Shown: positions 1-64,000 of the stretch, piece by piece
Numbering within the stretch: position 1 is the stretch's first letter
Layout of the letters: the number at the start of each line of letters is the position of its first letter
Assembly (NCBI RefSeq): GCF_039724765.1
Contig: NZ_CP155729.1
Span: 2,241,501 to 2,305,500 of the forward strand
Direction of reading: 5' to 3'
DNA length: 64,000 nt
Origin: Sagittula stellata E-37
Lineage (GTDB): Bacteria > Pseudomonadota > Alphaproteobacteria > Rhodobacterales > Rhodobacteraceae
Made by a program: the position numbers and the translations under genes
The notes under the pieces: generated by a model
The model's input: the letters and a program-made list of their open reading frames with translations, nothing else
The model's database searches: none
Told to the model about the DNA's origin: nothing

Positions 1-534
1 TGGCCCTTGGTGCCGCGCGTCTTGCGGGCGCTGCGGCGGGGGGATGACGGCGCATTGCGGATCTTCATCGCACTCTTCGAGGAGTCGGGTTTTCGCGTCG
101 TGGCCGCGCATGAGGCAGCGCCGGCGTTGTTGCCGCCTGTCGGCGCGTGGGGCGATGTTCCGGCGGGCGTCGTCGAATTGGCCCGGCTGGGCGACACCGT
201 GAGCGACCGTCAGGCGGCAGAAGACTTGGGCCAGGCCTGCGTCCTGCGCGATGGAAATGTCCTGCAACGTGAAGGGGTTGAGGGGACGGATGCCATGTTG
301 GCGAAGCTGGGCGATGCCGAGGGTGGCGTGCTGTACAAGGCGCCCAAGCCTGGGCAGGACCGGCGGGCCGACTTGCCGGTGATCGGGCCGGAGACGCTGC
401 GGCGCGCCGCCGCGGCGGGGCTGGCGGGTATCGTGATCGAGGCGCAGGGGGTCATGGTGCTGGAGCAGCCCTTAGTGCGGACTTTGATCGCGGAGACGGG
501 GCTGTTTCTCTGGGTTCGGGAAAGGGGCGCGTGA
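1..534 (+). CDS. lpxI: LpxI-type UDP-2,3-diacylglucosamine pyrophosphatase, 5' end outside the window
   Basis: LpxI hydrolyses UDP-2,3-diacylglucosamine to lipid X and UMP in lipid A synthesis at the inner membrane. The visible 177 codons match the C-terminal domain of the family (DUF1009), including the conserved KAPKPGQDRRADLPVIGPET segment followed by GLAGIVIEAQGVMVL. The frame is open from the first base, so the N-terminal part lies upstream of the window. Its stop codon overlaps the lpxB start (TGATG), so the two genes are translationally coupled; their products act in consecutive steps. The identification is firm; only the missing N-terminus limits it. Confidence 0.9.
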   Translation, partial: WPLVPRVLRALRRGDDGALRIFIALFEESGFRVVAAHEAAPALLPPVGAWGDVPAGVVELARLGDTVSDRQAAEDLGQACVLRDGNVLQREGVEGTDAMLAKLGDAEGGVLYKAPKPGQDRRADLPVIGPETLRRAAAAGLAGIVIEAQGVMVLEQPLVRTLIAETGLFLWVRERGA

Positions 535-1658
535 TGCGGGTGTTCGTCACTGCCGGTGAGGCTTCGGGCGACAAGCTGGGCGCCGCTTTCATGAGGGGTT
601 TCAAGCAGTTGTGCCCCGAAGTGGAGTTTCGCGGCATCGGCGGGCCGCTGATGGAGGCCGAAGGGCTGAAGAGCCTGTTCCCGATGGACGAGATCTCGAT
701 CATGGGGATCTCGGAGATTCTCAAGGAATACAGGCACTTGAAGGCGCGCATTCGGGAAACCGCCGAGGCGGTCCTGGACTGGCGCCCCGACGTGCTGGTG
801 ACCATCGACCTGCCGGAATTTTCGCTGCGCGTGAACCGGCTGGTGAAAAAAGCTGCGCCGGATCAAAGGGTTGTGCACTATGTCGCGCCGACTGTCTGGG
901 CGTGGCGACCGGGCCGAGCGAAGAAGATGGTCGGCGTCGTCGACCAGGTGCTGGCGCTGCTGCCGTTCGAACCGCCGTACATGGAAGCCGTTGGAATCGC
1001 TTGTGATTTTGTCGGGCACCCGGTGGTCATGGAGCCTGTTGCCACGGCGGAGGAGGCGACGGCGTGGAAGGGGGACAGCTGCGACAAGATGGTGCTGGTG
1101 CTGCCGGGGTCGCGGCGGTCCGAGGTAGCGCGATTGTTGCCTGTTTTTCAAGAGGTCGTGGAGCGTATCGCCCGACCGGGCCTGCGTTTCGTGCTGCCTG
1201 CCGGTCGGCAGGTGGTGGGGCCGGTGAAAGAAGCCGTCTCCGGATGGAAGGTTCCGGTGGAAGTCATTGATCCGGAAGGAAAAAATGGAGATAAGCTGGC
1301 GGCATTCCGGGCGGCGGACGTGGCGCTTGCGGCCTCTGGCACGGTGTCGCTGGAGCTGGCGGCCAATGCGACGCCCATGGTGATCGCCTATGACATGTCC
1401 TGGCTCAGCCGTCAGGTCATCGGGCGGATGCTGCTTGTGGATACCGTGACGCTGGTGAACCTTGTCAGCGAGACACGAGATATACCTGAATTCATTGGGA
1501 AAAATTGCAAGCCAGAGGCGATTTCCCAAGCCGTGCTCGACGTGCTGGATTCGCCGGAAAGGCAACTTCGGGCGATGGATCTGACCATGGAGCGGCTTGG
1601 TCGCGACGGCGAGGAGCCAGGGTTAAGAGCGGCGCGCGCAGTTCTTAAAGGTCTGTGA
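534..1658 (+). CDS. lpxB: lipid-A-disaccharide synthase
   Basis: LpxB condenses UDP-2,3-diacylglucosamine with lipid X to form the lipid A disaccharide, as a peripheral glycosyltransferase (GT-B fold, GT19) at the inner membrane. The 374-residue product has the usual length and begins with the diagnostic MRVFVTAGEASGD; HYVAPTVWAWRPGR and VLPGSRRSEV are further family blocks, and ASGTVSLELA near residue 265 is in the donor-site region. A GTG three bases upstream is in frame, but the ATG overlapping the lpxI stop is the more natural start. It is the last gene of the lpxI-lpxB unit. Confidence 0.95.
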   Translation: MRVFVTAGEASGDKLGAAFMRGFKQLCPEVEFRGIGGPLMEAEGLKSLFPMDEISIMGISEILKEYRHLKARIRETAEAVLDWRPDVLVTIDLPEFSLRVNRLVKKAAPDQRVVHYVAPTVWAWRPGRAKKMVGVVDQVLALLPFEPPYMEAVGIACDFVGHPVVMEPVATAEEATAWKGDSCDKMVLVLPGSRRSEVARLLPVFQEVVERIARPGLRFVLPAGRQVVGPVKEAVSGWKVPVEVIDPEGKNGDKLAAFRAADVALAASGTVSLELAANATPMVIAYDMSWLSRQVIGRMLLVDTVTLVNLVSETRDIPEFIGKNCKPEAISQAVLDVLDSPERQLRAMDLTMERLGRDGEEPGLRAARAVLKGL

Positions 1659-2011
1659 ATTAACAGGATCGGGCCGTTTGTTAACGGTCGTACGTTGGTT
1701 AATGCACCGCTCGCATACAGGATATGGGGGCGCGGACGTGCCCGTTGCATAGACCGGAAAATGGTTAACCCGCTTTCCGTGCCGGATTAACGGTTTTGAA
1801 AGGGGTGAACCGGCCGGTTTGACCCCTCCAACCGGTCGGTTGTTAACACTTGCGAATTCAACGCTTTGTTAAGGTTAACGCTTTGGCGGACGCCCTGTCT
1901 GTCGTGCCGTGTCGTGACCGCGGGCAAGGCGGATCGGACGTCCGATCGTGCGGCCAAGACACGTCGGTTGGAATGCTCCCTCGTCTCGATGACGGAGGCG
2001 GCCTTCGGACC
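1659..2011. promoter_or_regulatory. intergenic region with clustered GTTAAC palindromes
   Basis: About 350 bases between lpxB and the convergent P-loop kinase gene, with no gene I can support. It is AT-richer than its surroundings and contains four perfect GTTAAC palindromes (starting at 1680, 1764, 1842 and 1873), two ATTAAC variants (1659 and 1786), and two related palindromic tracts, ACCGGCCGGT at 1809 and ACCGGTCGGT at 1831. Spacing does not fit the TTAA-N7-TTAA form of CtrA sites. No clear hairpin terminator with a T tract is seen. Its function is unknown. Confidence 0.35.
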
Positions 2012-2503
2012 TCAACGGTGCAGGACGATATTGAAACCCTCGTTCGGAGAGGGCGGTACGAAGTGGTTCGAAATCTGGCGGAACTGCTCATCCGAGACCG
2101 TGAAGGGATGGTCGCCCTGCGCGTTGCGCGCGTGCAGACGTTCCAGACAGACCTCGTCGGGGACATCGAGGACATGGAGCACGTGCGAGGCGCCCGCCTG
2201 TTCGAAGATGCCGCGCATCCAGTTGCGCCCCTTGACGGTGTTCGCCTGAAAATCCAGAACGACCGACACGCCCGCCTGCAACACCGCAGCCACGTGCGGC
2301 GCCATGATCTTGTGGAGTTTCGCCGTGCAGCGGACGTAATCGGCGACCGAGGTCATCTCATCCCCGAACAGGGCATTCAGCCAGTCGTCTTCTGCGATGA
2401 CGACGGTGCCTGCTTCGCGCCCGAGGCTGGCGGTCAGCGTCGATTTGCCGGAGGCGATCTTGCCGCAGATCATGTGCAGCGTGGGTGGTGTCTGTTCGGG
2501 CAT
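2012..2503 (-). CDS. small P-loop kinase-like ATPase (AAA_33 type)
   Basis: A 163-residue nucleotide-binding protein. The Walker A motif GKIASGKST sits near residue 16, followed by a DD pair (AEDDWLNALFG) in the Walker B/lid position typical of small P-loop kinases related to zeta-toxin and polynucleotide-kinase folds. The substrate cannot be read from sequence. An in-frame ATG two codons upstream (2509) exists, but GGAG lies at proper distance only from the 2503 ATG. It lies downstream of tkt on the same strand, separated by a strong terminator, so it is probably transcribed on its own. The mechanism is reasonably sure; the biological role is unknown. Confidence 0.7.
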   Translation of the reverse strand: MPEQTPPTLHMICGKIASGKSTLTASLGREAGTVVIAEDDWLNALFGDEMTSVADYVRCTAKLHKIMAPHVAAVLQAGVSVVLDFQANTVKGRNWMRGIFEQAGASHVLHVLDVPDEVCLERLHARNAQGDHPFTVSDEQFRQISNHFVPPSPNEGFNIVLHR

Positions 2504-2628
2504 GGTCATCTCCGGGGCTGTGATCCCGTGGTGTCGGGTCTTGGTCGGGTCTTGTCGGGGACGACACATGCAACCCGACGGGCCGGAGGGCAAGGGTGGG
2601 CATCCGCGACGGTGGCCGTGCGCATGTG

Positions 2629-2662
2629 AAAAGGCCCCCGCCGGGTATGGCGGGGGCCTTTC
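2629..2662 (-). terminator. rho-independent terminator behind tkt
   Basis: A perfect GC-rich inverted repeat (AAAGGCCCCCGCC / GGCGGGGGCCTTT) with a 6-base loop lies about 30 bases beyond the tkt stop. Read on the minus strand the stem is followed by TTTTC, a compact intrinsic terminator. It isolates tkt from the downstream kinase gene. Confidence 0.85.
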
Positions 2663-2693
2663 GGTTCGGTCTGCCGGCACGATGGCCAGGGTG

Positions 2694-4709
2694 TCAGAGA
2701 AGGCCCTTGGCGGCTTCGGCCACGGCCTCGGCGGTGATGCCGAACTTCTCGTAGAGCGTCTCGTAGGGGGCGGAGGCGCCGAAGCTGGTCATGCCGACAA
2801 AGGCGCCCTTGTCACGCTTGCCGCGCTCGGAGAACAGCCACTTGTCCCAGCCGAAGCCCACGGCGGCCTCGACCGCGACGCGCACCGGGCCTGCGGGCAG
2901 GACCTTGCGGCGGTAGGCTTCGTCCTGTGCCTCGAACAGTTCCCAGCAGGGCATGGAGACGACGCGGGTGCCGATGCCCTCGGCCTGAAGCGCCTCGCGG
3001 GCTTTCAGCGCGATTTCCACCTCGGAGCCGGTCGCCATCAGGATGACCTGACGCTTGCCTTCGGCGTCGGCCAGCACGTAGGCGCCTTTTTCCGACAGGT
3101 TGGCGGTCTTGTGCTCGGTCCGGACGGTCGGCAGGTTCTGGCGGGTCAGCGACAGCACGGAGGGCGACGCCTTCTGGGACAGCGCGATTTCCCAGGCTTC
3201 GGCGGTTTCCACCGCGTCGGCGGGGCGGAAGACCAGCGTGTTCGGCGTGGCGCGGGAAATGGCCAGATGCTCGACCGGCTGGTGGGTCGGGCCGTCTTCG
3301 CCGAGGCCGATGGAGTCGTGGGTCATCACGAACACGGTCGGCGTCTTCATCAGCGCGGCGAGGCGCATGGCCGGCCGGGCGTAGTCGGTGAAGGCCATGA
3401 AGGTGCCGCCGTAGGGACGCAGGCCGCCGTGCAGACCGATGCCGTTCATCGCCGAGGACATGCCGTGTTCGCGGATGCCCCAGTAGACGTAACGGCCCTT
3501 GCGGTTGTCGATGTCGAAGGTGCCGAGATCGCCGGTCAGCGTATTGTTGGAGCCGGTCAGGTCTGCCGAGCCGCCGACGGTTTCCGGCATGATCGGGTTG
3601 ATGACCTCAAGCGCCATTTCGGACGCCTTGCGGGTCGCGACCTTGGGCTGGGTTTCGGAGATCTGCTTTTTCAGCGCCTTGATGGTGGCGGAGAGTTTCT
3701 TCGGCGCGTCGCCGGCGATCACGCGGGCGAATTCCTTCTGACGCGCGTCGGAGGCGTCGGCGAGGCGCGCTTCCCATTCGGTCCGGTCGGCGGCGCCGCG
3801 GGACCCGGTGGATTCCCACCAGGATTTCACTTCGGCAGGCACTTCGAACGGGCCGGTGTGCCAGTCCCAGGCTTCCTTGGCGGCGATGTTCTGGTCGGCG
3901 TTGGTCAGCGCGCCGTGGCCCTTGGAGGTGTCCTGCGCGGCATGGCCGAGGGCGATGTGCGTCTTGCAGGCGATCATCGAGGGCTGGTCGGAGGCCTTGG
4001 CGGCAGTGATCGCGGCGTCGATGGCTGCCGGGTCGTGGCCGTCGATCTCCTGCACGTGCCAGCCGGCGGATTTGAAGCGTGCCACCTGGTCGGTGCGGTC
4101 CGAGAGCGAGACCTTGCCGTCGATGGTGATGTCGTTGTTGTCCCAGAAGACGACCAGCTTCGAGAGCGCGTAGCGGCCGGCGAGGGTGATCGCCTCCTGG
4201 CTGACGCCCTCCATCAGGCAGCCGTCACCGGCGATGACGTAGGTGTTATGGTCGACGAGCTTCTTGCCGAAGCGGGCGCGCAGCATCTCTTCGGCCATGG
4301 CGAAACCGACGGAGTTGGCGATGCCCTGGCCGAGCGGGCCGGTGGTGGTCTCGACCGCCTTCAGCAGGAAGTTCTCCGGGTGGCCGGCGGTCTTGGAGCC
4401 CCACTGGCGGAAGTTCTTGAGCTGGTCGAGCGTGACCTCCGGATCGCCGCAGAGGTAGAGCAGCGAGTAGATCAGCATGGAGCCGTGGCCGGCAGACAGG
4501 ATGAAACGGTCGCGGTCGGGCCACTCGGGGTTGGCGGCGTCGAACTTCAGGTGATTGCCGAACAGGACGGTGGCGACGTCGGCCATGCCGATCGGCATGC
4601 CGGAGTGGCCGGAATTGGCCTGGGCCACACCGTCGAGGGCCAGCGCGCGGATCGCGGTTGCGCGCATCCAGTGGTCGGGATTGGCGTTGCGAAGCTCTGA
4701 AATGTCCAC
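2694..4709 (-). CDS. tkt: transketolase
   Basis: Transketolase moves two-carbon units between sugar phosphates in the pentose phosphate and Calvin pathways, using thiamine diphosphate. The 671-residue product has the expected length. Visible marks: NANPDHW at the N-terminus, the substrate/cofactor histidine in [14 protein letters not shown] near residue 35, the GDG cofactor motif in [16 protein letters not shown], and [17 protein letters not shown] with [12 protein letters not shown] in the pyrimidine-binding domain. The frame is open far upstream, but homology begins at VDISEL. A GTG at 4709 preceded by AAGGAACC fits as the start. The gene is divergent from the coiled-coil/zapA pair. Confidence 0.95.
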
Positions 4710-4983
4710 CGTGAGGTTCCTTGCGTTGCAGCGTTTCGCGCTGAATAGCAGTCGCTGGGCAAATGGCAAGGTCGCGGACCTGCGGGGCGCGGAAACGCGG
4801 ATGAAAACCGCCGTCCAAGTGCTTGGGAAGGCGCTGGTAAACAGGGGGGCGCATTTTCCCTTTTCGCTTGCTAGAGTTTCACGAAAGGGTCCAGGGGCGA
4901 TTCGCGTTGCGGTCGTGCCGGCACAAGACCCGAAAGACGGGACGGCCCGGCATACGGGCGAGAATACGGGGGCGAGAGGGCAG

Positions 4984-5841
4984 ATGACCCAGATCGACGA
5001 GTTGCAGACGCGCCTGTCGCGTGCGCTGGATCGCATTGGCCAGCGGCTGGAAGCCCACACAGCCGGGCCGGACGGCGCGGAGCTGGAGGCGCTGACGGCC
5101 AGGCTGACGGAGGCCGAGACCGCGCTGGCGGAGGCCGAAACCCGGGCTGCCGCAGCGGCGGAGGCGACGGAGACCGAGCGCGCGGCCGCCATCGAGGCGG
5201 CACGGCTGGAACTGGCGGAAGAACACGCCTCGGCGCTGGCCACCCTGCGGGGCGAGGCTGCGGCCGAGCAGGAACTGGCAGTGTCGCAGGCGCTTGAAAA
5301 GGCGGCGGAGGAACGTGACGCGGTCATCGCCGCCGTGCGCGCCGAGGCGGAAGCGGCGGTTGCCGCGGCGGGCGCGGGTGACGGTCCGGCCGAAGCGGCA
5401 GCGGACGACGGCGCCGACCGGGGCGAGATCGAGGCCGAACTGACGGCCCTGCGCGAGGCGCTGGAGGACGAGAAGGTCGCCAATGCCCAGCTTGAGGAAC
5501 GGATGCGCCACCTGAAGGCGCGGCTGGCCGAGGCGGAAGCCGGGGCCGGTGGCGCGGGCGAGGCGGGCGGTGTCCCGGCGGAGATGATCGAGGGGCTGGA
5601 CGCGGAGGTGCAACGGCTGCGTGCGGCCAACGCCGCGCTGTCGGAAAGCAACGCCGCGCTCAGGGCCGCCAACGCGCAGGGCGTGGGCGATGCGTCGCTT
5701 ATCAACGAGGCGATGCAGGTGGAGCTTGACGGGCTGCGCGCCGCGCGCGCGGTGGACGCGGCAGAAACGGAGGCGCTGATCGCGACCCTGACGCCGCTGC
5801 TCGACGCCGCAGGACCTGACGGACAGGAGGCCAACTCATGA
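4984..5841 (+). CDS. Ala/Glu-rich coiled-coil protein upstream of zapA
   Basis: A 285-residue protein of almost continuous heptad-like, Ala/Glu/Arg-rich sequence, with no catalytic motif, signal peptide or membrane segment. It starts [19 protein letters not shown], overlaps the zapA start by four bases (ATGA) and so is translationally coupled to it. The pairing suggests a cytoplasmic filament or scaffold protein of the division apparatus; this is inference from context, since low-complexity coiled coils cannot be assigned from sequence. It shares an upstream region with the divergent tkt gene. Confidence 0.8.
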
Positions 5842-6239
5842 GCCAGATCGAAGTGGAGATCGGGATCGGCGGACGCACCTTCGAGGTCGCCTGCCAGGAG
5901 GGCGAACAGCAGTTCCTGCTGTCCGCCGCGTCGCTTCTGGACGCGGAGGCGCAGGTGCTGGTGCAGCAGATCGGCCGTATCCCAGAGACGCGGATGCTGC
6001 TGATGGCCGGGCTGATGCTGGCCGACAAGACCGCGGGGCTGGAAGAGAAGCTGCGCGATGCCGAGGAGCAGTTGGGCGCGATGAAGGCGGAGATCGCCGA
6101 GCTGAAGGCGAAGCCCGCACCGGCGCCGGAGAAGGTCGAGGTGGCGGTGATCCCCTCGGACGTGACCGATGCGCTGGCGGAACTCGCGGCGCGGGCGGAA
6201 TCGCTGGCCGAGACGGCGGACGAGAAGCTGGGCGCCTGA
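5838..6239 (+). CDS. zapA: cell division protein ZapA
   Basis: ZapA binds FtsZ and cross-links its protofilaments at midcell. The 133-residue protein opens with the family's beta-hairpin region ([26 protein letters not shown], residues 3-25), continues with [16 protein letters not shown] and the [12 protein letters not shown] helix, and ends in a Glu/Lys/Ala-rich tail with the coiled-coil propensity typical of ZapA. It begins inside the stop of the upstream coiled-coil gene. Its last codons (ADEKLGA) are the first unit of a degenerate 26-base tandem repeat that runs on downstream. Confidence 0.9.
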
Positions 6240-6343
6240 CGGCAGACGAGATGCCGGGCGCCTGTCGGCAGGCGAGATGCCGGGCGCCTGACGGCAGACG
6301 AGAACCGGGCGCCTGAAGGCAGGGGAGAATCCGAGCGCCTGAA
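6215..6343 (+). repeat. degenerate 26-bp tandem repeat grown from the 3' end of zapA
   Basis: Five head-to-tail units at 6215, 6241, 6267, 6293 and 6318 share the pattern GGCRGRCGAGA..CCGGGCGCCTGA. The first is the end of zapA including its stop; the next four lie downstream and each carries a TGA-like or TGTC end. Units are 25-26 bases, so the reading frame drifts. The array probably arose by slippage duplication of the gene's terminus. From 6344 to 6444 I see no gene. Confidence 0.8.
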
Positions 6344-6444
6344 GGCGCAGGGGCGCGGTCTTTCCGGGTCGCGGTCGGCGCGTCGGTCAGGGCAGGTGGC
6401 CAACCCGGCTGCGCCGGAACGCCCACCCTACGGGATGCCGCGCC

Positions 6445-7140
6445 TCAGGCGGCGGCCCTGAGACGTTCCGCGAGGCTGTGCCCGAGGGCCACGAAGGCGC
6501 GCAGGTCGTCCGGTTTGCGCATGAGTCCGCTGTGGCGCAGGGCAAAGCCCTGGCCGTCGCGGATCGCCACGGGCTGTTGCGCGGGGTTGCGGCCCCGGCG
6601 GGCGGAGGCCAGATCCGGCGCATCGCGGATCGGCATGAGAGCGGTTTCGGCACCGGGTGTCGCCAGCAGGGTGCCTGCGCCTTCGTCCGGCACGGCCTGC
6701 AGGCGGGACATGTCCGGGCCCAGCGCGCCGAGGAGTTTCGTGAGGATCATGTGGCCGATCCCGCCGGTGCTGCCGAGCGCGCTTTCCAACCGGATGCGGG
6801 CGCCGTCGGGCATGTCGGGTCCAAGTACGGCCAGACCGTCGCCGAGCGCGAGATCCGGCGCGGTGAACCGGGTCCAGCGGGTGGTGCCCGACCTGCCGCC
6901 GGACGTGGAATGGCCGAGGCTGTAGAGCGTGAGGGTCCAGCCCCTCGCCGGATCGGAGATGTCGATCCGCATGCCGTCTTGGCCGGAGGCGGCGGTCTCC
7001 TCGATCCGCCAGCCTTCGCGGGAGGCGAGTTCCCGAAGGTCGGCCCGCCATTTACGGTTGTTGCGGAAGGCCGCGAAGACGATCCCGGAGCCTGCCAGGG
7101 CGGCGATGACGAGGAATGCGGCGACAGTCATGGTGCCCAT
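6445..7140 (-). CDS. conserved hypothetical protein with one N-terminal membrane segment
   Basis: A 231-residue protein I cannot assign to a named family. Residues about 4-25 (TVAAFLVIAALAGSGIVFAAF) form one transmembrane helix followed by a basic stretch (RNNRKWR), so the rest probably faces the cytoplasm. The soluble part begins LRELASREGWRIEET and contains DISDPARGWTLTLYS, resembling domains that compare stored and measured physical-layer proteins only in general composition. AGGAC about ten bases ahead supports the 7140 ATG; an in-frame ATG at 7131 is an alternative. It lies downstream of grxD on the same strand. Confidence 0.65.
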   Translation of the reverse strand: MGTMTVAAFLVIAALAGSGIVFAAFRNNRKWRADLRELASREGWRIEETAASGQDGMRIDISDPARGWTLTLYSLGHSTSGGRSGTTRWTRFTAPDLALGDGLAVLGPDMPDGARIRLESALGSTGGIGHMILTKLLGALGPDMSRLQAVPDEGAGTLLATPGAETALMPIRDAPDLASARRGRNPAQQPVAIRDGQGFALRHSGLMRKPDDLRAFVALGHSLAERLRAAA

Positions 7141-7271
7141 GCTGAAAGTCCTGTTTGAAAAATGTGTTGTCCGAAATGAAGTGGGGCGGCCTGGTTGGCG
7201 GCCGCCCCGTGATGTCTCGCACATGCCTCAGGCGCTGTCAGGGCCTCTGGCCCGCGCCGGTGCCCGGCGGT

Positions 7272-7643
7272 TCAGGCGTTGGCTTCGCGGATCTTGTCGG
7301 CGGCGTCCTTGTTGAAGGAGATGCCGTTCTGTTCGAAGAGGCCGTCGAGTTCGCCGGACAGCGTCATCTCGGTGATGATGTCGCAGCCGCCGACGAATTC
7401 GCCCTTCACGTAGAGTTGCGGGATGGTCGGCCAGTCCGAGTAGTCCTTGATGCCCTGGCGGATGGCGTCGTCGGCGAGGACGTTCACGTCTTCGAAGTCC
7501 ACGCCCATGTAGTTCAGCACCCCGGCCACGCGGGAGGAGAAGCCACACTGCGGCATCGCCTTGGTCCCCTTCATGTAGAGCACCACGTCGTGTGCATTCA
7601 CGGTGTCCGCGATACGGGTCTTTGCGTCGGTCGTTTCGGTCAT
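7272..7643 (-). CDS. grxD: monothiol glutaredoxin, CGFS type
   Basis: CGFS glutaredoxins bind a [2Fe-2S] cluster with glutathione and pass it on, often together with BolA proteins. The 123-residue product has [22 protein letters not shown] with the CGFS active-site motif, the [19 protein letters not shown] segment that binds glutathione, and the usual length. A GGAGACAG box precedes the ATG. The next gene upstream on the strand is a BolA-like gene, matching the partnership known for this family. Confidence 0.95.
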
Positions 7644-7724
7644 GTCTGTCTCCGTTGTCGGGGGGCGCGCGCCGGGCGGGCGCGCCGGGGGTGCATGGCC
7701 CGGCAGGGACGGGGCCGGGTCGGG

Positions 7725-7961
7725 TCAGTCGGGGGCCCGGGTGGTCAGGGCGAGGGCGTGCAGTTCGCCGGACGGGCCGTCCATCTTGCCCTTGAGCGCG
7801 GCGTAGACGGCGCGTTGTTGCTGGACGCGGTTCATGCCCCTGAAACTTTCGTCGACGACCATCGCGGACATGTGCACGCCGTCGTCCCCTTCGACGACGA
7901 TCTTGGCGTCCGGGAAGGATTGGCGCAGAAGGTCCTCGAGGTCCTGGGCATGGATTGGCAT
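7725..7961 (-). CDS. BolA/IbaG family protein
   Basis: A 78-residue protein of the BolA fold, which forms complexes with monothiol glutaredoxins that carry Fe-S clusters. It shows LEDLLRQSFPDAKIVVEGDDGVHMSAMVVDESF and the helix-turn motif RVQQQRAVYAAL; the histidine in GVHM and the late histidine in ELHALAL are candidate cluster ligands. Length is typical of the short IbaG-like subgroup. It sits directly upstream of grxD on the same strand (81 bases apart), probably in one transcript. Confidence 0.9.
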   Translation of the reverse strand: MPIHAQDLEDLLRQSFPDAKIVVEGDDGVHMSAMVVDESFRGMNRVQQQRAVYAALKGKMDGPSGELHALALTTRAPD

Positions 7962-8095
7962 ATGGGGCTCCGCTCTCGTGTCTCTGGTGGTCCGGCTGTT
8001 TCCGGGGGCTTTTGTCAGGAATCTAGACCGCCCGGTGGGGCTGTGCAAGGGCGTGCGGTGCGGCCTGCGGCCGACGAGAGGCGCTGCCTCTCGTG

Positions 8096-8125
8096 CTCTC
8101 CGAGGTATTTTCGTCCAGGTGAAGA
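8096..8125. repeat. short dispersed element (GAGGTATTTTCG type), copy 1
   Basis: The tract CTCTCCGAGGTATTTTCGTCCAGGTGAAGAG between xth and bolA matches the one at 12221-12249 in core and order (CCGAGGTATTTTCG.CCA.GTGAAGA-like). A hairpin, CGAGAGGC / GCCTCTCG, lies just before it. Similar tracts are frequent between genes in roseobacter genomes in my recollection. Confidence 0.5.
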
Positions 8126-8140
8126 GGGGGGCGGCGGCGC

Positions 8141-8923
8141 TCAGGCGGCGAGGTCGCACCAGACGGGGACGTGGTCGGAGGGCTTTTCGGCGGCGCGGAC
8201 GTCCTTTTCGATCCAGCAGTCGTTGAGGAGGTCGGCGGCCTGCGGTGTCAGCAGCAGGTGGTCGATGCGGATGCCGTTGTTCCGTTGCCAGGAATTGGCC
8301 TGGTAGTCCCAGAAGGAGTAATGGCCCGGACCTTGCGTGCGGGCGCGGAAGGCTTCGGTGAACCCGAGGTTGACGATCCGGCGGAAGGCCTGCCGGGTCT
8401 GGGGGAGGAACAATGCGTCGTCGGTCCAGGCGTCGGGTTTCGCGGCGTCCTCGGCCTGCGGGATGACGTTGTAGTCGCCGGCCATGACCGCGGGCATCTC
8501 GGAGGCGAGGAGCTGTTCGGCGCGGGTGTGGAGGCGCTCCATCCAGGCGAGCTTGTAGTCGTATTTCGGGCCGGGGGCGGGGTTGCCGTTGGGCAGGTAG
8601 AGACCGCAGAGGCGCACGGCGGTGGTGTCGCCCATCACCGTCGCCTCGATCCAGCGGGCCTGTTCGTCGTCCGGGTCGCCGGGCAGGCCGCGCGAGACGT
8701 CTTCGAGCGGCAGTTTCGACAGGATGGCAACACCGTTGAAGCCTTTCTGTCCGTGGGTCTCGACGGCGTAACCCATATCCTCGAAATGCTCCCTGGGGAA
8801 ATTCTCGTCCACCGACTTGATTTCCTGCGCCAGGACAACGTCGGGGTTTGCAGACTGGAGCCAATCGGAAAGGGCGCCGATCCGCGCCTTGATGCCGTTG
8901 ATGTTGAACGTCGCGATTTTCAT
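8141..8923 (-). CDS. xth: exodeoxyribonuclease III
   Basis: Exonuclease III/AP endonuclease cleaves DNA at abasic sites and degrades 3' ends during base-excision repair. The 260-residue protein begins MKIATFNINGIKARIG, has the metal-binding glutamate in LAQEIKS, the catalytic GDYNVIP block, and the terminal SDHVPVWCDL with the Asp-His pair. GGGGGAT just upstream supports the ATG at 8923; the open frame further upstream has no homology. It is a single gene, upstream of and on the same strand as bolA-grxD but about 180 bases away. Confidence 0.95.
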   Translation of the reverse strand: MKIATFNINGIKARIGALSDWLQSANPDVVLAQEIKSVDENFPREHFEDMGYAVETHGQKGFNGVAILSKLPLEDVSRGLPGDPDDEQARWIEATVMGDTTAVRLCGLYLPNGNPAPGPKYDYKLAWMERLHTRAEQLLASEMPAVMAGDYNVIPQAEDAAKPDAWTDDALFLPQTRQAFRRIVNLGFTEAFRARTQGPGHYSFWDYQANSWQRNNGIRIDHLLLTPQAADLLNDCWIEKDVRAAEKPSDHVPVWCDLAA

Positions 8924-9013
8924 TCGATCCCCCGATTTTGGTTCAGGTGGATCGTGGATCGTGTCGGAGGTCAAGCGCGGGGGTTTGGCATGTTGGACAG
9001 GGGGTGACGCCAA

Positions 9014-9378
9014 ACAGTGCTAAGTGACGTCAGGCAACGTCATTTTTTGCATTTTTTGTGTCGAATCCCGAGGCGTTTGATCGCCTTTAGGTTGAGCGAA
9101 ACTCCGCCGCTCAACCGAAATTTTCAGTGACTCGAATCGCCTTTCCAGACTTTGCAACCCTGCAAAGTTGTGTTGCGTGGCTTCGATTCCACTTTTCCAC
9201 AAGTTTTATCGGTCTGGGGATAAGTCCTATTGTTTCGCATTCAGAGACAGATGTATCCACCGGTCCCTGTGGAAAAATAATTGATTAAACAACCTTAACA
9301 GGAATTAACTTTCTTGCAAACGCTTTTTGCGGGCAGCGTTAGGGGGTCAACAACGCACTTCCTCAACGGAGAACGACA
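9014..9378 (+). promoter_or_regulatory. structured regulatory region upstream of the repeat-protein operon
   Basis: A 365-base, AT-rich non-coding stretch. It holds a perfect stem GTTGAGCG / CGCTCAAC (9091-9115), a perfect operator-like palindrome ACTTTGCA-ACCC-TGCAAAGT (9149-9168), and two inverted DnaA-box-like sites TTTTCCACA (9193-9201) and TGTGGAAAA (9268-9276). The last 80 bases before the gene are rich in TTAA and could hold the promoter, but I cannot fix -35/-10 boxes with confidence. A small open frame on the minus strand (9020-9202) has no supporting signal. This is far more structure than at neighbouring genes. Confidence 0.5.
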
Positions 9379-10032
9379 ATGTCCGCACTCATCAAAACCA
9401 ATCTCTCTGAAGAAATCGTTTCCGGCAGCGAAACAAGCGCAATCGCCGGTGATTCGGTTGAAATGTTCACGTCCTGGTCCGGCCCGACCCGCGGCGACCT
9501 GCGTGACGGGTCCGCTGTCGAGATGTTCACCTCCTGGTCCGGCCCGGTGACCGGTTCCGCAGCCCAGGGCGGCAATGTCGAGGCGTTCACCTCCTGGTCC
9601 GGTCCGGCGGCAGGCGACAAGATTTCCGGCGACAGTGTCGAGGCGTTCACCTCGTGGTCCGGTCCGGCGGCAGGCGACAAGATCTCCGGCGACAATGTCG
9701 AAGCGTTCACCTCGTGGTCCGGCCCGGCGGCGGGCGACAAGATCTCCGGCGACAGTGTCGAGGCGTTCACCTCGTGGTCCGGTCCGGCGGCAGGCGACAA
9801 GATCTCCGGCGACAATGTCGAAGCGTTCACCTCGTGGTCCGGTCCGGCGGCGGGCGACAAGATCTCCGGCGACAGTGTCGAGGCGTTCACCTCGTGGTCC
9901 GGTCCGGCGGCAGGCGACAAGATCTCCGGCGACAATGTCGAAGCGTTCACCTCGTGGTCCGGTCCGGCGGCGGGCGAACGCGAAGCCGGCGATGCGGTCG
10001 AGGCCTTCACCAGCTGGTCGGTCAAGGCCTGA
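9379..10032 (+). CDS. tandem-repeat protein, ten VExFTSWSGP units (candidate multi-core precursor)
   Basis: A 217-residue protein: a 26-residue N-terminal region (MSALIKTNLSEEIVSGSETS then AIAGDS) followed by nine 20-residue repeats and a tenth truncated one ending FTSWSVKA. The invariant half is VE(M/A)FTSWSGP; the variable half is mostly AAGDKISGD(S/N). There is no Cys, no membrane segment and no classical signal peptide. The unit, rich in Ser, Thr, Trp, Glu and Asp and separated by Gly/Asp linkers, resembles multi-core precursors of ribosomally made modified peptides; a structural repeat protein is the main alternative. GGAG lies ahead of the ATG. A 352-residue unknown protein and an exporter follow on the same strand. 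I do not recognise a named family with certainty. Confidence 0.8.
   Translation: MSALIKTNLSEEIVSGSETSAIAGDSVEMFTSWSGPTRGDLRDGSAVEMFTSWSGPVTGSAAQGGNVEAFTSWSGPAAGDKISGDSVEAFTSWSGPAAGDKISGDNVEAFTSWSGPAAGDKISGDSVEAFTSWSGPAAGDKISGDNVEAFTSWSGPAAGDKISGDSVEAFTSWSGPAAGDKISGDNVEAFTSWSGPAAGEREAGDAVEAFTSWSVKA
9457..10029 (+). repeat. 60-bp in-frame tandem repeat with 120-bp higher-order period
   Basis: Nine complete 60-base units begin at 9457, 9517, 9577 and so on to 9937, with a partial tenth at 9997. Units 1, 2 and 9 are diverged; units 3-8 are nearly identical and strictly alternate between two versions that differ at linked sites (GACAGT..GAGGCG followed by GCAGGC, versus GACAAT..GAAGCG followed by GCGGGC). 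The middle is therefore three copies of a 120-base dimer, a mark of recent unequal exchange. Confidence 0.95.
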
Positions 10033-10105
10033 GCCTGACCGCGACTGACAACCTGCGAACCCGGGCGGGGCGTGACGCTCTGCCAATGACAGAGGAGAAG
10101 ACCAA

Positions 10106-11164
10106 ATGCCAAATGTCATCCAACTGACCGTCCCGTCCCGGATTGCGCCTCTGGAAGCGCGGATCACCGCGCTTCTGGGCTCCTTCGCCGATCATCGCCG
10201 TACCGGTGACGACGTGTTCTGGCTGAAGGAAAACGCCGAACTGCTGAATATCCTCGAATGCACCGGGCAGCCGGTCGCACCGGAGGCGCTGAGCGTGCAC
10301 GAAGCGTTCTATGCGCAGGCCGAAGACAGGCTGACATTCTTCCCACAGTACTACAGATTTCTACTCTCAATTGCATTGGATCTTGAGGATCTCGGCTTTT
10401 CGGGGAACTCTGGTCAGCGCATGGTTGAGTTTGCCGCGTCAGAGCGCCTCCCGGAGGCAGAATTGTCCGACCTCCAGAGGGCCGAGGCCCGGCGCCTGAT
10501 GATGCGCCGCGGGGTCGATCCGGTGCGGGACGCAGGGCTTGACGACAGGCTGCGCGCCTTCTGCGGACGGACCGCCACCTTTGCGCTGCCGAACAAGAAG
10601 GCGGCCTACGAGCTGACGCATATCGTCTACTATCTGTCCGAATACGGCCGCCGGGATCCCCGGCTCGGTGACGACGCCCTGATCAGTCTGCATTTTGCCG
10701 GGCTGACCGCCTTTCTGGACCAGAACGCCGACCTGCTTGCCGAGGTCTGCATCGCGCTGGTCTATGCCGGTCAGGAACCTCCGATCGCCTGGAGCGCCTG
10801 GCTGGAAGAGGAAACCGCCGCCTACACCGTCGACCACGGCGAGGGGCTGCCGCTGAACGACGATTACCACGAATTCCTGGTCTGCAACTGGCATCAGGCG
10901 GTGATCGGCGCGCCGGTGTTCCGCAAGCCGCTGGAGACCGAGCGGATGACCTATTCCAAGAACGGGCGCCGGTCGACCGCGCTGCGCGAGATCAGCCAGG
11001 CCATGCTGGGCATGGAGCGGCGGAGCGGTGACTGGGAGCGGATGCGCACCATGATCCTGCCGGCGCTGTCGGAAACCACGCTTGAGGTCCTGACCGTGGC
11101 CAGCGAAAGCTGCGCGCTTTTTCCCGACTACTTTGCGGGCTTCGCCCGGGCAGGTGCCGCATGA
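10106..11164 (+). CDS. uncharacterised, probably all-helical protein next to the repeat protein
   Basis: A 352-residue soluble protein with no family I can name surely. It looks wholly alpha-helical; the most striking stretch is YELTHIVYYLSEYG (about residues 168-181), followed by regularly spaced helices (LHFAGLTAFLDQNADLLAEV), a pattern seen in alpha/alpha-toroid or helical-repeat proteins, and a Cys-Asn-Trp-His cluster at 260-263. There is no ATP-grasp, radical-SAM, YcaO, lanthionine-synthase or protease signature. It starts 73 bases after the repeat gene behind GAGGAGAAG and overlaps the following exporter gene by four bases. Context suggests it binds or processes the repeat protein; that is inference. 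Confidence 0.75.
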   Translation: MPNVIQLTVPSRIAPLEARITALLGSFADHRRTGDDVFWLKENAELLNILECTGQPVAPEALSVHEAFYAQAEDRLTFFPQYYRFLLSIALDLEDLGFSGNSGQRMVEFAASERLPEAELSDLQRAEARRLMMRRGVDPVRDAGLDDRLRAFCGRTATFALPNKKAAYELTHIVYYLSEYGRRDPRLGDDALISLHFAGLTAFLDQNADLLAEVCIALVYAGQEPPIAWSAWLEEETAAYTVDHGEGLPLNDDYHEFLVCNWHQAVIGAPVFRKPLETERMTYSKNGRRSTALREISQAMLGMERRSGDWERMRTMILPALSETTLEVLTVASESCALFPDYFAGFARAGAA

Positions 11165-12084
11165 ACCGGATGTCGAAGATGTGGATGGCGCTGGGTGGCG
11201 CCGGTGTGGGGGCGCTGCTGGTGGTGGTCTACACCGGCATGATGGCGGCGGCCGACGGGATCACCAAGTTCATCGCCGGGTCCTACGCCGCGCCGCAACT
11301 TTTCGTGCTGTCGTCGTTCCTGGTGGTGGCCTTTTCGGTCGGGGGCGCGCGCATCGGCGGACAGGGTGTCGTCGCGGGGCTGCGCGTGCGGTCGCGCGCG
11401 GCGATGCTGATCCGCGCGGTTCTGACGGTGGTCGCCTCGGTCGCGTTCTTCATGGCGTTCCGTCATCTGCCCTTTGCCGACGTCTTCCTGTTCATCGGTC
11501 TGATCCCGCTGATCGCGGCGGTGCTGTCCGGCCCGATCCTGGGCGAGACGCCGCGTCCGCTGGCCTGGGCGGCGCTGAGCGTCGGTGCCTGCGGCGTGCT
11601 GTTCCTGATGCCGGGCGGCGTGTCCGGGATGCAGGCGGGCCATGCCTGGGCGCTGCTGGCCGCCGTCTCCGGCACCGGCTCCATGCTGGCCGCACGGGTG
11701 ATCGCCAAGGTCGAACGCGCGCCGCTGGCGCAGGTGTTCTGGCCGAACCTTGCCCTGATGGTGTCCATGGCGGTGGCGCTGCCTTTCGTCTGGCAGCCGA
11801 TGGGTCTGAACGATTTCATCTGGGTCGCGGCCTATGCCGGCGCGCTGTTCGGAGCACGCTACGTCGTGGCCGAGGCGCTGCGCCTGCTGCCGGCCTATGT
11901 CGCCACGCCGCTGATGAACCTGCAGTTCGTCTGGATGGTGGTCATCGGATTTGTCGGCTTCGGAGAAGTGCCGACGGCGGCGACGGTGCTGGGTGTCATG
12001 CTGGTTGTGGGCTCTGGCGCCTGGCTGGTGCTGGAAGAGCATATCGGACGGGCCCGGGCCGCGCGGATTGTTCCGGCGGAGTAA
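11161..12084 (+). CDS. EamA/DMT-superfamily transporter
   Basis: A 307-residue inner-membrane protein with ten hydrophobic segments in two five-helix halves, the architecture of EamA drug/metabolite transporters that export small molecules. The first half contains ADGITKFIAGSYAAPQLFVL and the second MAVALPFVWQPMGLNDFIW. Its start ATG overlaps the stop of the 352-residue gene (ATGA), so the two are coupled. It could export a product of the upstream repeat locus, or be an unrelated permease. A strong bidirectional terminator closes the operon at 12271-12304. Confidence 0.85.
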   Translation: MNRMSKMWMALGGAGVGALLVVVYTGMMAAADGITKFIAGSYAAPQLFVLSSFLVVAFSVGGARIGGQGVVAGLRVRSRAAMLIRAVLTVVASVAFFMAFRHLPFADVFLFIGLIPLIAAVLSGPILGETPRPLAWAALSVGACGVLFLMPGGVSGMQAGHAWALLAAVSGTGSMLAARVIAKVERAPLAQVFWPNLALMVSMAVALPFVWQPMGLNDFIWVAAYAGALFGARYVVAEALRLLPAYVATPLMNLQFVWMVVIGFVGFGEVPTAATVLGVMLVVGSGAWLVLEEHIGRARAARIVPAE

Positions 12085-12093
12085 GGCCTGAGG

Positions 12094-12190
12094 GGTGGCG
12101 GCTGCGCCGCCGATAGGGTGAGACAAGCGGGTCGGCGGCTGCGCCGCCGACAGGGTGAAACATGCGGGTCGGCGGCTGGGCCGCCGACAG
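12094..12190. repeat. three REP-like palindromic units
   Basis: Three consecutive units of 36-37 bases, starting near 12095, 12131 and 12168, each centre on the palindrome GTCGGCGGCTGCGCCGCCGAC (here trimmed variants occur) followed by AGGGTGA and a spacer ending CGG. The third unit has GGG in place of GCG in its loop. They resemble clustered repetitive extragenic palindromes and lie just after the EamA gene. Confidence 0.75.
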
Positions 12191-12220
12191 GCCGGGGCGG
12201 GCGCTGCCCTCCCCGGACCC

Positions 12221-12249
12221 CTCCCGAGGTATTTTCGCCAAGATGAAGA
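12221..12249. repeat. short dispersed element (GAGGTATTTTCG type), copy 2
   Basis: CTCCCGAGGTATTTTCGCCA followed by AGATGAAGA repeats the tract at 8096-8125, in the same orientation, here directly after the REP-like cluster and before a terminator. It has no coding role that I can see. Confidence 0.5.
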
Positions 12250-12270
12250 CATGACGGAAATGAAGAGATG

Positions 12271-12304
12271 ACGACAAAAGGGGCCGGTCGGCCCCTTTTG
12301 TCGT
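12271..12304. terminator. bidirectional rho-independent terminator
   Basis: A perfect 15-base inverted repeat (ACGACAAAAGGGGCC / its complement) with a GGTC loop. A run of A on the left arm and T on the right makes it work in both directions, closing the EamA operon (+) and the A-type carrier gene (-), whose stops face each other. Confidence 0.9.
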
Positions 12305-12333
12305 TCGGCACCGCGTGGCGTGGCGGTGCGCGC

Positions 12334-12657
12334 TCAGATCGAGAAGGACGTGCCGCAGCCGCAGGAACTGGTGGCGTTCGGGTTGTCGATGGTGAAGCGC
12401 GCGCCGATGAGTTCGTCGGTGAAGTCGATCGTGGCGCCGGACAGGAAGGGCAGGGAGACCGGATCGACCACCACCTTTTCCGGGCCTTCGGCGATCACGA
12501 GGTCGTCCGTGGCGGGCGCGTCGAGGCTGATGTCGTACTGGAAGCCGGAACAGCCGCCGCCCTCGACCGCCACGCGCAGGGCCTTGCCCTGGTCGGCGGC
12601 ACCGATTTCGGACAAGCGTTCGAAGGCGCGTTCTGTGACTTTCGGCGGGAGCTGCAT
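12334..12657 (-). CDS. A-type iron-sulfur carrier protein (IscA/ErpA/HesB)
   Basis: A 107-residue Fe-S carrier that receives clusters from a scaffold and hands them to apoproteins. The three conserved cysteines are in GGGCSGFQYD and the terminal SSCGCGTSFSI. Length is typical. Start ATG at 12657 gives MQLPPKVTERAFERL, matching the family N-terminus; upstream in-frame sequence has no homology. Whether it is IscA or ErpA cannot be decided here. It is a single gene facing the EamA operon and divergent from dgt. Confidence 0.9.
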   Translation of the reverse strand: MQLPPKVTERAFERLSEIGAADQGKALRVAVEGGGCSGFQYDISLDAPATDDLVIAEGPEKVVVDPVSLPFLSGATIDFTDELIGARFTIDNPNATSSCGCGTSFSI

Positions 12658-12877
12658 GGATCGGTCCTCGGTTGCGGTCCTTACAGACTTAAGTGCGGGC
12701 GGGCGCGGGGGCAAGACGGGGCTTGGCTTTCTGGTCCGCGGCTTGTGCATCTGTGTTACGTTTTGGTGCGGTCTGCGGCCCTGTCGCGGCGGCCGGGCAG
12801 CTGTCGAGACAACTTGTTGTTATCGCTGGCCCGAGGCGCTAAGAGACCAGCGTCAGATTTTATGGGAGACAGGCCGG

Positions 12878-14080
12878 ATGGGCGCAGTTTACGCAAGCGA
12901 TCCGGAAACCGCACGCGGGCGGCTTTTCGCGGAAGAGGAGAGCGCGCACCGGTCCTCTTTCCAGCGCGACCGCGACCGGATCATCCATGCGTCGGCGTTC
13001 CGCCGGCTGAAGCACAAGACGCAGGTCTTTATCGAGCACGAGAGCGATTTCTACCGGACGCGTCTGACGCATTCGATCGAGGTGGCGCAGGTGGCGCGGA
13101 CCATATCGAACACGCTTGGGTTGAACATCGATCTGTCGGAGGCGGTCGCACTGGCCCACGATCTGGGCCATACGCCCTTCGGCCACACCGGGGAGGATGC
13201 GCTCGACGCGCTGATGAAGCCCTACGGCGGGTTCGACCACAACGCCCAGACCATCCGCATCGTGACCTCGCTCGAACGCCATTATGCGGAGTTCGACGGG
13301 CTGAACCTGACCTGGGACACGCTGGAGGGCATCGCCAAGCACAACGGGCCGCTGACCTCGGGGCCGGACGATCCGGGCGACGATCTGCCCTATGCGCTGA
13401 AGGCCTACAACGATCTGCACGACCTGGAGCTGCACACCCATGCCAGCGCCGAGGCGCAGGTCGCGGCGTTGTCGGACGACATCGCCTACAACAACCACGA
13501 CCTGCACGACGGGCTGCGCGCCGGGCTGTTCACCGAGGAGGCCGTGGCCGAGCTGCCGATGGTGGGCGAGGCCTATGCCGAAGTGGACCGGCTGTATCCC
13601 GGCACCGACTGGTATCGCCGCCGCCACGAGGCGCTGCGGAGGGTGTTCGGCGTCATGGTCACCGACCTTCTGGACGTGTCGCGGCAGATCCTTTCGGACA
13701 GCGGCGCGCGGTCGGCGCAGGACATCCGCGAGCTGGGGTATCCGGTGATCGCCTTTTCCGACCGGATGACGGCGGACATCTCGGAGTTCCGCAAGTTCCT
13801 GTTCACCCGGGTTTATCGTGCGCCGACGGTCATGGACCAGCGGCGGCGGGTGACGCAGGCGGTCGACGACCTGTTTCCGATCTTCATGGACGATCCCACC
13901 CTGCTGCCGCGGCGGTGGCACAAGGATGTGGAAGCGGCGCAGGACGAAACCACGCGGGCGCGTCTGGTGGCCGATTACATTGCGGGCATGACCGACCGTT
14001 TTGCCTTGCAGCAGCACGCCAAGCTGACCGGCACCGACATTCTGGACGGACATTGGGAAACCGGGCTTTCGCGGCAGTGA
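12878..14080 (+). CDS. dgt: dGTPase-like HD-domain triphosphohydrolase
   Basis: Deoxyguanosine triphosphohydrolases cleave dGTP to deoxyguanosine and triphosphate and help balance dNTP pools. The 400-residue protein has FQRDRDRIIHASAFRRLKHK at the N-terminus, the metal-binding His of RLTHSIEVAQVAR, and the HD pair in ALAHDLGHTPFGHTGEDAL. The start MGAVYASDPETARG aligns with the type 2 (short) alphaproteobacterial form. It is upstream of argS but separated by two genes. Confidence 0.92.
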   Translation: MGAVYASDPETARGRLFAEEESAHRSSFQRDRDRIIHASAFRRLKHKTQVFIEHESDFYRTRLTHSIEVAQVARTISNTLGLNIDLSEAVALAHDLGHTPFGHTGEDALDALMKPYGGFDHNAQTIRIVTSLERHYAEFDGLNLTWDTLEGIAKHNGPLTSGPDDPGDDLPYALKAYNDLHDLELHTHASAEAQVAALSDDIAYNNHDLHDGLRAGLFTEEAVAELPMVGEAYAEVDRLYPGTDWYRRRHEALRRVFGVMVTDLLDVSRQILSDSGARSAQDIRELGYPVIAFSDRMTADISEFRKFLFTRVYRAPTVMDQRRRVTQAVDDLFPIFMDDPTLLPRRWHKDVEAAQDETTRARLVADYIAGMTDRFALQQHAKLTGTDILDGHWETGLSRQ

Positions 14081-14125
14081 TCTCTGTGTCACATCTTTCG
14101 TCGAAGGGTGTGCGGTCCATTGGAA

Positions 14126-14749
14126 ATGTCAGGTCAGTTCGAGGGCAGGGTCGCCGTGGTGGCGGGTGCGGAGCATCCCCTTGCGGCGTCCCTGTGCCGG
14201 CGCATCGCCGGTGGGGGCGGTCGCGTGGTGGCGCTTGGCCGCGAACATGACGCCCTTTTGGAGGTCGCCGGGTTCCGGCCCGCGCTGATCCAGACGCTGA
14301 CGCTGGGCGGGATGCCCCACAACGTGGTCGATCTGCTCAGGGGAAGCTGGAACGGCGAGCCGCTGGATTGTTTCATCGACTGCATGCTGTTGAACGTGGC
14401 CGGAAACGCCGGCGCATCGCGCGAGGTCTTTGCGCTGAGCTTGGCGCTGACGGATGCGCTGGAGCGTGGCCTGACTGCCGCGCAAGGCTGCGCGACATTG
14501 GTCGTTCCGGAGGGTGTTTCATCCGATGATAAATCATATGAAGCAATCAGTTATGAGGCGATCCTCAACCGTTTTCTGAGCCTGCCAAGTCCCGTGAGGC
14601 GCATGGCGGTGCGGGTGCGGAAGGAGCCGGAGGCTTGGTCCGATGCGCAGTGTGTGTCCGCCGGGGACGTGGTGCTGAAGCCATTCGGCACGGGCGATGC
14701 CGTGAACGGCGATGCAAGAAAAGTCGACTGGACACCGGAACCGTCCTAG
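14126..14749 (+). CDS. degenerate short-chain-dehydrogenase-like protein
   Basis: A 207-residue protein with a Rossmann-like beginning (GRVAVVAGAEHPLAASLCRRIAGGGGRVVALG, residues about 7-37) in which the classical TGxxxGxG is replaced by AGAEHPLA. The expected Tyr-x-x-x-Lys catalytic pair is absent: the corresponding region reads SYEAISYEAILNRF. It may be a pseudo-enzyme or bind a different ligand. An in-frame GTG at 14108 is an alternative start. It lies between dgt and the antiporter gene with 30 bases to the latter. Confidence 0.6.
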   Translation: MSGQFEGRVAVVAGAEHPLAASLCRRIAGGGGRVVALGREHDALLEVAGFRPALIQTLTLGGMPHNVVDLLRGSWNGEPLDCFIDCMLLNVAGNAGASREVFALSLALTDALERGLTAAQGCATLVVPEGVSSDDKSYEAISYEAILNRFLSLPSPVRRMAVRVRKEPEAWSDAQCVSAGDVVLKPFGTGDAVNGDARKVDWTPEPS

Positions 14750-14779
14750 GTCTGACCGGGACGATACGGAGAGGGACGA

Positions 14780-16648
14780 ATGGCGGTAGCTGAATCGGCG
14801 GGGGCACTGGACCCCGTTCTGGCTTTTGCGCTGGTGGGCGCGCTTGGCGTGGGCAGTCAGTGGCTGGCCTGGCGAATGCGGCTTCCGGCCATCGTGCTGA
14901 TGCTGGCGGCGGGGCTGATCGTCGGCCCTGTGCTGGGGCTTCTGGACCCGGCCGCCCAGTTCGGCACCATGCTGTCGCCGATGATCGCCATCGCGGTGGC
15001 CATCATCCTGTTCGAGGGCGGGCTGACGCTGGACGTCGATCATCTGAGCGACGCGGCGACCGGCGTGCGCCGGCTGGTGATCATCGGCGCGCCGCTGGGG
15101 TGGCTGATGTCGGCCTGCGCGCTGCACTACGTGGCCGGCCTGTCGTGGGAGACCTCCGCGGTCTTCGGCGGGATCATGATCGTCACCGGCCCGACGGTGA
15201 TCGCGCCCCTTCTGCGGCAGGCGAAGCTGGCGAAACGTCCGGCGGCGCTGCTCCAGTGGGAAGCGATCGTCAACGACCCGGTGGGCGCGCTGGCGGCGGT
15301 CCTGGCCTTCGAGGTCGTCGTCGTGCTGCAGACCGCCACCGGGGCGGGCCATGCCGTTTGGCAGCTTGCCATGGGGATCGGCGTGGCAAGCGCCCTTGGG
15401 CTGGCCGGGGGCGCGGGTCTGGCGGCCGCCTTCCGCCGCGCCTATGTGCCGGAATACATGAAGGTCCCCGTGTTGTTCGTTGTTCTGCTTGCGGTTTTCG
15501 CCGTTGCGGATTCGGTGCTGCACGAAAGCGGCCTCTTGGCTGTGACCCTGATGGGGCTGTGGATCGCCAATGCCGGGCTGCCGTCCTTCACCGAGCTTTA
15601 CCGTTTCAAGGAACACGCGACCGTGTTGCTGGTCTCGGGGGTGTTCATCCTGCTGGCGGCGGGCATGAGTTTCGACCGGCTGATGGTTCTGGACTGGCGG
15701 GCGGTGGTCTTCGTCGCGGTGGTGATCCTGATCGCGCGCCCGCTGCCGGTGCTGATCGCCCTGGCCTTTACCAACGTGCCCGCGAAGGAGCGCATCCTCG
15801 TGGCCCTGACCGGTCCGCGCGGTGTGGTGCTGGTCGCCGTCGCCGGGCTGTTCGGCGAGCGGCTGGTGGAGCTTGGCATCCCGGACGGCGACCGCGTGGC
15901 GCCGCTGGCCTTCGCGCTGGTGGCGGCGACCGTGGTGCTGCACGGTTTCACCCTGTCTCCGGTGGCGCGGTTCCTTGGCCTCAGCGCCGGAGAGAAGCCG
16001 GGTGTGCTGATCCTCGGCGGATCGCGCTGGTCGGTGGAGCTGGCGCTGGCGCTGCGCAAGATGGGGCAGGTGGAAAAGAAGGGCGAGAAGGGCGAGGTGA
16101 AGAAATCCACCGGCCTGCCGGTGATGATCGCCGATCCCAATCATGCGCGGCTGCGCGGTGCGCGCGAGGCCGGGATCGACGTGTTCTTTGGCGACATCCT
16201 GTCGGAGGCGGCGGAAGAACGGGTGGAATTGATCGCCTACGAGAAGCTGATCTGCGCCGCCGAGAACGATGCCTACAACACGCTGGTCGCCACCGACCTC
16301 GCGCCGGAGTTCGGGCGCGACAACGTCTTTCAGCTTAAGCGGGTGAAGGAGACGAGTTCGCGCCACGCGCTGCCGGCCACGCTGGGCGGTCGGCCGCTGG
16401 CGCCGCAACAAACCTACTTCGAGGCCAACGCCGCGATTGCCGAGGGCTACGAGTTCCGCGTCAGCACCCTGTCGGAGGAATGGAAGCTGGAGAACTGGCG
16501 CGAGATGCTGAACGGCGCCGTGGCGGTGGCAGAGCTGACGCCGGGCGGGCGGCTGCGCTTCCTTGCGCCCGACGAAGACCCGCAGGACCGGCCCGGCACG
16601 CGCATCCTGTCCTTCACCGAGAAGCGGGAGGAACGGCGGGAGGCCTGA
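14780..16648 (+). CDS. CPA1/NhaP-type cation:proton antiporter with TrkA-like C-terminal domain
   Basis: A 622-residue inner-membrane antiporter. About twelve hydrophobic helices span residues 10-400, including the conserved [10 protein letters not shown] motif near residue 77 and the [11 protein letters not shown] and [14 protein letters not shown] blocks typical of Na+(K+)/H+ exchangers. The C-terminal 220 residues are cytoplasmic and nucleotide-binding-like ([21 protein letters not shown], then [10 protein letters not shown]), as in RCK/TrkA-N regulated exchangers. The transported ion cannot be told from sequence. It ends 70 bases before argS. Confidence 0.88.
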
Positions 16649-16718
16649 GGGGCAAAGCGACACGTTTGACGCGCGCGGCCAAAGTGATAGAGGAGGCGCC
16701 AATCCTTGGAGCCTGAAC

Positions 16719-18461
16719 ATGAACCTCTTTGCCGATATCCGCGCGCTTGTCCTCGATGCCATCACGACCCTCGTGACCGAGGGTGTGCTGCCTGACGGTC
16801 TGAACACCGATGCCGTGACGACGGAACCTCCGCGAGATCCGGCGCATGGCGACATGGCGACGAACGCGGCAATGGTGCTGGCCAAACCGGCGGGCAAGAA
16901 GCCGCGCGACATCGCGGAGGCATTGGCGGTCAAGCTGGCAGACGACCCGCGTGTCGCCAGTGCCGAGGTGGCGGGCCCGGGCTTTCTGAACCTGCGGCTG
17001 GAGCCGTCGGTCTGGCAAGCCCTTCCTAAGGCGATCCTGGGCGGCGGCACGGCATATGGCCGGTCCGACATGGGCAAGGGGGAGAAGGTCAACATCGAGT
17101 ACGTCTCGGCCAACCCCACCGGGCCGATGCACGTGGGCCACGCGCGCGGCGCGATCGTGGGCGATGCCATGGCCTCGCTGCTGGCCTATGCCGGCTACGA
17201 CGTGACCCGCGAATACTACATCAACGACGGCGGCGCGCAGGTCGACGTGCTGGCGCGGTCCGTGTACCTGCGTTACCAGGAGGCGCACGATCTGTCGGTC
17301 GACTGGCCCGAAGGCAGCTATCCCGGCGATTATCTGATCCCGGTCGGCGAGGCGCTGAAGGACAAGGTGGGCGACGTCTGGCTGGAAGCCCCCGAGAAGG
17401 TCTGGCTGCCGGAGGTCCGTGAGTTCGCGACCGCGGCGATGATGGCCCTGATCCGCGACGACCTGGCCGCGCTTGGCGTGCACATGGATGTCTTCTTCTC
17501 CGAGAAGTCGCTGTACGGCACCGGCCGGATCGAGGCGGCGATCGACGCGCTGAAAGAGATGGGGCTGATCTACTGGGGCGTCCTGCCGAAGCCCAAGGGC
17601 AAGGCGGAAGAAGATTGGGAAGAACGCGAGCAGTGGCTGTTCAAGTCGACCGATTTCGGTGACGACGAGGATCGCCCGGTGATGAAGGCGGATGGGTCCT
17701 GGGCGTATTTCGCGCCGGATATCGCGTATCACTACGACAAGGTGCAGCGCGGGTTCGATCTGCTGATCAACATCTTCGGCGCGGATCACGGCGGTTACGT
17801 CAAGCGGCTGAAAGCGGTGGTCAAGGCGCTGAGCCAGGATCGCGTGCCGCTGGACATCAAGCTGATCCAGCTGGTGAAGCTGTTCAAGAACGGCGCGCCG
17901 TTCAAGATGTCGAAGCGGGCAGGGACCTTCATCACGCTGCGCGATCTCGTGGACGAGGTGGGCGCCGACGTGGCGCGGTTCCACATGCTGACGCGGAAAT
18001 CCGACGCGACGCTGGACTTCGACTTCGACAAGGTGGTCGAGCAGTCGAAGGAAAACCCGGTGTTCTACGTGCAGTACGCCCACGCGCGGATCTGTTCGGT
18101 GCTGCGCAAGGCGGGGGCCGAGGGCATCGACGTGTCCGATGCGACGCTGGCGGCGCAGGACCTGTCCGGCATGACGCATCCGGCCGAGCTGCACCTCGCC
18201 GCGAAGCTGGCGGAATGGCCGCGTCTGGTGGAGATCGCCGCGCGCACACACGAACCGCACCGGGTGGCGACGTACCTCGGCGAACTGGCGGCGGACCTGC
18301 ATGGGCTGTGGAACCGGGGCAACGACGAACCGGCGTTGCGGTTCCTCCAGGATGACCCTGTTGCAACACAGTCGAAAATCGCGCTGGCACGCGCCACGGC
18401 AGTTGTGATTTCCGCTGGCCTTGGTATCTTGGGCGTGACCCCGGTGGAAGAAATGCGCTGA
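16719..18461 (+). CDS. argS: arginyl-tRNA synthetase
   Basis: Class I aminoacyl-tRNA synthetase charging tRNA-Arg. The 580-residue protein shows the HIGH-type motif in [19 protein letters not shown] (near residue 130), the KMSKS-type loop [16 protein letters not shown], and a C-terminal DALR anticodon-binding domain ([17 protein letters not shown] onward). The start [15 protein letters not shown] is preceded by CTTGGAG. Downstream genes follow the order usual in this group: SPOR protein, nagZ, scpA, scpB. Confidence 0.96.
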
Positions 18462-18599
18462 CATAAGGCGCGCGCCGCCGGGTCCGACAGGCGCTTATCC
18501 AATCCGATTGGGCTGGTCCTACGGGCCGGCGGCGTCTTCATGAAGGACGAGCAGCATCACCTTGCCGGCAATGTACTGGCGGGGGAACACGAGGCAGAC

Positions 18600-19700
18600 A
18601 TGGCGGACTATTCCTATGACGCGGGGCGCATTGCGCCTGTTTCCGGGCATTTTCAGCACGGTGGCCAACGGTACGACGGCGAACGCGCTGCCGATTACGG
18701 CGCTCAGGACTATGGCGCGGCGGCGCAGGTCCGGACGGTTTCGATGACCAACCTGCTGGGCGCTGCGGCGTCTCTGGCGTTGGTCGTTGGTGTCGGCATC
18801 TGGGGCTACGGCGTGATGGCGCGGGACGTCAGCGGCGTGCCGGTCGTGCGCGCGGCCTCCGGTCCGATGCGGGTGGCGCCCGAAGATCCGGGCGGTACGC
18901 TGGCCGATCACCAGGGGCTGGCGGTCAACGCCGTGGCGGGGCAGGGGTCTGCCGAAGGGCCTGCGCAACAGCTTGTCCTGGCACCGCGCCCGGCTGGGCT
19001 TGCCTCCGAAGACGTGGCCACGGGGGCACTGTCCCTGGCGTTGCAGCAGGACGCAGAAGCGATGGCCACCGCGGCGGAGGATGGCGCGACGCCGGCGGTG
19101 TTGTCGACGCAATCCGGCGACAATGCAGAAAACGACCCTATTCTTGCACTGGCGGCCCAGATCGCGGCCGAAAGCGAGCCGTTGACGCCTTTGGCGCCCG
19201 GCGCAGACAACCCCGTGGTGACAGAGGTGCAGGACGTGTCGTCTTCGGGCGCGCGCGATCTTTTCCCGGAAGACGAATACGAGGAAGAGGCCGAGATGCC
19301 CAAGCCCGGTCCCGGACTTGGCCGGTCGCTCAGGCCCAGGCTGCGGCCCTCCGGCTTGCAGGTGGCGTCGGTCGGGCCGGTCGATGCCGACGTGATCGCC
19401 GCCGCCGTGGCCAGCGTCACCAAGGAGATCGACCCCGCGACTCTGCCCGCCGGCACACGGCTGGTGCAGATCGGCGCGTTCGACAGCGCCGAGACGGCGC
19501 GGTCCGAATGGACACGTCTGGAGACCCGCTTTGGCGACTTCATGGACGGCAAGGGCCGGGTGATCCAGCAGGCGACATCGGGCGGGCGGACGTTCTACCG
19601 CCTGCGGGCCGAGGGCTTCGTCGACCTGTCGGATGCGCGGCGGTTCTGCGCGGCGTTTGTCGCCGAGAAGGTGGACTGCATCCCGGTGGTCACGCGATGA
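18600..19700 (+). CDS. SPOR-domain peptidoglycan-binding membrane protein
   Basis: A 366-residue bitopic protein. An N-terminal cytoplasmic tail (MADYSYDAGRIAPVSG) leads to one transmembrane helix at residues about 49-72 (MTNLLGAAASLALVVGVGIW), then a long low-complexity, acidic periplasmic linker and a C-terminal SPOR domain (about residues 285-366, GTRLVQIGAFDSAETARSEW). SPOR domains bind glycan strands stripped of peptides at division sites, which fits the neighbouring nagZ. GAGGCAG supports ATG 18600; ATG 18540, twenty codons upstream, is possible. Stop and nagZ start overlap (ATGA). Confidence 0.85.
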   Translation: MADYSYDAGRIAPVSGHFQHGGQRYDGERAADYGAQDYGAAAQVRTVSMTNLLGAAASLALVVGVGIWGYGVMARDVSGVPVVRAASGPMRVAPEDPGGTLADHQGLAVNAVAGQGSAEGPAQQLVLAPRPAGLASEDVATGALSLALQQDAEAMATAAEDGATPAVLSTQSGDNAENDPILALAAQIAAESEPLTPLAPGADNPVVTEVQDVSSSGARDLFPEDEYEEEAEMPKPGPGLGRSLRPRLRPSGLQVASVGPVDADVIAAAVASVTKEIDPATLPAGTRLVQIGAFDSAETARSEWTRLETRFGDFMDGKGRVIQQATSGGRTFYRLRAEGFVDLSDARRFCAAFVAEKVDCIPVVTR

Positions 19701-20677
19701 ACCGCTTCGGCGCGGCCATCCTTGGCTGCGCGGGGCAGGCGCTGACGGCGGACGAGAGGGCGCTGTTCCGGGACGTGCGCCCTTTCGGCTTCATCCTCTT
19801 TGCCCGCAACATCGAAAGCGCCGACCAGGTCCGGACGCTGTGTGACCAGATGCGCGCAGCCGCCGGTTTCGACGCGCCGGTGTTCATCGACCAGGAAGGC
19901 GGGCGCGTGCAGCGCCTGCGCGCGCCGCTGGCAAAGGAATTCCGGCCGCCGCTTGACGACGTGGCGCTGGGGCCGCGGGCCTTCTGGCTGCGCGCCCGTC
20001 TGATCGCGCACGAACTGCGGTCCATGGGGATCGACGGAAACTGCATCCCGACGCTGGACGTCGCGCGGGACGAGACGCACCCGATCCTGCGCAACCGCTG
20101 TTACGGCACCGACGTGGCGACCGTGGTCCGCCATGGCCGCGCCGTGGCGGATGGGCTGTTCGCGGGCGGTGTTCTGCCGGTGATGAAGCACATGCCCGGC
20201 CACGGGCTTGGCACACTGGACAGTCACAAGGACCTGCCGCGCGTCGGCGCGCCGCGAGATGTGCTCGACCATACCGATTTTGCCGCGTTTCGTGCATTGA
20301 ACGACCTGCCGTTGGCCATGACGGCACATTTGGTGTTCGAAGAGATCGACCCGCAACCGGCCACGGTATCGAACATCATGGTCAAGGTGATCCGTAAAGA
20401 GATCGGATTTGACGGGCTTTTGATGACCGACGACATCTCGATGGAGGCGTTGAGCGGCACGGTGGACGAACGCTGTGCCGCGGCGTTGGCGGCGGGTTGC
20501 GACCTTGTCCTGCACTGCAACGGCGCCTTCGATGAGATGGTGTCGATCTGGGACCGCTGCGGAGAGATGACCCCGGCGGCACAGACCCGCGCAGAGGCGG
20601 CGCTGGCCGCCCGCCGCGCGCCCGACGATGTTGACATCGCGGCGCTGGAGGCTGAGTTTGACGCCTTGACCGCGTGA
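19697..20677 (+). CDS. nagZ: beta-N-acetylhexosaminidase (GH3), peptidoglycan recycling
   Basis: NagZ removes N-acetylglucosamine from anhydro-muropeptides in the cytoplasm. The 326-residue product is the usual single-domain length and shows PVFIDQEGGRVQRL, the KHMPGHGLGTLDSHKDLP loop with the catalytic histidine, and LLMTDDISMEAL with the nucleophile aspartate. It lacks a signal peptide, as expected. It is translationally coupled to the SPOR gene and sits 10 bases before scpA. Confidence 0.95.
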   Translation: MNRFGAAILGCAGQALTADERALFRDVRPFGFILFARNIESADQVRTLCDQMRAAAGFDAPVFIDQEGGRVQRLRAPLAKEFRPPLDDVALGPRAFWLRARLIAHELRSMGIDGNCIPTLDVARDETHPILRNRCYGTDVATVVRHGRAVADGLFAGGVLPVMKHMPGHGLGTLDSHKDLPRVGAPRDVLDHTDFAAFRALNDLPLAMTAHLVFEEIDPQPATVSNIMVKVIRKEIGFDGLLMTDDISMEALSGTVDERCAAALAAGCDLVLHCNGAFDEMVSIWDRCGEMTPAAQTRAEAALAARRAPDDVDIAALEAEFDALTA

Positions 20678-20687
20678 AGAGTGTCCG

Positions 20688-21482
20688 ATGGACGATACCG
20701 ACACAGAGCCGGAACTGCCGCTTTCCGTCGCCGATCGCATGGCGGCGGAAGCTTTGGTCGTGGACGTCGAGGGCTTCGAGGGACCGCTCGACCTGCTTCT
20801 GAACATGGCGCGCACGCAGAAGGTGGACCTGCGCCAGATCAGCGTTCTGGACCTGGCGCGGCAGTACCTCGTCTTTGTCGAGAAGGCCAAGGCGCTGCGG
20901 ATCGAACTGGCGGCGGACTACCTCGTGATGGCGGCTTGGCTCGCGTTCCTGAAATCGCGCCTCCTGCTGCCGCCCGACCCGACGGAGGAAGGCCCCTCGG
21001 GCGAGGATCTGGCGGCGCATCTGGCTTTTCAGCTTGAGCGGTTGCAGGCGATGCGCGAGGTGGCGGCCAAGCTGATGGCGCGCGACCGGCTGGGCCGCGA
21101 TTTCTTTGCCCGCGGCGTGCCGGAAGAGATGGAGCGCGTGCGGAAGGTGGTCTACACCGCCTCGCTGCTGGACCTGATGCAGGGCTACGCGCGCATCCGC
21201 ACCAAGGACGAATTCCGGCCCTTCGTGATGGACCGGGACAAGGTGTTTACCATGGAACAGGCGCTGGACCGGATGCGCGGCATGATCGGCTTTGCGGGCC
21301 AGTGGACGGACATTCAGGGCTATCTGCCGGACGGTTGGAACGAAGACCCTGTGATGTGGCGCTCGGCCACGGCGGCGACTTTCGCGGCCTCGCTGGAACT
21401 GGTGAAGGAGGGCAAGGTGGAGCTTCGGCAGAGCGGCACATTCGAGCCGATCCAGCTGCGCCGCCGGGAGGGCCGGGAATGA
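20688..21482 (+). CDS. scpA: segregation and condensation protein A
   Basis: ScpA is the kleisin that bridges SMC heads in the bacterial condensin with ScpB. The 264-residue protein shows the family core FEGPLDLLLNMARTQKVDL (residues about 27-45), ISVLDLARQYLVFVE and the EYLVMAA-like helix (ADYLVMAAWLAFLKSRLLLP). The start codon may be GTG at 20683 region or ATG 20688; ATG gives MDDTDTEPELPLSV. It overlaps scpB by four bases. Confidence 0.93.
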   Translation: MDDTDTEPELPLSVADRMAAEALVVDVEGFEGPLDLLLNMARTQKVDLRQISVLDLARQYLVFVEKAKALRIELAADYLVMAAWLAFLKSRLLLPPDPTEEGPSGEDLAAHLAFQLERLQAMREVAAKLMARDRLGRDFFARGVPEEMERVRKVVYTASLLDLMQGYARIRTKDEFRPFVMDRDKVFTMEQALDRMRGMIGFAGQWTDIQGYLPDGWNEDPVMWRSATAATFAASLELVKEGKVELRQSGTFEPIQLRRREGRE

Positions 21483-22168
21483 ACGATCTGCCGGAGACCG
21501 GACAGGAGGGGGCCGAAGACGTCGCCGAACCGATACGCGAGTCGTTGTTCGAGGCGCCGCCCATGGGCGAGCAGGAGCGCATGGTGGAGGCGATCCTGTT
21601 CGCCAGCGCCGAGGCCGTGACGGTGAAGGACCTGGGCGACCGGATGCCCCACGGCTGCGATCCGGCGGAGGCGCTGGTGCATCTGCGCAAGCGTTACGAG
21701 GGGCGCGGCGTGCGCGTGGTGCGCGTGGGCGACGCCTGGGCGATGCGCACCGCCCCCGACCTGGGCTACCTGATGCAGCGCGAGATGGTGGAGACCCGCA
21801 AGCTGTCGCGCGCGGCGGTGGAGACCTTGGCGATCATCGCCTACCACCAGCCGGTGACGCGCGCGGAAATCGAGGAAATCCGGGGGGTTGCCGTGTCGCG
21901 CGGCACGGTCGACCAGTTGATCGAGATGGATTGGATCCGTTTCGGACGACGCCGGATGACACCGGGACGACCGGTGACCTTTGTGGTGACGCAGGGCTTT
22001 CTCGATCACTTCGGGCTGGAATCGGCGCGCGATCTTCCCGGGCTGGCGGAACTGCGGTCGGCGGGGCTTTTGGAGAGCCGCCCGTCGCCGATCGGGCCTA
22101 TGGGCGACGAGCGAGACCCGGACGAGATGGAGGCCGGCGAAGGCCAGTCGGAACTGTTCGAGGACTAG
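21479..22168 (+). CDS. scpB: segregation and condensation protein B
   Basis: ScpB dimers bind ScpA in the SMC complex through winged-helix domains. The 229-residue protein contains MVEAILFASAEAVTVKDLGDRM, the second winged-helix with LSRAAVETLAIIAYHQPVTRAEIEEIRGV (residues about 110-138), and FVVTQGFLDHFGLESARDLPGL near the end. Start overlaps the scpA stop (ATGA). In many relatives tat genes follow; here a small Arg-rich protein gene does. Confidence 0.94.
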   Translation: MNDLPETGQEGAEDVAEPIRESLFEAPPMGEQERMVEAILFASAEAVTVKDLGDRMPHGCDPAEALVHLRKRYEGRGVRVVRVGDAWAMRTAPDLGYLMQREMVETRKLSRAAVETLAIIAYHQPVTRAEIEEIRGVAVSRGTVDQLIEMDWIRFGRRRMTPGRPVTFVVTQGFLDHFGLESARDLPGLAELRSAGLLESRPSPIGPMGDERDPDEMEAGEGQSELFED

Positions 22169-22328
22169 GGACAATTCCCCGTGTGCGCCCAAGATTGGAC
22201 GCAATTGCGCGTTACGGTCTGGTAAGTTCTTGGTGAAACGGGGCGCGGTGCAGGCCGCTGCCCGGGCAGCTACATAATCCAAGGGATGCGGACCAGCGTG
22301 CCGCGTCCGAGAGGAGGCAGGCAGGAGC

Positions 22329-22580
22329 ATGGACCAGATCATTCGGATGATCGTCAATCAGGTGGTGCGGCAATTCGTGAGCCGGGGTGTCAACGCCGGT
22401 ATGAACCGCGCCTTCGGGCAGGGCCGTGGCGGGCAACGCGGCGACCGGATGCGCGGCGACGGTATGGCGCAGAGCTTTGACGACGGGCGGGGTGCGGAGC
22501 AGCCGGACCGGCAGGCGCAGCGCGAGGCGCGGCAGGCCCGCCGCGCGGCTCGACAGGCGCGGCGCGACGGACAGTCCTGA
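22329..22580 (+). CDS. small basic low-complexity protein
   Basis: An 83-residue hypothetical protein: an N-terminal amphipathic helix (MDQIIRMIVNQVVRQFVSRG) followed by a Gly/Arg/Asp-rich middle and a tail of repeating RQAR/RRAAR motifs. It has no hydrophobic core for a membrane segment. GGAGG lies 14-18 bases ahead. The Arg-rich tail suggests nucleic acid or anionic membrane contact, but function is not known. A hairpin terminator follows at about 22632. Confidence 0.6.
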   Translation: MDQIIRMIVNQVVRQFVSRGVNAGMNRAFGQGRGGQRGDRMRGDGMAQSFDDGRGAEQPDRQAQREARQARRAARQARRDGQS

Positions 22581-22629
22581 GCGCGATCCGGTACGCGTCT
22601 GCGCCACGCCCTCAGGCTGACCGCACCAA

Positions 22630-22658
22630 AAAAGGCCCCGCCGTGTGGCAGGGCCTTC
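22630..22658. terminator. rho-independent terminator between convergent genes
   Basis: AAGGCCCCGCC / GGCAGGGCCTT with a four-base loop and one internal mismatch, flanked by six A on the left and TTCCT on the right. It lies between the stops of the small basic gene (+) and the SH3 protein gene (-), and would work best on the minus strand, where it is followed by a T run. Confidence 0.8.
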
Positions 22659-22679
22659 CTGTGTCTGGCCGTATCAGCG

Positions 22680-23339
22680 TCAGCGCACGATGTAGACGAT
22701 GCGGCGGTTCTCCGGGTTCACGATGACCGGCGCGTCGTTGACGTAGGCGTAGGTGTAGTCCGCTTCCGGCACGTCGTAGAGCGTCACGCCGTCCGGGATA
22801 CCGGCGCCGACGACGACTTCGCCGTTCAGATAGACCGGCTCGACCGGGTTCTGCGACACGTAGGTGACGGTGGTCTCTGCCGGGGTGGCTGCGGCGCCCC
22901 CTGCGGCCCCCAGCACAACGCCTGCGGCGACGGCAGCGGGGCCACCGACCAGAAGCGCGGCGGTCGCGGCGCCAAAGCCTGCGCCCGCGGTCGCGTTCAC
23001 GGCGGTTTCGGTGCCGTCCTTCTCCTGTTCGATGATCTTCACGTCCATGGCATCGGTGTTCTGGTAGATCACCGTCGGTTCCGGCATGGTGGTGTTCAGC
23101 AGGTAGGGGCTGTAGGCCCAGCCTTCGGCGCCGTCAAAGGACACCTTGCACCAGTCGGAGGCCGTGCAGCCGTCGACGGAGACCATCGCGTCCTGCGGCA
23201 TCACGCTGACCACTCCGTACTGCGGTCCGGGGCCTTCGCGCAGGTTCAGCTCGGTCGTGGTGGCGGCGTCGAGCGCGAACAGCGGCGCTGCGGTCACGGC
23301 GGTGAGGGCAATGGCGGAGGCTGCGATTTTCTTGAACAT
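22680..23339 (-). CDS. secreted SH3-like protein with DUF1236-type C-terminus
   Basis: A 219-residue exported protein. The first 22 residues (MFKKIAASAIALTAVTAAPL) are a Sec signal peptide. Residues about 27-80 form a bacterial SH3 domain (TTELNLREGPGPQYGVVSVM, WCKVSFDGAEGWAYSPYLL), with two cysteines that may pair. A Gly/Ala-rich segment in the middle is hydrophobic enough to act as a membrane anchor, and the C-terminal about 60 residues (VEPVYLNGEVVVGAGIPDGV, VIVNPENRRIVYIVR) resemble DUF1236. Such proteins act in the periplasm; ligand unknown. Confidence 0.8.
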   Translation of the reverse strand: MFKKIAASAIALTAVTAAPLFALDAATTTELNLREGPGPQYGVVSVMPQDAMVSVDGCTASDWCKVSFDGAEGWAYSPYLLNTTMPEPTVIYQNTDAMDVKIIEQEKDGTETAVNATAGAGFGAATAALLVGGPAAVAAGVVLGAAGGAAATPAETTVTYVSQNPVEPVYLNGEVVVGAGIPDGVTLYDVPEADYTYAYVNDAPVIVNPENRRIVYIVR

Positions 23340-23519
23340 TGATATGCTCCATTGTCGTGGTTTCCGGTATCGGACGGCGTGCCCGATCCTTGGAGCGACA
23401 ACAGGAGAATGGGCCAACCGGTTCCGGTGAAACGGAAAATCCGTCGGTTGACGTGGCGCCATCCGGCAAGGCGCCGCCAAGGCCCGCAGGGAATGCGCGG
23501 AAAGGCGCAGGTTCCCGCG

Positions 23520-24599
23520 TCAGGCGGTCATGAAATGTTTCGAAAGTTTCAGGCCCTGTCCCTGATAGTTCGAGGCGATCCCCTGACCGTAAACCTGGGC
23601 GGGGACTTCGGACATGCGTTCATAGACGAGGCGGCCCACGGTCTGCCCGTGTTCGAGCACGAAGGGCGCCTCGTGGCAGCGCACTTCGAGCACACCGCGC
23701 GCGCCCGCGCCGCCGGCCGCCGCATGGCCGAAGCCGGGGTCGAAGAAACCTGCGTAATGCACGCGGAACTCGCCCACCATGGCGAGGAAGGGGGCCATCT
23801 CGGCGGCGTAGCCCGGCGGTATGTGCACGGCCTCGCGGCTCACGAGGATGTAGAAGGCGCCGGGATCGAGGATCAGCCGGTTGCGGTCGGAGCGCAGGCG
23901 GTCCCAGTAGTCGGCGGGGTCGTAGTGGTTGAGCTTGGCGAGGTCGATCACCCCGGTGTGCGGGCGGGCGCGGTAGCCCACGATGCCCTGCGGCCCGGGT
24001 TCGAGGTCGACGGAAAAGCCAAGCCCTGCGTCGATCACCGCCGGACCGCCCGCCACCAGTCCGACCTCTTCGTGCAGCGCCGTGAGCTGCGCGTCGGAGA
24101 GCACGGATTGACCGCGCCGGAAGCGGATCTGGTTCAGTGTCATGCCGGGGCGCACGAGGACGGAAAAGCTGCGCGGGCAGATCTCGGCCCAGAGGGGGCC
24201 GTCGTAGCCCGGAGCCACGCGGTCGAACTCCGTCCCGCCGTCGGTGATGACGCGGGTCAGCAGGTCGAGCCGCCCGGTGGAGCTTTTGGCGTTGGCGATG
24301 GCGGTGATGTCGTCCGGCAGGCTGAGGCGTTCCATCAGCGGCACGAGGTAGACGCAGCCCTTTTCCAGCACGGCGCCGGGGCCGAGGTCGATCTCGTGCA
24401 TTTCGAACTCGGAGATGCGCGACGCGACGGTCCGGCCCTTGCCCGCGAGGAAGGAGGCGCGGACCCGGTAGGCGCGCGTCCCCAGCCGCAGGTCGAGGCT
24501 GGCGGGCTGCAACTGGCCGGGGGCGAACGGGTCGTCCGCCGCAAGCGCGCCGGTGGAGATCAGGGTCTGGATCTGCTGGCTGGCCAGTACGCCGGTCAT
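23520..24599 (-). CDS. dcd: 2'-deoxycytidine 5'-triphosphate deaminase, long alphaproteobacterial form
   Basis: dCTP deaminase makes dUTP for thymidylate synthesis. The 359-residue protein is a duplicated dUTPase-like fold found in alphaproteobacteria, about twice the length of the E. coli enzyme. Seen: QLQPASLDLRLGTRAYRVRA, AIANAKSSTGRLDLLTRVI with the conserved Ser-Ser-x-Gly-Arg, WAEICPRSFSVLVRPGMTLNQ, and a second-half copy near GLGFSVDLEP. The start is clear. It is transcribed alone toward the SH3 gene. Confidence 0.92.
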   Translation of the reverse strand: MTGVLASQQIQTLISTGALAADDPFAPGQLQPASLDLRLGTRAYRVRASFLAGKGRTVASRISEFEMHEIDLGPGAVLEKGCVYLVPLMERLSLPDDITAIANAKSSTGRLDLLTRVITDGGTEFDRVAPGYDGPLWAEICPRSFSVLVRPGMTLNQIRFRRGQSVLSDAQLTALHEEVGLVAGGPAVIDAGLGFSVDLEPGPQGIVGYRARPHTGVIDLAKLNHYDPADYWDRLRSDRNRLILDPGAFYILVSREAVHIPPGYAAEMAPFLAMVGEFRVHYAGFFDPGFGHAAAGGAGARGVLEVRCHEAPFVLEHGQTVGRLVYERMSEVPAQVYGQGIASNYQGQGLKLSKHFMTA

Positions 24600-24786
24600 G
24601 GGGGTCTCCGTCTTGTCGGGAGTCGTCTTAACAAGCCCCGGCGCGAAGGGGGAGACGAAAAGCGACGCGGGGGCACGTGTGCCCCGGTGCGGCGATTGCG
24701 GATGTTCCGGGAGCGGCAGACACGGTGCGCCAAGCCACCGGACGCGCGGTGCGCGACGGCATGGGGATGCTTGGCGGGGTGTGAAT

Positions 24787-24863
24787 TGGTCGGGCTAGCA
24801 GGACTCGAACCTGCGACCTTCCGTCCCCCAGACGGACGCGCTACCAGGCTGCGCCATAGCCCG
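24787..24863 (-). tRNA. tRNA-Pro (anticodon GGG)
   Basis: A complete 77-base cloverleaf on the minus strand with encoded CCA. The acceptor stem is CGGGCTA / TAGCCCG, the T arm has GGTTCGAATCC, and the anticodon stem TCCGT / ACGGA encloses CTGGGGG, so the anticodon is GGG. All arms pair without mismatch. Confidence 0.97.
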
Positions 24864-24945
24864 ACTTGTCCGGCCTAATTACCGTTTTCTGCGGCAAGGG
24901 CAACCCCCCGCCGCAGCAATTTTCGGGGGATTTCAGAGAGGCCGA

Positions 24946-26178
24946 TCAGACGTCGTCCTGACCCGCGCCATTCAGGCGATCGAGCCGCTGCTGCAGGACC
25001 GGCATTTGCGCGGCGATGGCCCTTGCCTGCTCTGGCGAGAGCAGTGTGAGCGATGCCGCCCGGGCGAGGAGACCGGGGCCGGCGTGCGGAGGTCCGGAAT
25101 CTTCCGGCTGTGCGAAGTCGGGCAGGTTCAGGGCGTTGGTCGCGCGCACCGGCGCGTCCTGCACCGAGATGTCCGGGACGTGCGCCGGGTCGTGCTCTGC
25201 ATCCGGTTCGGCGGGCAGGGCAACGTCTGCTTCCGCGTCTGCTTCCGCCTCGACCGGTTCCGGATCGCCGTCCGGATCGCTGTCCTGCGCGTCGTCCATC
25301 ACGTCCGCCGCTTCGGGGGCGTCGACGATGGGGTCTTCGGCGGGTGCGGCCAAGTCGGGGTCGGGGTCGGATGCCGTGTCGTCGGGCGTTTCCCCGGGCG
25401 AGGGAATGCCAGCGGCGTCCGGAAGATCGAAAGCGAAAGCGGTCTGCAGCGTGTCCTCTGCAAGGCGGGCCATGTCGTCGTCCTCCGTCACCGATTCTCC
25501 CGCATCCGTTGCGGCCACGGCGGTGTGCTCTGCCGTAGCGTCATTTGACAAGGGAACGTCGGCGGGCATGGGCGCAGGCTGTGGCGCGAGGGAGACGGCG
25601 TCGTCCTGTGCGACGGGCGCGGGCTTCAGCGCGGGCGGGGCGAGGGGTTCGTCGGGGGTGTCGAACGGGTCGAGCGGTGGCAGGGAGGGCAGATCTTCGT
25701 CCGTTTCCGCCGCTTCGGCTGCCGCTTCGTGTGTGTCTTCGGGGGCGGAAGCCGCCGGTTCGACAGCGCCCTCCTGACCGGTCTCCGGCGTGTCCTGCGG
25801 AGGTTCTGCAGACCTGCCGGGGAAGGCCACGACGCCGTCGTCGGTCTGCTCGACCTCGATGTAGGGCGCATCCTCGATCAGGGCGGCGTCCTCGTCTTCG
25901 TCGCCGACCTGTGGCGACAGACCGGAAACATACCGCACGCCCTGTTCGCGGAGCACCTTCTGGACGCCCTTGATGGTCAGCCCGTCCTCATGCAGCAACT
26001 TCTTGATTCCGCCGAGCAATTCCATGTCGGCAGGGCGATAGTACCGACGCCCGCCCGCGCGTTTCACCGGTTTGACCTGGGTGAACTTGCTTTCCCAGAA
26101 CCGCAGAACATGCGCAGGGGTCTCTAGCCACTCGGAAACTTCCGAGATGGTGCGGAAGGCGTCAGGCGACTTCGACAT
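24946..26178 (-). CDS. MerR-family regulator with very long acidic C-terminal extension
   Basis: A 410-residue protein. The first about 75 residues are a MerR winged helix ([40 protein letters not shown]). The rest is about 300 residues of Asp/Glu/Pro/Ala-rich, low-complexity sequence with no sensor motif or Cys ligand set, ending in [20 protein letters not shown] and a short helical tail. It is therefore a DNA-binding protein whose effector cannot be read. It follows ihfA by 12 bases on the same strand, an arrangement usual in the group. Confidence 0.88.
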
Positions 26179-26190
26179 GCGTTACGCGCC

Positions 26191-26493
26191 TCAGCGCTTG
26201 TTGCCCGCGGCCACGCGGTCTTTCATCAAGTGCGAGGGCCGGAAGGTCAGCACGCGGCGCGGCTGGATCGGAACCTCTTCACCTGTCTTGGGGTTGCGCC
26301 CCACACGCGCGGCCTTCTCGCGCACGGAAAACGTGCCGAAGGACGAAATCTTGACCTGTTCTCCTTCGACAAGCGCGTCCGACATGTGCTGAAGCACTGC
26401 CTCGACCAGTTCCGCGCTCTCGTTCCGCGACAGACCAACCTCGCGAAATACCGCTTCGCTCAAGTCCATACGCGTCAGGGTTTTTTCCCCCAT
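26191..26493 (-). CDS. ihfA: integration host factor alpha subunit
   Basis: IHF bends DNA as an alpha/beta heterodimer in replication, recombination and transcription. The 100-residue product matches: [20 protein letters not shown] at the start, [26 protein letters not shown] and [14 protein letters not shown] in the beta arm. Two candidate ATG codons exist (26499 and 26493); GGAGG is eight bases from the 26493 start and only two from the other, so 26493 is chosen. IHF may also serve the integrase of the prophage downstream. Confidence 0.95.
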
Positions 26494-26665
26494 ACTCATT
26501 CCCTCCGCTGTCCTGGTGCAGCTTATGCGCGTGCCAAATCCCAAGTCAATATCAATGGCTTGGAGAGGGGATTTTAGATGGCATGCCAAGACGGCAAGTT
26601 GCCTTTTGTCGCATATTGAAAAAGAGGCCCGCGAAGTCCGATCCGGCGCCAAAGCGGCGCCGGTG

Positions 26666-27721
26666 TCAGGTCGGGGTGATGGACAGCGTCTCCATCGCGA
26701 TTTCGAACACTCGGCGATTGACCGCCCATTTCTCGAAATCCGCATCGGCGGCAGGTCCGAGCAGACACAGCGACAGCGGGCCGGAGGCCGTGACGGCGCG
26801 CAGGCAAAGCAGTGTGACCGCCGTTCCCTGCGACGTGCCGCGGCGAAAGAACGCCTCCATGAAGGTGCCGGCGTTCGTGGCGCTGAGGATCTGTTGCGGT
26901 GCCTCGAAACTCATGCCCTGATTGGTCAGCTTGGCGGTGAGATTGTCCTCGAAATCCTGCGCGCGGTCGTATTTAGCGCCCAGCATGGCAACGAGCGTGC
27001 CCGCGACGGTGTCGCCATGGGGCAGGATCATCTGGCGGACGTCGCCGTCGGGAATCGTGTCGCCCGGCGCGACCTCCAGCCAGCTGACGGGCAGGGAAAA
27101 GCTGGCCCTGGCCTCGGACGCCGTCATTTCCAGGTCGGCCATGGGTTCGGCGTAGGGTTCGTCGGAGGGGTCGAGAAGCTGGAAGCGGATCAGCGCCATC
27201 AGCGGGATTTCCTGAAAATGCGGCCAATCCGGGCGGCCGCGATGGTCGACCGAACCGTCGATCAGGTACATCAGGTCGCCGTCCTTGACGGTCATCATCC
27301 GGTGCAGGCGGCCGGTGGCCGGATCGGTGGTCAGTGCCTCGCCCATCAGGCCGTAGGCGGTGGGCAGCTCCTCAAGCGCGTGGACGTCGTGGCCCTGGGC
27401 GGTCAGCCATGTGCGCAGCCAGTCGGACCCGTTGATGACGCGCGGCAGGAAGGCGGCAACGACGATGACCTTGGCGCCGATCTCTGCCCCGTAGATGTCG
27501 GGTGCATCGGGGGTGAAACGGACCAGCATCACGACCGGGTTGTCGGGGCCGGGCACGGCGTTTTCGCCCGCGGGTTCCGCCAGCCAGTTCCGTGGCAGGG
27601 CGATTGAGAAGTGCCCGGCGGGAAAGATGCCCTGTCGCACGATGGTGTCGACGTAGATCCGTTCGAGGTCGGACTGCGGCGAGATTGGGCGTTCCAGCAG
27701 GGTGATGGCGTCGTCTGCCAT
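26666..27721 (-). CDS. uncharacterised protein with two repeated halves
   Basis: A 351-residue soluble protein I cannot name. Both halves open with a similar strand-turn: [10 protein letters not shown] (about residue 39) and [10 protein letters not shown] (about residue 198), suggesting a tandem duplication. This pattern (beta strand, Leu-Pro, Trp) recalls the DcrB/DUF1795 fold, which includes chaperones of type VI effectors, but the match is only impressionistic. It lies downstream of a LysM protein and a 113-residue gene on the same strand, and between fabH and ihfA, which are normally close neighbours. Confidence 0.6.
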
Positions 27722-27788
27722 GATGGGTCGGGTCCTTTCTGTCGGCGGACGTTGGTGCGGGCGTTTGTGCGGGTGGGGCGGGGCCCGG

Positions 27789-28799
27789 TCAGGGCCCGCC
27801 GGGTTTCAGCTTTGGTCCGATACTGAGGTCGAAGTCTGCCTCGCCCCCGAAGAGGACGGCAAGTTCGCCGCCGCTGCCCATGGTGTAGCGGCCGGTTTCG
27901 AGGTCCTTGTAGGCGTGCATGCGCCCGCCGGCCCCGATGGCCCCGCCCGAAACCCCGGCCTTGAGATTCGCGGTGACCGTCCAGTCCGTCAGCTTGCCGA
28001 GACCGAAGAATTCCGTGACGGGGGAGAGCCAGTGGATCGGGATTGTGATCTCGCCCTCCACATCGGCCTTGGCCGCCGCGGCGCTGGCGCCGATGCCTGC
28101 CGAAAAGCCGGAGCGCTTGCCGTCGTTGCCGTTCAGCATGTCGATCTTGGCTTCGGCGGAGCCGAGTTCCAGCTCTGTGCCCAGCTTGGCCTTGGCGTTG
28201 TGGGGCATGTTGGCCTGTACCGCGAAGGCCGTTTTCATGCCGCTGGCGGACGCATCCGCCTTCAGCCCGCCCGGACCGTGATGGGCAGAGACCTCGGCCG
28301 TGGCGACATTGAGTCCGAAATCGGCGGTGACGGGCCGTTTGTCGGACTCGTCCATGTTGCCCGCTTTGACGCGGAACAGCCCGGCGCCGACCTTGCCTTC
28401 GAACGTGGCCTTGGAGGACTTGTCCTGCGAGACCTCCACGTAAAGCGCTTCGGCCTTGTCGTTTTTCCAGGCGGCGTGGATCTCGGGTTTGACCGGTTTC
28501 AGCGCGCCGCAGGGAAGGACGACCTGGCCGGGCGCGGCCTTCTTCTTCTTTGCGCCGGACGCCTGACCGGCGGCGGCGGCGGTCTTGCCTTTCGGCGGTT
28601 TCTTCGGCGGGGCCGGCGGCGCGCCTGCGGGCGGCGGCAGCACCAGATTCTGCCCTTGTTTCAGCGGCTTCTTGCGGTTCAGGCCGTTGGCACGGGCGAT
28701 GGCGGACGGAGTCGTGCCGTTCTCGCGCGCCACGCGGGACAGCGTTTCGCCGCGCTTGACCGTGTGGACGGCCGGTTTCCGTTCGGGTTTCGGTGGCAT
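27789..28799 (-). CDS. LysM protein with Ala/Gly-rich beta-repeat C-terminal domain
   Basis: A 336-residue protein. Residues about 10-54 are a LysM peptidoglycan-binding module (HTVKRGETLSRVARENGTTP). A Pro/Lys-rich linker (to about residue 90) leads to a single Cys region (VVLPCGALKPV) and then about 220 residues of Ala/Gly-rich, alternating sequence (FGLNVATAEVSAHHGPGGLK, SAGIGASAAAAKADVEGEIT) as in beta-helical carrier domains of large secreted proteins. There is no signal peptide. It could be a secreted or contact-delivered protein; no toxin catalytic motif is visible. Confidence 0.7.
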   Translation of the reverse strand: MPPKPERKPAVHTVKRGETLSRVARENGTTPSAIARANGLNRKKPLKQGQNLVLPPPAGAPPAPPKKPPKGKTAAAAGQASGAKKKKAAPGQVVLPCGALKPVKPEIHAAWKNDKAEALYVEVSQDKSSKATFEGKVGAGLFRVKAGNMDESDKRPVTADFGLNVATAEVSAHHGPGGLKADASASGMKTAFAVQANMPHNAKAKLGTELELGSAEAKIDMLNGNDGKRSGFSAGIGASAAAAKADVEGEITIPIHWLSPVTEFFGLGKLTDWTVTANLKAGVSGGAIGAGGRMHAYKDLETGRYTMGSGGELAVLFGGEADFDLSIGPKLKPGGP

Positions 28800-28815
28800 C
28801 GTCGGGACTTGCGCG

Positions 28816-29157
28816 TCAGGTCAGAAGGATGTGTTCAAGCCGGTCGACGCGGTCGCTGGCGGGTTCGCCCGAGGACAGGATGTCATGCGCCCATTGATAA
28901 TCGGGCTGCTGGAAGAAATCCGGCGGGAAGGCCAGCAGTATATGGCTGAGACGGGCGATGTCGGCCTCCGTCTCGATCCCGTAGAACTGGCACAGTTCGA
29001 AGGCGTGGTTGATGCGCGGCACGCGCTGGTCGGGGGCGATCTCTTCGGGCATGTCGTGCTCGATGAAGGTCATGAGCTCGGCTCCGAGACCGGTGTAGAA
29101 GGCGTGCACGGCATTCTGTGCAAGACCGTCGAACTGCGATGAGGAGATCTTCAGCAT
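28816..29157 (-). CDS. small uncharacterised protein of the LysM cassette
   Basis: A 113-residue soluble protein starting MLKISSSQFDGLAQNAVHAF, predicted mostly helical and acidic, with FPPDFFQQPDYQWAHDILSS near the end. I do not recognise it. It is first in a three-gene, same-strand set with the LysM protein (16 bases apart) and the 351-residue protein, so the three probably act together. An adaptor, chaperone or immunity role is possible but not shown. Confidence 0.6.
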   Translation of the reverse strand: MLKISSSQFDGLAQNAVHAFYTGLGAELMTFIEHDMPEEIAPDQRVPRINHAFELCQFYGIETEADIARLSHILLAFPPDFFQQPDYQWAHDILSSGEPASDRVDRLEHILLT

Positions 29158-29334
29158 CGGGTGACCCGGTCCGCCGGGCCGTCTTGCACGCCTTCAAAAC
29201 AATACGACAAAATCAACGATTTAATAGCGGACATGGAAACAGGCTCCGGCAAGGTCTTCCCTAGCCGGATAGCAAACGGATGCCGCCACGGCAATGAAGC
29301 CATGGTCTTCTGGCGATGTAATCGTCCGGGTGGG

Positions 29335-30336
29335 TTACCAGCGCAGCACGACCGCGCCCCAGGCGAGGCCGCCGCCGATGGCTTCGGTGACGACCACGTC
29401 GCCTTCGGAGATCTGGCCGCGCGCCCGCCCCACGGACAGCGCCAGCGGGATCGACGCCGCAGAGGTGTTGCCGTGGTCCTGCACGGTGACGACCACCCGC
29501 TCCATCGGCAGGCCCAGCTTCTTGGCGGTGCCGGCGATGATGCGGATGTTGGCCTGGTGGGGCACGACCCAGTCGACCTCGGACGAGGGCATGCCGATCT
29601 TGTCCATCGCGGTGTTCGCGGTGGAGGCCAGCTTTTCGACCGCGTGCCGGAAGACTTCCTTGCCCGCCATGCGCAGGTGACCGGTGGTGTTCGTCGCGAC
29701 GCCGCCGTCGACGTAGAGGATGTCGCGGAACCGCCCGTCGGAATTCAGGTCGCAGGACAGGATGCCCCGGTCGGCGTTGGTGCCTTCGCCCTCGCGCGCT
29801 TCGAGAATCAGCGCGCCCGCGCCGTCGCCGAAGAGCACGCAGGTCGAGCGGTCGGTCCAGTCCATGATCCGGCTGAACGTCTCCGCCCCGATGACAAGCA
29901 CGCGTTCGGCCTGGCCCGAGGTGATGAGCGCGTTGGCGTTGGCCAGCGCATAGATGAACCCGGCGCAGACCGCCTGCACGTCGAAGGCAAAGCCCTTCGT
30001 CATGCCGAGTTCCGCCTGCACCATGGTTGCGGCGGAGGGGAAGGTCAGGTCGGCGGTGGAGGTCGCGAGGACGATGGCGTCGATGTCGTCGGCGGAGATG
30101 CCCGCATCGGACAGCGCAACGCGGGCGGCGCGCGTGGCAAGGTCCGACGTCGTCTGGCCCGGGGCCGCGATGTGTCGCCGTTCGATGCCGGAGCGCGCCC
30201 GGATCCATTCGTCGGAAGTTTCGAGAACGATCGGTTCGGGGGTCAGTCCGGTCAGCCCGGTCTCGAATTCGGCGTTCTCCACGATTCTATCGGGAAGGTA
30301 GTGTCCGACCCCGATAACGGTCGCGCGTCGTGTCAT
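29335..30336 (-). CDS. fabH: beta-ketoacyl-ACP synthase III
   Basis: FabH condenses acetyl-CoA with malonyl-ACP to start fatty acid synthesis. The 333-residue product shows TSDEWIRARSGIERRH, the active-site Cys in FDVQAVCAGFIYALA, the His in VPHQANIRII and the Asn in HGNTSAASIPLAL, plus GGGLAWGAVVLRW at the end. The start MTRRATVIGVG is one base after the plsX stop on the minus strand, so the two are coupled. A three-gene insert separates it from ihfA. Confidence 0.97.
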   Translation of the reverse strand: MTRRATVIGVGHYLPDRIVENAEFETGLTGLTPEPIVLETSDEWIRARSGIERRHIAAPGQTTSDLATRAARVALSDAGISADDIDAIVLATSTADLTFPSAATMVQAELGMTKGFAFDVQAVCAGFIYALANANALITSGQAERVLVIGAETFSRIMDWTDRSTCVLFGDGAGALILEAREGEGTNADRGILSCDLNSDGRFRDILYVDGGVATNTTGHLRMAGKEVFRHAVEKLASTANTAMDKIGMPSSEVDWVVPHQANIRIIAGTAKKLGLPMERVVVTVQDHGNTSAASIPLALSVGRARGQISEGDVVVTEAIGGGLAWGAVVLRW

Positions 30337-30337
30337 T

Positions 30338-31468
30338 TCAGTTGATGTCCTTCTGCCCGGCCGCATCCTGCGCCGCAGCGTCGCCAGACGCAACACCCGG
30401 CGGGTCGGTTTCGTCGAGCACTGTGGCCACGCGGGCGGCCAGCCGCTCTCCGAAACCGGTTTCGGCCAGCTGGAACGCAAGCTTGACCGCGGCGGAGATG
30501 CCGGTGGCATCCGCGGAGCCGTGCGATTTGACCACCGTGCCGTTCAGCCCGAGGAAGACGCCGCCGTTCACCCGGCGCGGGTCGATGCGCTTTTTCAGGC
30601 GGCTGAGCGAGGTCAGTGCCAGAAGCGAGGCGATGCGGGAGAGGGGGGAATAGGCGAAGGCCTCCTTCAGGAGGTCGCCGATCAGCGAGGCGGTGCCTTC
30701 GCCGGTCTTCAGCGCGACGTTGCCGGTGAAGCCGTCGGTCACGATCACGTCGCAGCGCCGCCCGGGGATGTCGCCGCCTTCGACGAAGCCGACGAAGTCG
30801 TAGCTGCCGCTGTCGGCGCTGGCCCGGATCAGGTCGTGGGCTTCCTTCAGCTCGGCCCGGCCCTTGTGCTCTTCGGTGCCGACGTTCAGCAGGCCAACGC
30901 GGGGCCGGTCGAGGTGCAGCCCGTTGCGGGCGTAGGACGCGCCCATGTGCGCGTATTGCAGAAGATCCTGTGCGTCCGCGCGGATGTCGGCGCCCACGTC
31001 GAGCATCACGTTGAACCCCTGCGGATTGCGCGAGGGCCAGAGGATGGCGATGGCGGGGCGGTTCACGCCCGGAAGCTTGCGCAGGCGAATCATCGACAAT
31101 GCCATCAGCGCGCCGGTGTTCCCGCAGGAGACCGCCACGGTGGCATCGCCGTCGCGCACCGATTCGAGCGCGGACCACATCGACGTGCCCTTGCCGCGGC
31201 GCATGACCTGGCTGGGCTTGTCGTCCATGCTGACCACGCCCTCGGCGTTCTTCAGCGTCACGCGTTCGGGCAGGCCCTTCTTCTTGGCGACGAGCTTTTC
31301 AAGCTCTGCCTCGGGGCCGTGCAGGATGAAGTGGATTTGCGGATTCTTGGTCGCAGACGCGGCAATACCGGCGACAACTGCCGCCGGTCCCCGGTCTCCG
31401 CCCATGGCGTCCACTGAAATCACGACGCGGTCCGCGTCCGTGGCCTTCCTGTCGTCACGAGAGGTCAT
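30338..31468 (-). CDS. plsX: phosphate acyltransferase
   Basis: PlsX makes acyl-phosphate from acyl-ACP for phospholipid synthesis at the membrane surface. The 376-residue protein has VVISVDAMGGDRGPAAVVAG, CGNTGALMALSMIRLRKLPG, VGLLNVGTEEHKG and VTDGFTGNVALKTGEG, all family blocks. A low-complexity tail of about 20 residues is specific to this lineage. It follows rpmF by 25 bases and precedes fabH by one, forming the classic rpmF-plsX-fabH operon. Confidence 0.96.
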   Translation of the reverse strand: MTSRDDRKATDADRVVISVDAMGGDRGPAAVVAGIAASATKNPQIHFILHGPEAELEKLVAKKKGLPERVTLKNAEGVVSMDDKPSQVMRRGKGTSMWSALESVRDGDATVAVSCGNTGALMALSMIRLRKLPGVNRPAIAILWPSRNPQGFNVMLDVGADIRADAQDLLQYAHMGASYARNGLHLDRPRVGLLNVGTEEHKGRAELKEAHDLIRASADSGSYDFVGFVEGGDIPGRRCDVIVTDGFTGNVALKTGEGTASLIGDLLKEAFAYSPLSRIASLLALTSLSRLKKRIDPRRVNGGVFLGLNGTVVKSHGSADATGISAAVKLAFQLAETGFGERLAARVATVLDETDPPGVASGDAAAQDAAGQKDIN

Positions 31469-31493
31469 GCCGCGGTGTCCCGCCGTGCAGCAA

Positions 31494-31700
31494 TCAAGCT
31501 GCGTCTTCGTCCAGGTCGATCTCGTCTGCCTGCGCGATCACTTCCCGTTCCGCGTAGTGGCCGCAGGACGGGCACACGTGGTGCGGGCGCTTCAGCTCGC
31601 CGCAGTTGTCGCACTCGTTCGGGTTTGCGGCGGACAGTGCATCGTGCGCGCGGCGGTTGTTGCGGCGCGACTTCGAAACTTTGTTCTGTTGGACAGCCAT
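31494..31700 (-). CDS. rpmF: 50S ribosomal protein L32
   Basis: A 68-residue ribosomal protein: [20 protein letters not shown], then the zinc ribbon [20 protein letters not shown] with four cysteines, and an acidic tail (EIDLDEDAA). GAAAGGTT precedes the start. The zinc-binding form is kept complete. It leads into plsX and fabH. Confidence 0.97.
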
Positions 31701-31889
31701 GTCTCAACCTTTCTCGAAGGGCAGGGATCTGCCTGCCGTGTGTCTCTTTTGGTGGCGTCGCAAGGGGGTGTCTTGAACCCCCGGTACGGCCCCGGTTCCT
31801 GGTCCTGATATGGCCCTGGTCAACTGGGTGCCTGCCATGCTCATGAGCGCGCGAAAATACGCAGGATCGCCCGAATGGCAAGCAGATTC

Positions 31890-32468
31890 TCAGTTGTTCC
31901 CGTCCGTATCGTCCATTTTTTTCTTCAGGTCGGCCAGACCGGCGAAAGGCCGCACATCTTCGTCGGTGATCGGTGTGACGCCGGGCTCGGCGAACTGGGC
32001 CGCGCCCAGCTCCACCCCTTCCTTGCGCGGATAAGGCGGCAGGGCAAGGGCCAGTTCCTCTTCCATGACGGAGGCGAGGTCGATCACCTCGCCCAAAGGT
32101 TCGAGGCTGTCGTCCTCGGGCACCTCTGTTTCGGACCCGGCCTCCGGATCCTCCAGCCAGCGGGCCGGGACGAAGCGGCGCAGCACGGTGGTGTCGATGC
32201 GCGTGGTCACCGGATCGAGCGTGACGATGCAGGACTGCACGACGGTGGCGCCCAGCTTTGCCTCGAGCTGCCAGCCGTCCTTGCCGCGCGGCGCCAGCGT
32301 GCCTTCGAAGCGCAGCTTGCGCACGGCGACGATCCCCAGCGCGGTGGCCAGTTCGGCGCGGGCCGTTGCGTCGGGTTCCATGAGGAAAGGCGTTTCACCG
32401 GATTGGCGCAGTTCCGTCACCCGGAGGCGCGGCCGGTCGGTGGGGCGGCGGGGGGCGGGTTGCGTCAT
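31890..32468 (-). CDS. YceD/DUF177 family protein
   Basis: A 192-residue protein of the YceD (DUF177) family, which in plants and bacteria is linked to 23S rRNA processing and ribosome assembly. Typical features: a beta-rich centre (LRFEGTLAPRGKDGWQLEAK, VQSCIVTLDPVTTRI), the VIDLASVMEEELALALPPYP segment, and a C-terminal FAGLADLKKKM helix. It normally sits upstream of rpmF, as here, with a 189-base gap in which I see no gene. It is divergent from bamE. Confidence 0.85.
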   Translation of the reverse strand: MTQPAPRRPTDRPRLRVTELRQSGETPFLMEPDATARAELATALGIVAVRKLRFEGTLAPRGKDGWQLEAKLGATVVQSCIVTLDPVTTRIDTTVLRRFVPARWLEDPEAGSETEVPEDDSLEPLGEVIDLASVMEEELALALPPYPRKEGVELGAAQFAEPGVTPITDEDVRPFAGLADLKKKMDDTDGNN

Positions 32469-32558
32469 GACTGCAGGCTTTCCTGACCTTGCTTGGATGG
32501 GTAAACTTCTCTAATCGGGATAAGAGTCTGCGGACACCAATACAAGAGGGGCCGGAAC

Positions 32559-33017
32559 ATGCACGGCATCGGGACATCGCTGAAGTGGGCCGTTCTGGCG
32601 ATTGCGCTGGTCGGCGTGGCGGGCTGTGAGACACGCTACCGCAACCACGGATACGTGCCCTCGGAAGAGGTGCTTCAGCAGATCGTGCCCGGCGTGGACA
32701 CCCGCGCGACGGTCGAGGACGTGGTCGGCGTGCCCAATGCCTCGGGCGTGCTGAACGACTCCGGCTTCTATTACATCCAGTCCGAGGTGAAGCATTTCGC
32801 CTGGCAGCGGCCGACGGTGACGGAGCGCGAGATCGTCGCGATCACCTTCGACCAGGCGGGTGTGGTCGACAATATCGTCACCTACGGGCTGGAAGACGGC
32901 CGCGTGGTGCCGCTGACCAAGCGCGTGACACAGACATCCGACGGCGACATCAGCTTCATCCGCAAGCTCTTTGGCAACATCGGCGGGATCAACCTGGGTG
33001 ACATGCTGGGCGGGTGA
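32559..33017 (+). CDS. bamE: BamE/SmpA outer-membrane lipoprotein
   Basis: BamE is an accessory lipoprotein of the BAM complex that folds outer-membrane proteins. The 152-residue precursor has a lipobox ending in VAGC with the acylated Cys at residue 23, then the SmpA/OmlA fold: VPSEEVLQQIVPGVDTRATV, DVVGVPNASGVLNDSGFYYI and YTVQ-like EREIVAITFDQAGVV. The C-terminal GGINLGDMLGG is lineage-specific. A GGGGC box lies ahead of the ATG. The DUF177 gene is divergent. Confidence 0.92.
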   Translation: MHGIGTSLKWAVLAIALVGVAGCETRYRNHGYVPSEEVLQQIVPGVDTRATVEDVVGVPNASGVLNDSGFYYIQSEVKHFAWQRPTVTEREIVAITFDQAGVVDNIVTYGLEDGRVVPLTKRVTQTSDGDISFIRKLFGNIGGINLGDMLGG

Positions 33018-33120
33018 TCCTGACCGCCGGGCAGCGCAGCCCGGCGCGACGCATCCTTGTCATGACGTCGCGGTGCCCGGGGAGGGCTTGGCGGCGGAGG
33101 CCCATGCCGACGCCGGCGCG

Positions 33121-33867
33121 ATGACCCTTCCTGTTATCCTTCTGGCCCGGGGGCGATATGCCGCCCGGCTGGCCGCCGCGCCCGGTGACGTGGCCGCCGC
33201 GCAGGCGTTGCGGGGACGGGCGTTCCTTGGCGAGGGTGCCGGGCCGGATGCCGACGGTTTCGACGCCATCTGCGATCACGTATTGGTCGAGGACCTCAGG
33301 AGCGGGCGGCTTGTGTGCTGCTTCCGCTTTCTGCGTCTGGACAGCGGGCGGGAGATTGGGCGCAGCTACGCCGCTCAGTTCTACGATCTTTCGCGGCTGG
33401 AGGCATTCGAGGGGCCGATGGTCGAGATGGGCCGCTTTTGCGTCGATCCCGAGGTGCACGATCCGGACGTGCTGCGCGTGGCCTGGGGCGCCATGGCGGC
33501 TTATGTCGACGGGCAGGGGGTGGAGATGCTGTTTGGATGCGCTTCCTTCGCCGGGACGGAGGCGCGCGCCTATTCCGATGCGTTCGCCATGCTGAAGGCG
33601 CGGCATCTGGCGCCCGCCCGCTGGCTGCCACGGGTCAAGGCGGAGGACGTCTATCCGTTTGCCAGGTTGCTGCGGCGCAAGCCCGATCCGCGCAGCGCGC
33701 TCATGCGGATGCCACCGCTGCTGCGGACATATCTGCTGATGGGCGGCTGGGTGTCGGATCACGCGGTGGTGGACCGCGACATGAACACGCTGCACGTCTT
33801 TACCGGGGTGGAGATCGCCCGCATTCCCGAGGCGCGCAAACGCCTGCTGCGCGCTGTGGCCGGGTAG
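33121..33867 (+). CDS. olsB: GNAT-type ornithine N-acyltransferase-like protein
   Basis: OlsB attaches a 3-hydroxyacyl chain to ornithine, the first step in ornithine lipid formation. The 248-residue protein shows AQALRGRAFLGEGAGPDADG, the VCCFRFLRLDSG strand, FYDLSRLEAF, MVEMGRFCVDPEVHDPDVLR and LFGCASFAGTE, all typical of this acyltransferase group. The gene start is not certain because no good ribosome-binding box precedes ATG 33121; in-frame GTG and TTG codons lie upstream. The partner gene olsA is not adjacent. It follows bamE on the same strand by about 100 bases. Confidence 0.75.
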   Translation: MTLPVILLARGRYAARLAAAPGDVAAAQALRGRAFLGEGAGPDADGFDAICDHVLVEDLRSGRLVCCFRFLRLDSGREIGRSYAAQFYDLSRLEAFEGPMVEMGRFCVDPEVHDPDVLRVAWGAMAAYVDGQGVEMLFGCASFAGTEARAYSDAFAMLKARHLAPARWLPRVKAEDVYPFARLLRRKPDPRSALMRMPPLLRTYLLMGGWVSDHAVVDRDMNTLHVFTGVEIARIPEARKRLLRAVAG

Positions 33868-34084
33868 CAGGGCGGCGCCCAGCCCCGCCCTACGTCGGGT
33901 GGTGCGGCGTTCAGGCGTGGCGGTATGACCGGGGGACGGAGGCCAGACGGCCGTTGTCGCCTTTCATGGCCGAAGCGCAGCGCGGGATGACCGGGACCAT
34001 CGCCGGGTCCTTGATCGTGGCGGGCGGACCGGAGGACGCCTGACGACGCTTGACGGGGCGGACGGGCAGGCATAGCTCGCGCGC

Positions 34085-35914
<1,830 letters not shown>

Positions 35915-35956
35915 GACGGCCGGTATGTTATCGCGAGGCGTCGTCTGGCTCGGGGG

Positions 35957-37045
35957 TCAATACGGCTTTGTGCGCAGTCCCATGACCTTCGCGGCCAGCG
36001 GCATCTCGACCACGGTGATGAGGATACGCACCACGTGGTGCAGGCTGACCAGCGCCGGGTTCGCGGCGAGCGAGAGCGCGACCACCGACATCTCGGCCAC
36101 GCCGCCCGGCGCGAAGGAGATGAAGAGGTGCAGGAAGGCGATGCCGGTCAGGTGCTGCAGGACGATGGCAAAGGTCATCCCCAGCACCAGCATGTAGGAC
36201 ACCGACAGCGCCGCCAGCCAGAGCGAGCGGCGCAGGAGGCCCGCATCCACGCCCTTGAACCGCATCCCGAGGCTGACCCCGATCACGAGCTGCGCCGTGG
36301 CGATCAGCCAGAAGGGCAGGTGCAGGTCCAGTATGCCCGTGATGGTGGCTGTGGCCGCCAGCAAGAGCGGCCCGGTCAGTTGCGGGGCGGGCAGGCGGAT
36401 ACGCCGTCCGATCCACAGGCCCAGCACCGCCGTGATCGCGATCATCCCCAGTGCCAGCGGCGTGACCGGCGGCTTGTCCCCGCCGATGGTCAACCCGGCG
36501 GCACTGCCGACCGGGTGGCCGATCCACAGCGACAGCCCGACCGGCAGAAGCGTGATGACAAGGATGATCCGCAGGAACTGCTGTACCGTCAGGACGCGCG
36601 TGTCGGCGCCTGCGGATTCGCCCATGAAGATGCTCTCCATCAGCCCTCCGGGAGTGCCGGAGAACAAGGCCGTCGCCTTGTCGTATCCGCCGATGCGATG
36701 GAAGATCGTCATGTTGCCCAGGTGGGCCGCCACGACGAAGAAGACCAGCGCAGAGAGCGTGATCGGCAGCTCGCCCGCCAGCGACAGCAGGTCCGGCGTC
36801 ACCTGCGTCCCGATCATCACGCCGATCAGCGCGACAAAGAAGGTCCGGAAGTTCATCGGGAAGGCGTAGTCGGAAATCACCTTCGGTTGCACCAGCCGCA
36901 CGGTCACGCCCGCCGCCAACAGCCCGCCGAACATCCAGGGCATCGGCCAGTGCACCCAGTAGGCCAGAAGACCGCCGATGGTTCCTATGGCCAGCATCAT
37001 CGCGGTTTGCAGGACGACTCGGAGCGTTATCTTGGGCAAGTACAT
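35957..37045 (-). CDS. AbrB-family (ammonia-monooxygenase-like) membrane protein
   Basis: A 362-residue inner-membrane protein with about ten hydrophobic helices arranged in two similar halves, the AbrB/YeiH-like permease fold; each half holds a Gly-rich ATALFSGTPGGLMESI or LHLFISFAPGGVAEMS segment. Despite the historical name it is not an ammonia monooxygenase subunit. Substrate unknown. The chosen start MYLPKITLRVVL is the first methionine of the homologous frame. It converges on uup and is divergent from the deacetylase-like gene. Confidence 0.85.
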   Translation of the reverse strand: MYLPKITLRVVLQTAMMLAIGTIGGLLAYWVHWPMPWMFGGLLAAGVTVRLVQPKVISDYAFPMNFRTFFVALIGVMIGTQVTPDLLSLAGELPITLSALVFFVVAAHLGNMTIFHRIGGYDKATALFSGTPGGLMESIFMGESAGADTRVLTVQQFLRIILVITLLPVGLSLWIGHPVGSAAGLTIGGDKPPVTPLALGMIAITAVLGLWIGRRIRLPAPQLTGPLLLAATATITGILDLHLPFWLIATAQLVIGVSLGMRFKGVDAGLLRRSLWLAALSVSYMLVLGMTFAIVLQHLTGIAFLHLFISFAPGGVAEMSVVALSLAANPALVSLHHVVRILITVVEMPLAAKVMGLRTKPY

Positions 37046-37129
37046 GGCGCATCCGATACACCCGCGCTGACGGCGGGGCAATCGGTTGCCGGGTTTTTCC
37101 GTTGCAACACAGGAGGCTAGAACGGACGC

Positions 37130-38242
37130 ATGACAGGGGCACGTTTCATCACCTCGCGGATCTACCGGGGATCTGTCTATGGCGCGCGGCATCCGCTTTC
37201 GATTCAGCGGGTGCCGGCGGTGACCGATCTCGCGGTGACGTTGGGGTGGCTGGGGCCCGGACGGATGCTGACCTCGCCCCGTGCGAAGCCCGCAGCGCTG
37301 ACCGGATTCCACACGTCCCGCTACGTCGCGGCGCTGATGGCGGCGGAGGCGGCGCAGCACGTGTCGCCCGAGGTGCGCGACCGGCACGGGCTGGGCACGC
37401 TGTCGAACCCGGTCTTCGCCGAGATGTACCGCCGCCCGGCGACAGCGGTGGGCGGCGGCATGCTGGCGGCGGAACTGGTGGCCGACGGCGGCGTGGTCCA
37501 CAATCCGGGCGGCGGCCAGCATCATGCCATGCCGGATCGGGCGGAGGGGTTCTGCTTTCTGAACGAGCCGGTGCTGACCATCCGCAGGCTGCTGGCGATG
37601 GGGCTCAAGCGCGTGGCCTACGTGGACATCGACGCGCATCACGGCGACGGGGTGGAGGCCGCCTTTCCGGGGTCCGAGCGGGTGCGCACGATCTCTGTTC
37701 ACGAAGCGCGGCGCTGGCCCTTCACCGGCGCGCTGGGGGACAACGCGGGGGGCGCGGCCTTCAACCTGCCCGTGGGGCGCGGATTCAACGATACGGAGTT
37801 CGCGCTGGTGCTGGAGGAGGTGATCCTGCCCGCCGTGGCGGATTTCCGGCCCGACGCGATCTTTCTGCAATGCGGGGCGGATGCGCTGGCCGAGGATCCG
37901 CTGGCGCGCCTGGCCCTGTCGAACCGCGCGCATGTGGCGACGGCGCTGGCGCTGCGGGCGCTTGCGCCGCGCCTGATCGTCTCGGGCGGGGGCGGCTACA
38001 ACCCGTGGAGCACGGCGCGCTGCTGGGCCGCCGTATGGGGCGCGCTGGCGGGGGAGGTGGCGCCAGACCGGCTGCCGGACGCGGCAGAGGCGGTTCTGCG
38101 CGCCCTGCACTGGCACCGCAAGGGCATCCCGGACGAGACGCTGCTGACCACGCTCGCCGATGCGCCGCGCGAGGGGCCGGTGCGGGACGATCTTCGGTCG
38201 GACGTGGCGGTGCTGAAGGCGCGGCTGAGGGCCGTGCTCTGA
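37130..38242 (+). CDS. histone-deacetylase-like (AcuC/HDAC superfamily) amidohydrolase
   Basis: A 370-residue zinc hydrolase. The active site is complete: HNPGGGQHHAMPDRAEGFCF with the His-His pair, VAYVDIDAHHGDGVEAAF with Asp and His zinc ligands, the FLQCGADALAEDPLARL block with the third aspartate, and IVSGGGGYNPWSTARCW. Bacterial members deacetylate small amines or acetylated lysines; the substrate here is not known. The start MTGARFITSRIYRG is supported by position only. A strong hairpin terminator is 20 bases after the stop. Confidence 0.9.
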   Translation: MTGARFITSRIYRGSVYGARHPLSIQRVPAVTDLAVTLGWLGPGRMLTSPRAKPAALTGFHTSRYVAALMAAEAAQHVSPEVRDRHGLGTLSNPVFAEMYRRPATAVGGGMLAAELVADGGVVHNPGGGQHHAMPDRAEGFCFLNEPVLTIRRLLAMGLKRVAYVDIDAHHGDGVEAAFPGSERVRTISVHEARRWPFTGALGDNAGGAAFNLPVGRGFNDTEFALVLEEVILPAVADFRPDAIFLQCGADALAEDPLARLALSNRAHVATALALRALAPRLIVSGGGGYNPWSTARCWAAVWGALAGEVAPDRLPDAAEAVLRALHWHRKGIPDETLLTTLADAPREGPVRDDLRSDVAVLKARLRAVL

Positions 38243-38258
38243 GGGCGCCTGCATGTGA

Positions 38259-38289
38259 CACGGCCCGCGCCGGGGGGGCGCGGGCCGTG
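38259..38289. terminator. rho-independent terminator between convergent genes
   Basis: A perfect stem CACGGCCCGCGCC / GGCGCGGGCCGTG with a GGGGG loop, between the deacetylase-like gene (+) and the fasciclin gene (-). There is no strong T run, so it may act mainly as a stable hairpin. Confidence 0.65.
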
Positions 38290-38311
38290 CGGTTCTGCCG
38301 AGGAAGCGGGG

Positions 38312-39448
38312 TTACCGCGGCAGCAGCACCCCTTCGATGACGTGGATCACGCCGTTCGACTGGTTCACGTCGGCCTGCGTGATCTCGTAGGCTTCGCCGT
38401 TCTCGTCGAAGATGAAGATATTGCCGGAGGCCGTCACCTTGGCCGACAGGGCGTCACCCGAAACGGCATTGAAGTGATAGAATCCGTCGCTCTGGCTGCG
38501 GGCCGCTTCGCGGATCGACTGGGCCGACCAGTTGCCCGCCACCACGTGGGCGGTCAGGATCTTGGTGAGCTGGTCCTTGTTCTCCGGCTTCAGCAGCGTG
38601 TCGACGGTGCCGGCGGGCAGTTTGTCGAACGCCGCGTTGGTGGGGGCGAAGACGGTGAAGGGACCTTCGCCACTGAGCGTGTCGACAAGGTCGGCCGCCT
38701 TCACAGCGGCAACCAGTGTGGTGTGATCGGCGGAGTTGACCGCGTTTTCGACGATGGTCTTCGACGGGTACATCGGCGCACCGCCCACCATCGGCACATC
38801 GGTCTCGGAGGCCATGGGGGCGTCCGCCATCGCGGTCTGGGTCGTGTCCTGTCCGGCCATGCCCTGGTCCATGCTCTCTTCGGCGGCAGGCAGCATGACC
38901 GTGTCGATGACGTGGATCACGCCGTTCGACTGCTTGACGTCGGCGATGGTCACGGTGGCGACGTTGCCCTGTTCGTCGGTCAGGGTGATCATGTCGCCGT
39001 CCATCTTCGCCTGCAGGGTGCAGCCGCCAAGCGTGGGGACAGGGTGGGTGCCGCCGTCGTCGGCGATCATTCCTGCGATCGCGTCGGACATGGCATTGGC
39101 GCCGACCACGTGACAGGTCAGGACCTTGGTAAGCTGATCCTTGTTTTCGGGCATCAGCAGTGTGTCGACGGTGCCGTCGGGCAGTTTGTCGAACGCCGCG
39201 TTGGTGGGGGCGAAAACGGTGAACGGACCTTCGCCGCTCAGTGTCTCGGCAAGACCCGCCGCCTGCACGGCCGCGACCAGCGTGGTGTGATCGGCCGAGT
39301 TCACGGCGTTCTCGACGATGGTCTTGTCGGCGAACATGGCGGCGCCCCCGACCATCGGGTTCTCCATCGCGTGGCTTTCGGCAAGGGCGGGTCCGGCCAG
39401 CACGAGGGCAAGTGCGGTGGCTGCGACGGATGTGGAAAGGCGTTTCAT
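38312..39448 (-). CDS. secreted protein with two fasciclin domains
   Basis: A 378-residue exported protein: a Sec signal peptide (residues 1-23, MKRLSTSVAATALALVLAGP) and two FAS1 domains of about 130 residues each. Both show the FAS1 H1 and H2 marks (TIVENAVNSADHTTLVAAV, GPFTVFAPTNAAFDKLP) and VNQSNGVIHVIEGVLLP. The domains are separated by a Met/Gln/Asp-rich linker. Fasciclin domains mediate adhesion or ligand binding outside the cytoplasm. The DNA of both domains is nearly identical over long stretches, a recent duplication. AGGAGG precedes the start. Confidence 0.9.
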   Translation of the reverse strand: MKRLSTSVAATALALVLAGPALAESHAMENPMVGGAAMFADKTIVENAVNSADHTTLVAAVQAAGLAETLSGEGPFTVFAPTNAAFDKLPDGTVDTLLMPENKDQLTKVLTCHVVGANAMSDAIAGMIADDGGTHPVPTLGGCTLQAKMDGDMITLTDEQGNVATVTIADVKQSNGVIHVIDTVMLPAAEESMDQGMAGQDTTQTAMADAPMASETDVPMVGGAPMYPSKTIVENAVNSADHTTLVAAVKAADLVDTLSGEGPFTVFAPTNAAFDKLPAGTVDTLLKPENKDQLTKILTAHVVAGNWSAQSIREAARSQSDGFYHFNAVSGDALSAKVTASGNIFIFDENGEAYEITQADVNQSNGVIHVIEGVLLPR

Positions 39449-39580
39449 GAAGGTCCTCCTCTTTGGACAGCGGCAACCAGTGCGCCGCGATGTCAAAGCC
39501 ACGGAGGATCGGTCCGGACGGTTTCGCGCGGTCACGGATCTGTGACCTGAGGCGCATCGGTTCGGTCTTGTCAGGAAGAT

Positions 39581-39632
39581 TGGAGCGGGTAGCGGGAATC
39601 GGACCCGCGCGTTCAGCTTGGGAAGCCAAGCG
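39581..39632 (-). other. left prophage attachment site: 3' half of tRNA-Gly(CCC)
   Basis: On the minus strand this reads as the 3' part of a tRNA-Gly: the anticodon loop TTCCCAA (anticodon CCC), the following stem strand GCTGA, a T arm GCGGG-TCCGATT-CCCGC, and acceptor strand TACCCGC followed by T-CCA. No D arm or 5' acceptor strand is found on the right, where phage sequence and the integrase gene begin 15 bases away. The remnant is therefore the host-side product of integration at the 3' half of the tRNA gene. An intact copy should lie at the other end of the prophage. Confidence 0.85.
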
Positions 39633-39646
39633 CATCCTTAGCAACG

Positions 39647-40741
39647 TTATGAATTATCTGCACTTTTCTTTTGTCTTCGGGAGAATCTTCGGGACTCGTC
39701 ATTCTGGAGGGCCGAGAACCCATCCAGCGCAGAAGCCAGATCGTCGTCCAGAACATGTGCGTACCGGCTTGTCGTCGTGATCTCTGAGTGTCCCAGGAGA
39801 CGGCTCACCAGTTTGAGGTTCTGGGTCTGCCGAAGCATGCGCGTCGCGAAGGTGTGGCGCAGATCGTGGAAGCGAAAGTCCTCAATCCCCGCGGCGTTGA
39901 CCGCCGCAGCGAAGTGCTCGAACGCCGTCGAGTTCTGGATGATGCGACGGCGCTCAGGCTTTTTCCTGTTCTGCACTTCGAAGGTGAAGACATAATCTCG
40001 GTGCGGAGGATGCTCGGCGCGGGGTAGGGCGCCGATCAGTGCTTTTATCTCCCGGCTCATCGGAAAGGCCATGGTTTTGGCCTCGGTTTTGCTGTCCGTC
40101 TTCATCTGAAGCGTCATCCGTGCGGCGTCGTGGTCGATGTCCCGCCAGCGTAGATTGCAGATTGACGCTTGTCTCGCTCCGGTCATCAGAGCGAATTTCA
40201 CGAGTGGCAGAAGATCCGGCCGCAGCTTTTCGAACAGACGCCCTTGCTCGGCAAGCGTCAAGGACCTGACGCGCTCTTTCGGCTCGGCCAGTTTCACCGC
40301 CTTGAAGTCGAGCTCGGCCAACTTCGCGCCATGGTGCTTTTCCATGTAGCGCAGCGCTCGCCCCATCGCCTGCAATGTTCGGTTTATCGTCGCGCCAGAG
40401 ACATGCCAGCGGCGAACGGACCGGAACCGGGTCAGATCGGATTGCTTGAGTGCGTCTAGGTGGGTCTTGCCGTCGATGACGCCCAGAACGGAGCGAAAGT
40501 GGCTCATTGCGGTGCGCGCGCTTGGCTGGTGGGCGCAGACGTCGCTGTAGTAGGTGCCGAAGGCTTCCGACAGGGTGAAACGTCCGGTGATCTGTGGAGC
40601 GTGCTTCGCCTTGACGCGTGCCGCTGCCTCTACGGCTTTCGCCTCTTCGAAGTCTTCAGTGCCACAACTTCCGTGAAATCGACGACCCCGGATCTGGAAG
40701 TCGTAGTGCCAGAAGCGCGAGCCTTTGGGGCGGTACGGCAT
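39647..40741 (-). CDS. int: phage tyrosine integrase
   Basis: A 364-residue site-specific recombinase that integrates the prophage. The N-terminal part is a SAM-like arm and core-binding domain; the catalytic domain shows Arg in LMTGARQASICNLRWRDI, the HDLRHTFATRML His-x-x-Arg, and HSEITTTSRYAHV with the nucleophilic Tyr. An in-frame methionine upstream exists (40810), but GGAG lies ten bases before ATG 40741. It sits beside the attachment site, as expected, and its 5' end is overlapped by a small Xis-like gene. Confidence 0.95.
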   Translation of the reverse strand: MPYRPKGSRFWHYDFQIRGRRFHGSCGTEDFEEAKAVEAAARVKAKHAPQITGRFTLSEAFGTYYSDVCAHQPSARTAMSHFRSVLGVIDGKTHLDALKQSDLTRFRSVRRWHVSGATINRTLQAMGRALRYMEKHHGAKLAELDFKAVKLAEPKERVRSLTLAEQGRLFEKLRPDLLPLVKFALMTGARQASICNLRWRDIDHDAARMTLQMKTDSKTEAKTMAFPMSREIKALIGALPRAEHPPHRDYVFTFEVQNRKKPERRRIIQNSTAFEHFAAAVNAAGIEDFRFHDLRHTFATRMLRQTQNLKLVSRLLGHSEITTTSRYAHVLDDDLASALDGFSALQNDESRRFSRRQKKSADNS

Positions 40742-40938
40742 GGCGGTGTCTCCGAGATCACTTTCGCTGCGACGTAGGCGGCCAGATCGTCCTCTCGATA
40801 GCGGTGGCAACCGGGAGAAATCTCGGCGAAGGGTAGACCGCTACGGCGCAGCTTGCGAAGCGTCTTCGTCGAGACCCTCAGATACTCCGCGGCTTCATCA
40901 CTGGTAAGCAGCCGTGCGAGTTGGCGTGGAGCTCTCAT
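40630..40938 (-). CDS. excisionase-like helix-turn-helix protein
   Basis: A 102-residue protein whose first 60 residues are a MerR/excisionase-type HTH (LTSDEAAEYLRVSTKTLRKL, GLPFAEISPGCHRYREDDLA). The tail is basic and overlaps the integrase coding region by 112 bases in another frame, a compact arrangement common for xis/int pairs. It is likely the directionality factor that biases recombination to excision. Its start overlaps the upstream 95-residue gene. Confidence 0.75.
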   Translation of the reverse strand: MRAPRQLARLLTSDEAAEYLRVSTKTLRKLRRSGLPFAEISPGCHRYREDDLAAYVAAKVISETPPCRTAPKARASGTTTSRSGVVDFTEVVALKTSKRRKP

Positions 40939-41222
40939 GCGACCACCGCCCGTTCTGCCGCCATCTGGCGGGCGGCCATGTCGATGATGCGGGTGACATC
41001 CTCGGTCACCGTCTCGGCGGTCGACAGGTAGAAGGTGTCGATGCCCTGTTCGCCGAGTTCGTGCACGATGATCCGTGTCACCAGCGCGCCGTCCTGGCGG
41101 CGGATGTCGTAGGTGTGCAGATCCGGCTCGGGCGCGCCGAAGCTCTTGGCAAAGCCGCGCGGCTCGACCCGGAACCCGGCGATGTGCAGGTCGATCACCA
41201 GTCGGTCGCGGGCGCGGCTCAT
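40935..41222 (-). CDS. phage hypothetical protein, 95 residues
   Basis: A small protein, MSRARDRLVIDLHIAGFRVE at the start, with mixed charge and GEQGIDTFYLSTAETVTEDV in the middle. No domain is recognised. It overlaps both neighbours by about four bases, so it belongs to the leftward transcript that runs through the Xis-like gene to int. Confidence 0.65.
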   Translation of the reverse strand: MSRARDRLVIDLHIAGFRVEPRGFAKSFGAPEPDLHTYDIRRQDGALVTRIIVHELGEQGIDTFYLSTAETVTEDVTRIIDMAARQMAAERAVVA

Positions 41223-41563
41223 GTTGCATTGCCTTGCGCGGAGTGACGGGCGACGGCGGCGCGGATGGCGGGCAGGGCGGCGGTAACCGCCTCAGCCACC
41301 GTGCGATGGTCCCGCGCTGCTGGGATCGGCGCCCAGCATTCGGGATGACGGGCGCGCAGGACGCTTAGGCGATGGGCGCGGGCATCATCGATGCGGGCGG
41401 AGGTGTCGTCCTCGAGCCGCTGTCTTGCTTTCAGCGTGGCCCAAGTGTGCACCGCGATGATCGGGTTGGGACGAGCATCGCCAACGATCAGCGCGGCGGC
41501 CTCATGCGGCGCTAGGGATGTCGCAGGGCGGCCACTGGGTATGTGCATGATTGATCGTGTCAT
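41219..41563 (-). CDS. phage hypothetical protein at the head of the leftward int operon
   Basis: A 114-residue protein from MTRSIMHIPSGRPATSLAPH, with a helical C-terminus (TVAEAVTAALPAIRAAVARH). The start is not certain; ATG 41548 and TTG 41677 are in frame. The 283-base gap upstream carries two repressor operators, so this gene is probably the first under lysogenic repression on the leftward side. Function unknown. Confidence 0.55.
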   Translation of the reverse strand: MTRSIMHIPSGRPATSLAPHEAAALIVGDARPNPIIAVHTWATLKARQRLEDDTSARIDDARAHRLSVLRARHPECWAPIPAARDHRTVAEAVTAALPAIRAAVARHSAQGNAT

Positions 41564-41655
41564 GCCAGTATCCGACGGTATCGGGTGGGGCAAAATTCCA
41601 GAGACTCGGTGAACACGGGAGGGACCTCCATCGGGTTTGACGAGGGTCAATATTG

Positions 41656-41701
41656 TGACCAAATCGGTCACTGTCAATCTGGATAGTGACCAAAATGGTC
41701 A
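41656..41701. promoter_or_regulatory. operator pair OL-like, TGACC-N5-GGTCA
   Basis: Two 15-base near-perfect palindromes, TGACCAAATCGGTCA (41656-41670) and TGACCAAAATGGTCA (41687-41701), 31 bases apart centre to centre (three helical turns). Both match the two sites at the repressor start. They lie upstream of the leftward int operon. The rest of 41564-41846 has no gene I can support. Confidence 0.75.
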
Positions 41702-41846
41702 AAACTAACCTTATGGCCGTCTGCTGCCTGTCGGTCAGCGGGTCACGTAGAGTGCTTGTGGTGGGGTGAATGTACTGGACGACGAATCAACTTTTGCGCG
41801 AGGCGGCAATCCTTGCGTGCGACTTGGGGTGTACTGTGGATGAGGT

Positions 41847-42155
41847 TTACTTTTCGGAAACCTGGCGGATGCGCATGGCGAGATCGACGGGCAATTTGTC
41901 GGCTCGGCCGAGAATTAGGAAGTCGAGTGTGACGCCGAAAGTGGTGACCAGTAGTGCGGCTGTTGTGTCATTAATGGCCCGGCGTCCGTTTTCAAACCGA
42001 GACCAGTAGGTTCGTTCGATGCCGAGCATGTCGGCCATCTCGGATGGCGACAGCCCTAAAGCTTCCCGCAATAGGCGTAGGCGATAGCCGATCCGCTCTG
42101 GGCGCATCTCCTTTACAACCTCATCGGGTAGTTGTTGCGGTGCAGCGTTTGCCAT
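41847..42155 (-). CDS. prophage XRE/CI-type repressor
   Basis: A 102-residue lambda-type HTH protein. The DNA-binding core is GYRLRLLREALGLSPSEMADMLGIERTYWSRFENGRRAIN (split by helices 2 and 3), followed by LVTTFGVTLDFLILGRADKL. No peptidase or dimerisation domain follows. ATG 42155 is used; the open frame continues to 42299 but that segment contains the operators. Two operators precede the start, so it likely represses itself, the divergent Cro-like gene and the int operon. Confidence 0.85.
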   Translation of the reverse strand: MANAAPQQLPDEVVKEMRPERIGYRLRLLREALGLSPSEMADMLGIERTYWSRFENGRRAINDTTAALLVTTFGVTLDFLILGRADKLPVDLAMRIRQVSEK

Positions 42156-42172
42156 GGCGCAAATGTGCGCTG

Positions 42173-42229
42173 TGACCGATTTGGTCTCAATTTCCAATTT
42201 GGCGGATTGACGAATGACCGTTTCGGTCA
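42173..42229. promoter_or_regulatory. operator pair at the repressor/Cro switch, TGACC-N5-GGTCA
   Basis: TGACCGATTTGGTCT (42173-42187, one base off symmetry) and TGACCGTTTCGGTCA (42215-42229, perfect) lie between the repressor start (42155, minus) and the Cro-like start (42244, plus), 42 bases apart (four turns). Together with the pair at 41656-41701 they define a four-site regulon of the repressor. Confidence 0.8.
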
Positions 42230-42243
42230 TATCCCTGTCGGCC

Positions 42244-42489
42244 ATGCGTGACTTGTCTCCGATAAACATCCTAAGTCGCTGGCCGGATAGAGCGTCCATC
42301 CACGCTGATGTGCTGACGGTTGATCAAAAGATTCAGATGGTCGCTGTTCACCGTTGGTTTTCTCGGAACAGCATTCCGAGCAAATTCTGGCTGGCTTTGG
42401 TAGAGGGAGCGGCAAAACGCGGCTTCAAGGTCACTCCTGAGGAACTGGCGGGCGCTCATGACGGACGCCGGCGGTGCAAGGCAGCATGA
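42244..42489 (+). CDS. Cro-like / YdaS-type phage regulator
   Basis: An 81-residue protein with the pattern VHRWFSRNSIPSKFWLALVE (residues about 34-53), typical of Cro/YdaS-like regulators, followed by KRGFKVTPEELAGAHDGRR. It is transcribed divergently from the repressor, so it likely plays the Cro role at the switch. A start at 42214 would run through the operator at 42215-42229, so ATG 42244 is preferred, though no good ribosome-binding box is seen. It overlaps the next gene. Confidence 0.75.
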   Translation: MRDLSPINILSRWPDRASIHADVLTVDQKIQMVAVHRWFSRNSIPSKFWLALVEGAAKRGFKVTPEELAGAHDGRRRCKAA

Positions 42490-42718
42490 TCCGCCGCGCG
42501 AAGCATATCCCGGCGCCTCAGCCACGGTTCATTCTGCGCATACGTTGGCTAGGCTGCTGCGCCGCCTGGCGGACCACCTCGACGCGAGGGACGAGGGGGG
42601 CTTCAGCATCATCCAGGACGACGACTTCCCCGCGCGTATGGCGTTGTCCGCCCCGAGCCTGGCTGTACCCGGAACCGCGCGTTCGCGTGATCCGCAAATG
42701 GCCGGGGAGGGGCACTGA
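42458..42718 (+). CDS. phage hypothetical protein, 86 residues
   Basis: A small protein with one helical stretch (TLARLLRRLADHLDARDEGG) and an unstructured tail. It overlaps the Cro-like gene by 32 bases. The GC-rich composition does not exclude it being non-coding, but the position in a tightly packed early operon supports it. Role unknown. Confidence 0.45.
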   Translation: MTDAGGARQHDPPREAYPGASATVHSAHTLARLLRRLADHLDARDEGGFSIIQDDDFPARMALSAPSLAVPGTARSRDPQMAGEGH

Positions 42719-42789
42719 TATGCTGCAGGGTTGGTCATCCCTAGAGACTGCGCCCAGTTGGTCGTCCTTCCAAGGAAACGAGGTTGAGG

Positions 42790-43242
42790 ATGCTTGATGC
42801 GCGTCAGGTGAACGCGGCGATGTCGGCGCTGATCGACGGGACCTTCGGGTGCCTGGACGCGGCGGCGGAAACGATCAACGCCCGGCTGGGCACGTCGGTG
42901 TCCAAGGGGACGCTGTCGAAGATCCTGTCCGGGCAGCACCAGTGGCCGGCGGTCTACATCTGGGCGCTGGAGGATGCGGCGGGGCGCTACCCGGTGTCGC
43001 GGCTGCGCGGGTCCGGTGCGCCTTCGGAGGCCGCCCGCGCGGGCCTGCGGGTGCTGGATGCCGCCAGCGCGGCATCGCGCGAGGCGGGCGAGGCGATTTC
43101 CGCGGCGGTTGTCGCTGCCCAGTCCGGCGATGCCGGGGGGCAGGTCCGTGCGCTGCAGGAGGCGCGCGAGGCGGCGGAGGCGATGGCGCAGCTCGTCCAA
43201 TCGCTCGAGACGCAGTACGCCTCCGACGGGGTGCAGATATGA
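42790..43242 (+). CDS. phage early DNA-binding-like protein
   Basis: A 150-residue protein. The N-terminal half contains an HTH-like stretch (ETINARLGTSVSKGTLSKIL, SGQHQWPAVYIWALEDAAGR), and the C-terminal half is an Ala/Glu-rich helix. Similar proteins occur in early regions of temperate phages of this group, in my recollection, and may regulate transcription. TTG 42784 is another possible start. It overlaps the next frame by four bases. Confidence 0.65.
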   Translation: MLDARQVNAAMSALIDGTFGCLDAAAETINARLGTSVSKGTLSKILSGQHQWPAVYIWALEDAAGRYPVSRLRGSGAPSEAARAGLRVLDAASAASREAGEAISAAVVAAQSGDAGGQVRALQEAREAAEAMAQLVQSLETQYASDGVQI

Positions 43243-43619
43243 GTTCCGGCCGCTCCACACTCACGGGGCCGGTGGCGGGCGTTGCCGTCATGGCATGCGC
43301 CCGCCAGACAACCCCGTTGCGGCTGGTCGATCCTCGGGCCGCCGCGATGTGCACCCTCCCTGCCCGGTGCGGAGGTGGGTGCAGACCGGGCGCCAATCGT
43401 TTCGCCGTGCCTGTGGCGAAGCCTGAGCCGGGTCCGTTGCGACCCGGCCATCTTGACCGCCGGGGACGCGCGACTGTCCCCTCGCACGGGCGCGCCCCGG
43501 CGGTCCTTTCCCTCCCGCTGGCAGGCCGGGTCACGCCTGCCACCTCCCTGTTGAACCTTGCCCGGTGCGTGGGTCTCACGCCCGCCACCGGGCATCTTTC
43601 GGAAGGGACATTGCTTTGA
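43239..43619 (+). CDS. doubtful 126-residue phage protein
   Basis: An open frame coupled to the previous gene by ATGA, with odd composition (many Pro, Gly, Arg, six Cys) and no domain. It could be a real small protein or a non-coding stretch between the early gene and the replication protein. The ATGA overlap is its only positive support. Confidence 0.3.
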   Translation: MSSGRSTLTGPVAGVAVMACARQTTPLRLVDPRAAAMCTLPARCGGGCRPGANRFAVPVAKPEPGPLRPGHLDRRGRATVPSHGRAPAVLSLPLAGRVTPATSLLNLARCVGLTPATGHLSEGTLL

Positions 43620-43713
43620 CGCTGGCCGCCGTTTCGTCCGGCCCCGGCACCTCGCTGCACGCGCCGGGCCGCCGGCTCAGGCCTCACTGCCCGGATTGGA
43701 CCAGGAGGCCTGG

Positions 43714-44349
43714 ATGAGCGCGCGGCACTTGCGTCCGGTCGACGTTGGCACGCTCGAAGACTACCCGGTCGATCCGAGCGAGCGTCTGGATTCGCATGGC
43801 TTTCTGATGTGGGAGTTCCGCCGATGGCTGTCATCGGACATGCGGTGGCACGGCAGTCATGAATCCAAGTCAATCTTCTTCGAACTGGTGAACGTGGCGC
43901 ATGGCGAGACGCCGGTCGGCACGTTGCCGGACGATCTCGCGCGGCTGGCGCGTATGGTGCAGCCCTGCGTGGATCCAGGCCACTTCGAACGCCTGTGCAG
44001 CATGCCGTTTGGTCCCCTGCACGGGTGGCACCGGTGCCGCTGCGGGGATGACGTCCGGCTGATGCATCCTGTGGTGACCCGGATCGTGCTCTCGGCCCTG
44101 GCGTCGCGTGCGAACAGCGCGGCGCGTACCGAGGCGGCGTCACATGCGCGGAAGCTGAAGCGGCTGACCGAGGATGTGGGCCAGGTTGCGCCGGAGGTGG
44201 CGAAGGATCCCCGGAAAATCCGGTGGATCTCGAACGAGATAGACAATCGCGTGTCGCAGCGCGGCGGCCAGCGGCGGAACGTCGAGGATCTGCACCTCGC
44301 GATCCAGGCCTGCATGCAGAAAGCGCGATCGGGAGGGTTCCCTCAGTAG
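43714..44349 (+). CDS. DUF1376-like phage replication protein
   Basis: A 211-residue protein. The N-terminal part resembles DUF1376 (FLMWEFRRWLSSDMRWHGSH, TLPDDLARLARMVQ), found in phage replication initiators; the C-terminal half is basic and helical (HARKLKRLTEDVGQVAPEVA) and may contact DNA. AGGAGG precedes the ATG, the best ribosome-binding site of the early region. It directly precedes a candidate replication origin, which supports a replication role. Confidence 0.65.
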   Translation: MSARHLRPVDVGTLEDYPVDPSERLDSHGFLMWEFRRWLSSDMRWHGSHESKSIFFELVNVAHGETPVGTLPDDLARLARMVQPCVDPGHFERLCSMPFGPLHGWHRCRCGDDVRLMHPVVTRIVLSALASRANSAARTEAASHARKLKRLTEDVGQVAPEVAKDPRKIRWISNEIDNRVSQRGGQRRNVEDLHLAIQACMQKARSGGFPQ

Positions 44350-44513
44350 GCGAAGCGACTGTCCGTTAGTGTCCGGCAGACATTAGCGGACAGTCCGCGA
44401 CACTAAGTTAGTGTCCACATCGATAAGGATAAGGACACGAAAATGATAATTACCGGCGCCGGACACCAGACCGGTCGCACCTGTGGATAACTCGGGATCT
44501 TGCAGAGAAAGGC
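44350..44513. other. candidate phage replication origin or regulatory array
   Basis: A 164-base gap behind the replication protein. Seen: a direct repeat GTTAGTGTCC at 44365 and 44407 (42 bases apart); further GGACAC half-sites at 44433 and 44461; a hairpin ACTGTCCG / CGGACAGT (44358-44394); a palindrome GACACTAAGTTAGTGTC (44399-44415); an AT-rich stretch (about 44420-44452); and a perfect DnaA box TGTGGATAA (44482-44490). This combination of iteron-like repeats, AT-rich DNA and DnaA box is origin-like. Confidence 0.5.
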
Positions 44514-45092
44514 ATGGACATGGACGAGGCGGAGCAAAGGGCGGGAGAGGCGCGGGTGAGGGAGCATCTGATCGAGCCCTTGATGCGGATCGGGCTGATG
44601 CGGCCTTCGGGTCTGAAGGTGGATGCGTTCGGGGACATGCAGCGGAGCCTGTGCCAGCGGCTGGCCTACATGTCGGCGGTGGACCTTGAGGCGCTGCGCG
44701 AGGTGGTGGAGACGAACCCGGCGGGGGCGGGGAAGGACCGTTGGCCGGGTGGTCCGTGGATCCTCGACCGGGCGCGCGAGATCAGCCCGCCGCAGCCGGG
44801 GGCGTCGCCGCTGATCCGGTCGGTCTTTGCGCATCGCACCGGGCGCAGCGCGCTTGCGGAGGGCTGGGCGCCGGAGCTGCTCGACCAGGTCCGCAAGACG
44901 CGGCGGTTCCCGAACGACGACGTGTGCGCGTTCGTGCGGTCGCAGGCGCGCGGTGACGTCGAGCGGGCGGCGACGCTGCGGCGCCGGCAGGAGACCGGCG
45001 GGTGCCTGAGCGATGCGGACGCGGCCTGGCTCTATCGCCGGGAGGAGAAGGAAGTGCTCTGCCAGCAGATCGCAGTGGGGCAGGTGGCATGA
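44514..45092 (+). CDS. phage hypothetical protein, 192 residues
   Basis: A soluble, charged protein starting MDMDEAEQRAGEARVREHLI. It has no domain I recognise. The C-terminal part (RRQETGGCLSDADAAWLYRR) is helical and basic. The gene overlaps the following one by four bases and follows the origin-like region. An early or middle function is likely from position. Confidence 0.6.
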   Translation: MDMDEAEQRAGEARVREHLIEPLMRIGLMRPSGLKVDAFGDMQRSLCQRLAYMSAVDLEALREVVETNPAGAGKDRWPGGPWILDRAREISPPQPGASPLIRSVFAHRTGRSALAEGWAPELLDQVRKTRRFPNDDVCAFVRSQARGDVERAATLRRRQETGGCLSDADAAWLYRREEKEVLCQQIAVGQVA

Positions 45093-45898
45093 GCGTGATC
45101 TGGGTGAACTCCATCGGGACGGCGTTCACGCGGTATCCGTACCGGTGGCGGTTGGAGGATGAGCGCCGGTCCTGCGCGGCGGTTCTCGAACGGGCCACGC
45201 CGCAGGAGGGCGCCAGCCCGGAGATCCCGATCGCGCCGGCGCGTGGCGCCTGCCGGACGGCCGTTCCGACGGAGGCGGTGATGACCCCGAGCGGGCCGCG
45301 GGTTTACGCGGACAGGTCGAGCGGGTTGCGGGTGCATCGCCTCGACGCGTGGGATCGGATGCACAGCGCTGCGCGCCGGTCGTTTCCGGCGCGGCTGGGG
45401 CGCTGGGAGGCGGAGCGCCGGGCGAAGGGATTGCCGGTCGAGGGTCGCGGTGTCCGACGCCCGGTGTTTGTGCCGCCCTTCACGGTCGGGCAGGTGGAGA
45501 TGGGCCGGGACTACGCGGCGCTGGTGGAGCGTCTTGCGGCGTCCGGGGTCAGGTGCTGCAGCCTGGAGAGGACCGGCCGGGGTGGACCGGGCACCGGTCT
45601 GTCGGTGTCGGAGGCGGTCTCGCGCGACATGGCCCGGCTGCGCGTGCTGGAGCGGCGGGTGGGCGCCGGAGTGGTGAAGGATTGCATGCGGCCCAGCAAG
45701 GGGGGCATGCGGTCGACGATCCGGGTGGCTGACCTGGTCCGCTCGGTGTGCGTGGAGGAGATGACGCTTGCCGAGGTTGCCCGGCGTCATGGCTGGGCGA
45801 AGAACGGCCGGATCGTGGAGATCCTGAAGCGGGAGCTGGCGGGTGCACTGGAGCGGATGCGGGGCTTCGGGCTGGCCGTGCCTCGCGAAACGTCTTGA
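45089..45898 (+). CDS. phage protein with C-terminal HTH, possible late regulator
   Basis: A 269-residue protein. The C-terminal 60 residues contain an HTH-like segment (LAEVARRHGWAKNGRIVEIL) followed by a basic helix; the N-terminal part is unassigned. It is the last gene before the late operon, a position where late-gene activators or antiterminators are often found, but no such function can be shown. A hairpin (ACGCCCGG / CCGGGCGT, 45944-45972) with a T-rich tail follows the stop. Confidence 0.6.
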   Translation: MSVIWVNSIGTAFTRYPYRWRLEDERRSCAAVLERATPQEGASPEIPIAPARGACRTAVPTEAVMTPSGPRVYADRSSGLRVHRLDAWDRMHSAARRSFPARLGRWEAERRAKGLPVEGRGVRRPVFVPPFTVGQVEMGRDYAALVERLAASGVRCCSLERTGRGGPGTGLSVSEAVSRDMARLRVLERRVGAGVVKDCMRPSKGGMRSTIRVADLVRSVCVEEMTLAEVARRHGWAKNGRIVEILKRELAGALERMRGFGLAVPRETS

Positions 45899-45943
45899 CA
45901 GCCGAGTCACCCGGGACGTAGCACTATGTCATCATCACCAAGT

Positions 45944-45980
45944 ACGCCCGGGCCAGAGATGGCGCCGGGCGTTTCTATTT
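45944..45980 (+). terminator. likely terminator at the end of the early operon
   Basis: Stem ACGCCCGG / CCGGGCGT with a 13-base loop, then TTCTATTT. It lies between the stops of the convergent early operon and the small membrane-protein gene. Confidence 0.6.
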
Positions 45981-46163
45981 GAGATCGCGCCCGAGGGCTT
46001 CGAGATGGCCGGCGATGTCGGCGAGGGTCTTGAGCAGGGCGAACGTGCAGAGGCCAGCGACGACGCAGGCCGAGGCGTGCAGGTAGAGACCGCCCCTGGC
46101 GAATATCGTTGCCGCGTAGGCCGACAGCATCATGGCTGCGAAGCCGCTGAGTGCTGCAAACAT
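45975..46163 (-). CDS. small membrane protein encoded against the phage operons
   Basis: A 62-residue protein with two hydrophobic helices (AALSGFAAMMLSAYAATIFA and HASACVVAGLCTFALLKTLA) and a charged tail. GGAG precedes ATG 46163. It is the only minus-strand gene in the early/late block, which suggests expression separate from lytic genes, for example from the prophage state. A role in exclusion of other phages or in lysis is possible but not shown. Confidence 0.6.
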   Translation of the reverse strand: MFAALSGFAAMMLSAYAATIFARGGLYLHASACVVAGLCTFALLKTLADIAGHLEALGRDLK

Positions 46164-46360
46164 TTTGGGCTCTCCGGTTGGGGCGCTGCTCGCGGCCACC
46201 TGCCGTCAAAGGGCGACGGGTGGCAACCGGGCGGGTCCTTCCGGCGGCTGAATGTATACGGGCGGGCGAAGCGCAGAGGGGTCGCGCGGGTAAACGAGTT
46301 GGGAAGCCTAAACTCGGGGCGCGCCTAAACAACGGGGACCATGTTCAGGGGGAGCGGCGC

Positions 46361-47008
46361 ATGGCCGGACTGACGACGACGGAGCTCGCCAAGGAGCTCG
46401 GGGTCACGAAGGGCCGGGTCAGCCAGTACGTCAGCGAGGGCAAGCTTGAGGGGTGTTACCAGGGGGACGGGCGGGCGCGCCGGTTCGACCTGGTGAAGGC
46501 GGCCGAGGCGCTGGGGCGGCGGCTGGACAAGGGGCAGATGATGGGGAACGGCGCGGCGACGCGGCGGTCCCTGCGCGGGATCGAGGCGGGCGAGGCGCCC
46601 CCCGAAGCGCTCCCCGAAGCGCCCCCCGAAGCGCCGGCGCGCAAGCCGGGCGGCGATGTCCTTCCCGCGCGGGATCCGGACCGCTACGAGCTGGCGCGGA
46701 CGCAGAAGGTCGAGGAAGAGGCGCGCCGCCTGCGGCGTCAGAACGTCCTCGACGAGGGGACGATGGTCCTGGCCGAGGAGGCCGCGCGGCAGGCCAAGCG
46801 CCAGCTGGCGCAGGAGATCGCGCAGGTCGAGACGATGCTGCGCGACGCGGCCCGGCGGGTGGCGGACGTGATGGGTGTGGATTACCGCGAGGTGCGGTCG
46901 ATCCTGATCGACCAGTGGCGGGCGCACCGTGGCGAGAGGTCCGAGGCGCTGACGGGCGTGGCGGCGGCGGCCGGGGCCAGCGACGAAGAGCGGGAAGCGG
47001 ACTTCTGA
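46361..47008 (+). CDS. phage terminase small subunit, Nu1-like
   Basis: A 215-residue protein with an N-terminal winged HTH (TTELAKELGVTKGRVSQYVS) of the Nu1 type, a Pro/Ala repeat linker (PEALPEAPPEAPA) and a C-terminal coiled part (LAEEAARQAKRQLAQEIAQV). Nu1-type proteins bind the cos site and pair with a GpA-type large subunit, which follows. GGGGGAG lies ahead. It starts the late operon. Confidence 0.8.
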   Translation: MAGLTTTELAKELGVTKGRVSQYVSEGKLEGCYQGDGRARRFDLVKAAEALGRRLDKGQMMGNGAATRRSLRGIEAGEAPPEALPEAPPEAPARKPGGDVLPARDPDRYELARTQKVEEEARRLRRQNVLDEGTMVLAEEAARQAKRQLAQEIAQVETMLRDAARRVADVMGVDYREVRSILIDQWRAHRGERSEALTGVAAAAGASDEEREADF

Positions 47009-47009
47009 C

Positions 47010-49052
47010 ATGGGCTTCCTGACCTCTGCGGAGGCGGTGATCGCCGCGGCGCTGGCGGAGGCGATGGCACCGCCGCCGCCGCCGGACATCACGCGGTGGT
47101 GCGAGGAGAACATCGTCTTCGACGAGCGTTCGCCGATGCCGGGGCCGTTCCGGATCGGGCGGTTCCCGTTCCTGCGCGAGATCCACGAGGTGTTGAGCCC
47201 GGAGCATCCGTGCCGCGAGGTGAGCGTGCGGGGATCGGCGCAATGGGGCAAGACGGTGTCGGTGCTGAACCCGGTGATCGGAGCGTGGCACGAGTACGGA
47301 CCGCTCGACAGCCTGGTGGTGCATCCGACGCACAGTGCGGCCACCGAGTGGGTCGACAACAAGTGGTTGCCGATGCGCCGGCAGGCGCCGAGCCTGAGGC
47401 GGCTCTTCGGGGACGGGCGGGGCGGCGACAACAAGGACGCGAAGTTCAACCAGGAGACCCTGACGCGGAACGGGTCGCTGAAAGTGACCTCGGCGGGTTC
47501 TCCGGACGACCTTGCCGGCACGTCGCGGCGGCTGGTGGCGCTGGACGACCTGTCGAAGTTCGAGATGACGCCGAAGGGGGATCCGGAGAAACTGGCGGAG
47601 AGCCGGGCAAGCGGGTTCGAGGATGCGAAGATCCTCGCGATCTCGACGGCGCAGCTGGTCGGCACCTGCAGGATCACCCGGCGGTATGAGCGGAGCGACA
47701 AGCGGCTGTTCCATGTGCCGTGCCCGCATTGCGGCCACATGGCGCCGCTGACCTGGGAGAACTTCCGGCGCAACCTCGATCCCGAGCGCCTGCACGCCGC
47801 ATGCTTCACCTGCGACGACTGCGGTGGGGTGATCGGGCACGCGGAGAAGGAACGGATCGTCGGGCAGGGACGGTGGGTGGCCACGAACCCGGGTGGCGAT
47901 CACCCGGGGTTCCATTTGTGGCGGGCCTACGTGCCGCAGCGGGACTGGGCGTCGATCGCGGTGGAATATGCGCGGGTGATGGGCTGGACGCAGCTGTCTT
48001 TGACGGGCGAGACGGAGGAGGCGATGGCCCACACCGTCGAGGCGGAGACGGAACAGACCTTCTGGAACGACGTTCTGGGCCTGCCCTATGCGGTCGCGAG
48101 CAAGGGCCCGGACTGGGAGAAGCTGCGCGACCGGGTGGAGAACCGGCCGGAGGGCGAGGGCCTGCCGCGCAGCATCGTGCCGGCCCGGGGCGTGATTTTG
48201 ACCGCCGGTGTCGATTGCCAGGGCGACCGCACCGAGATCCACATCGTGGCGCACGGGCCGAACCACCAGCGGTGGCCGGTGGATTACATCGTGGTGCCGC
48301 ATCACATCGCGGACGAGGCGTGCTGGTCGGCGCTGGACGGCCACCTGAAGGCGACGTGGCGGACGGAGCGCGGCCTGCGCCTGCCTCTCGACATGCTGGC
48401 CATCGACGGTGGCACCTACACGGATGCGGTCTGGTCCTGGGCCCGGCGCTGGCCCTGGGATCGGGTGATCATCGTCAAGGGGTCGAACAGTGCCAACGGG
48501 CCGACGATGGTGCCGCAGAAGTTCGAGCGCCGGGCGGACGGGAAGGCCCGGCGCCGGCAGAAGCGCGCGTTCATGCTGAACGTGAGCCAGCTGAAGGGCG
48601 ACTTCTACGGCTGGCTGGACAAGGACGATCCGCTGTCGCGCGGCTACGTGCACTTCGCCCGGGGGCTGGGCGACGAATACTACCGCATGGTGACCTCGGA
48701 GGTCCGGGTGCTCCGGCGCAGCGCGTCCGGCGTGGTGAATGCCCGCTGGGAGCTCGTCGAGCCGACACGCCGGAACGAGGGGCTCGACACGATGCTCTAC
48801 GCCGAAGCGGCGGCACGGCGGAAGGGCTGGCTGTCGCTGACGGCGGACCAGTGGGCGGCGCTTGAGGCGGAGCGCAGCGCGCAGCCCCAGGAGGTGCAGG
48901 CGGACCTGTTCGACGGAACCGTCCCGGTGGTCGCGCCTGTGGCGCCGTCAGACACACCGCGGAGCACGCCCGAGAAACCCAAACCCGAGGCGCGCGAGAG
49001 TGCGGCCCCGGAGGATGACTGGCTGAACGGCAGGGGAAGCGAATGGCTGTAA
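47010..49052 (+). CDS. phage terminase large subunit, GpA family
   Basis: A 680-residue packaging motor and nuclease of the lambda GpA family. It shows a Walker-A-like VRGSAQWGKTVSVLNPVIG, a zinc-ribbon-like pair CPHCGHM and CDDCGGV, and a nuclease part with the GVDCQGDRTEIHIVAHG block. The C-terminal tail (PSDTPRSTPEKPKPEARESA) is disordered. GpA family implies cos-type or headful packaging with cohesive ends more likely. It starts one base after the small subunit stop. Confidence 0.92.
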   Translation: MGFLTSAEAVIAAALAEAMAPPPPPDITRWCEENIVFDERSPMPGPFRIGRFPFLREIHEVLSPEHPCREVSVRGSAQWGKTVSVLNPVIGAWHEYGPLDSLVVHPTHSAATEWVDNKWLPMRRQAPSLRRLFGDGRGGDNKDAKFNQETLTRNGSLKVTSAGSPDDLAGTSRRLVALDDLSKFEMTPKGDPEKLAESRASGFEDAKILAISTAQLVGTCRITRRYERSDKRLFHVPCPHCGHMAPLTWENFRRNLDPERLHAACFTCDDCGGVIGHAEKERIVGQGRWVATNPGGDHPGFHLWRAYVPQRDWASIAVEYARVMGWTQLSLTGETEEAMAHTVEAETEQTFWNDVLGLPYAVASKGPDWEKLRDRVENRPEGEGLPRSIVPARGVILTAGVDCQGDRTEIHIVAHGPNHQRWPVDYIVVPHHIADEACWSALDGHLKATWRTERGLRLPLDMLAIDGGTYTDAVWSWARRWPWDRVIIVKGSNSANGPTMVPQKFERRADGKARRRQKRAFMLNVSQLKGDFYGWLDKDDPLSRGYVHFARGLGDEYYRMVTSEVRVLRRSASGVVNARWELVEPTRRNEGLDTMLYAEAAARRKGWLSLTADQWAALEAERSAQPQEVQADLFDGTVPVVAPVAPSDTPRSTPEKPKPEARESAAPEDDWLNGRGSEWL

Positions 49053-49252
49053 CACCGGACAGTGCCATCGACACGCTGGAGACGGCCATGGCGCAGGGGG
49101 TGCGCGATGTCACCTACAGCGACGGGCGCAAGGTGACCTACCAGAGCCAGGCGGAGATGGAGCGCGCGTTGTCGTACTGGCGCGCCCGGAAACGTGCTGC
49201 GGCGGGGCGGGGGGCTGTCGGCGTCAGCATCGGCGCGTTTTACAGGGACTGA
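49043..49252 (+). CDS. phage head-tail joining protein (gpW-like)
   Basis: A 69-residue protein (MAVTPDSAIDTLETAMAQGV, KVTYQSQAEMERALSYWRAR) matching the small gpW-type head completion protein found between terminase and portal in lambda-like phages. It overlaps the terminase stop by ten bases and precedes the portal by four. It likely plugs the portal and prepares it for the tail. Confidence 0.8.
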   Translation: MAVTPDSAIDTLETAMAQGVRDVTYSDGRKVTYQSQAEMERALSYWRARKRAAAGRGAVGVSIGAFYRD

Positions 49253-49256
49253 GCGG

Positions 49257-50750
49257 ATGTTGGGGATCGGGACCGTTCGCGCGTGGCTGCAGGCGAGCCG
49301 GGCGGAGGCTGACCTGCGGCGGGTGAGTGCGGAGAAACGGGCCGAGGTCATCCAGGCCTATGACGCGGCGCGTGTCGGCGGGCGGATGGCGGGCTGGTCG
49401 CGGCCGCACACCTCGGCGGCCACGGAACTGCAGGGGGCCTTGCCGTTCCTGCGGGCCGGGGCACGCGACTTGGTGCGCAATTCCCCCTTCGCCAGCCGCG
49501 CGGTGCGGGTGGTGGCCTCGCATGTGGCGGGCTCGGGGGTGCGCCCGCGCCTGGCCGACGAGATCGCGGGTCTTGAGGCGCGCGAAGCGCTGCAGCGGAT
49601 CACCCGGGACCAGTGGGAGCGGTTCCAGGAGAACTGCGACCCGGAGGGTCAGATGGACTTCTACGGCCAGCAGCGCCTGGTGATGCGCACGGTGGCCGAG
49701 GGGGGAGAGGCGCTGCGTCTGTGGTTCCCGGTCTCGGATCGCGGGCGGCTGTTCTGGCGGTGCCGGATCGTCGAGGGGGATCTGCTGGATCATCAGCGCA
49801 ACGAGGATCTGCCCGGTGGCGGGCGGGTGGTGCAGGGCGTGGAGTTCGACGCGCTGGGTCGGCGGGTGGCCTATCACCTGTTCGAGGGGCACCCCGGCGA
49901 CAGCTATGCCGCCACGGGCTGGAAACAGACGACACGGCGCGTGTCCGCGGAGTACGTCGACCACATCTTCGAGGTCTTGCGGCCGGGCCAGGTGCGGGGG
50001 GTGTCGTGGTTTGCGCCCGTTGCCACGGTGCTGCGGGATCTCGACGACCTGGCCGAGGCGGAGGTTGTCCGGAAAAAGCTCGAGGCCTGCATCTCGATGG
50101 TCGTGCACAACGCGCATGAGGACGCGGCGCCCGATGGTGCGGCGATCGCGCCTGCGACGGGGGATGCGGCGGTGCCATTGCGCAGTGCATCGGGATCGCC
50201 GATCGAGCGCATGCAGCCCGGCATGGTGCTGGAGGCGCGGCCGGGCTGGGGTGTCGAGTTCAACGCACCGCCGGCCAGCCCCGGGCTCGTGGAGCACATG
50301 AAGGAGCGGCTGCACGCTGTCGCGGCGGGCATCGGCGTGACGTACATGCAGATGACCGGCGACATGTCGCGGGCGAACTACAGCTCGATGCGCGAGGGCC
50401 GGATCGAGTTCAACCGGCTGGTCGACAGCTGGCAGGCCGACCTGATGGTCCAGCAGAGCGGCCGTCCGGCCTGGCGGCGCGTGATGCAGGCGGCATCGAT
50501 CAATGGTGAGCTGACAACGCGCCTGACGCCGCGGGCGAAGTACATCGCGCCGAAGCGGCCATGGGTCGATCCGCAGAAGGACGTCTCTGCGGCGGTTCTG
50601 GAGATCGAGAACTTCATCGCGGACCCCGAGGCGGTGATCGAGGCGACCGGCAAGACGCCGGAAGAGGTGATGGCGGGTCAGAAGCGCTGGCGCGGGATGC
50701 GCGCCGGGATCGCGGGGGAAACCCCGACAGGCACAGGAGACGAGGCATGA
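49257..50750 (+). CDS. phage portal protein (lambda-type)
   Basis: The portal forms a dodecameric ring through which DNA enters the head. The 497-residue protein shows RARARDLVRNSPFASRAV-like start (ARDLVRNSPFASRAVRVVAS), GEALRLWFPVSDRGRLFWRC and the conserved KERLHAVAAGIGVTYMQMTG and SRANYSSMREGRIEFNRLVD blocks. Start ATG 49257 follows the gpW-like gene directly. Its stop overlaps the start of the protease-capsid gene (ATGA). Confidence 0.93.
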   Translation: MLGIGTVRAWLQASRAEADLRRVSAEKRAEVIQAYDAARVGGRMAGWSRPHTSAATELQGALPFLRAGARDLVRNSPFASRAVRVVASHVAGSGVRPRLADEIAGLEAREALQRITRDQWERFQENCDPEGQMDFYGQQRLVMRTVAEGGEALRLWFPVSDRGRLFWRCRIVEGDLLDHQRNEDLPGGGRVVQGVEFDALGRRVAYHLFEGHPGDSYAATGWKQTTRRVSAEYVDHIFEVLRPGQVRGVSWFAPVATVLRDLDDLAEAEVVRKKLEACISMVVHNAHEDAAPDGAAIAPATGDAAVPLRSASGSPIERMQPGMVLEARPGWGVEFNAPPASPGLVEHMKERLHAVAAGIGVTYMQMTGDMSRANYSSMREGRIEFNRLVDSWQADLMVQQSGRPAWRRVMQAASINGELTTRLTPRAKYIAPKRPWVDPQKDVSAAVLEIENFIADPEAVIEATGKTPEEVMAGQKRWRGMRAGIAGETPTGTGDEA

Positions 50751-52786
50751 CGACACCGACACGTGGCGGAGAGGCGGGCGTGCCTGCGCGGATGATCCAG
50801 GCGGCGGCGCTGCAGACGCTCGACCTTGAAGCCCGCACCGTCGAGGTGGTGTTCACCACCGGCGCGCTGGTCAATCATTGGGTCTGGCACAAGGGGGACG
50901 TGAGGCGCATGCCGACGCGCATCGATGTCACGCCCGAGGCCATCGACCTGGCGTTTTTGAAGGCATCGGGGCCGGTGCTCGACAGCCACCAGAGCTGGGA
51001 CAGCCGCGCCGTGATCGGCGTGGTGGAGGATGCCTGGGTGAAGAACGGAGAGGGCCGTGCCGTGATCCGGTTCGCCGACACCGAGGACGTGGAGCCGATC
51101 TGGCAGCGCGTCTCCCAAGGCATCCTCCGCAACGTCAGTGCGGGCTTCGAGGTGCTGGAACAGGAGGCCAGGACGGAAGATCTGGACGGCGGTGGCGAGA
51201 TCGAGGTGATCCACTTCTCGAAGATCCGCGTGGTCGAGATCTCGATGTGTGCGGTGCCGGCGGACCGCGGGTCGCGCGTGCAGTCGGACGCGGGTCCGCC
51301 GCTGTCCTTCGGCCAGGTGTATCGCCCCGGGGAAACCGCGGATCCGTCCGCGCAGGAGACGCCTGCACCGGTTGCGGCGCAGGTGCAGGCGGCGGACGCC
51401 GCAGAGGATGCCATCAAAGGAGAGACCGACATGGCTGACAAGACGCAGAGCGCCGCCCCCGTGGCGCCCACCCCGACCCCCGTCGACGCGGCGGCGATCC
51501 GTCAGCAGGCGGCGCAGGATGAGCGGGCCCGGATTGCCGGGATCGACACCGTGGCGCAGCAGCTCGGTGCCGACGAGGCGCTTGTGACGCAGGCGAAGGA
51601 GGATGGCATGAGCGTGGACGCCTTCCGCACGGCCGCGGTGGATGCCTTTGCGGCGAAGGCCCAGGCGGACACCCGGGGCATTGGCGGCGCTCGCCAGACC
51701 GCCACGGTGCAGGCCGATGCGCGCGAGAAGTTCGTGCAGGGTGCGGAGCTCGGCGTGATGGCGCGTGCGGGCCTTGGTGGCGAGCGCAACGAGTTCACCG
51801 GCCTGACGCTGTCGGAACTGGCGCGGCAGTCGCTGGACTTGCTGGGGATCCGGTCCCCGGCTAGCCGTCTTGACATGGTGGGGATGGCGTTCACCCAGGC
51901 GGGCAGCCACACGACCAGCGACTTTGCCCATATCCTGTCCTCGATCGCGGGCAAGGCTGCGCTGAAGGGCTGGGAGGAGGCGGAGGAGACCTTCCAACTC
52001 TGGACCTCTGTCGGCACGCTTACCGACTTCAAGCCGACCACGCGGGTTGGCCTGGGGCTGCTCGACGCGCTGCCGGAAGTTGTCGAGGGCGCCAACTACA
52101 CGTACGGCACCGTGGGCGACCGGGGGGAGCCGATCACCCTGGCCACCTATGGCCGGCTGTTCCGCATCACCCGCCAGGCGATCATCAACGACGACCTGTC
52201 GATGCTGAGCTCGATCCCGATGAAGGGGGGCCGTGCGGCACGCCGCACCATCGGCAACCTCGTGTACGGCGTGCTGACCGGCAACCCGAACATGTCGGAC
52301 GGGACCGCGCTGTTCCACGCCGACCACAACAACCTTGCAGGGTCCGGTGCTGCGCCGTCCATCGCCACGCTGTCGGCGGGGCGCACGGCGATGAAGACCC
52401 AGAAGGAACGGGAGGGCGGTCCGTCGCTGAACATCCGGCCGGCCTATATTCTCTCGCCAGCGGCGCTGGAGACCGACTTCGATCAGCTGATCAATTCGAC
52501 GGTCGATCCGACGGCGACGAAGGGGCATGCGAAGAACCCGGTGGCGGGCATGGCGGAGGTGATCTCGGATGCGCGGCTCGACGATGCCAGCGCGACCGCG
52601 TGGTACCTGGCGGCGAACCCCGCGGCCTTCGACACGATCGAGGTTGCCTATCTCGATGGCGTCCAGTCGCCGTACATCGAGCAGAAGACGGGTTGGACCT
52701 CGGACGGTGTCGAGCTGAAGGTGCGCATCGATGCGGGCGTCGCGCCGCTCGACTTCCGGACGATGTACAAGAACGCCGGGGCCTGA
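50747..52786 (+). CDS. fused prohead protease and major capsid protein
   Basis: A 679-residue fusion. Residues about 1-200 are an S78-type prohead protease (VLDSHQSWDSRAVIGVVEDA with the catalytic His, then NVSAGFEVLE with the Ser). Residues about 200-330 are Ala/Gln-rich, scaffold-like. From about 340 on is a gpT-like major capsid (FTGLTLSELARQSLDLLGIR, TRVGLGLLDALPEVVEGANY, FHADHNNLAGSG). An internal ATG at codon 229 (51431) has an excellent ribosome-binding site and is in frame, so scaffold plus capsid may also be made alone. Confidence 0.88.
   Translation: MTTPTRGGEAGVPARMIQAAALQTLDLEARTVEVVFTTGALVNHWVWHKGDVRRMPTRIDVTPEAIDLAFLKASGPVLDSHQSWDSRAVIGVVEDAWVKNGEGRAVIRFADTEDVEPIWQRVSQGILRNVSAGFEVLEQEARTEDLDGGGEIEVIHFSKIRVVEISMCAVPADRGSRVQSDAGPPLSFGQVYRPGETADPSAQETPAPVAAQVQAADAAEDAIKGETDMADKTQSAAPVAPTPTPVDAAAIRQQAAQDERARIAGIDTVAQQLGADEALVTQAKEDGMSVDAFRTAAVDAFAAKAQADTRGIGGARQTATVQADAREKFVQGAELGVMARAGLGGERNEFTGLTLSELARQSLDLLGIRSPASRLDMVGMAFTQAGSHTTSDFAHILSSIAGKAALKGWEEAEETFQLWTSVGTLTDFKPTTRVGLGLLDALPEVVEGANYTYGTVGDRGEPITLATYGRLFRITRQAIINDDLSMLSSIPMKGGRAARRTIGNLVYGVLTGNPNMSDGTALFHADHNNLAGSGAAPSIATLSAGRTAMKTQKEREGGPSLNIRPAYILSPAALETDFDQLINSTVDPTATKGHAKNPVAGMAEVISDARLDDASATAWYLAANPAAFDTIEVAYLDGVQSPYIEQKTGWTSDGVELKVRIDAGVAPLDFRTMYKNAGA
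51416..51433 (+). promoter_or_regulatory. internal ribosome-binding site and start codon in the protease-capsid gene
   Basis: AAAGGAG (51416-51422), an eight-base spacer and ATG (51431) in frame with the larger gene. It is stronger than the site ahead of the full-length gene. Translation here would give a 451-residue scaffold-capsid protein starting MADKTQSAAPVAPTPTPVDA, in excess over the protease form. Confidence 0.65.
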
Positions 52787-52878
52787 TCCCGGGCGGTGAC
52801 GCGATTGCGGCCTGACGGCCGTCGGAGGCCGGGCGGGTCCGCCCGGTCATGGCAATCCCATGTGTTCGGAGAAACACC

Positions 52879-53214
52879 ATGAAATCTTATGTGCAGGATG
52901 GCGACAAGGTCGTCGTGGCGGCCCCGCGGGCGCTGACCTCGGGCGAAGGCGCGCTGGTCGGATCGATGTTCGGCGTGGCGGAAGGTGATGCGGAGAGCGG
53001 CGCGGATGTCGTCCTGGTGACGACGGGCGTGGTCGACATCGCCAAGGTCGGGTCGCAGGCCTGGACCGTGGGTGCTAAGGTCTACTGGGACAACACCAAC
53101 TTCCGGACCACCACTGTCGTGAGCAGCAACACCCTGATCGGGGTTGCCATGGCGGCTGTCGGGTCCGGTGCCGGCGACACCACCGGCCAGGTGCGGCTGA
53201 ACGGGTCGTTCTGA
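52879..53214 (+). CDS. head decoration protein, DUF2190-like
   Basis: A 111-residue beta-rich protein (MKSYVQDGDKVVVAAPRALT, VVDIAKVGSQAWTVGAKVYW) matching DUF2190-type capsid cement proteins that stabilise mature heads. Its position directly after the capsid gene is the usual one. Start ATG 52879 follows GGAGAAACACC. The preceding 92 bases hold no gene. Confidence 0.8.
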   Translation: MKSYVQDGDKVVVAAPRALTSGEGALVGSMFGVAEGDAESGADVVLVTTGVVDIAKVGSQAWTVGAKVYWDNTNFRTTTVVSSNTLIGVAMAAVGSGAGDTTGQVRLNGSF

Positions 53215-53218
53215 GGCG

Positions 53219-53533
53219 ATGAACGCCTTCGAAGCGGGTCTCGGTGTGCTCCATGCCGATGCGAACATGGCCGAGGACGTGACCTATACGCCGCTGGCCA
53301 CCGGGCTGGCGCAAACGGTGCGGGCGATCGCCACGGCACCGGACGTGGAGGTGGGGTTCGGCTTGGCAAAGGTCCATGCGTCCACGGTCGTGCTCGAGGT
53401 TGCGGTCTCGGCGGTGGAGAATCCCCGGCCCGGGGACGTGATCCTGTGGCGGGGGGAGACGCGTATCGTTCAGGGTGAGCCGGACCAGGACGTCGAGAGA
53501 CTGTCGTGGTCACTGGACACCCGTCCGGCATGA
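53219..53533 (+). CDS. phage head-tail joining protein (gpFII-like)
   Basis: A 104-residue beta-rich protein (DVILWRGETRIVQGEPDQDV) resembling head-tail connector proteins of siphophages such as gpFII. It starts four bases after the decoration gene stop and overlaps the next gene by four bases. Identification rests on position and general character. Confidence 0.65.
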   Translation: MNAFEAGLGVLHADANMAEDVTYTPLATGLAQTVRAIATAPDVEVGFGLAKVHASTVVLEVAVSAVENPRPGDVILWRGETRIVQGEPDQDVERLSWSLDTRPA

Positions 53534-54171
53534 GACTGACCGTTCGCCCGGACGTCGACGTGGGTGAGATGATGGCGCGGGACCTGGAGCGGATGGAACG
53601 CGCGCACATGGGGGCGATGCGGTCTGTCGCACGGGACCTCAAGTCCGCCTGGCGGCAGGACATCGCCGCGGGCGGATTGGGCAACCGGCTGGGCAACACC
53701 GTGCGGTCGGAGAGCTATCCGCAAGGCACCAACAGCCTCAACGCGGCGGCGCTGGTCTGGACGAAGGCGCCGGAGATCGTCGCGGCGCATGACGAGGGCG
53801 CGACGATCGGGTCGCGGGATGGGTTCTGGCTGGCCATTCCGCTGGAGGCGGCGGGACGGGGTCGGTTTGGCCGGCGGATGACGCCGCTCGACTTCGAGCG
53901 CCGGACGGGCCAGCGGCTGCGGTTTGTCTACCGGCAGAACCGCCGCTCGGCGCTTCTGGTGGTGGACGATGCCCGGCTGACGAAGCGTGGCCAGGCGCGC
54001 CGCAAGGGCGGGCGCCGGCGCAAGGATGGCGTGCTGACGGGTGCGCAGACCGTGCCGGTGTTCCTGCTGGTGCCGCAGGTGACGCTGCGCAAGCGCACCG
54101 ACCTGGTGCCGGCGGCGGAGGCCGTCACCGACCGCATTCCCGGCCTGCTGGCCGGCTGGCTGGAGGGCTGA
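53530..54171 (+). CDS. tail completion protein-like (DUF6441-type) phage protein
   Basis: A 213-residue basic protein (MRLTVRPDVDVGEMMARDLE, GRGRFGRRMTPLDFERRTGQ) of a family found between head-joining and tail-terminator genes in rhodobacterial phages; I recall DUF6441 for it, not certain. The helical start and basic C-terminal half fit a tail-neck component. It overlaps the previous gene and lies two bases from the next. Confidence 0.6.
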   Translation: MRLTVRPDVDVGEMMARDLERMERAHMGAMRSVARDLKSAWRQDIAAGGLGNRLGNTVRSESYPQGTNSLNAAALVWTKAPEIVAAHDEGATIGSRDGFWLAIPLEAAGRGRFGRRMTPLDFERRTGQRLRFVYRQNRRSALLVVDDARLTKRGQARRKGGRRRKDGVLTGAQTVPVFLLVPQVTLRKRTDLVPAAEAVTDRIPGLLAGWLEG

Positions 54172-54173
54172 GC

Positions 54174-54611
54174 ATGCCTTTGGGTGCTGTGAGGGGCGCA
54201 ATAGAGACGCGCCTCGCGGCGCTGCACAGGGCGGTTGCGGCTGCCGTGACGCCGGGCGTGCTGCGCAACGCGGTCCTGCCGCAGGCGATCCCGGGCGCGG
54301 GCCTGGTGATCATGCGCGACGGCGTGCCGGACCTCGCCGAGGTCACGCTGCCGCTCACGTACCACTACGACCACCGGGTCGCGTTCGAGATCTACACGCA
54401 GGCGTCGGAGGACCGCGAGACGCTGGCGGATGTGATCCGCCAGGAGCTGGGCGCCGCGATCCACGCGGATCGTGGCCTGGACGGTCTCTGCGACTGGGTC
54501 GAGGCGCAGCCCACCGGCAGCGACGACATTCGCGTCGAGGGCGGCGAGACGCTCCGCGTCGATACCATCGTGGCCACGCTGAGTTACGGCGTGGCCGATC
54601 CGTTGACCTGA
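54174..54611 (+). CDS. tail terminator-like protein
   Basis: A 145-residue protein (MPLGAVRGAIETRLAALHRA, YHYDHRVAFEIYTQASEDRE) with the size, mixed alpha/beta pattern and position of gpU-type tail terminators that cap the tail tube. It is just upstream of the tail tube gene. Low sequence identity to known families prevents a firmer call. Confidence 0.6.
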   Translation: MPLGAVRGAIETRLAALHRAVAAAVTPGVLRNAVLPQAIPGAGLVIMRDGVPDLAEVTLPLTYHYDHRVAFEIYTQASEDRETLADVIRQELGAAIHADRGLDGLCDWVEAQPTGSDDIRVEGGETLRVDTIVATLSYGVADPLT

Positions 54612-54624
54612 CAGGAGGTGCGCC

Positions 54625-55572
54625 ATGGCGCGAGGAAGAGGTGAGCGCTCGGCCATGGCGGGCGTGTTCGAGAGCGTCGAGAAGACGACGCCTGCGAGCG
54701 GGTTCGTCTACCTGCCGTACATGACCAACGGGCTGGCGCGGCGCGAGGGCCTGCTGGAAGACGACATCGTCGGCAGCCGCGATCCCGGCGATCCGGATCT
54801 CGACAACCCGGTCTGTGACGGCGACATCGCGATCCCGATCGATGTCGACGCCACCGGCTTCTGGCTGAAGGCGTTGCTGGGCGATCCGACCACCAGCGAG
54901 GCCACGGGCGTCTACAGCCATGTGTTCCGGTCCGGGGCCTGGAGCCTGCCCAGCATGTCGCTGGAGCGGCAGGTGCCGGATGTGCCGTCGTTCGAGATGT
55001 TCTCGGGGGCGCGGGCGAACCGGCTGCAGATCGAGATGCAGCGCGGCGGGCGCTTGAACGGCACCGTCGGCGTCATTGCGCAGGGTGCGGCCACGCCGAC
55101 ACCGGCGACCGCGGCGGGGACGCCCGGCAGCTTCGGCGAGGTGCCGTCGCGCTTCATGCAGCGCGAGGGCGTGGCCAAGATCGACGGCGCGGCGGCCGCG
55201 AATGTTGTCGGCCTGTCGTTCGAGTACAACAACAATCTCGATCCGGTGGAGACGATCACCGGTGACGGGTTCATCGGCGGGCTCGACCCGATGCGGTCCG
55301 CCTGCAGCGGCACGATGCGGCTGCGCTTCTTCTCGGAGACGCTTTTTGCCGCGGCGAAGGCCGGGACGGCGCAGGCGATCTCGCTGGAGTGGACGAAGAG
55401 CGCGAGAGCCTCGCTGGTGCTGGCGCTTGGCCGGGTCAAGCTGTCGGTGCCGGGCCGCCCGATCGAAGGGCCGGGTGGCATCGAGGCCGAGTTCCAGTGG
55501 ATGGCCGGGCGGGAGGCCGACGGCGACCCGATGCTGACCGCAACCCTTGTGAACGAAGTGGAGACCTACTGA
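54625..55572 (+). CDS. major tail tube protein
   Basis: A 315-residue protein that makes the hollow tail tube. It begins MARGRGERSAMAGVFESVEK and shows DIAIPIDVDATGFWLKALLG and a beta-rich body with LSFEYNNNLDPVETITGDGF. Length and order (before the frameshifting chaperone) match siphovirus tail tube genes. GACAGGAGG lies ahead. Its stop overlaps the next start. Confidence 0.82.
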   Translation: MARGRGERSAMAGVFESVEKTTPASGFVYLPYMTNGLARREGLLEDDIVGSRDPGDPDLDNPVCDGDIAIPIDVDATGFWLKALLGDPTTSEATGVYSHVFRSGAWSLPSMSLERQVPDVPSFEMFSGARANRLQIEMQRGGRLNGTVGVIAQGAATPTPATAAGTPGSFGEVPSRFMQREGVAKIDGAAAANVVGLSFEYNNNLDPVETITGDGFIGGLDPMRSACSGTMRLRFFSETLFAAAKAGTAQAISLEWTKSARASLVLALGRVKLSVPGRPIEGPGGIEAEFQWMAGREADGDPMLTATLVNEVETY

Positions 55573-56003
55573 TGCTGCGCCTGAAGCTGAACCCCGATCC
55601 GGCCTGGCACGACCTGGCGCGTGGCGTGCGTGTGCTCTGCTGCCCGGTCACCTCGTCGCAGATGGAAGCGGTCCGCGAGGACCTGTTCGGCAAGACCGGC
55701 GACGCGGAGGCCGAAGCGGAAGAGACCGAGGCAGAGGAGACCCGTGTCATCACCTTCGTCGACTGGTGCAAGGCGCTTGCGCCGCGGGTCGTGCTCGACT
55801 GGGAGGGGGTGGCCGACGAGAGCGGCGATCCGGTCCCGCCGGACGCGGAGTGGCTCTCTGCCATGCTGGACGACGACCTGTGTTACACGGCGTTCCGCGA
55901 CCGTGTGCTGATGCCCGCGCTGCTGGCGGACGCGGAGGGAAACGGCTCTTCCGGCGCGCCGAGTGGCACTTCGGCAGCGCCGGCTACTGCGACAGCTGCC
56001 TAG
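55572..56003 (+). CDS. tail assembly chaperone, unshifted form (gpG-like)
   Basis: A 143-residue acidic protein (MLRLKLNPDPAWHDLARGVR, VDWCKALAPRVVLDWEGVAD), the short product of a lambda G/GT-type pair that helps tail tube subunits assemble around the tape measure. The unshifted frame ends in low-complexity SSGAPSGTSAAPATATAA. A GGGAAAC heptamer near its end directs a fraction of ribosomes into the -1 frame. Confidence 0.85.
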   Translation: MLRLKLNPDPAWHDLARGVRVLCCPVTSSQMEAVREDLFGKTGDAEAEAEETEAEETRVITFVDWCKALAPRVVLDWEGVADESGDPVPPDAEWLSAMLDDDLCYTAFRDRVLMPALLADAEGNGSSGAPSGTSAAPATATAA

Positions 56004-56263
56004 AGCGCTGCGAGACCTGTCCGATGGTGGTCGAGGCGCCGCAAACCGTGGAGGGGCAGCAGGTCTGGGACCTGGCGATGCATTGCGGCGGCCAGGTGCG
56101 CGCGGTGCCGGGCCAGGTGGTCGGCTACGACATGACGGCGGTCATGGCCATGGGGCGGGCGATGGGTGTGCCGCCGATGGCGACGGCCGTGCTGATGCCG
56201 CATATCGAGCGTGCCATGACGGCTGCGCTGAACGACCGATCGTCTGAAGGAGGGGAGGCGTGA
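55572..56263 (+). CDS. tail assembly chaperone, -1 frameshift product (gpGT-like)
   Basis: A fusion of the first about 124 codons of the G-like protein with a second frame from 55943 to 56263, about 230 residues. The shifted part starts RLFRRAEWHFGSAGYCDSCL and ends in a stretch with several Cys and Met (VWDLAMHCGGQVRAVPGQVV). It has no good ribosome-binding site of its own at ATG 56024, so frameshifting is the expected route. It overlaps the tape measure start by four bases. Confidence 0.8.
55937..55943 (+). promoter_or_regulatory. -1 ribosomal frameshift slippery site GGGAAAC
   Basis: The heptamer G-GGA-AAC is in the X-XXY-YYZ register of the G-like frame (codons GGA at 55938 and AAC at 55941). 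Slipping back one base gives GGG-AAA pairing and continues in the second frame with CGG-CTC. This is the classical slippery form seen in lambda (GGGAAAG) tail genes. Confidence 0.85.
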
Positions 56264-58377
56264 CGCAGCGCAAGGTGACCTATCGCGCGGAGCTCGAGGG
56301 CGGCGCGCGCGTCAAGTCCGAGTTCCGGGGTATCGGCCAGGCGGGCAAGGAGGCCCACGAGAGGATCGACACGTCGTCGAAGTCCGCGGCCCGGTCGGCG
56401 GAGGTCTTCGAGCGGCGGATCCGGGCGGAGGAGCGCAGCTTCCGCGCGCTGAAGGCCAGCGTCGATCCGGCCTATGCCGCGCAGATTCGCTACGCCGGCG
56501 CGGAGGCGCAGGTGGCGCGCGCGGTCGCGCTCGGGGTGGTGTCGAAGCGCGAGGCGGCGCAGGTGCTGAAACAGATGGAGGTGCGGACCCGGGCCACTGC
56601 CAGCGCCATGGAACTGATGGACAGCGCGACGGTGCGGTCGCACCACGGGCTGCGCAACGCGCTGTTGCAGGTGAACCAGATCGGCCAGCAGGCGACGGCG
56701 ACGGGCAACCTGATGGGGGCGGTGGCCATCCAGCTGCCGGACATCCTGGCGGGGTTTGGCGGCATTGCACCGCTGGTTATCGGTGCGGCTGCGGGTCTTG
56801 CGACGGCGTTCCTGCCGAACCTGATGAAATCGGGCGATGCGGCGAAGGACCTGAAGATCAGGCTGCAGGAGGCCTATGGGGCCGCGCGCACTGCGCTGGA
56901 AGAGGCCGCAGAGGCGCAGCGGCGCTACAACGCCGCGATCCTGCTGTCCAAGACCAACCAGGACATTGTCACGCCGTCGATCCTGCGGAGCCTGAGCCTC
57001 GAGGCCCGGGCACGGGAGGCCTTGGCCAGACTGGAAGAGGCCAAGCTCGAGCGGCAGAGGCGCGATGTCGAGGCGTCTCTTGCCGCTGACCGGGCGGCGC
57101 TGGACACACAACTCGCGGACGCGCTCCTGCAGGTCGAACGGATTGCGGAGCTGCGCGCCGAGGCGATGAACCAACCCGCCGGCGACCTGGGATCGCAGGC
57201 GACCTACACGGCCCTGGAACGGGACCGCCTGGCGGTTGTTCGGCAGGTGCTTGGCGCCAACGAGGACCTGGTGCTGTCCATCCGCGAGCAGCAGGCGCAG
57301 CTCGACCTGGTCAATGCACAACTGAGCCGCGGTGGCGACGAGGCGGTGGACCTCGTGGATGCGCTGCTGGAGGCCTCGAAGAACGGCGAGACGCTGGGCA
57401 AGACCGACGTGGGGGCCGGTATCCGCTCGGCGGTGGACGAGTCCATCGCACTTGTGCGCAACCTCGGGATGGGGCTCGATCTCGCGCGCGGGATTGCCTC
57501 CTGGGGGCCTCAGGGCATGCCCGGGACCGCGCCGCCGCAAGGCGGCCGTGGCGGCGATCCGCGTGCCATGGGCGGCAGCTTCTACGACTGGCAAACCCGG
57601 GACGCGGCGCAGTTCCTCGAGAACTGGACACCGCCGAAAGCCGCGCGGGCGGCGCGTGGCGGGCGCGGCCAGAGCGCGGCGCTGAAGGAACAGAACCGCC
57701 TGATGCAGGAGGCCGCCCGGATGACGGAGGCGAACCAGACGGCACTGGAGCGCTACAATGCCGAGGTCGCGCGCGCCAACATGCTGCGCGAGAAAGGCCT
57801 GATCGGCTCCGTGACGCACAACCGGGAACTGGCCCGGCTGAAAGTGAACCTCGACAAGGCGACGGAGGCGCAGCGCCAGCTGATGGGCATTGCCCAGCCG
57901 GTGAAGGATGCGCTGGTGAACGCGTTGATGGGGCAGAAGAACGCCGCCGACCAGCTGCGCGTGGCGCTGAAGCGCGCGGCCATCGAATATGCGCTGTTCG
58001 GCACCGGCGGCTTCGCCCGCAAGGGGAGCGGCTTCAAGGGCCTGCTGGGCAACGTGGTCTCCAGCGTCTTCAGCTTCGACGGCGGCGGCTACACGCCGCC
58101 CGGGCCGCGCTCGGGAGGCCTCGACGGCAAGGGCGGGTTCATGGCGGTCATGCACCCGAACGAGCGGGTCGACGACCTGACCAGACCGGGGGCCGGGCAG
58201 GGCGGGGGCGGCCGGGTCGAGGTCGCGGTGCGCATGGATGGGAGCGGGGCGCTTGTTCCGGTGATCGAGCGCGTGTCCGGCAATGTCACGGCGCGCATGC
58301 TGGGGGCGGGCATGCAGAGCCTGCAGCGCGGCTTCAGCGGGCAGCTCGACGCGGTGCAGGCGCGGGGGACGTCGTGA
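56260..58377 (+). CDS. phage tail tape measure protein
   Basis: A 705-residue, mostly helical protein with a hydrophobic central segment (IQLPDILAGFGGIAPLVIGA, AAGLATAFLPNL), the mark of tape measure proteins, which set tail length. It starts with GTG overlapping the chaperone stop. By the known rule of about 0.15 nm per residue it would give a tail of roughly 100 nm. The C-terminal part (FDGGGYTPPGPRSGGLDGKG, FMAVMHPNERVDDL) is typical. Confidence 0.9.
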   Translation: MTQRKVTYRAELEGGARVKSEFRGIGQAGKEAHERIDTSSKSAARSAEVFERRIRAEERSFRALKASVDPAYAAQIRYAGAEAQVARAVALGVVSKREAAQVLKQMEVRTRATASAMELMDSATVRSHHGLRNALLQVNQIGQQATATGNLMGAVAIQLPDILAGFGGIAPLVIGAAAGLATAFLPNLMKSGDAAKDLKIRLQEAYGAARTALEEAAEAQRRYNAAILLSKTNQDIVTPSILRSLSLEARAREALARLEEAKLERQRRDVEASLAADRAALDTQLADALLQVERIAELRAEAMNQPAGDLGSQATYTALERDRLAVVRQVLGANEDLVLSIREQQAQLDLVNAQLSRGGDEAVDLVDALLEASKNGETLGKTDVGAGIRSAVDESIALVRNLGMGLDLARGIASWGPQGMPGTAPPQGGRGGDPRAMGGSFYDWQTRDAAQFLENWTPPKAARAARGGRGQSAALKEQNRLMQEAARMTEANQTALERYNAEVARANMLREKGLIGSVTHNRELARLKVNLDKATEAQRQLMGIAQPVKDALVNALMGQKNAADQLRVALKRAAIEYALFGTGGFARKGSGFKGLLGNVVSSVFSFDGGGYTPPGPRSGGLDGKGGFMAVMHPNERVDDLTRPGAGQGGGGRVEVAVRMDGSGALVPVIERVSGNVTARMLGAGMQSLQRGFSGQLDAVQARGTS

Positions 58378-59069
58378 TGCAGCGCCCCATCGTGACCCTG
58401 CCGCCGGCGTTCCTGCGGGTGTTGAACGTCGACTGGGACATCGACTGGCGGGAGACGTCGTTGGGTGACTTCAACGAAGGCACGACGCGCACGCAGTTCA
58501 GCGGCTTCCCGCGCTGGATCGGGGCGCCGAAGGTCAAGCTGGGCCGCGCCCAGCTGGGCCAATGGCGTGCCATCCGGGCTATGGCGCAGGGGCGCCGGGG
58601 GATCTACCGGATCCGCATGGACGACCCTGCGGTCTTCCCGATCTCGGCGACAGGCGCCGGCGGCACGGTGATCGCGCAGGGCAAGCCGTCTGCCGCGGGG
58701 AACCTGTTCACGAACGGCAGGGGCTGGGAGTATGCGCCTTTTGCGCTGGCGGCCGGGGACCATGCCGCGGGCGCCGAGGCGATCCGCGTCGATGTCACGT
58801 CGTGCAACGGCTTTGTGCCGGTGGTGGGCCAGATCATGAGCCATGCGTCCTGGCCGTTCCAGGTGACTTACGTGCGCGCCCGGGGCGGCGCCGTGTTCGA
58901 GCTCGGTGTGCAGATGCCGCTGCGGGCCGCGATCGCGCAGGGCGACATCCTCCAGCTGCGCGGTGTCGGGGTCTTCGAGGCGGCCGAGAGCGGGATGGGG
59001 CGCATCGATTACGACCGCAGCCATCGGGCGATGCCGGAGCTGCGGTTCATGGAGGTGCCTGGCCGATGA
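58377..59069 (+). CDS. distal tail-like phage protein
   Basis: A 230-residue protein (MQRPIVTLPPAFLRVLNVDW, GFPRWIGAPKVKLGRAQLGQ) located where the distal tail protein or DUF2460-type gene lies in related phages and gene transfer agents. It is beta-rich. ATG 58377 overlaps the tape measure stop; GTG 58374 is also in frame. Its stop overlaps the next gene. Confidence 0.65.
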   Translation: MQRPIVTLPPAFLRVLNVDWDIDWRETSLGDFNEGTTRTQFSGFPRWIGAPKVKLGRAQLGQWRAIRAMAQGRRGIYRIRMDDPAVFPISATGAGGTVIAQGKPSAAGNLFTNGRGWEYAPFALAAGDHAAGAEAIRVDVTSCNGFVPVVGQIMSHASWPFQVTYVRARGGAVFELGVQMPLRAAIAQGDILQLRGVGVFEAAESGMGRIDYDRSHRAMPELRFMEVPGR

Positions 59070-59653
59070 GCTTCTTCCCGGCGGGCTTCGATCCGCGTGC
59101 GGGCGTCCTGGGCTTCCTGAGCCTCGTGGAGATCGACACGGCGGACGGCCCCTGCCGCTTCCTGCTGGGGCAGGACGGCCGGTTCACCGACGTGAACGGG
59201 ACCGTTTGGCTGGGCTCGGCGCTCGGGTCGGTGACGGCGCTGGAAAGCGCCATCGGCGGCATCGCCCCGTCAGGTTCGTTGTCGATGTCCTACTTCCAGG
59301 ATCCGGTGATGGACGACGTGGTCCGGCAGATGAAGGCGCTGGGGGTCGACTACGTCAAGGGCCGCGAGGTCCGCTTCTACCTGCAGCCGATCGGCGATGT
59401 GGCGGAGTTCCAGGCGCCGCGGTTTGCGCCGGTGCGCTACATGACGCGGATCAGCCGGCAGCTGAGCTACACGTTCTCCGGGGCGCAGGACCGCCGCATC
59501 ACGCTGTCGTTCGAGGCGTGGTCCGAGGGGCGCCGCGCGGCGCGGCGCACGGCGCTCAACACCGAAGGCCACAAGGCGCTGACCGGGTCCGAAAACCCGT
59601 CGCTCAAGTACATGCCGACGGTCGACTTCGAAACCGAGAAGCTCTTCGGATGA
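59066..59653 (+). CDS. DUF2163-like tail tip protein
   Basis: A 195-residue protein resembling the DUF2163 family, a tail-tip hub component encoded before a cysteine peptidase in rhodobacterial phages and gene transfer agents. Seen: FLSLVEIDTADGPCRFLLGQ, RFTDVNGTVWLGSALGSVTA and ISRQLSYTFSGAQDRRITLS. It overlaps the neighbours at both ends by four bases. Confidence 0.78.
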   Translation: MSFFPAGFDPRAGVLGFLSLVEIDTADGPCRFLLGQDGRFTDVNGTVWLGSALGSVTALESAIGGIAPSGSLSMSYFQDPVMDDVVRQMKALGVDYVKGREVRFYLQPIGDVAEFQAPRFAPVRYMTRISRQLSYTFSGAQDRRITLSFEAWSEGRRAARRTALNTEGHKALTGSENPSLKYMPTVDFETEKLFG

Positions 59654-60087
59654 GGCCCGCCCCCATGAGACTTGTCTACCGGATCATGCATACCTGGATG
59701 GCCACGCCCTTTGTCTGGGGGCAGAGCGACTGCTGCCTCGGGCTGGCGGACTGGCACATGCTGGTGAAGGGCGGCGAGGATCCCGCGGCGGCGCTGCGCG
59801 GGGCGTATTGCGACGCGGTGTCCTGCCAGCAGCTCTGCGGCTGGTTCACCCGTCCCGTCGAGGTCATCGAGGATTGCCTGGCCCGTGTCGGGGGGCTGCC
59901 GCGGGTCGTGGCACCGGAGGTCGGCGACGTGGCGGTGATCGTCATCCCGCGCAAGGAGCGGCCCCTGCCGGCCGGGGCGCTCTGGCTGGGGGACTGCTGG
60001 GGCTGCAAGGGGCCGGAGGGGGCGACGACGCTGTCACCGACCCTGGTGCGGCCCTTGGCCTGTTGGGGGATGGACCATGCGGCGTAG
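59650..60087 (+). CDS. NlpC/P60-like tail cysteine peptidase (DUF6950-type)
   Basis: A 145-residue protein whose TPFVWGQSDCCLGLADWHML holds the likely catalytic Cys of an NlpC/P60-related fold; GDVAVIVIPRKERPL follows, as in the region carrying the second catalytic residue. Such tail peptidases open a path through the cell wall. No His is obvious in the expected place, so activity is uncertain. It overlaps the next gene by eleven bases. Confidence 0.75.
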   Translation: MRPAPMRLVYRIMHTWMATPFVWGQSDCCLGLADWHMLVKGGEDPAAALRGAYCDAVSCQQLCGWFTRPVEVIEDCLARVGGLPRVVAPEVGDVAVIVIPRKERPLPAGALWLGDCWGCKGPEGATTLSPTLVRPLACWGMDHAA

Positions 60088-62248
60088 ATCGCTGGCGGTG
60101 GCGCTCCTGGCGTCGACCTGGCTGACACCGACCGAAGCGCGGGCCATGCCGCCCGTGGCGGCGCTGGTGGCGGGTCTGACCGGCGGGGCGCTCTTCCCGG
60201 TGGCGGGGATCCTCGGCCAGCTTGGCGCGGTGGGCTACTCGACGGGCTTTGCCATCGGCAGCGCGATCGGGGGATCGGTTCTGGGCCGCGCCCTCTTGGG
60301 GGTCGGGCTCTCGGCCCTGGCCGGGTCCTTCACGCCGAAGTTCGACGTGCCGAGGTTCAACGTGCCGGAACCCTCGGCGCAGATGGGCAACTTCGCCCAG
60401 CCGGTGTCTTATGCGCAATGGGTCTTCGGGCGCACGCGGAAGGGCGGGCCGCTCGGCTTCACGCAGGCATCGGGCAGCCGTCGCCACTACGTGGTGATCC
60501 TGGCGGCGCATGAGATCGAGGGCATCGCCGAACACTGGATCGACGAATACACCGTCGGGCTCGACGGTGCCGTGACGGACTTCGGGTCGTCCAACTTCCT
60601 GACCAATGGGGATGGCGGCGGGCATACCGCGCCGGACATCCTCAAGACCTATGGGCGGATCGAGGTGTTCCGGGGGGAGGCCGGGCAGACCGCCAACGCC
60701 GGCCTGGTCTCGACCTTTACCGAGATCACCGAGGACTTCGACTTCGCGGGGCTGGCGGGCGCCGTGGTCTGGGCGGCGCGGAGCTCGCCGCAGAACTTCA
60801 GCAGCGTCTATCCGAACGGGCGGCAGTGGGTCTACGCGCCGGTGATCGACGGGCTCAATCAAATCTACGATCCGCGCGACGACACCTACAAGTATACCGC
60901 CAACGCGGCGCTCTGCATGGCGTACTGGATCACGCAGGTGCTGGGCGGGCAGGTGGACTGGGACGAGGTCGCGGAGGAGGCCGACGTCTGCGACGAGGTT
61001 GTCCTGAACGCGGAGGGCGAACAGCTGGCGCGGTGGGAGATCAACGGCACGATCTCGGACGACCAGGAGTTCGAGACACAGCGCGCGCAGATGGCCGGGG
61101 CATGTGACGCCTTCGTCTACGAACGTACGGACGGGAAGGTGGGCTTCAAGGTTGGCCGGTGGATCGCGCCAACCGTCACCCTGAGCGGTTCTGACTTTCT
61201 CGATCTTGAAGTGACGGAAGGCCAATGGGGCGCCGATGCTCCGACAGAGGTGTCGGTAAAATTTGTCGAGCCAGACAATGCATGGAGGGAAAGTCCCTCT
61301 GGGACGTGGGTGGAAGATGCCGGCGTCAACGTAGTGAAGGACGAGCCCGAGCTTTACCTCGTCAGTAACCACAATCAAGCCTCCCGACTGGCAAAGCGGA
61401 TCGCCAAGGCGCGGCGCCCGCAATATCACCTTTCCGGCACCATCGGCCTGATGGGATACGAGTTGATTGGGCAGCGGTTCTTTACCCTGACGCACACCGG
61501 GATGGGCATCGCTCAATATTTCGAGGTCGGAACCCTTGTTCGCGCCAGTTCGGGTCTCTTCGAGTTGACGGCAATTTCGGTGGAGCCGGAGGACTTCGAT
61601 TTTGACGCCTCTACGGAGGAGCCTGATCGCCCCGAGTTCGAGGCCATCGACAGCGCGTTTGCAAGTGAGCATCTGACCGGATTCACTGCGACGGCAGGGG
61701 ACGGTGGCAGCATTGTCACCGAGTGGGGGGTGCAGGAGGATTACCTTTGGCAGCAGGTCAGGTGGAAGGCGGTGGCGGCGACACAGTGGCAGAGCCAGAC
61801 CATCACCGATGGAGCTACGGAGCTCATCATCACCGGCCTTCTGGATGGCACCACCTATCAGGTGCAGGGCCGGAACGCATACGCAGGTCTTCTTAGCAAC
61901 CCGAGCGATTGGACGCCTGAGCCTGCGGCGGAAGTTGTCACGGTTGGCAGTAGCACGGCGCCTGCGTCTCTCGCGGCCTTCTCCGTAACCGAAGCCGCAG
62001 GCGATGTGACCATAGACTTCACCACGGCCAACGATCCGAACCACTATGCCACCCGGATTTATCGCAACACAGTCTCCGATTTCGGGACGGCCATGCTCAT
62101 TGCGACCGACTACATCGGTCCGAACCAGTCCAGCACCTACGAGGACGCGGGGCTGGCGGCTGGCACCTACTACTTCTGGGCCGTTCCTGTGAACGCCTCG
62201 GGTGTCGCGGGCCCTGCGTCCGGTCCCGAGACCGAAACAATCGTCTAA
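60077..62248 (+). CDS. phage tail tip / host specificity protein, J-like
   Basis: A 723-residue protein of the tail tip that contacts the host. The N-terminus has a hydrophobic stretch (RSLAVALLASTWLTPTEARA, then GLTGGALFPVAGILGQLGAV), followed by the tail-hub core (QPVSYAQWVFGRTRKGGPLG, AALCMAYWITQVLGGQVDWD). From about residue 540 it carries two fibronectin-III-like modules (ITGLLDGTTYQVQGRNAYAG, AGTYYFWAVPVNASGVAGPA). Codon use and GC change from about position 61,140 on, a likely mosaic junction. Confidence 0.85.
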   Translation: MRRRSLAVALLASTWLTPTEARAMPPVAALVAGLTGGALFPVAGILGQLGAVGYSTGFAIGSAIGGSVLGRALLGVGLSALAGSFTPKFDVPRFNVPEPSAQMGNFAQPVSYAQWVFGRTRKGGPLGFTQASGSRRHYVVILAAHEIEGIAEHWIDEYTVGLDGAVTDFGSSNFLTNGDGGGHTAPDILKTYGRIEVFRGEAGQTANAGLVSTFTEITEDFDFAGLAGAVVWAARSSPQNFSSVYPNGRQWVYAPVIDGLNQIYDPRDDTYKYTANAALCMAYWITQVLGGQVDWDEVAEEADVCDEVVLNAEGEQLARWEINGTISDDQEFETQRAQMAGACDAFVYERTDGKVGFKVGRWIAPTVTLSGSDFLDLEVTEGQWGADAPTEVSVKFVEPDNAWRESPSGTWVEDAGVNVVKDEPELYLVSNHNQASRLAKRIAKARRPQYHLSGTIGLMGYELIGQRFFTLTHTGMGIAQYFEVGTLVRASSGLFELTAISVEPEDFDFDASTEEPDRPEFEAIDSAFASEHLTGFTATAGDGGSIVTEWGVQEDYLWQQVRWKAVAATQWQSQTITDGATELIITGLLDGTTYQVQGRNAYAGLLSNPSDWTPEPAAEVVTVGSSTAPASLAAFSVTEAAGDVTIDFTTANDPNHYATRIYRNTVSDFGTAMLIATDYIGPNQSSTYEDAGLAAGTYYFWAVPVNASGVAGPASGPETETIV

Positions 62249-62271
62249 CACTCACACGAGAGGTGTCACCC

Positions 62272-64000
62272 ATGGCTCTACCTGGGCGAACGATCGCGCA
62301 GGGCAATCCGCCCGCGTCCGATCATCAGGTCGATCAGACAGACCTTGGCGACTGGATGGAGGAGATCGAGGAGGGCGTTGCGGGTGTCACCGCCATCAGC
62401 GACCGCGTCTCGGACATCGAATCTGACTATGCGAGGGCCACCGCGCTCGAAGTCGAGCGCGGGCGGATCGCCACGCTGGAAGCGACGTCCGGCGCCGAGA
62501 CTCCGCAGGGCGCCTGGGCACCCTCGGGAGGCTCTTTTCCCGGCGGCGGGACTGCGCAGACCGGTGACTACTGGGAAGCCACGGATACCGGAACAATCGA
62601 CAGCGTGTCGTTTGTCGCCGGTGACCAGATCATCGCGCTGATCGACAATGCCAGCACCTCGACGTACGCCGGGGACTGGTTCAAGCGGGAGGGGGGCGCC
62701 GTCACGTCCGTCGCAGGCAGGACCGGTGCGGTGGTCTTGACCAAGTCGGATGTCGGCTTGGGCAATGTCGACAATACTCCGGACGCGGACAAGCCGGTAT
62801 CGACAGCTCAGCAGGCCGCGCTGGACGCAAAGGCACCGCTGGCAGACCCGGCCTTTACTGGCACGCCCACGGCACCGACTGCGCCCGCGGGTACTTCGAC
62901 GACGCAAATTGCGACAACGGCCTTTGTTGGCGCGGCGGTTGCCGGCACCGTCACTTCTGACCAGATCAGCCAGGTGTTCGACGGCGGAGAGGCCATCACG
63001 GACGGCGACGCCTCTCTGGCTGACAGCAACTTCGGCGCCAACATCACGACATATTTTGTGGTGCCCGACACCGCGCGCGACATCTATGTAACGAGCGTCT
63101 CGGTCAATCTTACCGGGGCGGGGACGGGCAACCTTATCGTGGCAACCCCCGTCGGTGAAATCCGCTATGTCTCCGAACTGCTCACGGTCGCGGGTGCTGG
63201 CGAGACGGCCCTTGCGCCGGCGGCCTTCGTGCTTCCCGCAGGGGCATGTTACGGCTGGCGCCGTGCGTCCGGTGGATCGGTGCGGCGCGGAGCGCTGGGG
63301 ACGGACCCCGACAGCTTTTCCATCAGCCCAGCTACACTGCCCGACGTGGGAGACATACTTGCGCGCACCGCAAACACCTATCAGCCCGCCGTCGAGGTTT
63401 CCGGCACCGGCCTGTTCCCGGCGGTGTCGGAGCTGCAAGATCTTCGGGGCGCCGTGCAGGGGCCTGACTACACCGCCAACGTTGTGACAGATGCGATCAC
63501 GGCAGCAGACGGTGCGTACTACGATCTGGCGGAAGTATATGTGGAGCGCACGGCGCCAGCGACAGCTTCGGAAGTCGGGCAGTTGGTCGGGACGCTTGCT
63601 GACAGCGCCAACAGCTACGACATGGCCGCGCCCGCAGATGCCGCGCGCCCGCGCCTGTCGTGGATTGGACACGGACCCGCACTGCAATTCGATGGGTCCG
63701 ATGACTATCTCGACAGCGCAGCCTTGGGTGCAATGGTCGGGGACTTTTCCGCGGGCTTCACGGCTACTGTGACCGTTCAACCGACGCCCTGGCTGCTGAC
63801 CGCCGCCGCCGGGCTGCTGTCGCTGGTAGATGGCAGCAACGCGCTGAAAATCTACATTGGCACCACCTCTGGAAACTACATTGTCGGGCCTGGTGGCAAC
63901 ATTCTTGGCCCTGTCACGGATGAACCGGCCTCGATCACTGTCACGTGGTCTGGCGGCACATTCTCCGCGTGGCTGAACGGACAGCGTGTCGTGAAGGGCG
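62272..64000 (+). CDS. phage tail fibre protein, 3' end outside the window
   Basis: An open frame of at least 576 codons reaching the window edge, starting MALPGRTIAQGNPPASDHQV. It has a coiled-coil-like beginning, a typical fibre repeat motif (LGNVDNTPDADKPVSTAQQA, PLADPAFTGTPTAPTAPAGT) and, near the edge, a LamG/concanavalin-like stretch (LQFDGSDDYLDSAALGAMVG, ITVTWSGGTFSAWLNGQRVV) that may bind sugars. GAGAGG precedes the ATG. GC is lower than in the structural genes upstream. An open frame on the other strand (62278-63780) is an antisense shadow. Confidence 0.85.
   Translation, partial: MALPGRTIAQGNPPASDHQVDQTDLGDWMEEIEEGVAGVTAISDRVSDIESDYARATALEVERGRIATLEATSGAETPQGAWAPSGGSFPGGGTAQTGDYWEATDTGTIDSVSFVAGDQIIALIDNASTSTYAGDWFKREGGAVTSVAGRTGAVVLTKSDVGLGNVDNTPDADKPVSTAQQAALDAKAPLADPAFTGTPTAPTAPAGTSTTQIATTAFVGAAVAGTVTSDQISQVFDGGEAITDGDASLADSNFGANITTYFVVPDTARDIYVTSVSVNLTGAGTGNLIVATPVGEIRYVSELLTVAGAGETALAPAAFVLPAGACYGWRRASGGSVRRGALGTDPDSFSISPATLPDVGDILARTANTYQPAVEVSGTGLFPAVSELQDLRGAVQGPDYTANVVTDAITAADGAYYDLAEVYVERTAPATASEVGQLVGTLADSANSYDMAAPADAARPRLSWIGHGPALQFDGSDDYLDSAALGAMVGDFSAGFTATVTVQPTPWLLTAAAGLLSLVDGSNALKIYIGTTSGNYIVGPGGNILGPVTDEPASITVTWSGGTFSAWLNGQRVVKG

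Follow-up and report, generated by a model that had tools for sequence, protein, structure and literature searches.

A DUF6902 gene paired with a repeat-peptide gene: a candidate multicore RiPP system in Rhodobacteraceae

Introduction

Why is a gene for a protein of ten units, each carrying the tetrapeptide TSWS, followed by one gene for a helical protein and another for an EamA-family transporter? The question is raised by a locus in the window analyzed here, i.e. the whole stretch of 64,000 nucleotides from Sagittula stellata E-37. A first-pass annotation of the window suggested that the three genes may be the precursor, the processing enzyme, and the exporter of a RiPP, an idea that is largely supported by the present analysis. 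The precursor gene and the DUF6902 gene downstream of it are a real, widespread, and tightly linked system, found in numerous marine Rhodobacteraceae, and they very probably encode a RiPP-like precursor and its enzyme. That the locus is a multicore RiPP system, in which DUF6902 modifies each copy of the tetrapeptide, most likely by epimerization, is the reading that we favor and hold to be somewhat probable.

No mention of DUF6902 was found in the literature searched (one library). A related family, DUF6895, appeared there only through the title of a cited study, which reports one of its members as a lasso-peptide epimerase (Shi et al., ACS Catal. 2026, 16, 1757; cited in PMC13352647). Among the papers listed there for repeat or multicore RiPPs, with Rhodobacterales included, and for tetrapeptide pheromones in Roseobacter, none dealt with a precursor-DUF6902 system.

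Results

Organization of the locus

Three open reading frames (ORFs) lie on the plus strand, namely the repeat ORF of the precursor (9379-10032; 217 amino acids), called as an ORF and by repeat analysis, the DUF6902 ORF (10106-11164; 352 amino acids), assigned by Pfam, a structure model, and conservation, and an EamA-family transporter ORF (11161-12084; 307 amino acids; Pfam EamA, 43.8 bits). Shine-Dalgarno-like sequences precede the first two (GGAGA from 9368 and AGAGGAGAAG from 10091), while eamA starts inside the stop of DUF6902 (ATGA at 11161-11164, a 4-nt overlap). Past eamA, and before the erpA-type gene that converges on it, lies a perfect 15-bp inverted repeat (12271-12285 and 12290-12304), a terminator-like hairpin. 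The three ORFs, their order, and the terminator-like element are as the first-pass annotation had described them. Between eamA and the hairpin, a GC-rich 37-bp unit is repeated in tandem (2.7 copies, 12093-12191), and a 26-bp tandem repeat (5.2 copies) is found at 6212-6346.

Outside the system, an xthA-type gene (Pfam Exo_endo_phos; 8141-8923, minus strand) forms the left flank and the erpA-type gene (Pfam Fe-S_biosyn; 12334-12657, minus strand) the right. According to Pfam, the products of the five flanking genes examined in the interval 7272-14080 are Glutaredoxin, BolA, Exo_endo_phos, Fe-S_biosyn, and HD/HD_assoc proteins. This setting recurs among 136 loci, some of which repeat one another: 89 have at least 2.5 kb of upstream sequence, and in 88 of them xthA lies no farther than 2 kb upstream; 93 have at least 2.5 kb of downstream sequence, and in 80 of these erpA lies no farther than 3 kb downstream. 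An empty site, where xthA and erpA adjoin (92 and 89 bp apart), is seen in both DUF6902-less genomes of the same genus that were examined. Searches of plasmid and phage collections gave no match to DUF6902.

Upstream of the precursor, TTAACAGGAATTAAC (9295-9309) resembles a CtrA-type motif and is a candidate site of that kind. A GCAAGCGT-like stretch stands at 9331-9351, before the precursor start; such stretches occur in 26 of 101 upstream stretches of related loci (shuffle mean, 0.5), and TTAA-N6/7-TTAA occurs in 23 of 101 (single-base shuffle mean, 1.1), mostly in closely related loci with few independent cases. The shuffles preserve single bases only, and the motif hits are not independent of each other.

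The repeat precursor of the window

The window precursor consists of a leader of about 23 residues (MSALIKTNLSEEIVSGSETSAIA; 9379-9447) and ten 20-residue units of the form G-x-x-V-E-[MA]-F-TSWS. The F-TSWS units are spaced at exactly 60 nt, from the first core (ACG TCC TGG TCC, 9469-9480) to the tenth (ACC AGC TGG TCG, 10009-10020), after which only VKA and a stop codon follow. The ten VExFTSWSGP repeats described earlier are thus ten in number, with GP following TSWS in nine; in the last unit, TSWSVKA takes its place as the C-terminus of the protein. Tandem Repeats Finder reported a 60-bp array of 6.8 copies at 9568-9977, with 94% matches. M1, K6, and the G24 of the first unit are invariant among the 22 aligned precursors.

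A sequence search with the whole repeat protein returned no scored relative. This result was misleading, because relatives did turn up, though only via the neighboring enzyme. Defence-system profiles gave nothing except one weak match to the repeat protein (E 0.03). Seven other precursors gave Pfam matches, herpes UL35 and HYPK UBA among them, which are, in our view, artefacts of repeat composition.

Co-occurrence of the precursor and DUF6902

DUF6902 is present in 82 of 295 genomes sampled from the family of the window, once in each except G200, which carries two partial pieces. A precursor profile (leader plus three units, built from 22 precursors, at least five of them from genomes among the matches, i.e. 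G000, G008, G012, G090, and G192) matched 75 of these 82 genomes and none of the 213 DUF6902-negative genomes, the two lists being compared by eye. Thus, the repeat profile was never found without the enzyme in this sample, and the co-occurrence check proposed in the first-pass annotation came out strongly positive. As for the remaining DUF6902-positive genomes, four (G060, G282, G301, and G311) contain a short repeat ORF recognizable by eye, with cores IAGL, MSCS, SPSC, and SSTC; in G158, the contig ends within the locus and leaves a fragment; and no precursor adjoins the DUF6902 gene in G058 or G306. In G046, G072, and G269, the profile matched on two contigs each, which may reflect an assembly break within the repeat or a second precursor gene.

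A precursor is present in 112 of 114 non-redundant DUF6902 loci, a subset of the relatives (one search kept the best 80 of 337, and the rest came from other searches). Because the precursor-DUF6902 arrangement recurs to this extent, it cannot be a matter of chance, and the proposal that precursor and processing enzyme form one unit is borne out by genomes and loci alike. One record (L018), titled Enemella evansiae, an actinobacterial name, carries the locus with the same protein as genome G005 of the window's family and is probably mislabelled.

EamA as a fixed third member is not supported. Of 112 non-redundant loci for which 800 bp or more of downstream sequence is available, 86 have EamA after DUF6902 and 26 lack it; in these 26, erpA, if found, mostly lies no more than 90 bp after DUF6902. 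EamA presence changes at least eight times on a quick enzyme tree. Hence precursor and DUF6902 make up the constant part of the system, and the exporter is optional.

Constancy of the core within genomes and turnover between them

When units are aligned on Phe (position 0) across genomes, G occupies position -6 in 97%, F position 0 in 94%, and P position +6 in 87%. Positions +1 to +4 vary between genomes, and yet 830 of 838 units carry the modal tetrapeptide of their own precursor. In 98 precursors with at least four units, unit pairs differ synonymously in the core codons at 37-53% and non-synonymously at 0.0-0.8%, whereas at positions -5 to -1 non-synonymous differences reach 34-45% of unit pairs. 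Since the core codons often differ synonymously, core constancy does not result from recent copying of units. In this first count, units were chosen by likeness to the modal core (no more than two of five residues different). A recount that required of a unit no more than G at -6 and P at +6 (625 units in 78 precursors) gave the modal tetrapeptide in 614 units, with 1.8-2.9% non-synonymous and 30-49% synonymous differences in the core and 28-39% non-synonymous differences in the flanks. The contrast between core and flank therefore persists when likeness plays no part in the choice of units.

These values bear on the Ser/Thr-Glu/Asp ester or amide cross-links once suggested for the units. The Glu lies in the variable flank, at a position with 45% non-synonymous differences, and the constant tetrapeptide contains no acid in any of its 31 modal forms. 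As the acid falls outside the constant part, cross-linking was dropped.

The 31 forms are spread over 111 loci, with at least 48 core changes on the quick enzyme tree. The 13 Marivita records listed have the cores TSGS, TSGL, TCGL, MSAS, TSAS, and TTSC; SSGS and TSGS are found beside enzymes 95.5% identical, and TSGS and TTSC beside enzymes 86.6% identical. Elsewhere, Salipiger has TSGA and Shimia TSGL. Close relatives nonetheless tend to share a core: of the 65 pairs whose enzymes reach 80% identity, 45 do so, as expected from descent alone. Precursors contain 2 to 20 units (median, 8), and the protein ends exactly after a core in 69 of 109. These 109 were called by script, with a mis-set modal string in three: L078, which N runs interrupt, and L085 and L127, both in another phase. 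Their ORFs are precursors; they were omitted from the 106-precursor unit analysis, and their cores were set by hand in the tally of 31 forms. Two further precursors (L130 and L133) were identified by eye with cores set by hand, and that of L021, which has an N run, was read in the identical locus L114. Loci with two cores are L024 (FCSWS and FSSLS), L119 (TTSC and TTGL), and L128. In L128, two precursor-like ORFs with cores TSGS and GSSC (2227-2884) stand before a single DUF6902 gene.

Could the repeat protein act whole, by binding or assembling, with DUF6902 as its chaperone, modifier, or partner and no release of a peptide? The locus does lack a peptidase gene, and unit number varies widely (2 to 20), as it does in many repeat proteins. 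Against this, only the tetrapeptide, one Gly, and one Phe are kept per unit while the rest drifts, some precursors have two units only (MSCS, MCCS, and IAGL), and relatives with enzymes 82-96% identical have exchanged one tetrapeptide for another. We hold a whole-acting repeat protein to be very unlikely.

The DUF6902 protein

The 352-residue protein, unrecognized in the first-pass annotation, belongs to a named Pfam family, DUF6902 (PF21843; 523.7 bits, cut-off 27). It also exceeds the cut-off of DUF6895 (PF21836; 74.8 vs 23.8 bits), over residues 29-232 only. Pfam and NCBIfam recognize no other enzyme family in it; no Pfam RiPP-recognition domain appeared, and such a domain may nonetheless be present. 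The notion of a new type of RiPP enzyme thus stands insofar as DUF6902 is a Pfam family of unknown function, and needs qualifying insofar as it is related to DUF6895, for which an epimerase is reported in the cited title.

The DUF6902 model is all-helical (pLDDT 94.1). Foldseek gave nothing under E 0.001 for it in the PDB, so its reading as a toroid rests on a second structure comparison and on the DUF6895 model. The models resemble alpha/alpha toroids, clearly for DUF6895 and less so for DUF6902, and in the second comparison the latter matched best with class II terpene cyclases and with protein prenyltransferase beta subunits. A viral structure library likewise gave nothing under E 0.001, and no solved structure was matched to DUF6902 by sequence.

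These matches give some room to a RiPP system in which DUF6902 performs another chemistry, such as cyclization, dehydration, transfer of a group, or proteolysis directed at the core. Cyclases, prenyltransferases, and hydrolases are likewise known with the alpha/alpha-toroid fold, and most core residues apart from Gly and Trp are Ser and Thr, with some Cys. On the other hand, the profiles name no enzyme family of these kinds, the family link of DUF6902 is to DUF6895, and most cores are without Cys, which makes prenylation or lanthionine-type chemistry unlikely as a general rule; prenylation was dropped for that reason. A different chemistry appears somewhat unlikely to us.

Known classes were also considered. 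No ATP-grasp profile of Pfam or NCBIfam matched any of the three proteins, and a graspetide was rejected. Lasso peptide clusters are defined by genes for a leader peptidase and an Asn-synthetase-like cyclase. The locus consists of precursor, DUF6902, and EamA, with no lasso genes among the five flanking genes (7272-14080), and on the genes of this stretch a lasso peptide was rejected as well.

Residues conserved in DUF6902 include H172, H255, D209, E213, E42, and D122, of which H172, D209, and E213 have counterparts in DUF6895. Among the 114 non-redundant enzymes, variation at H172, D209, N163, E45, Y82, and Y176 is confined to L124 and L139, the only two loci without a precursor; no profile match to a precursor was found elsewhere in their genomes (G058 and G306). 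E213 and H255 are lost in L124 and kept in L139, whereas R31, W39, E42, Y83, E119, D122, R148, and D252 are kept in both. The match between the two losses is exact, and this natural knock-out ties the residues to the precursor, by sequence comparison and in two cases, which are few, L124 being divergent throughout.

Discussion

The pattern to be explained is a constant tetrapeptide between drifting flanks with a kept G and F, behind a leader with a kept M1 and K6. We infer that the leader and a recognition stretch in each unit, G-[DE]-x-[VT]-x-[MA]-F, would bring DUF6902 to the four-residue core (TSWS in the window), and that the enzyme would modify every copy. A core residue may be epimerized by His/acid proton transfer, with H172 acting together with D209/E213 and perhaps H255 as putative catalytic residues. 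Release of the tetrapeptide would fall to housekeeping peptidases, and its export to EamA in the loci that have this gene. For the chemistry taken by itself, the chances of epimerization are about even.

A precedent for such chemistry is MslH, the peptide epimerase of the lasso peptide MS-271, which reportedly uses His/Asp acid-base pairs for C-alpha epimerization of a ribosomal peptide, a reaction of the kind proposed here for DUF6902. MslH differs in being a metalloenzyme of the calcineurin-like type whose target is a single C-terminal Trp, whereas the DUF6902 model consists almost entirely of helix (PMC10406935). The precursor has a likeness in yeast alpha-factor precursors and in ustiloxin-type Kex2-processed repeat proteins, where short cores are repeated many times and differ from species to species; reportedly, 22% of Kex2-processed repeat protein genes have a DUF3328 modifying-enzyme gene nearby, and the systems differ from the present one in being fungal, in carrying a signal peptide, in Kex2 cleavage, and in the DUF3328 enzyme family (PMC7329392). 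The multicore microviridin pair AMdnA/AMdnC resembles it in having a single bacterial enzyme acting on several cores of one precursor, and differs in its ATP-grasp ligase, three cores, and macrolactones; the window locus has no ATP-grasp profile (PMC5934393).

DUF6902, as a Pfam family of unknown function, gains a testable substrate with more than 100 natural variants, and the product can be searched for directly because its tetrapeptide can be read from each genome; for TSWS, the calculated [M+H]+ is 480.21. A tetrapeptide fixed in up to twenty copies per genome, and nonetheless changed at least 48 times over 111 loci, is what is expected of a specific signal or recognition tag. A lineage-specific tetrapeptide signal would, if true, resemble mating or quorum pherotypes. 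That the product is a strain-specific signal is a tentative suggestion, which we consider doubtful. The most far-reaching proposition, i.e. a new RiPP class in about one quarter of the sampled family genomes, with a lineage-specific tetrapeptide, probably bearing a D-residue, as strain or species recognition signal and DUF6902 as a new toroid-fold peptide epimerase, is unlikely in its entirety.

The relation to DUF6895 comprises a significant sequence relation, an all-helical model, and shared His, Asp, and Glu motifs, matched by sequence, whose catalytic role is putative. Nonetheless, DUF6902 is a separate Pfam family, its precursors hold up to 20 tetrapeptide cores, and the three genes of the locus include no lasso cyclase or leader peptidase. 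A small ORF lies just upstream in all five DUF6895 loci examined, i.e. all those over the cut-off outside DUF6902 that were retrieved with wide flanks (two weak sub-cut-off matches, G387 and G398, were left out). In L140, there is a pair of paralogous peptides, 66 and 65 residues long (7251-7850), before an enzyme that equals a Rhizobium sp. CF122 protein; in L141, it is a 143-residue ORF (8907-9338) with GAELAGPWYIYKE and GGELVGPWFVLKEG; and in L155, L156, and L157, the upstream ORFs have 128, 136, and 80 residues, that of L156 carrying EVAGYVFVWDKYVY and EVAGYIYTEDKYTF. The two upstream ORFs tested matched no Pfam family. As read from their sequences, such ORFs would fit a superfamily acting on ribosomal peptides.

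The DUF6895 upstream ORFs contain motifs that are rich in W/Y and sometimes repeated, and are possible precursors of another RiPP group. The DUF6895 enzyme of L157 reads in two pieces, and in L155 (2539-5250) the DUF6895 domain belongs to a protein of 903 residues whose C-terminal part matches an APH phosphotransferase domain (78 bits).
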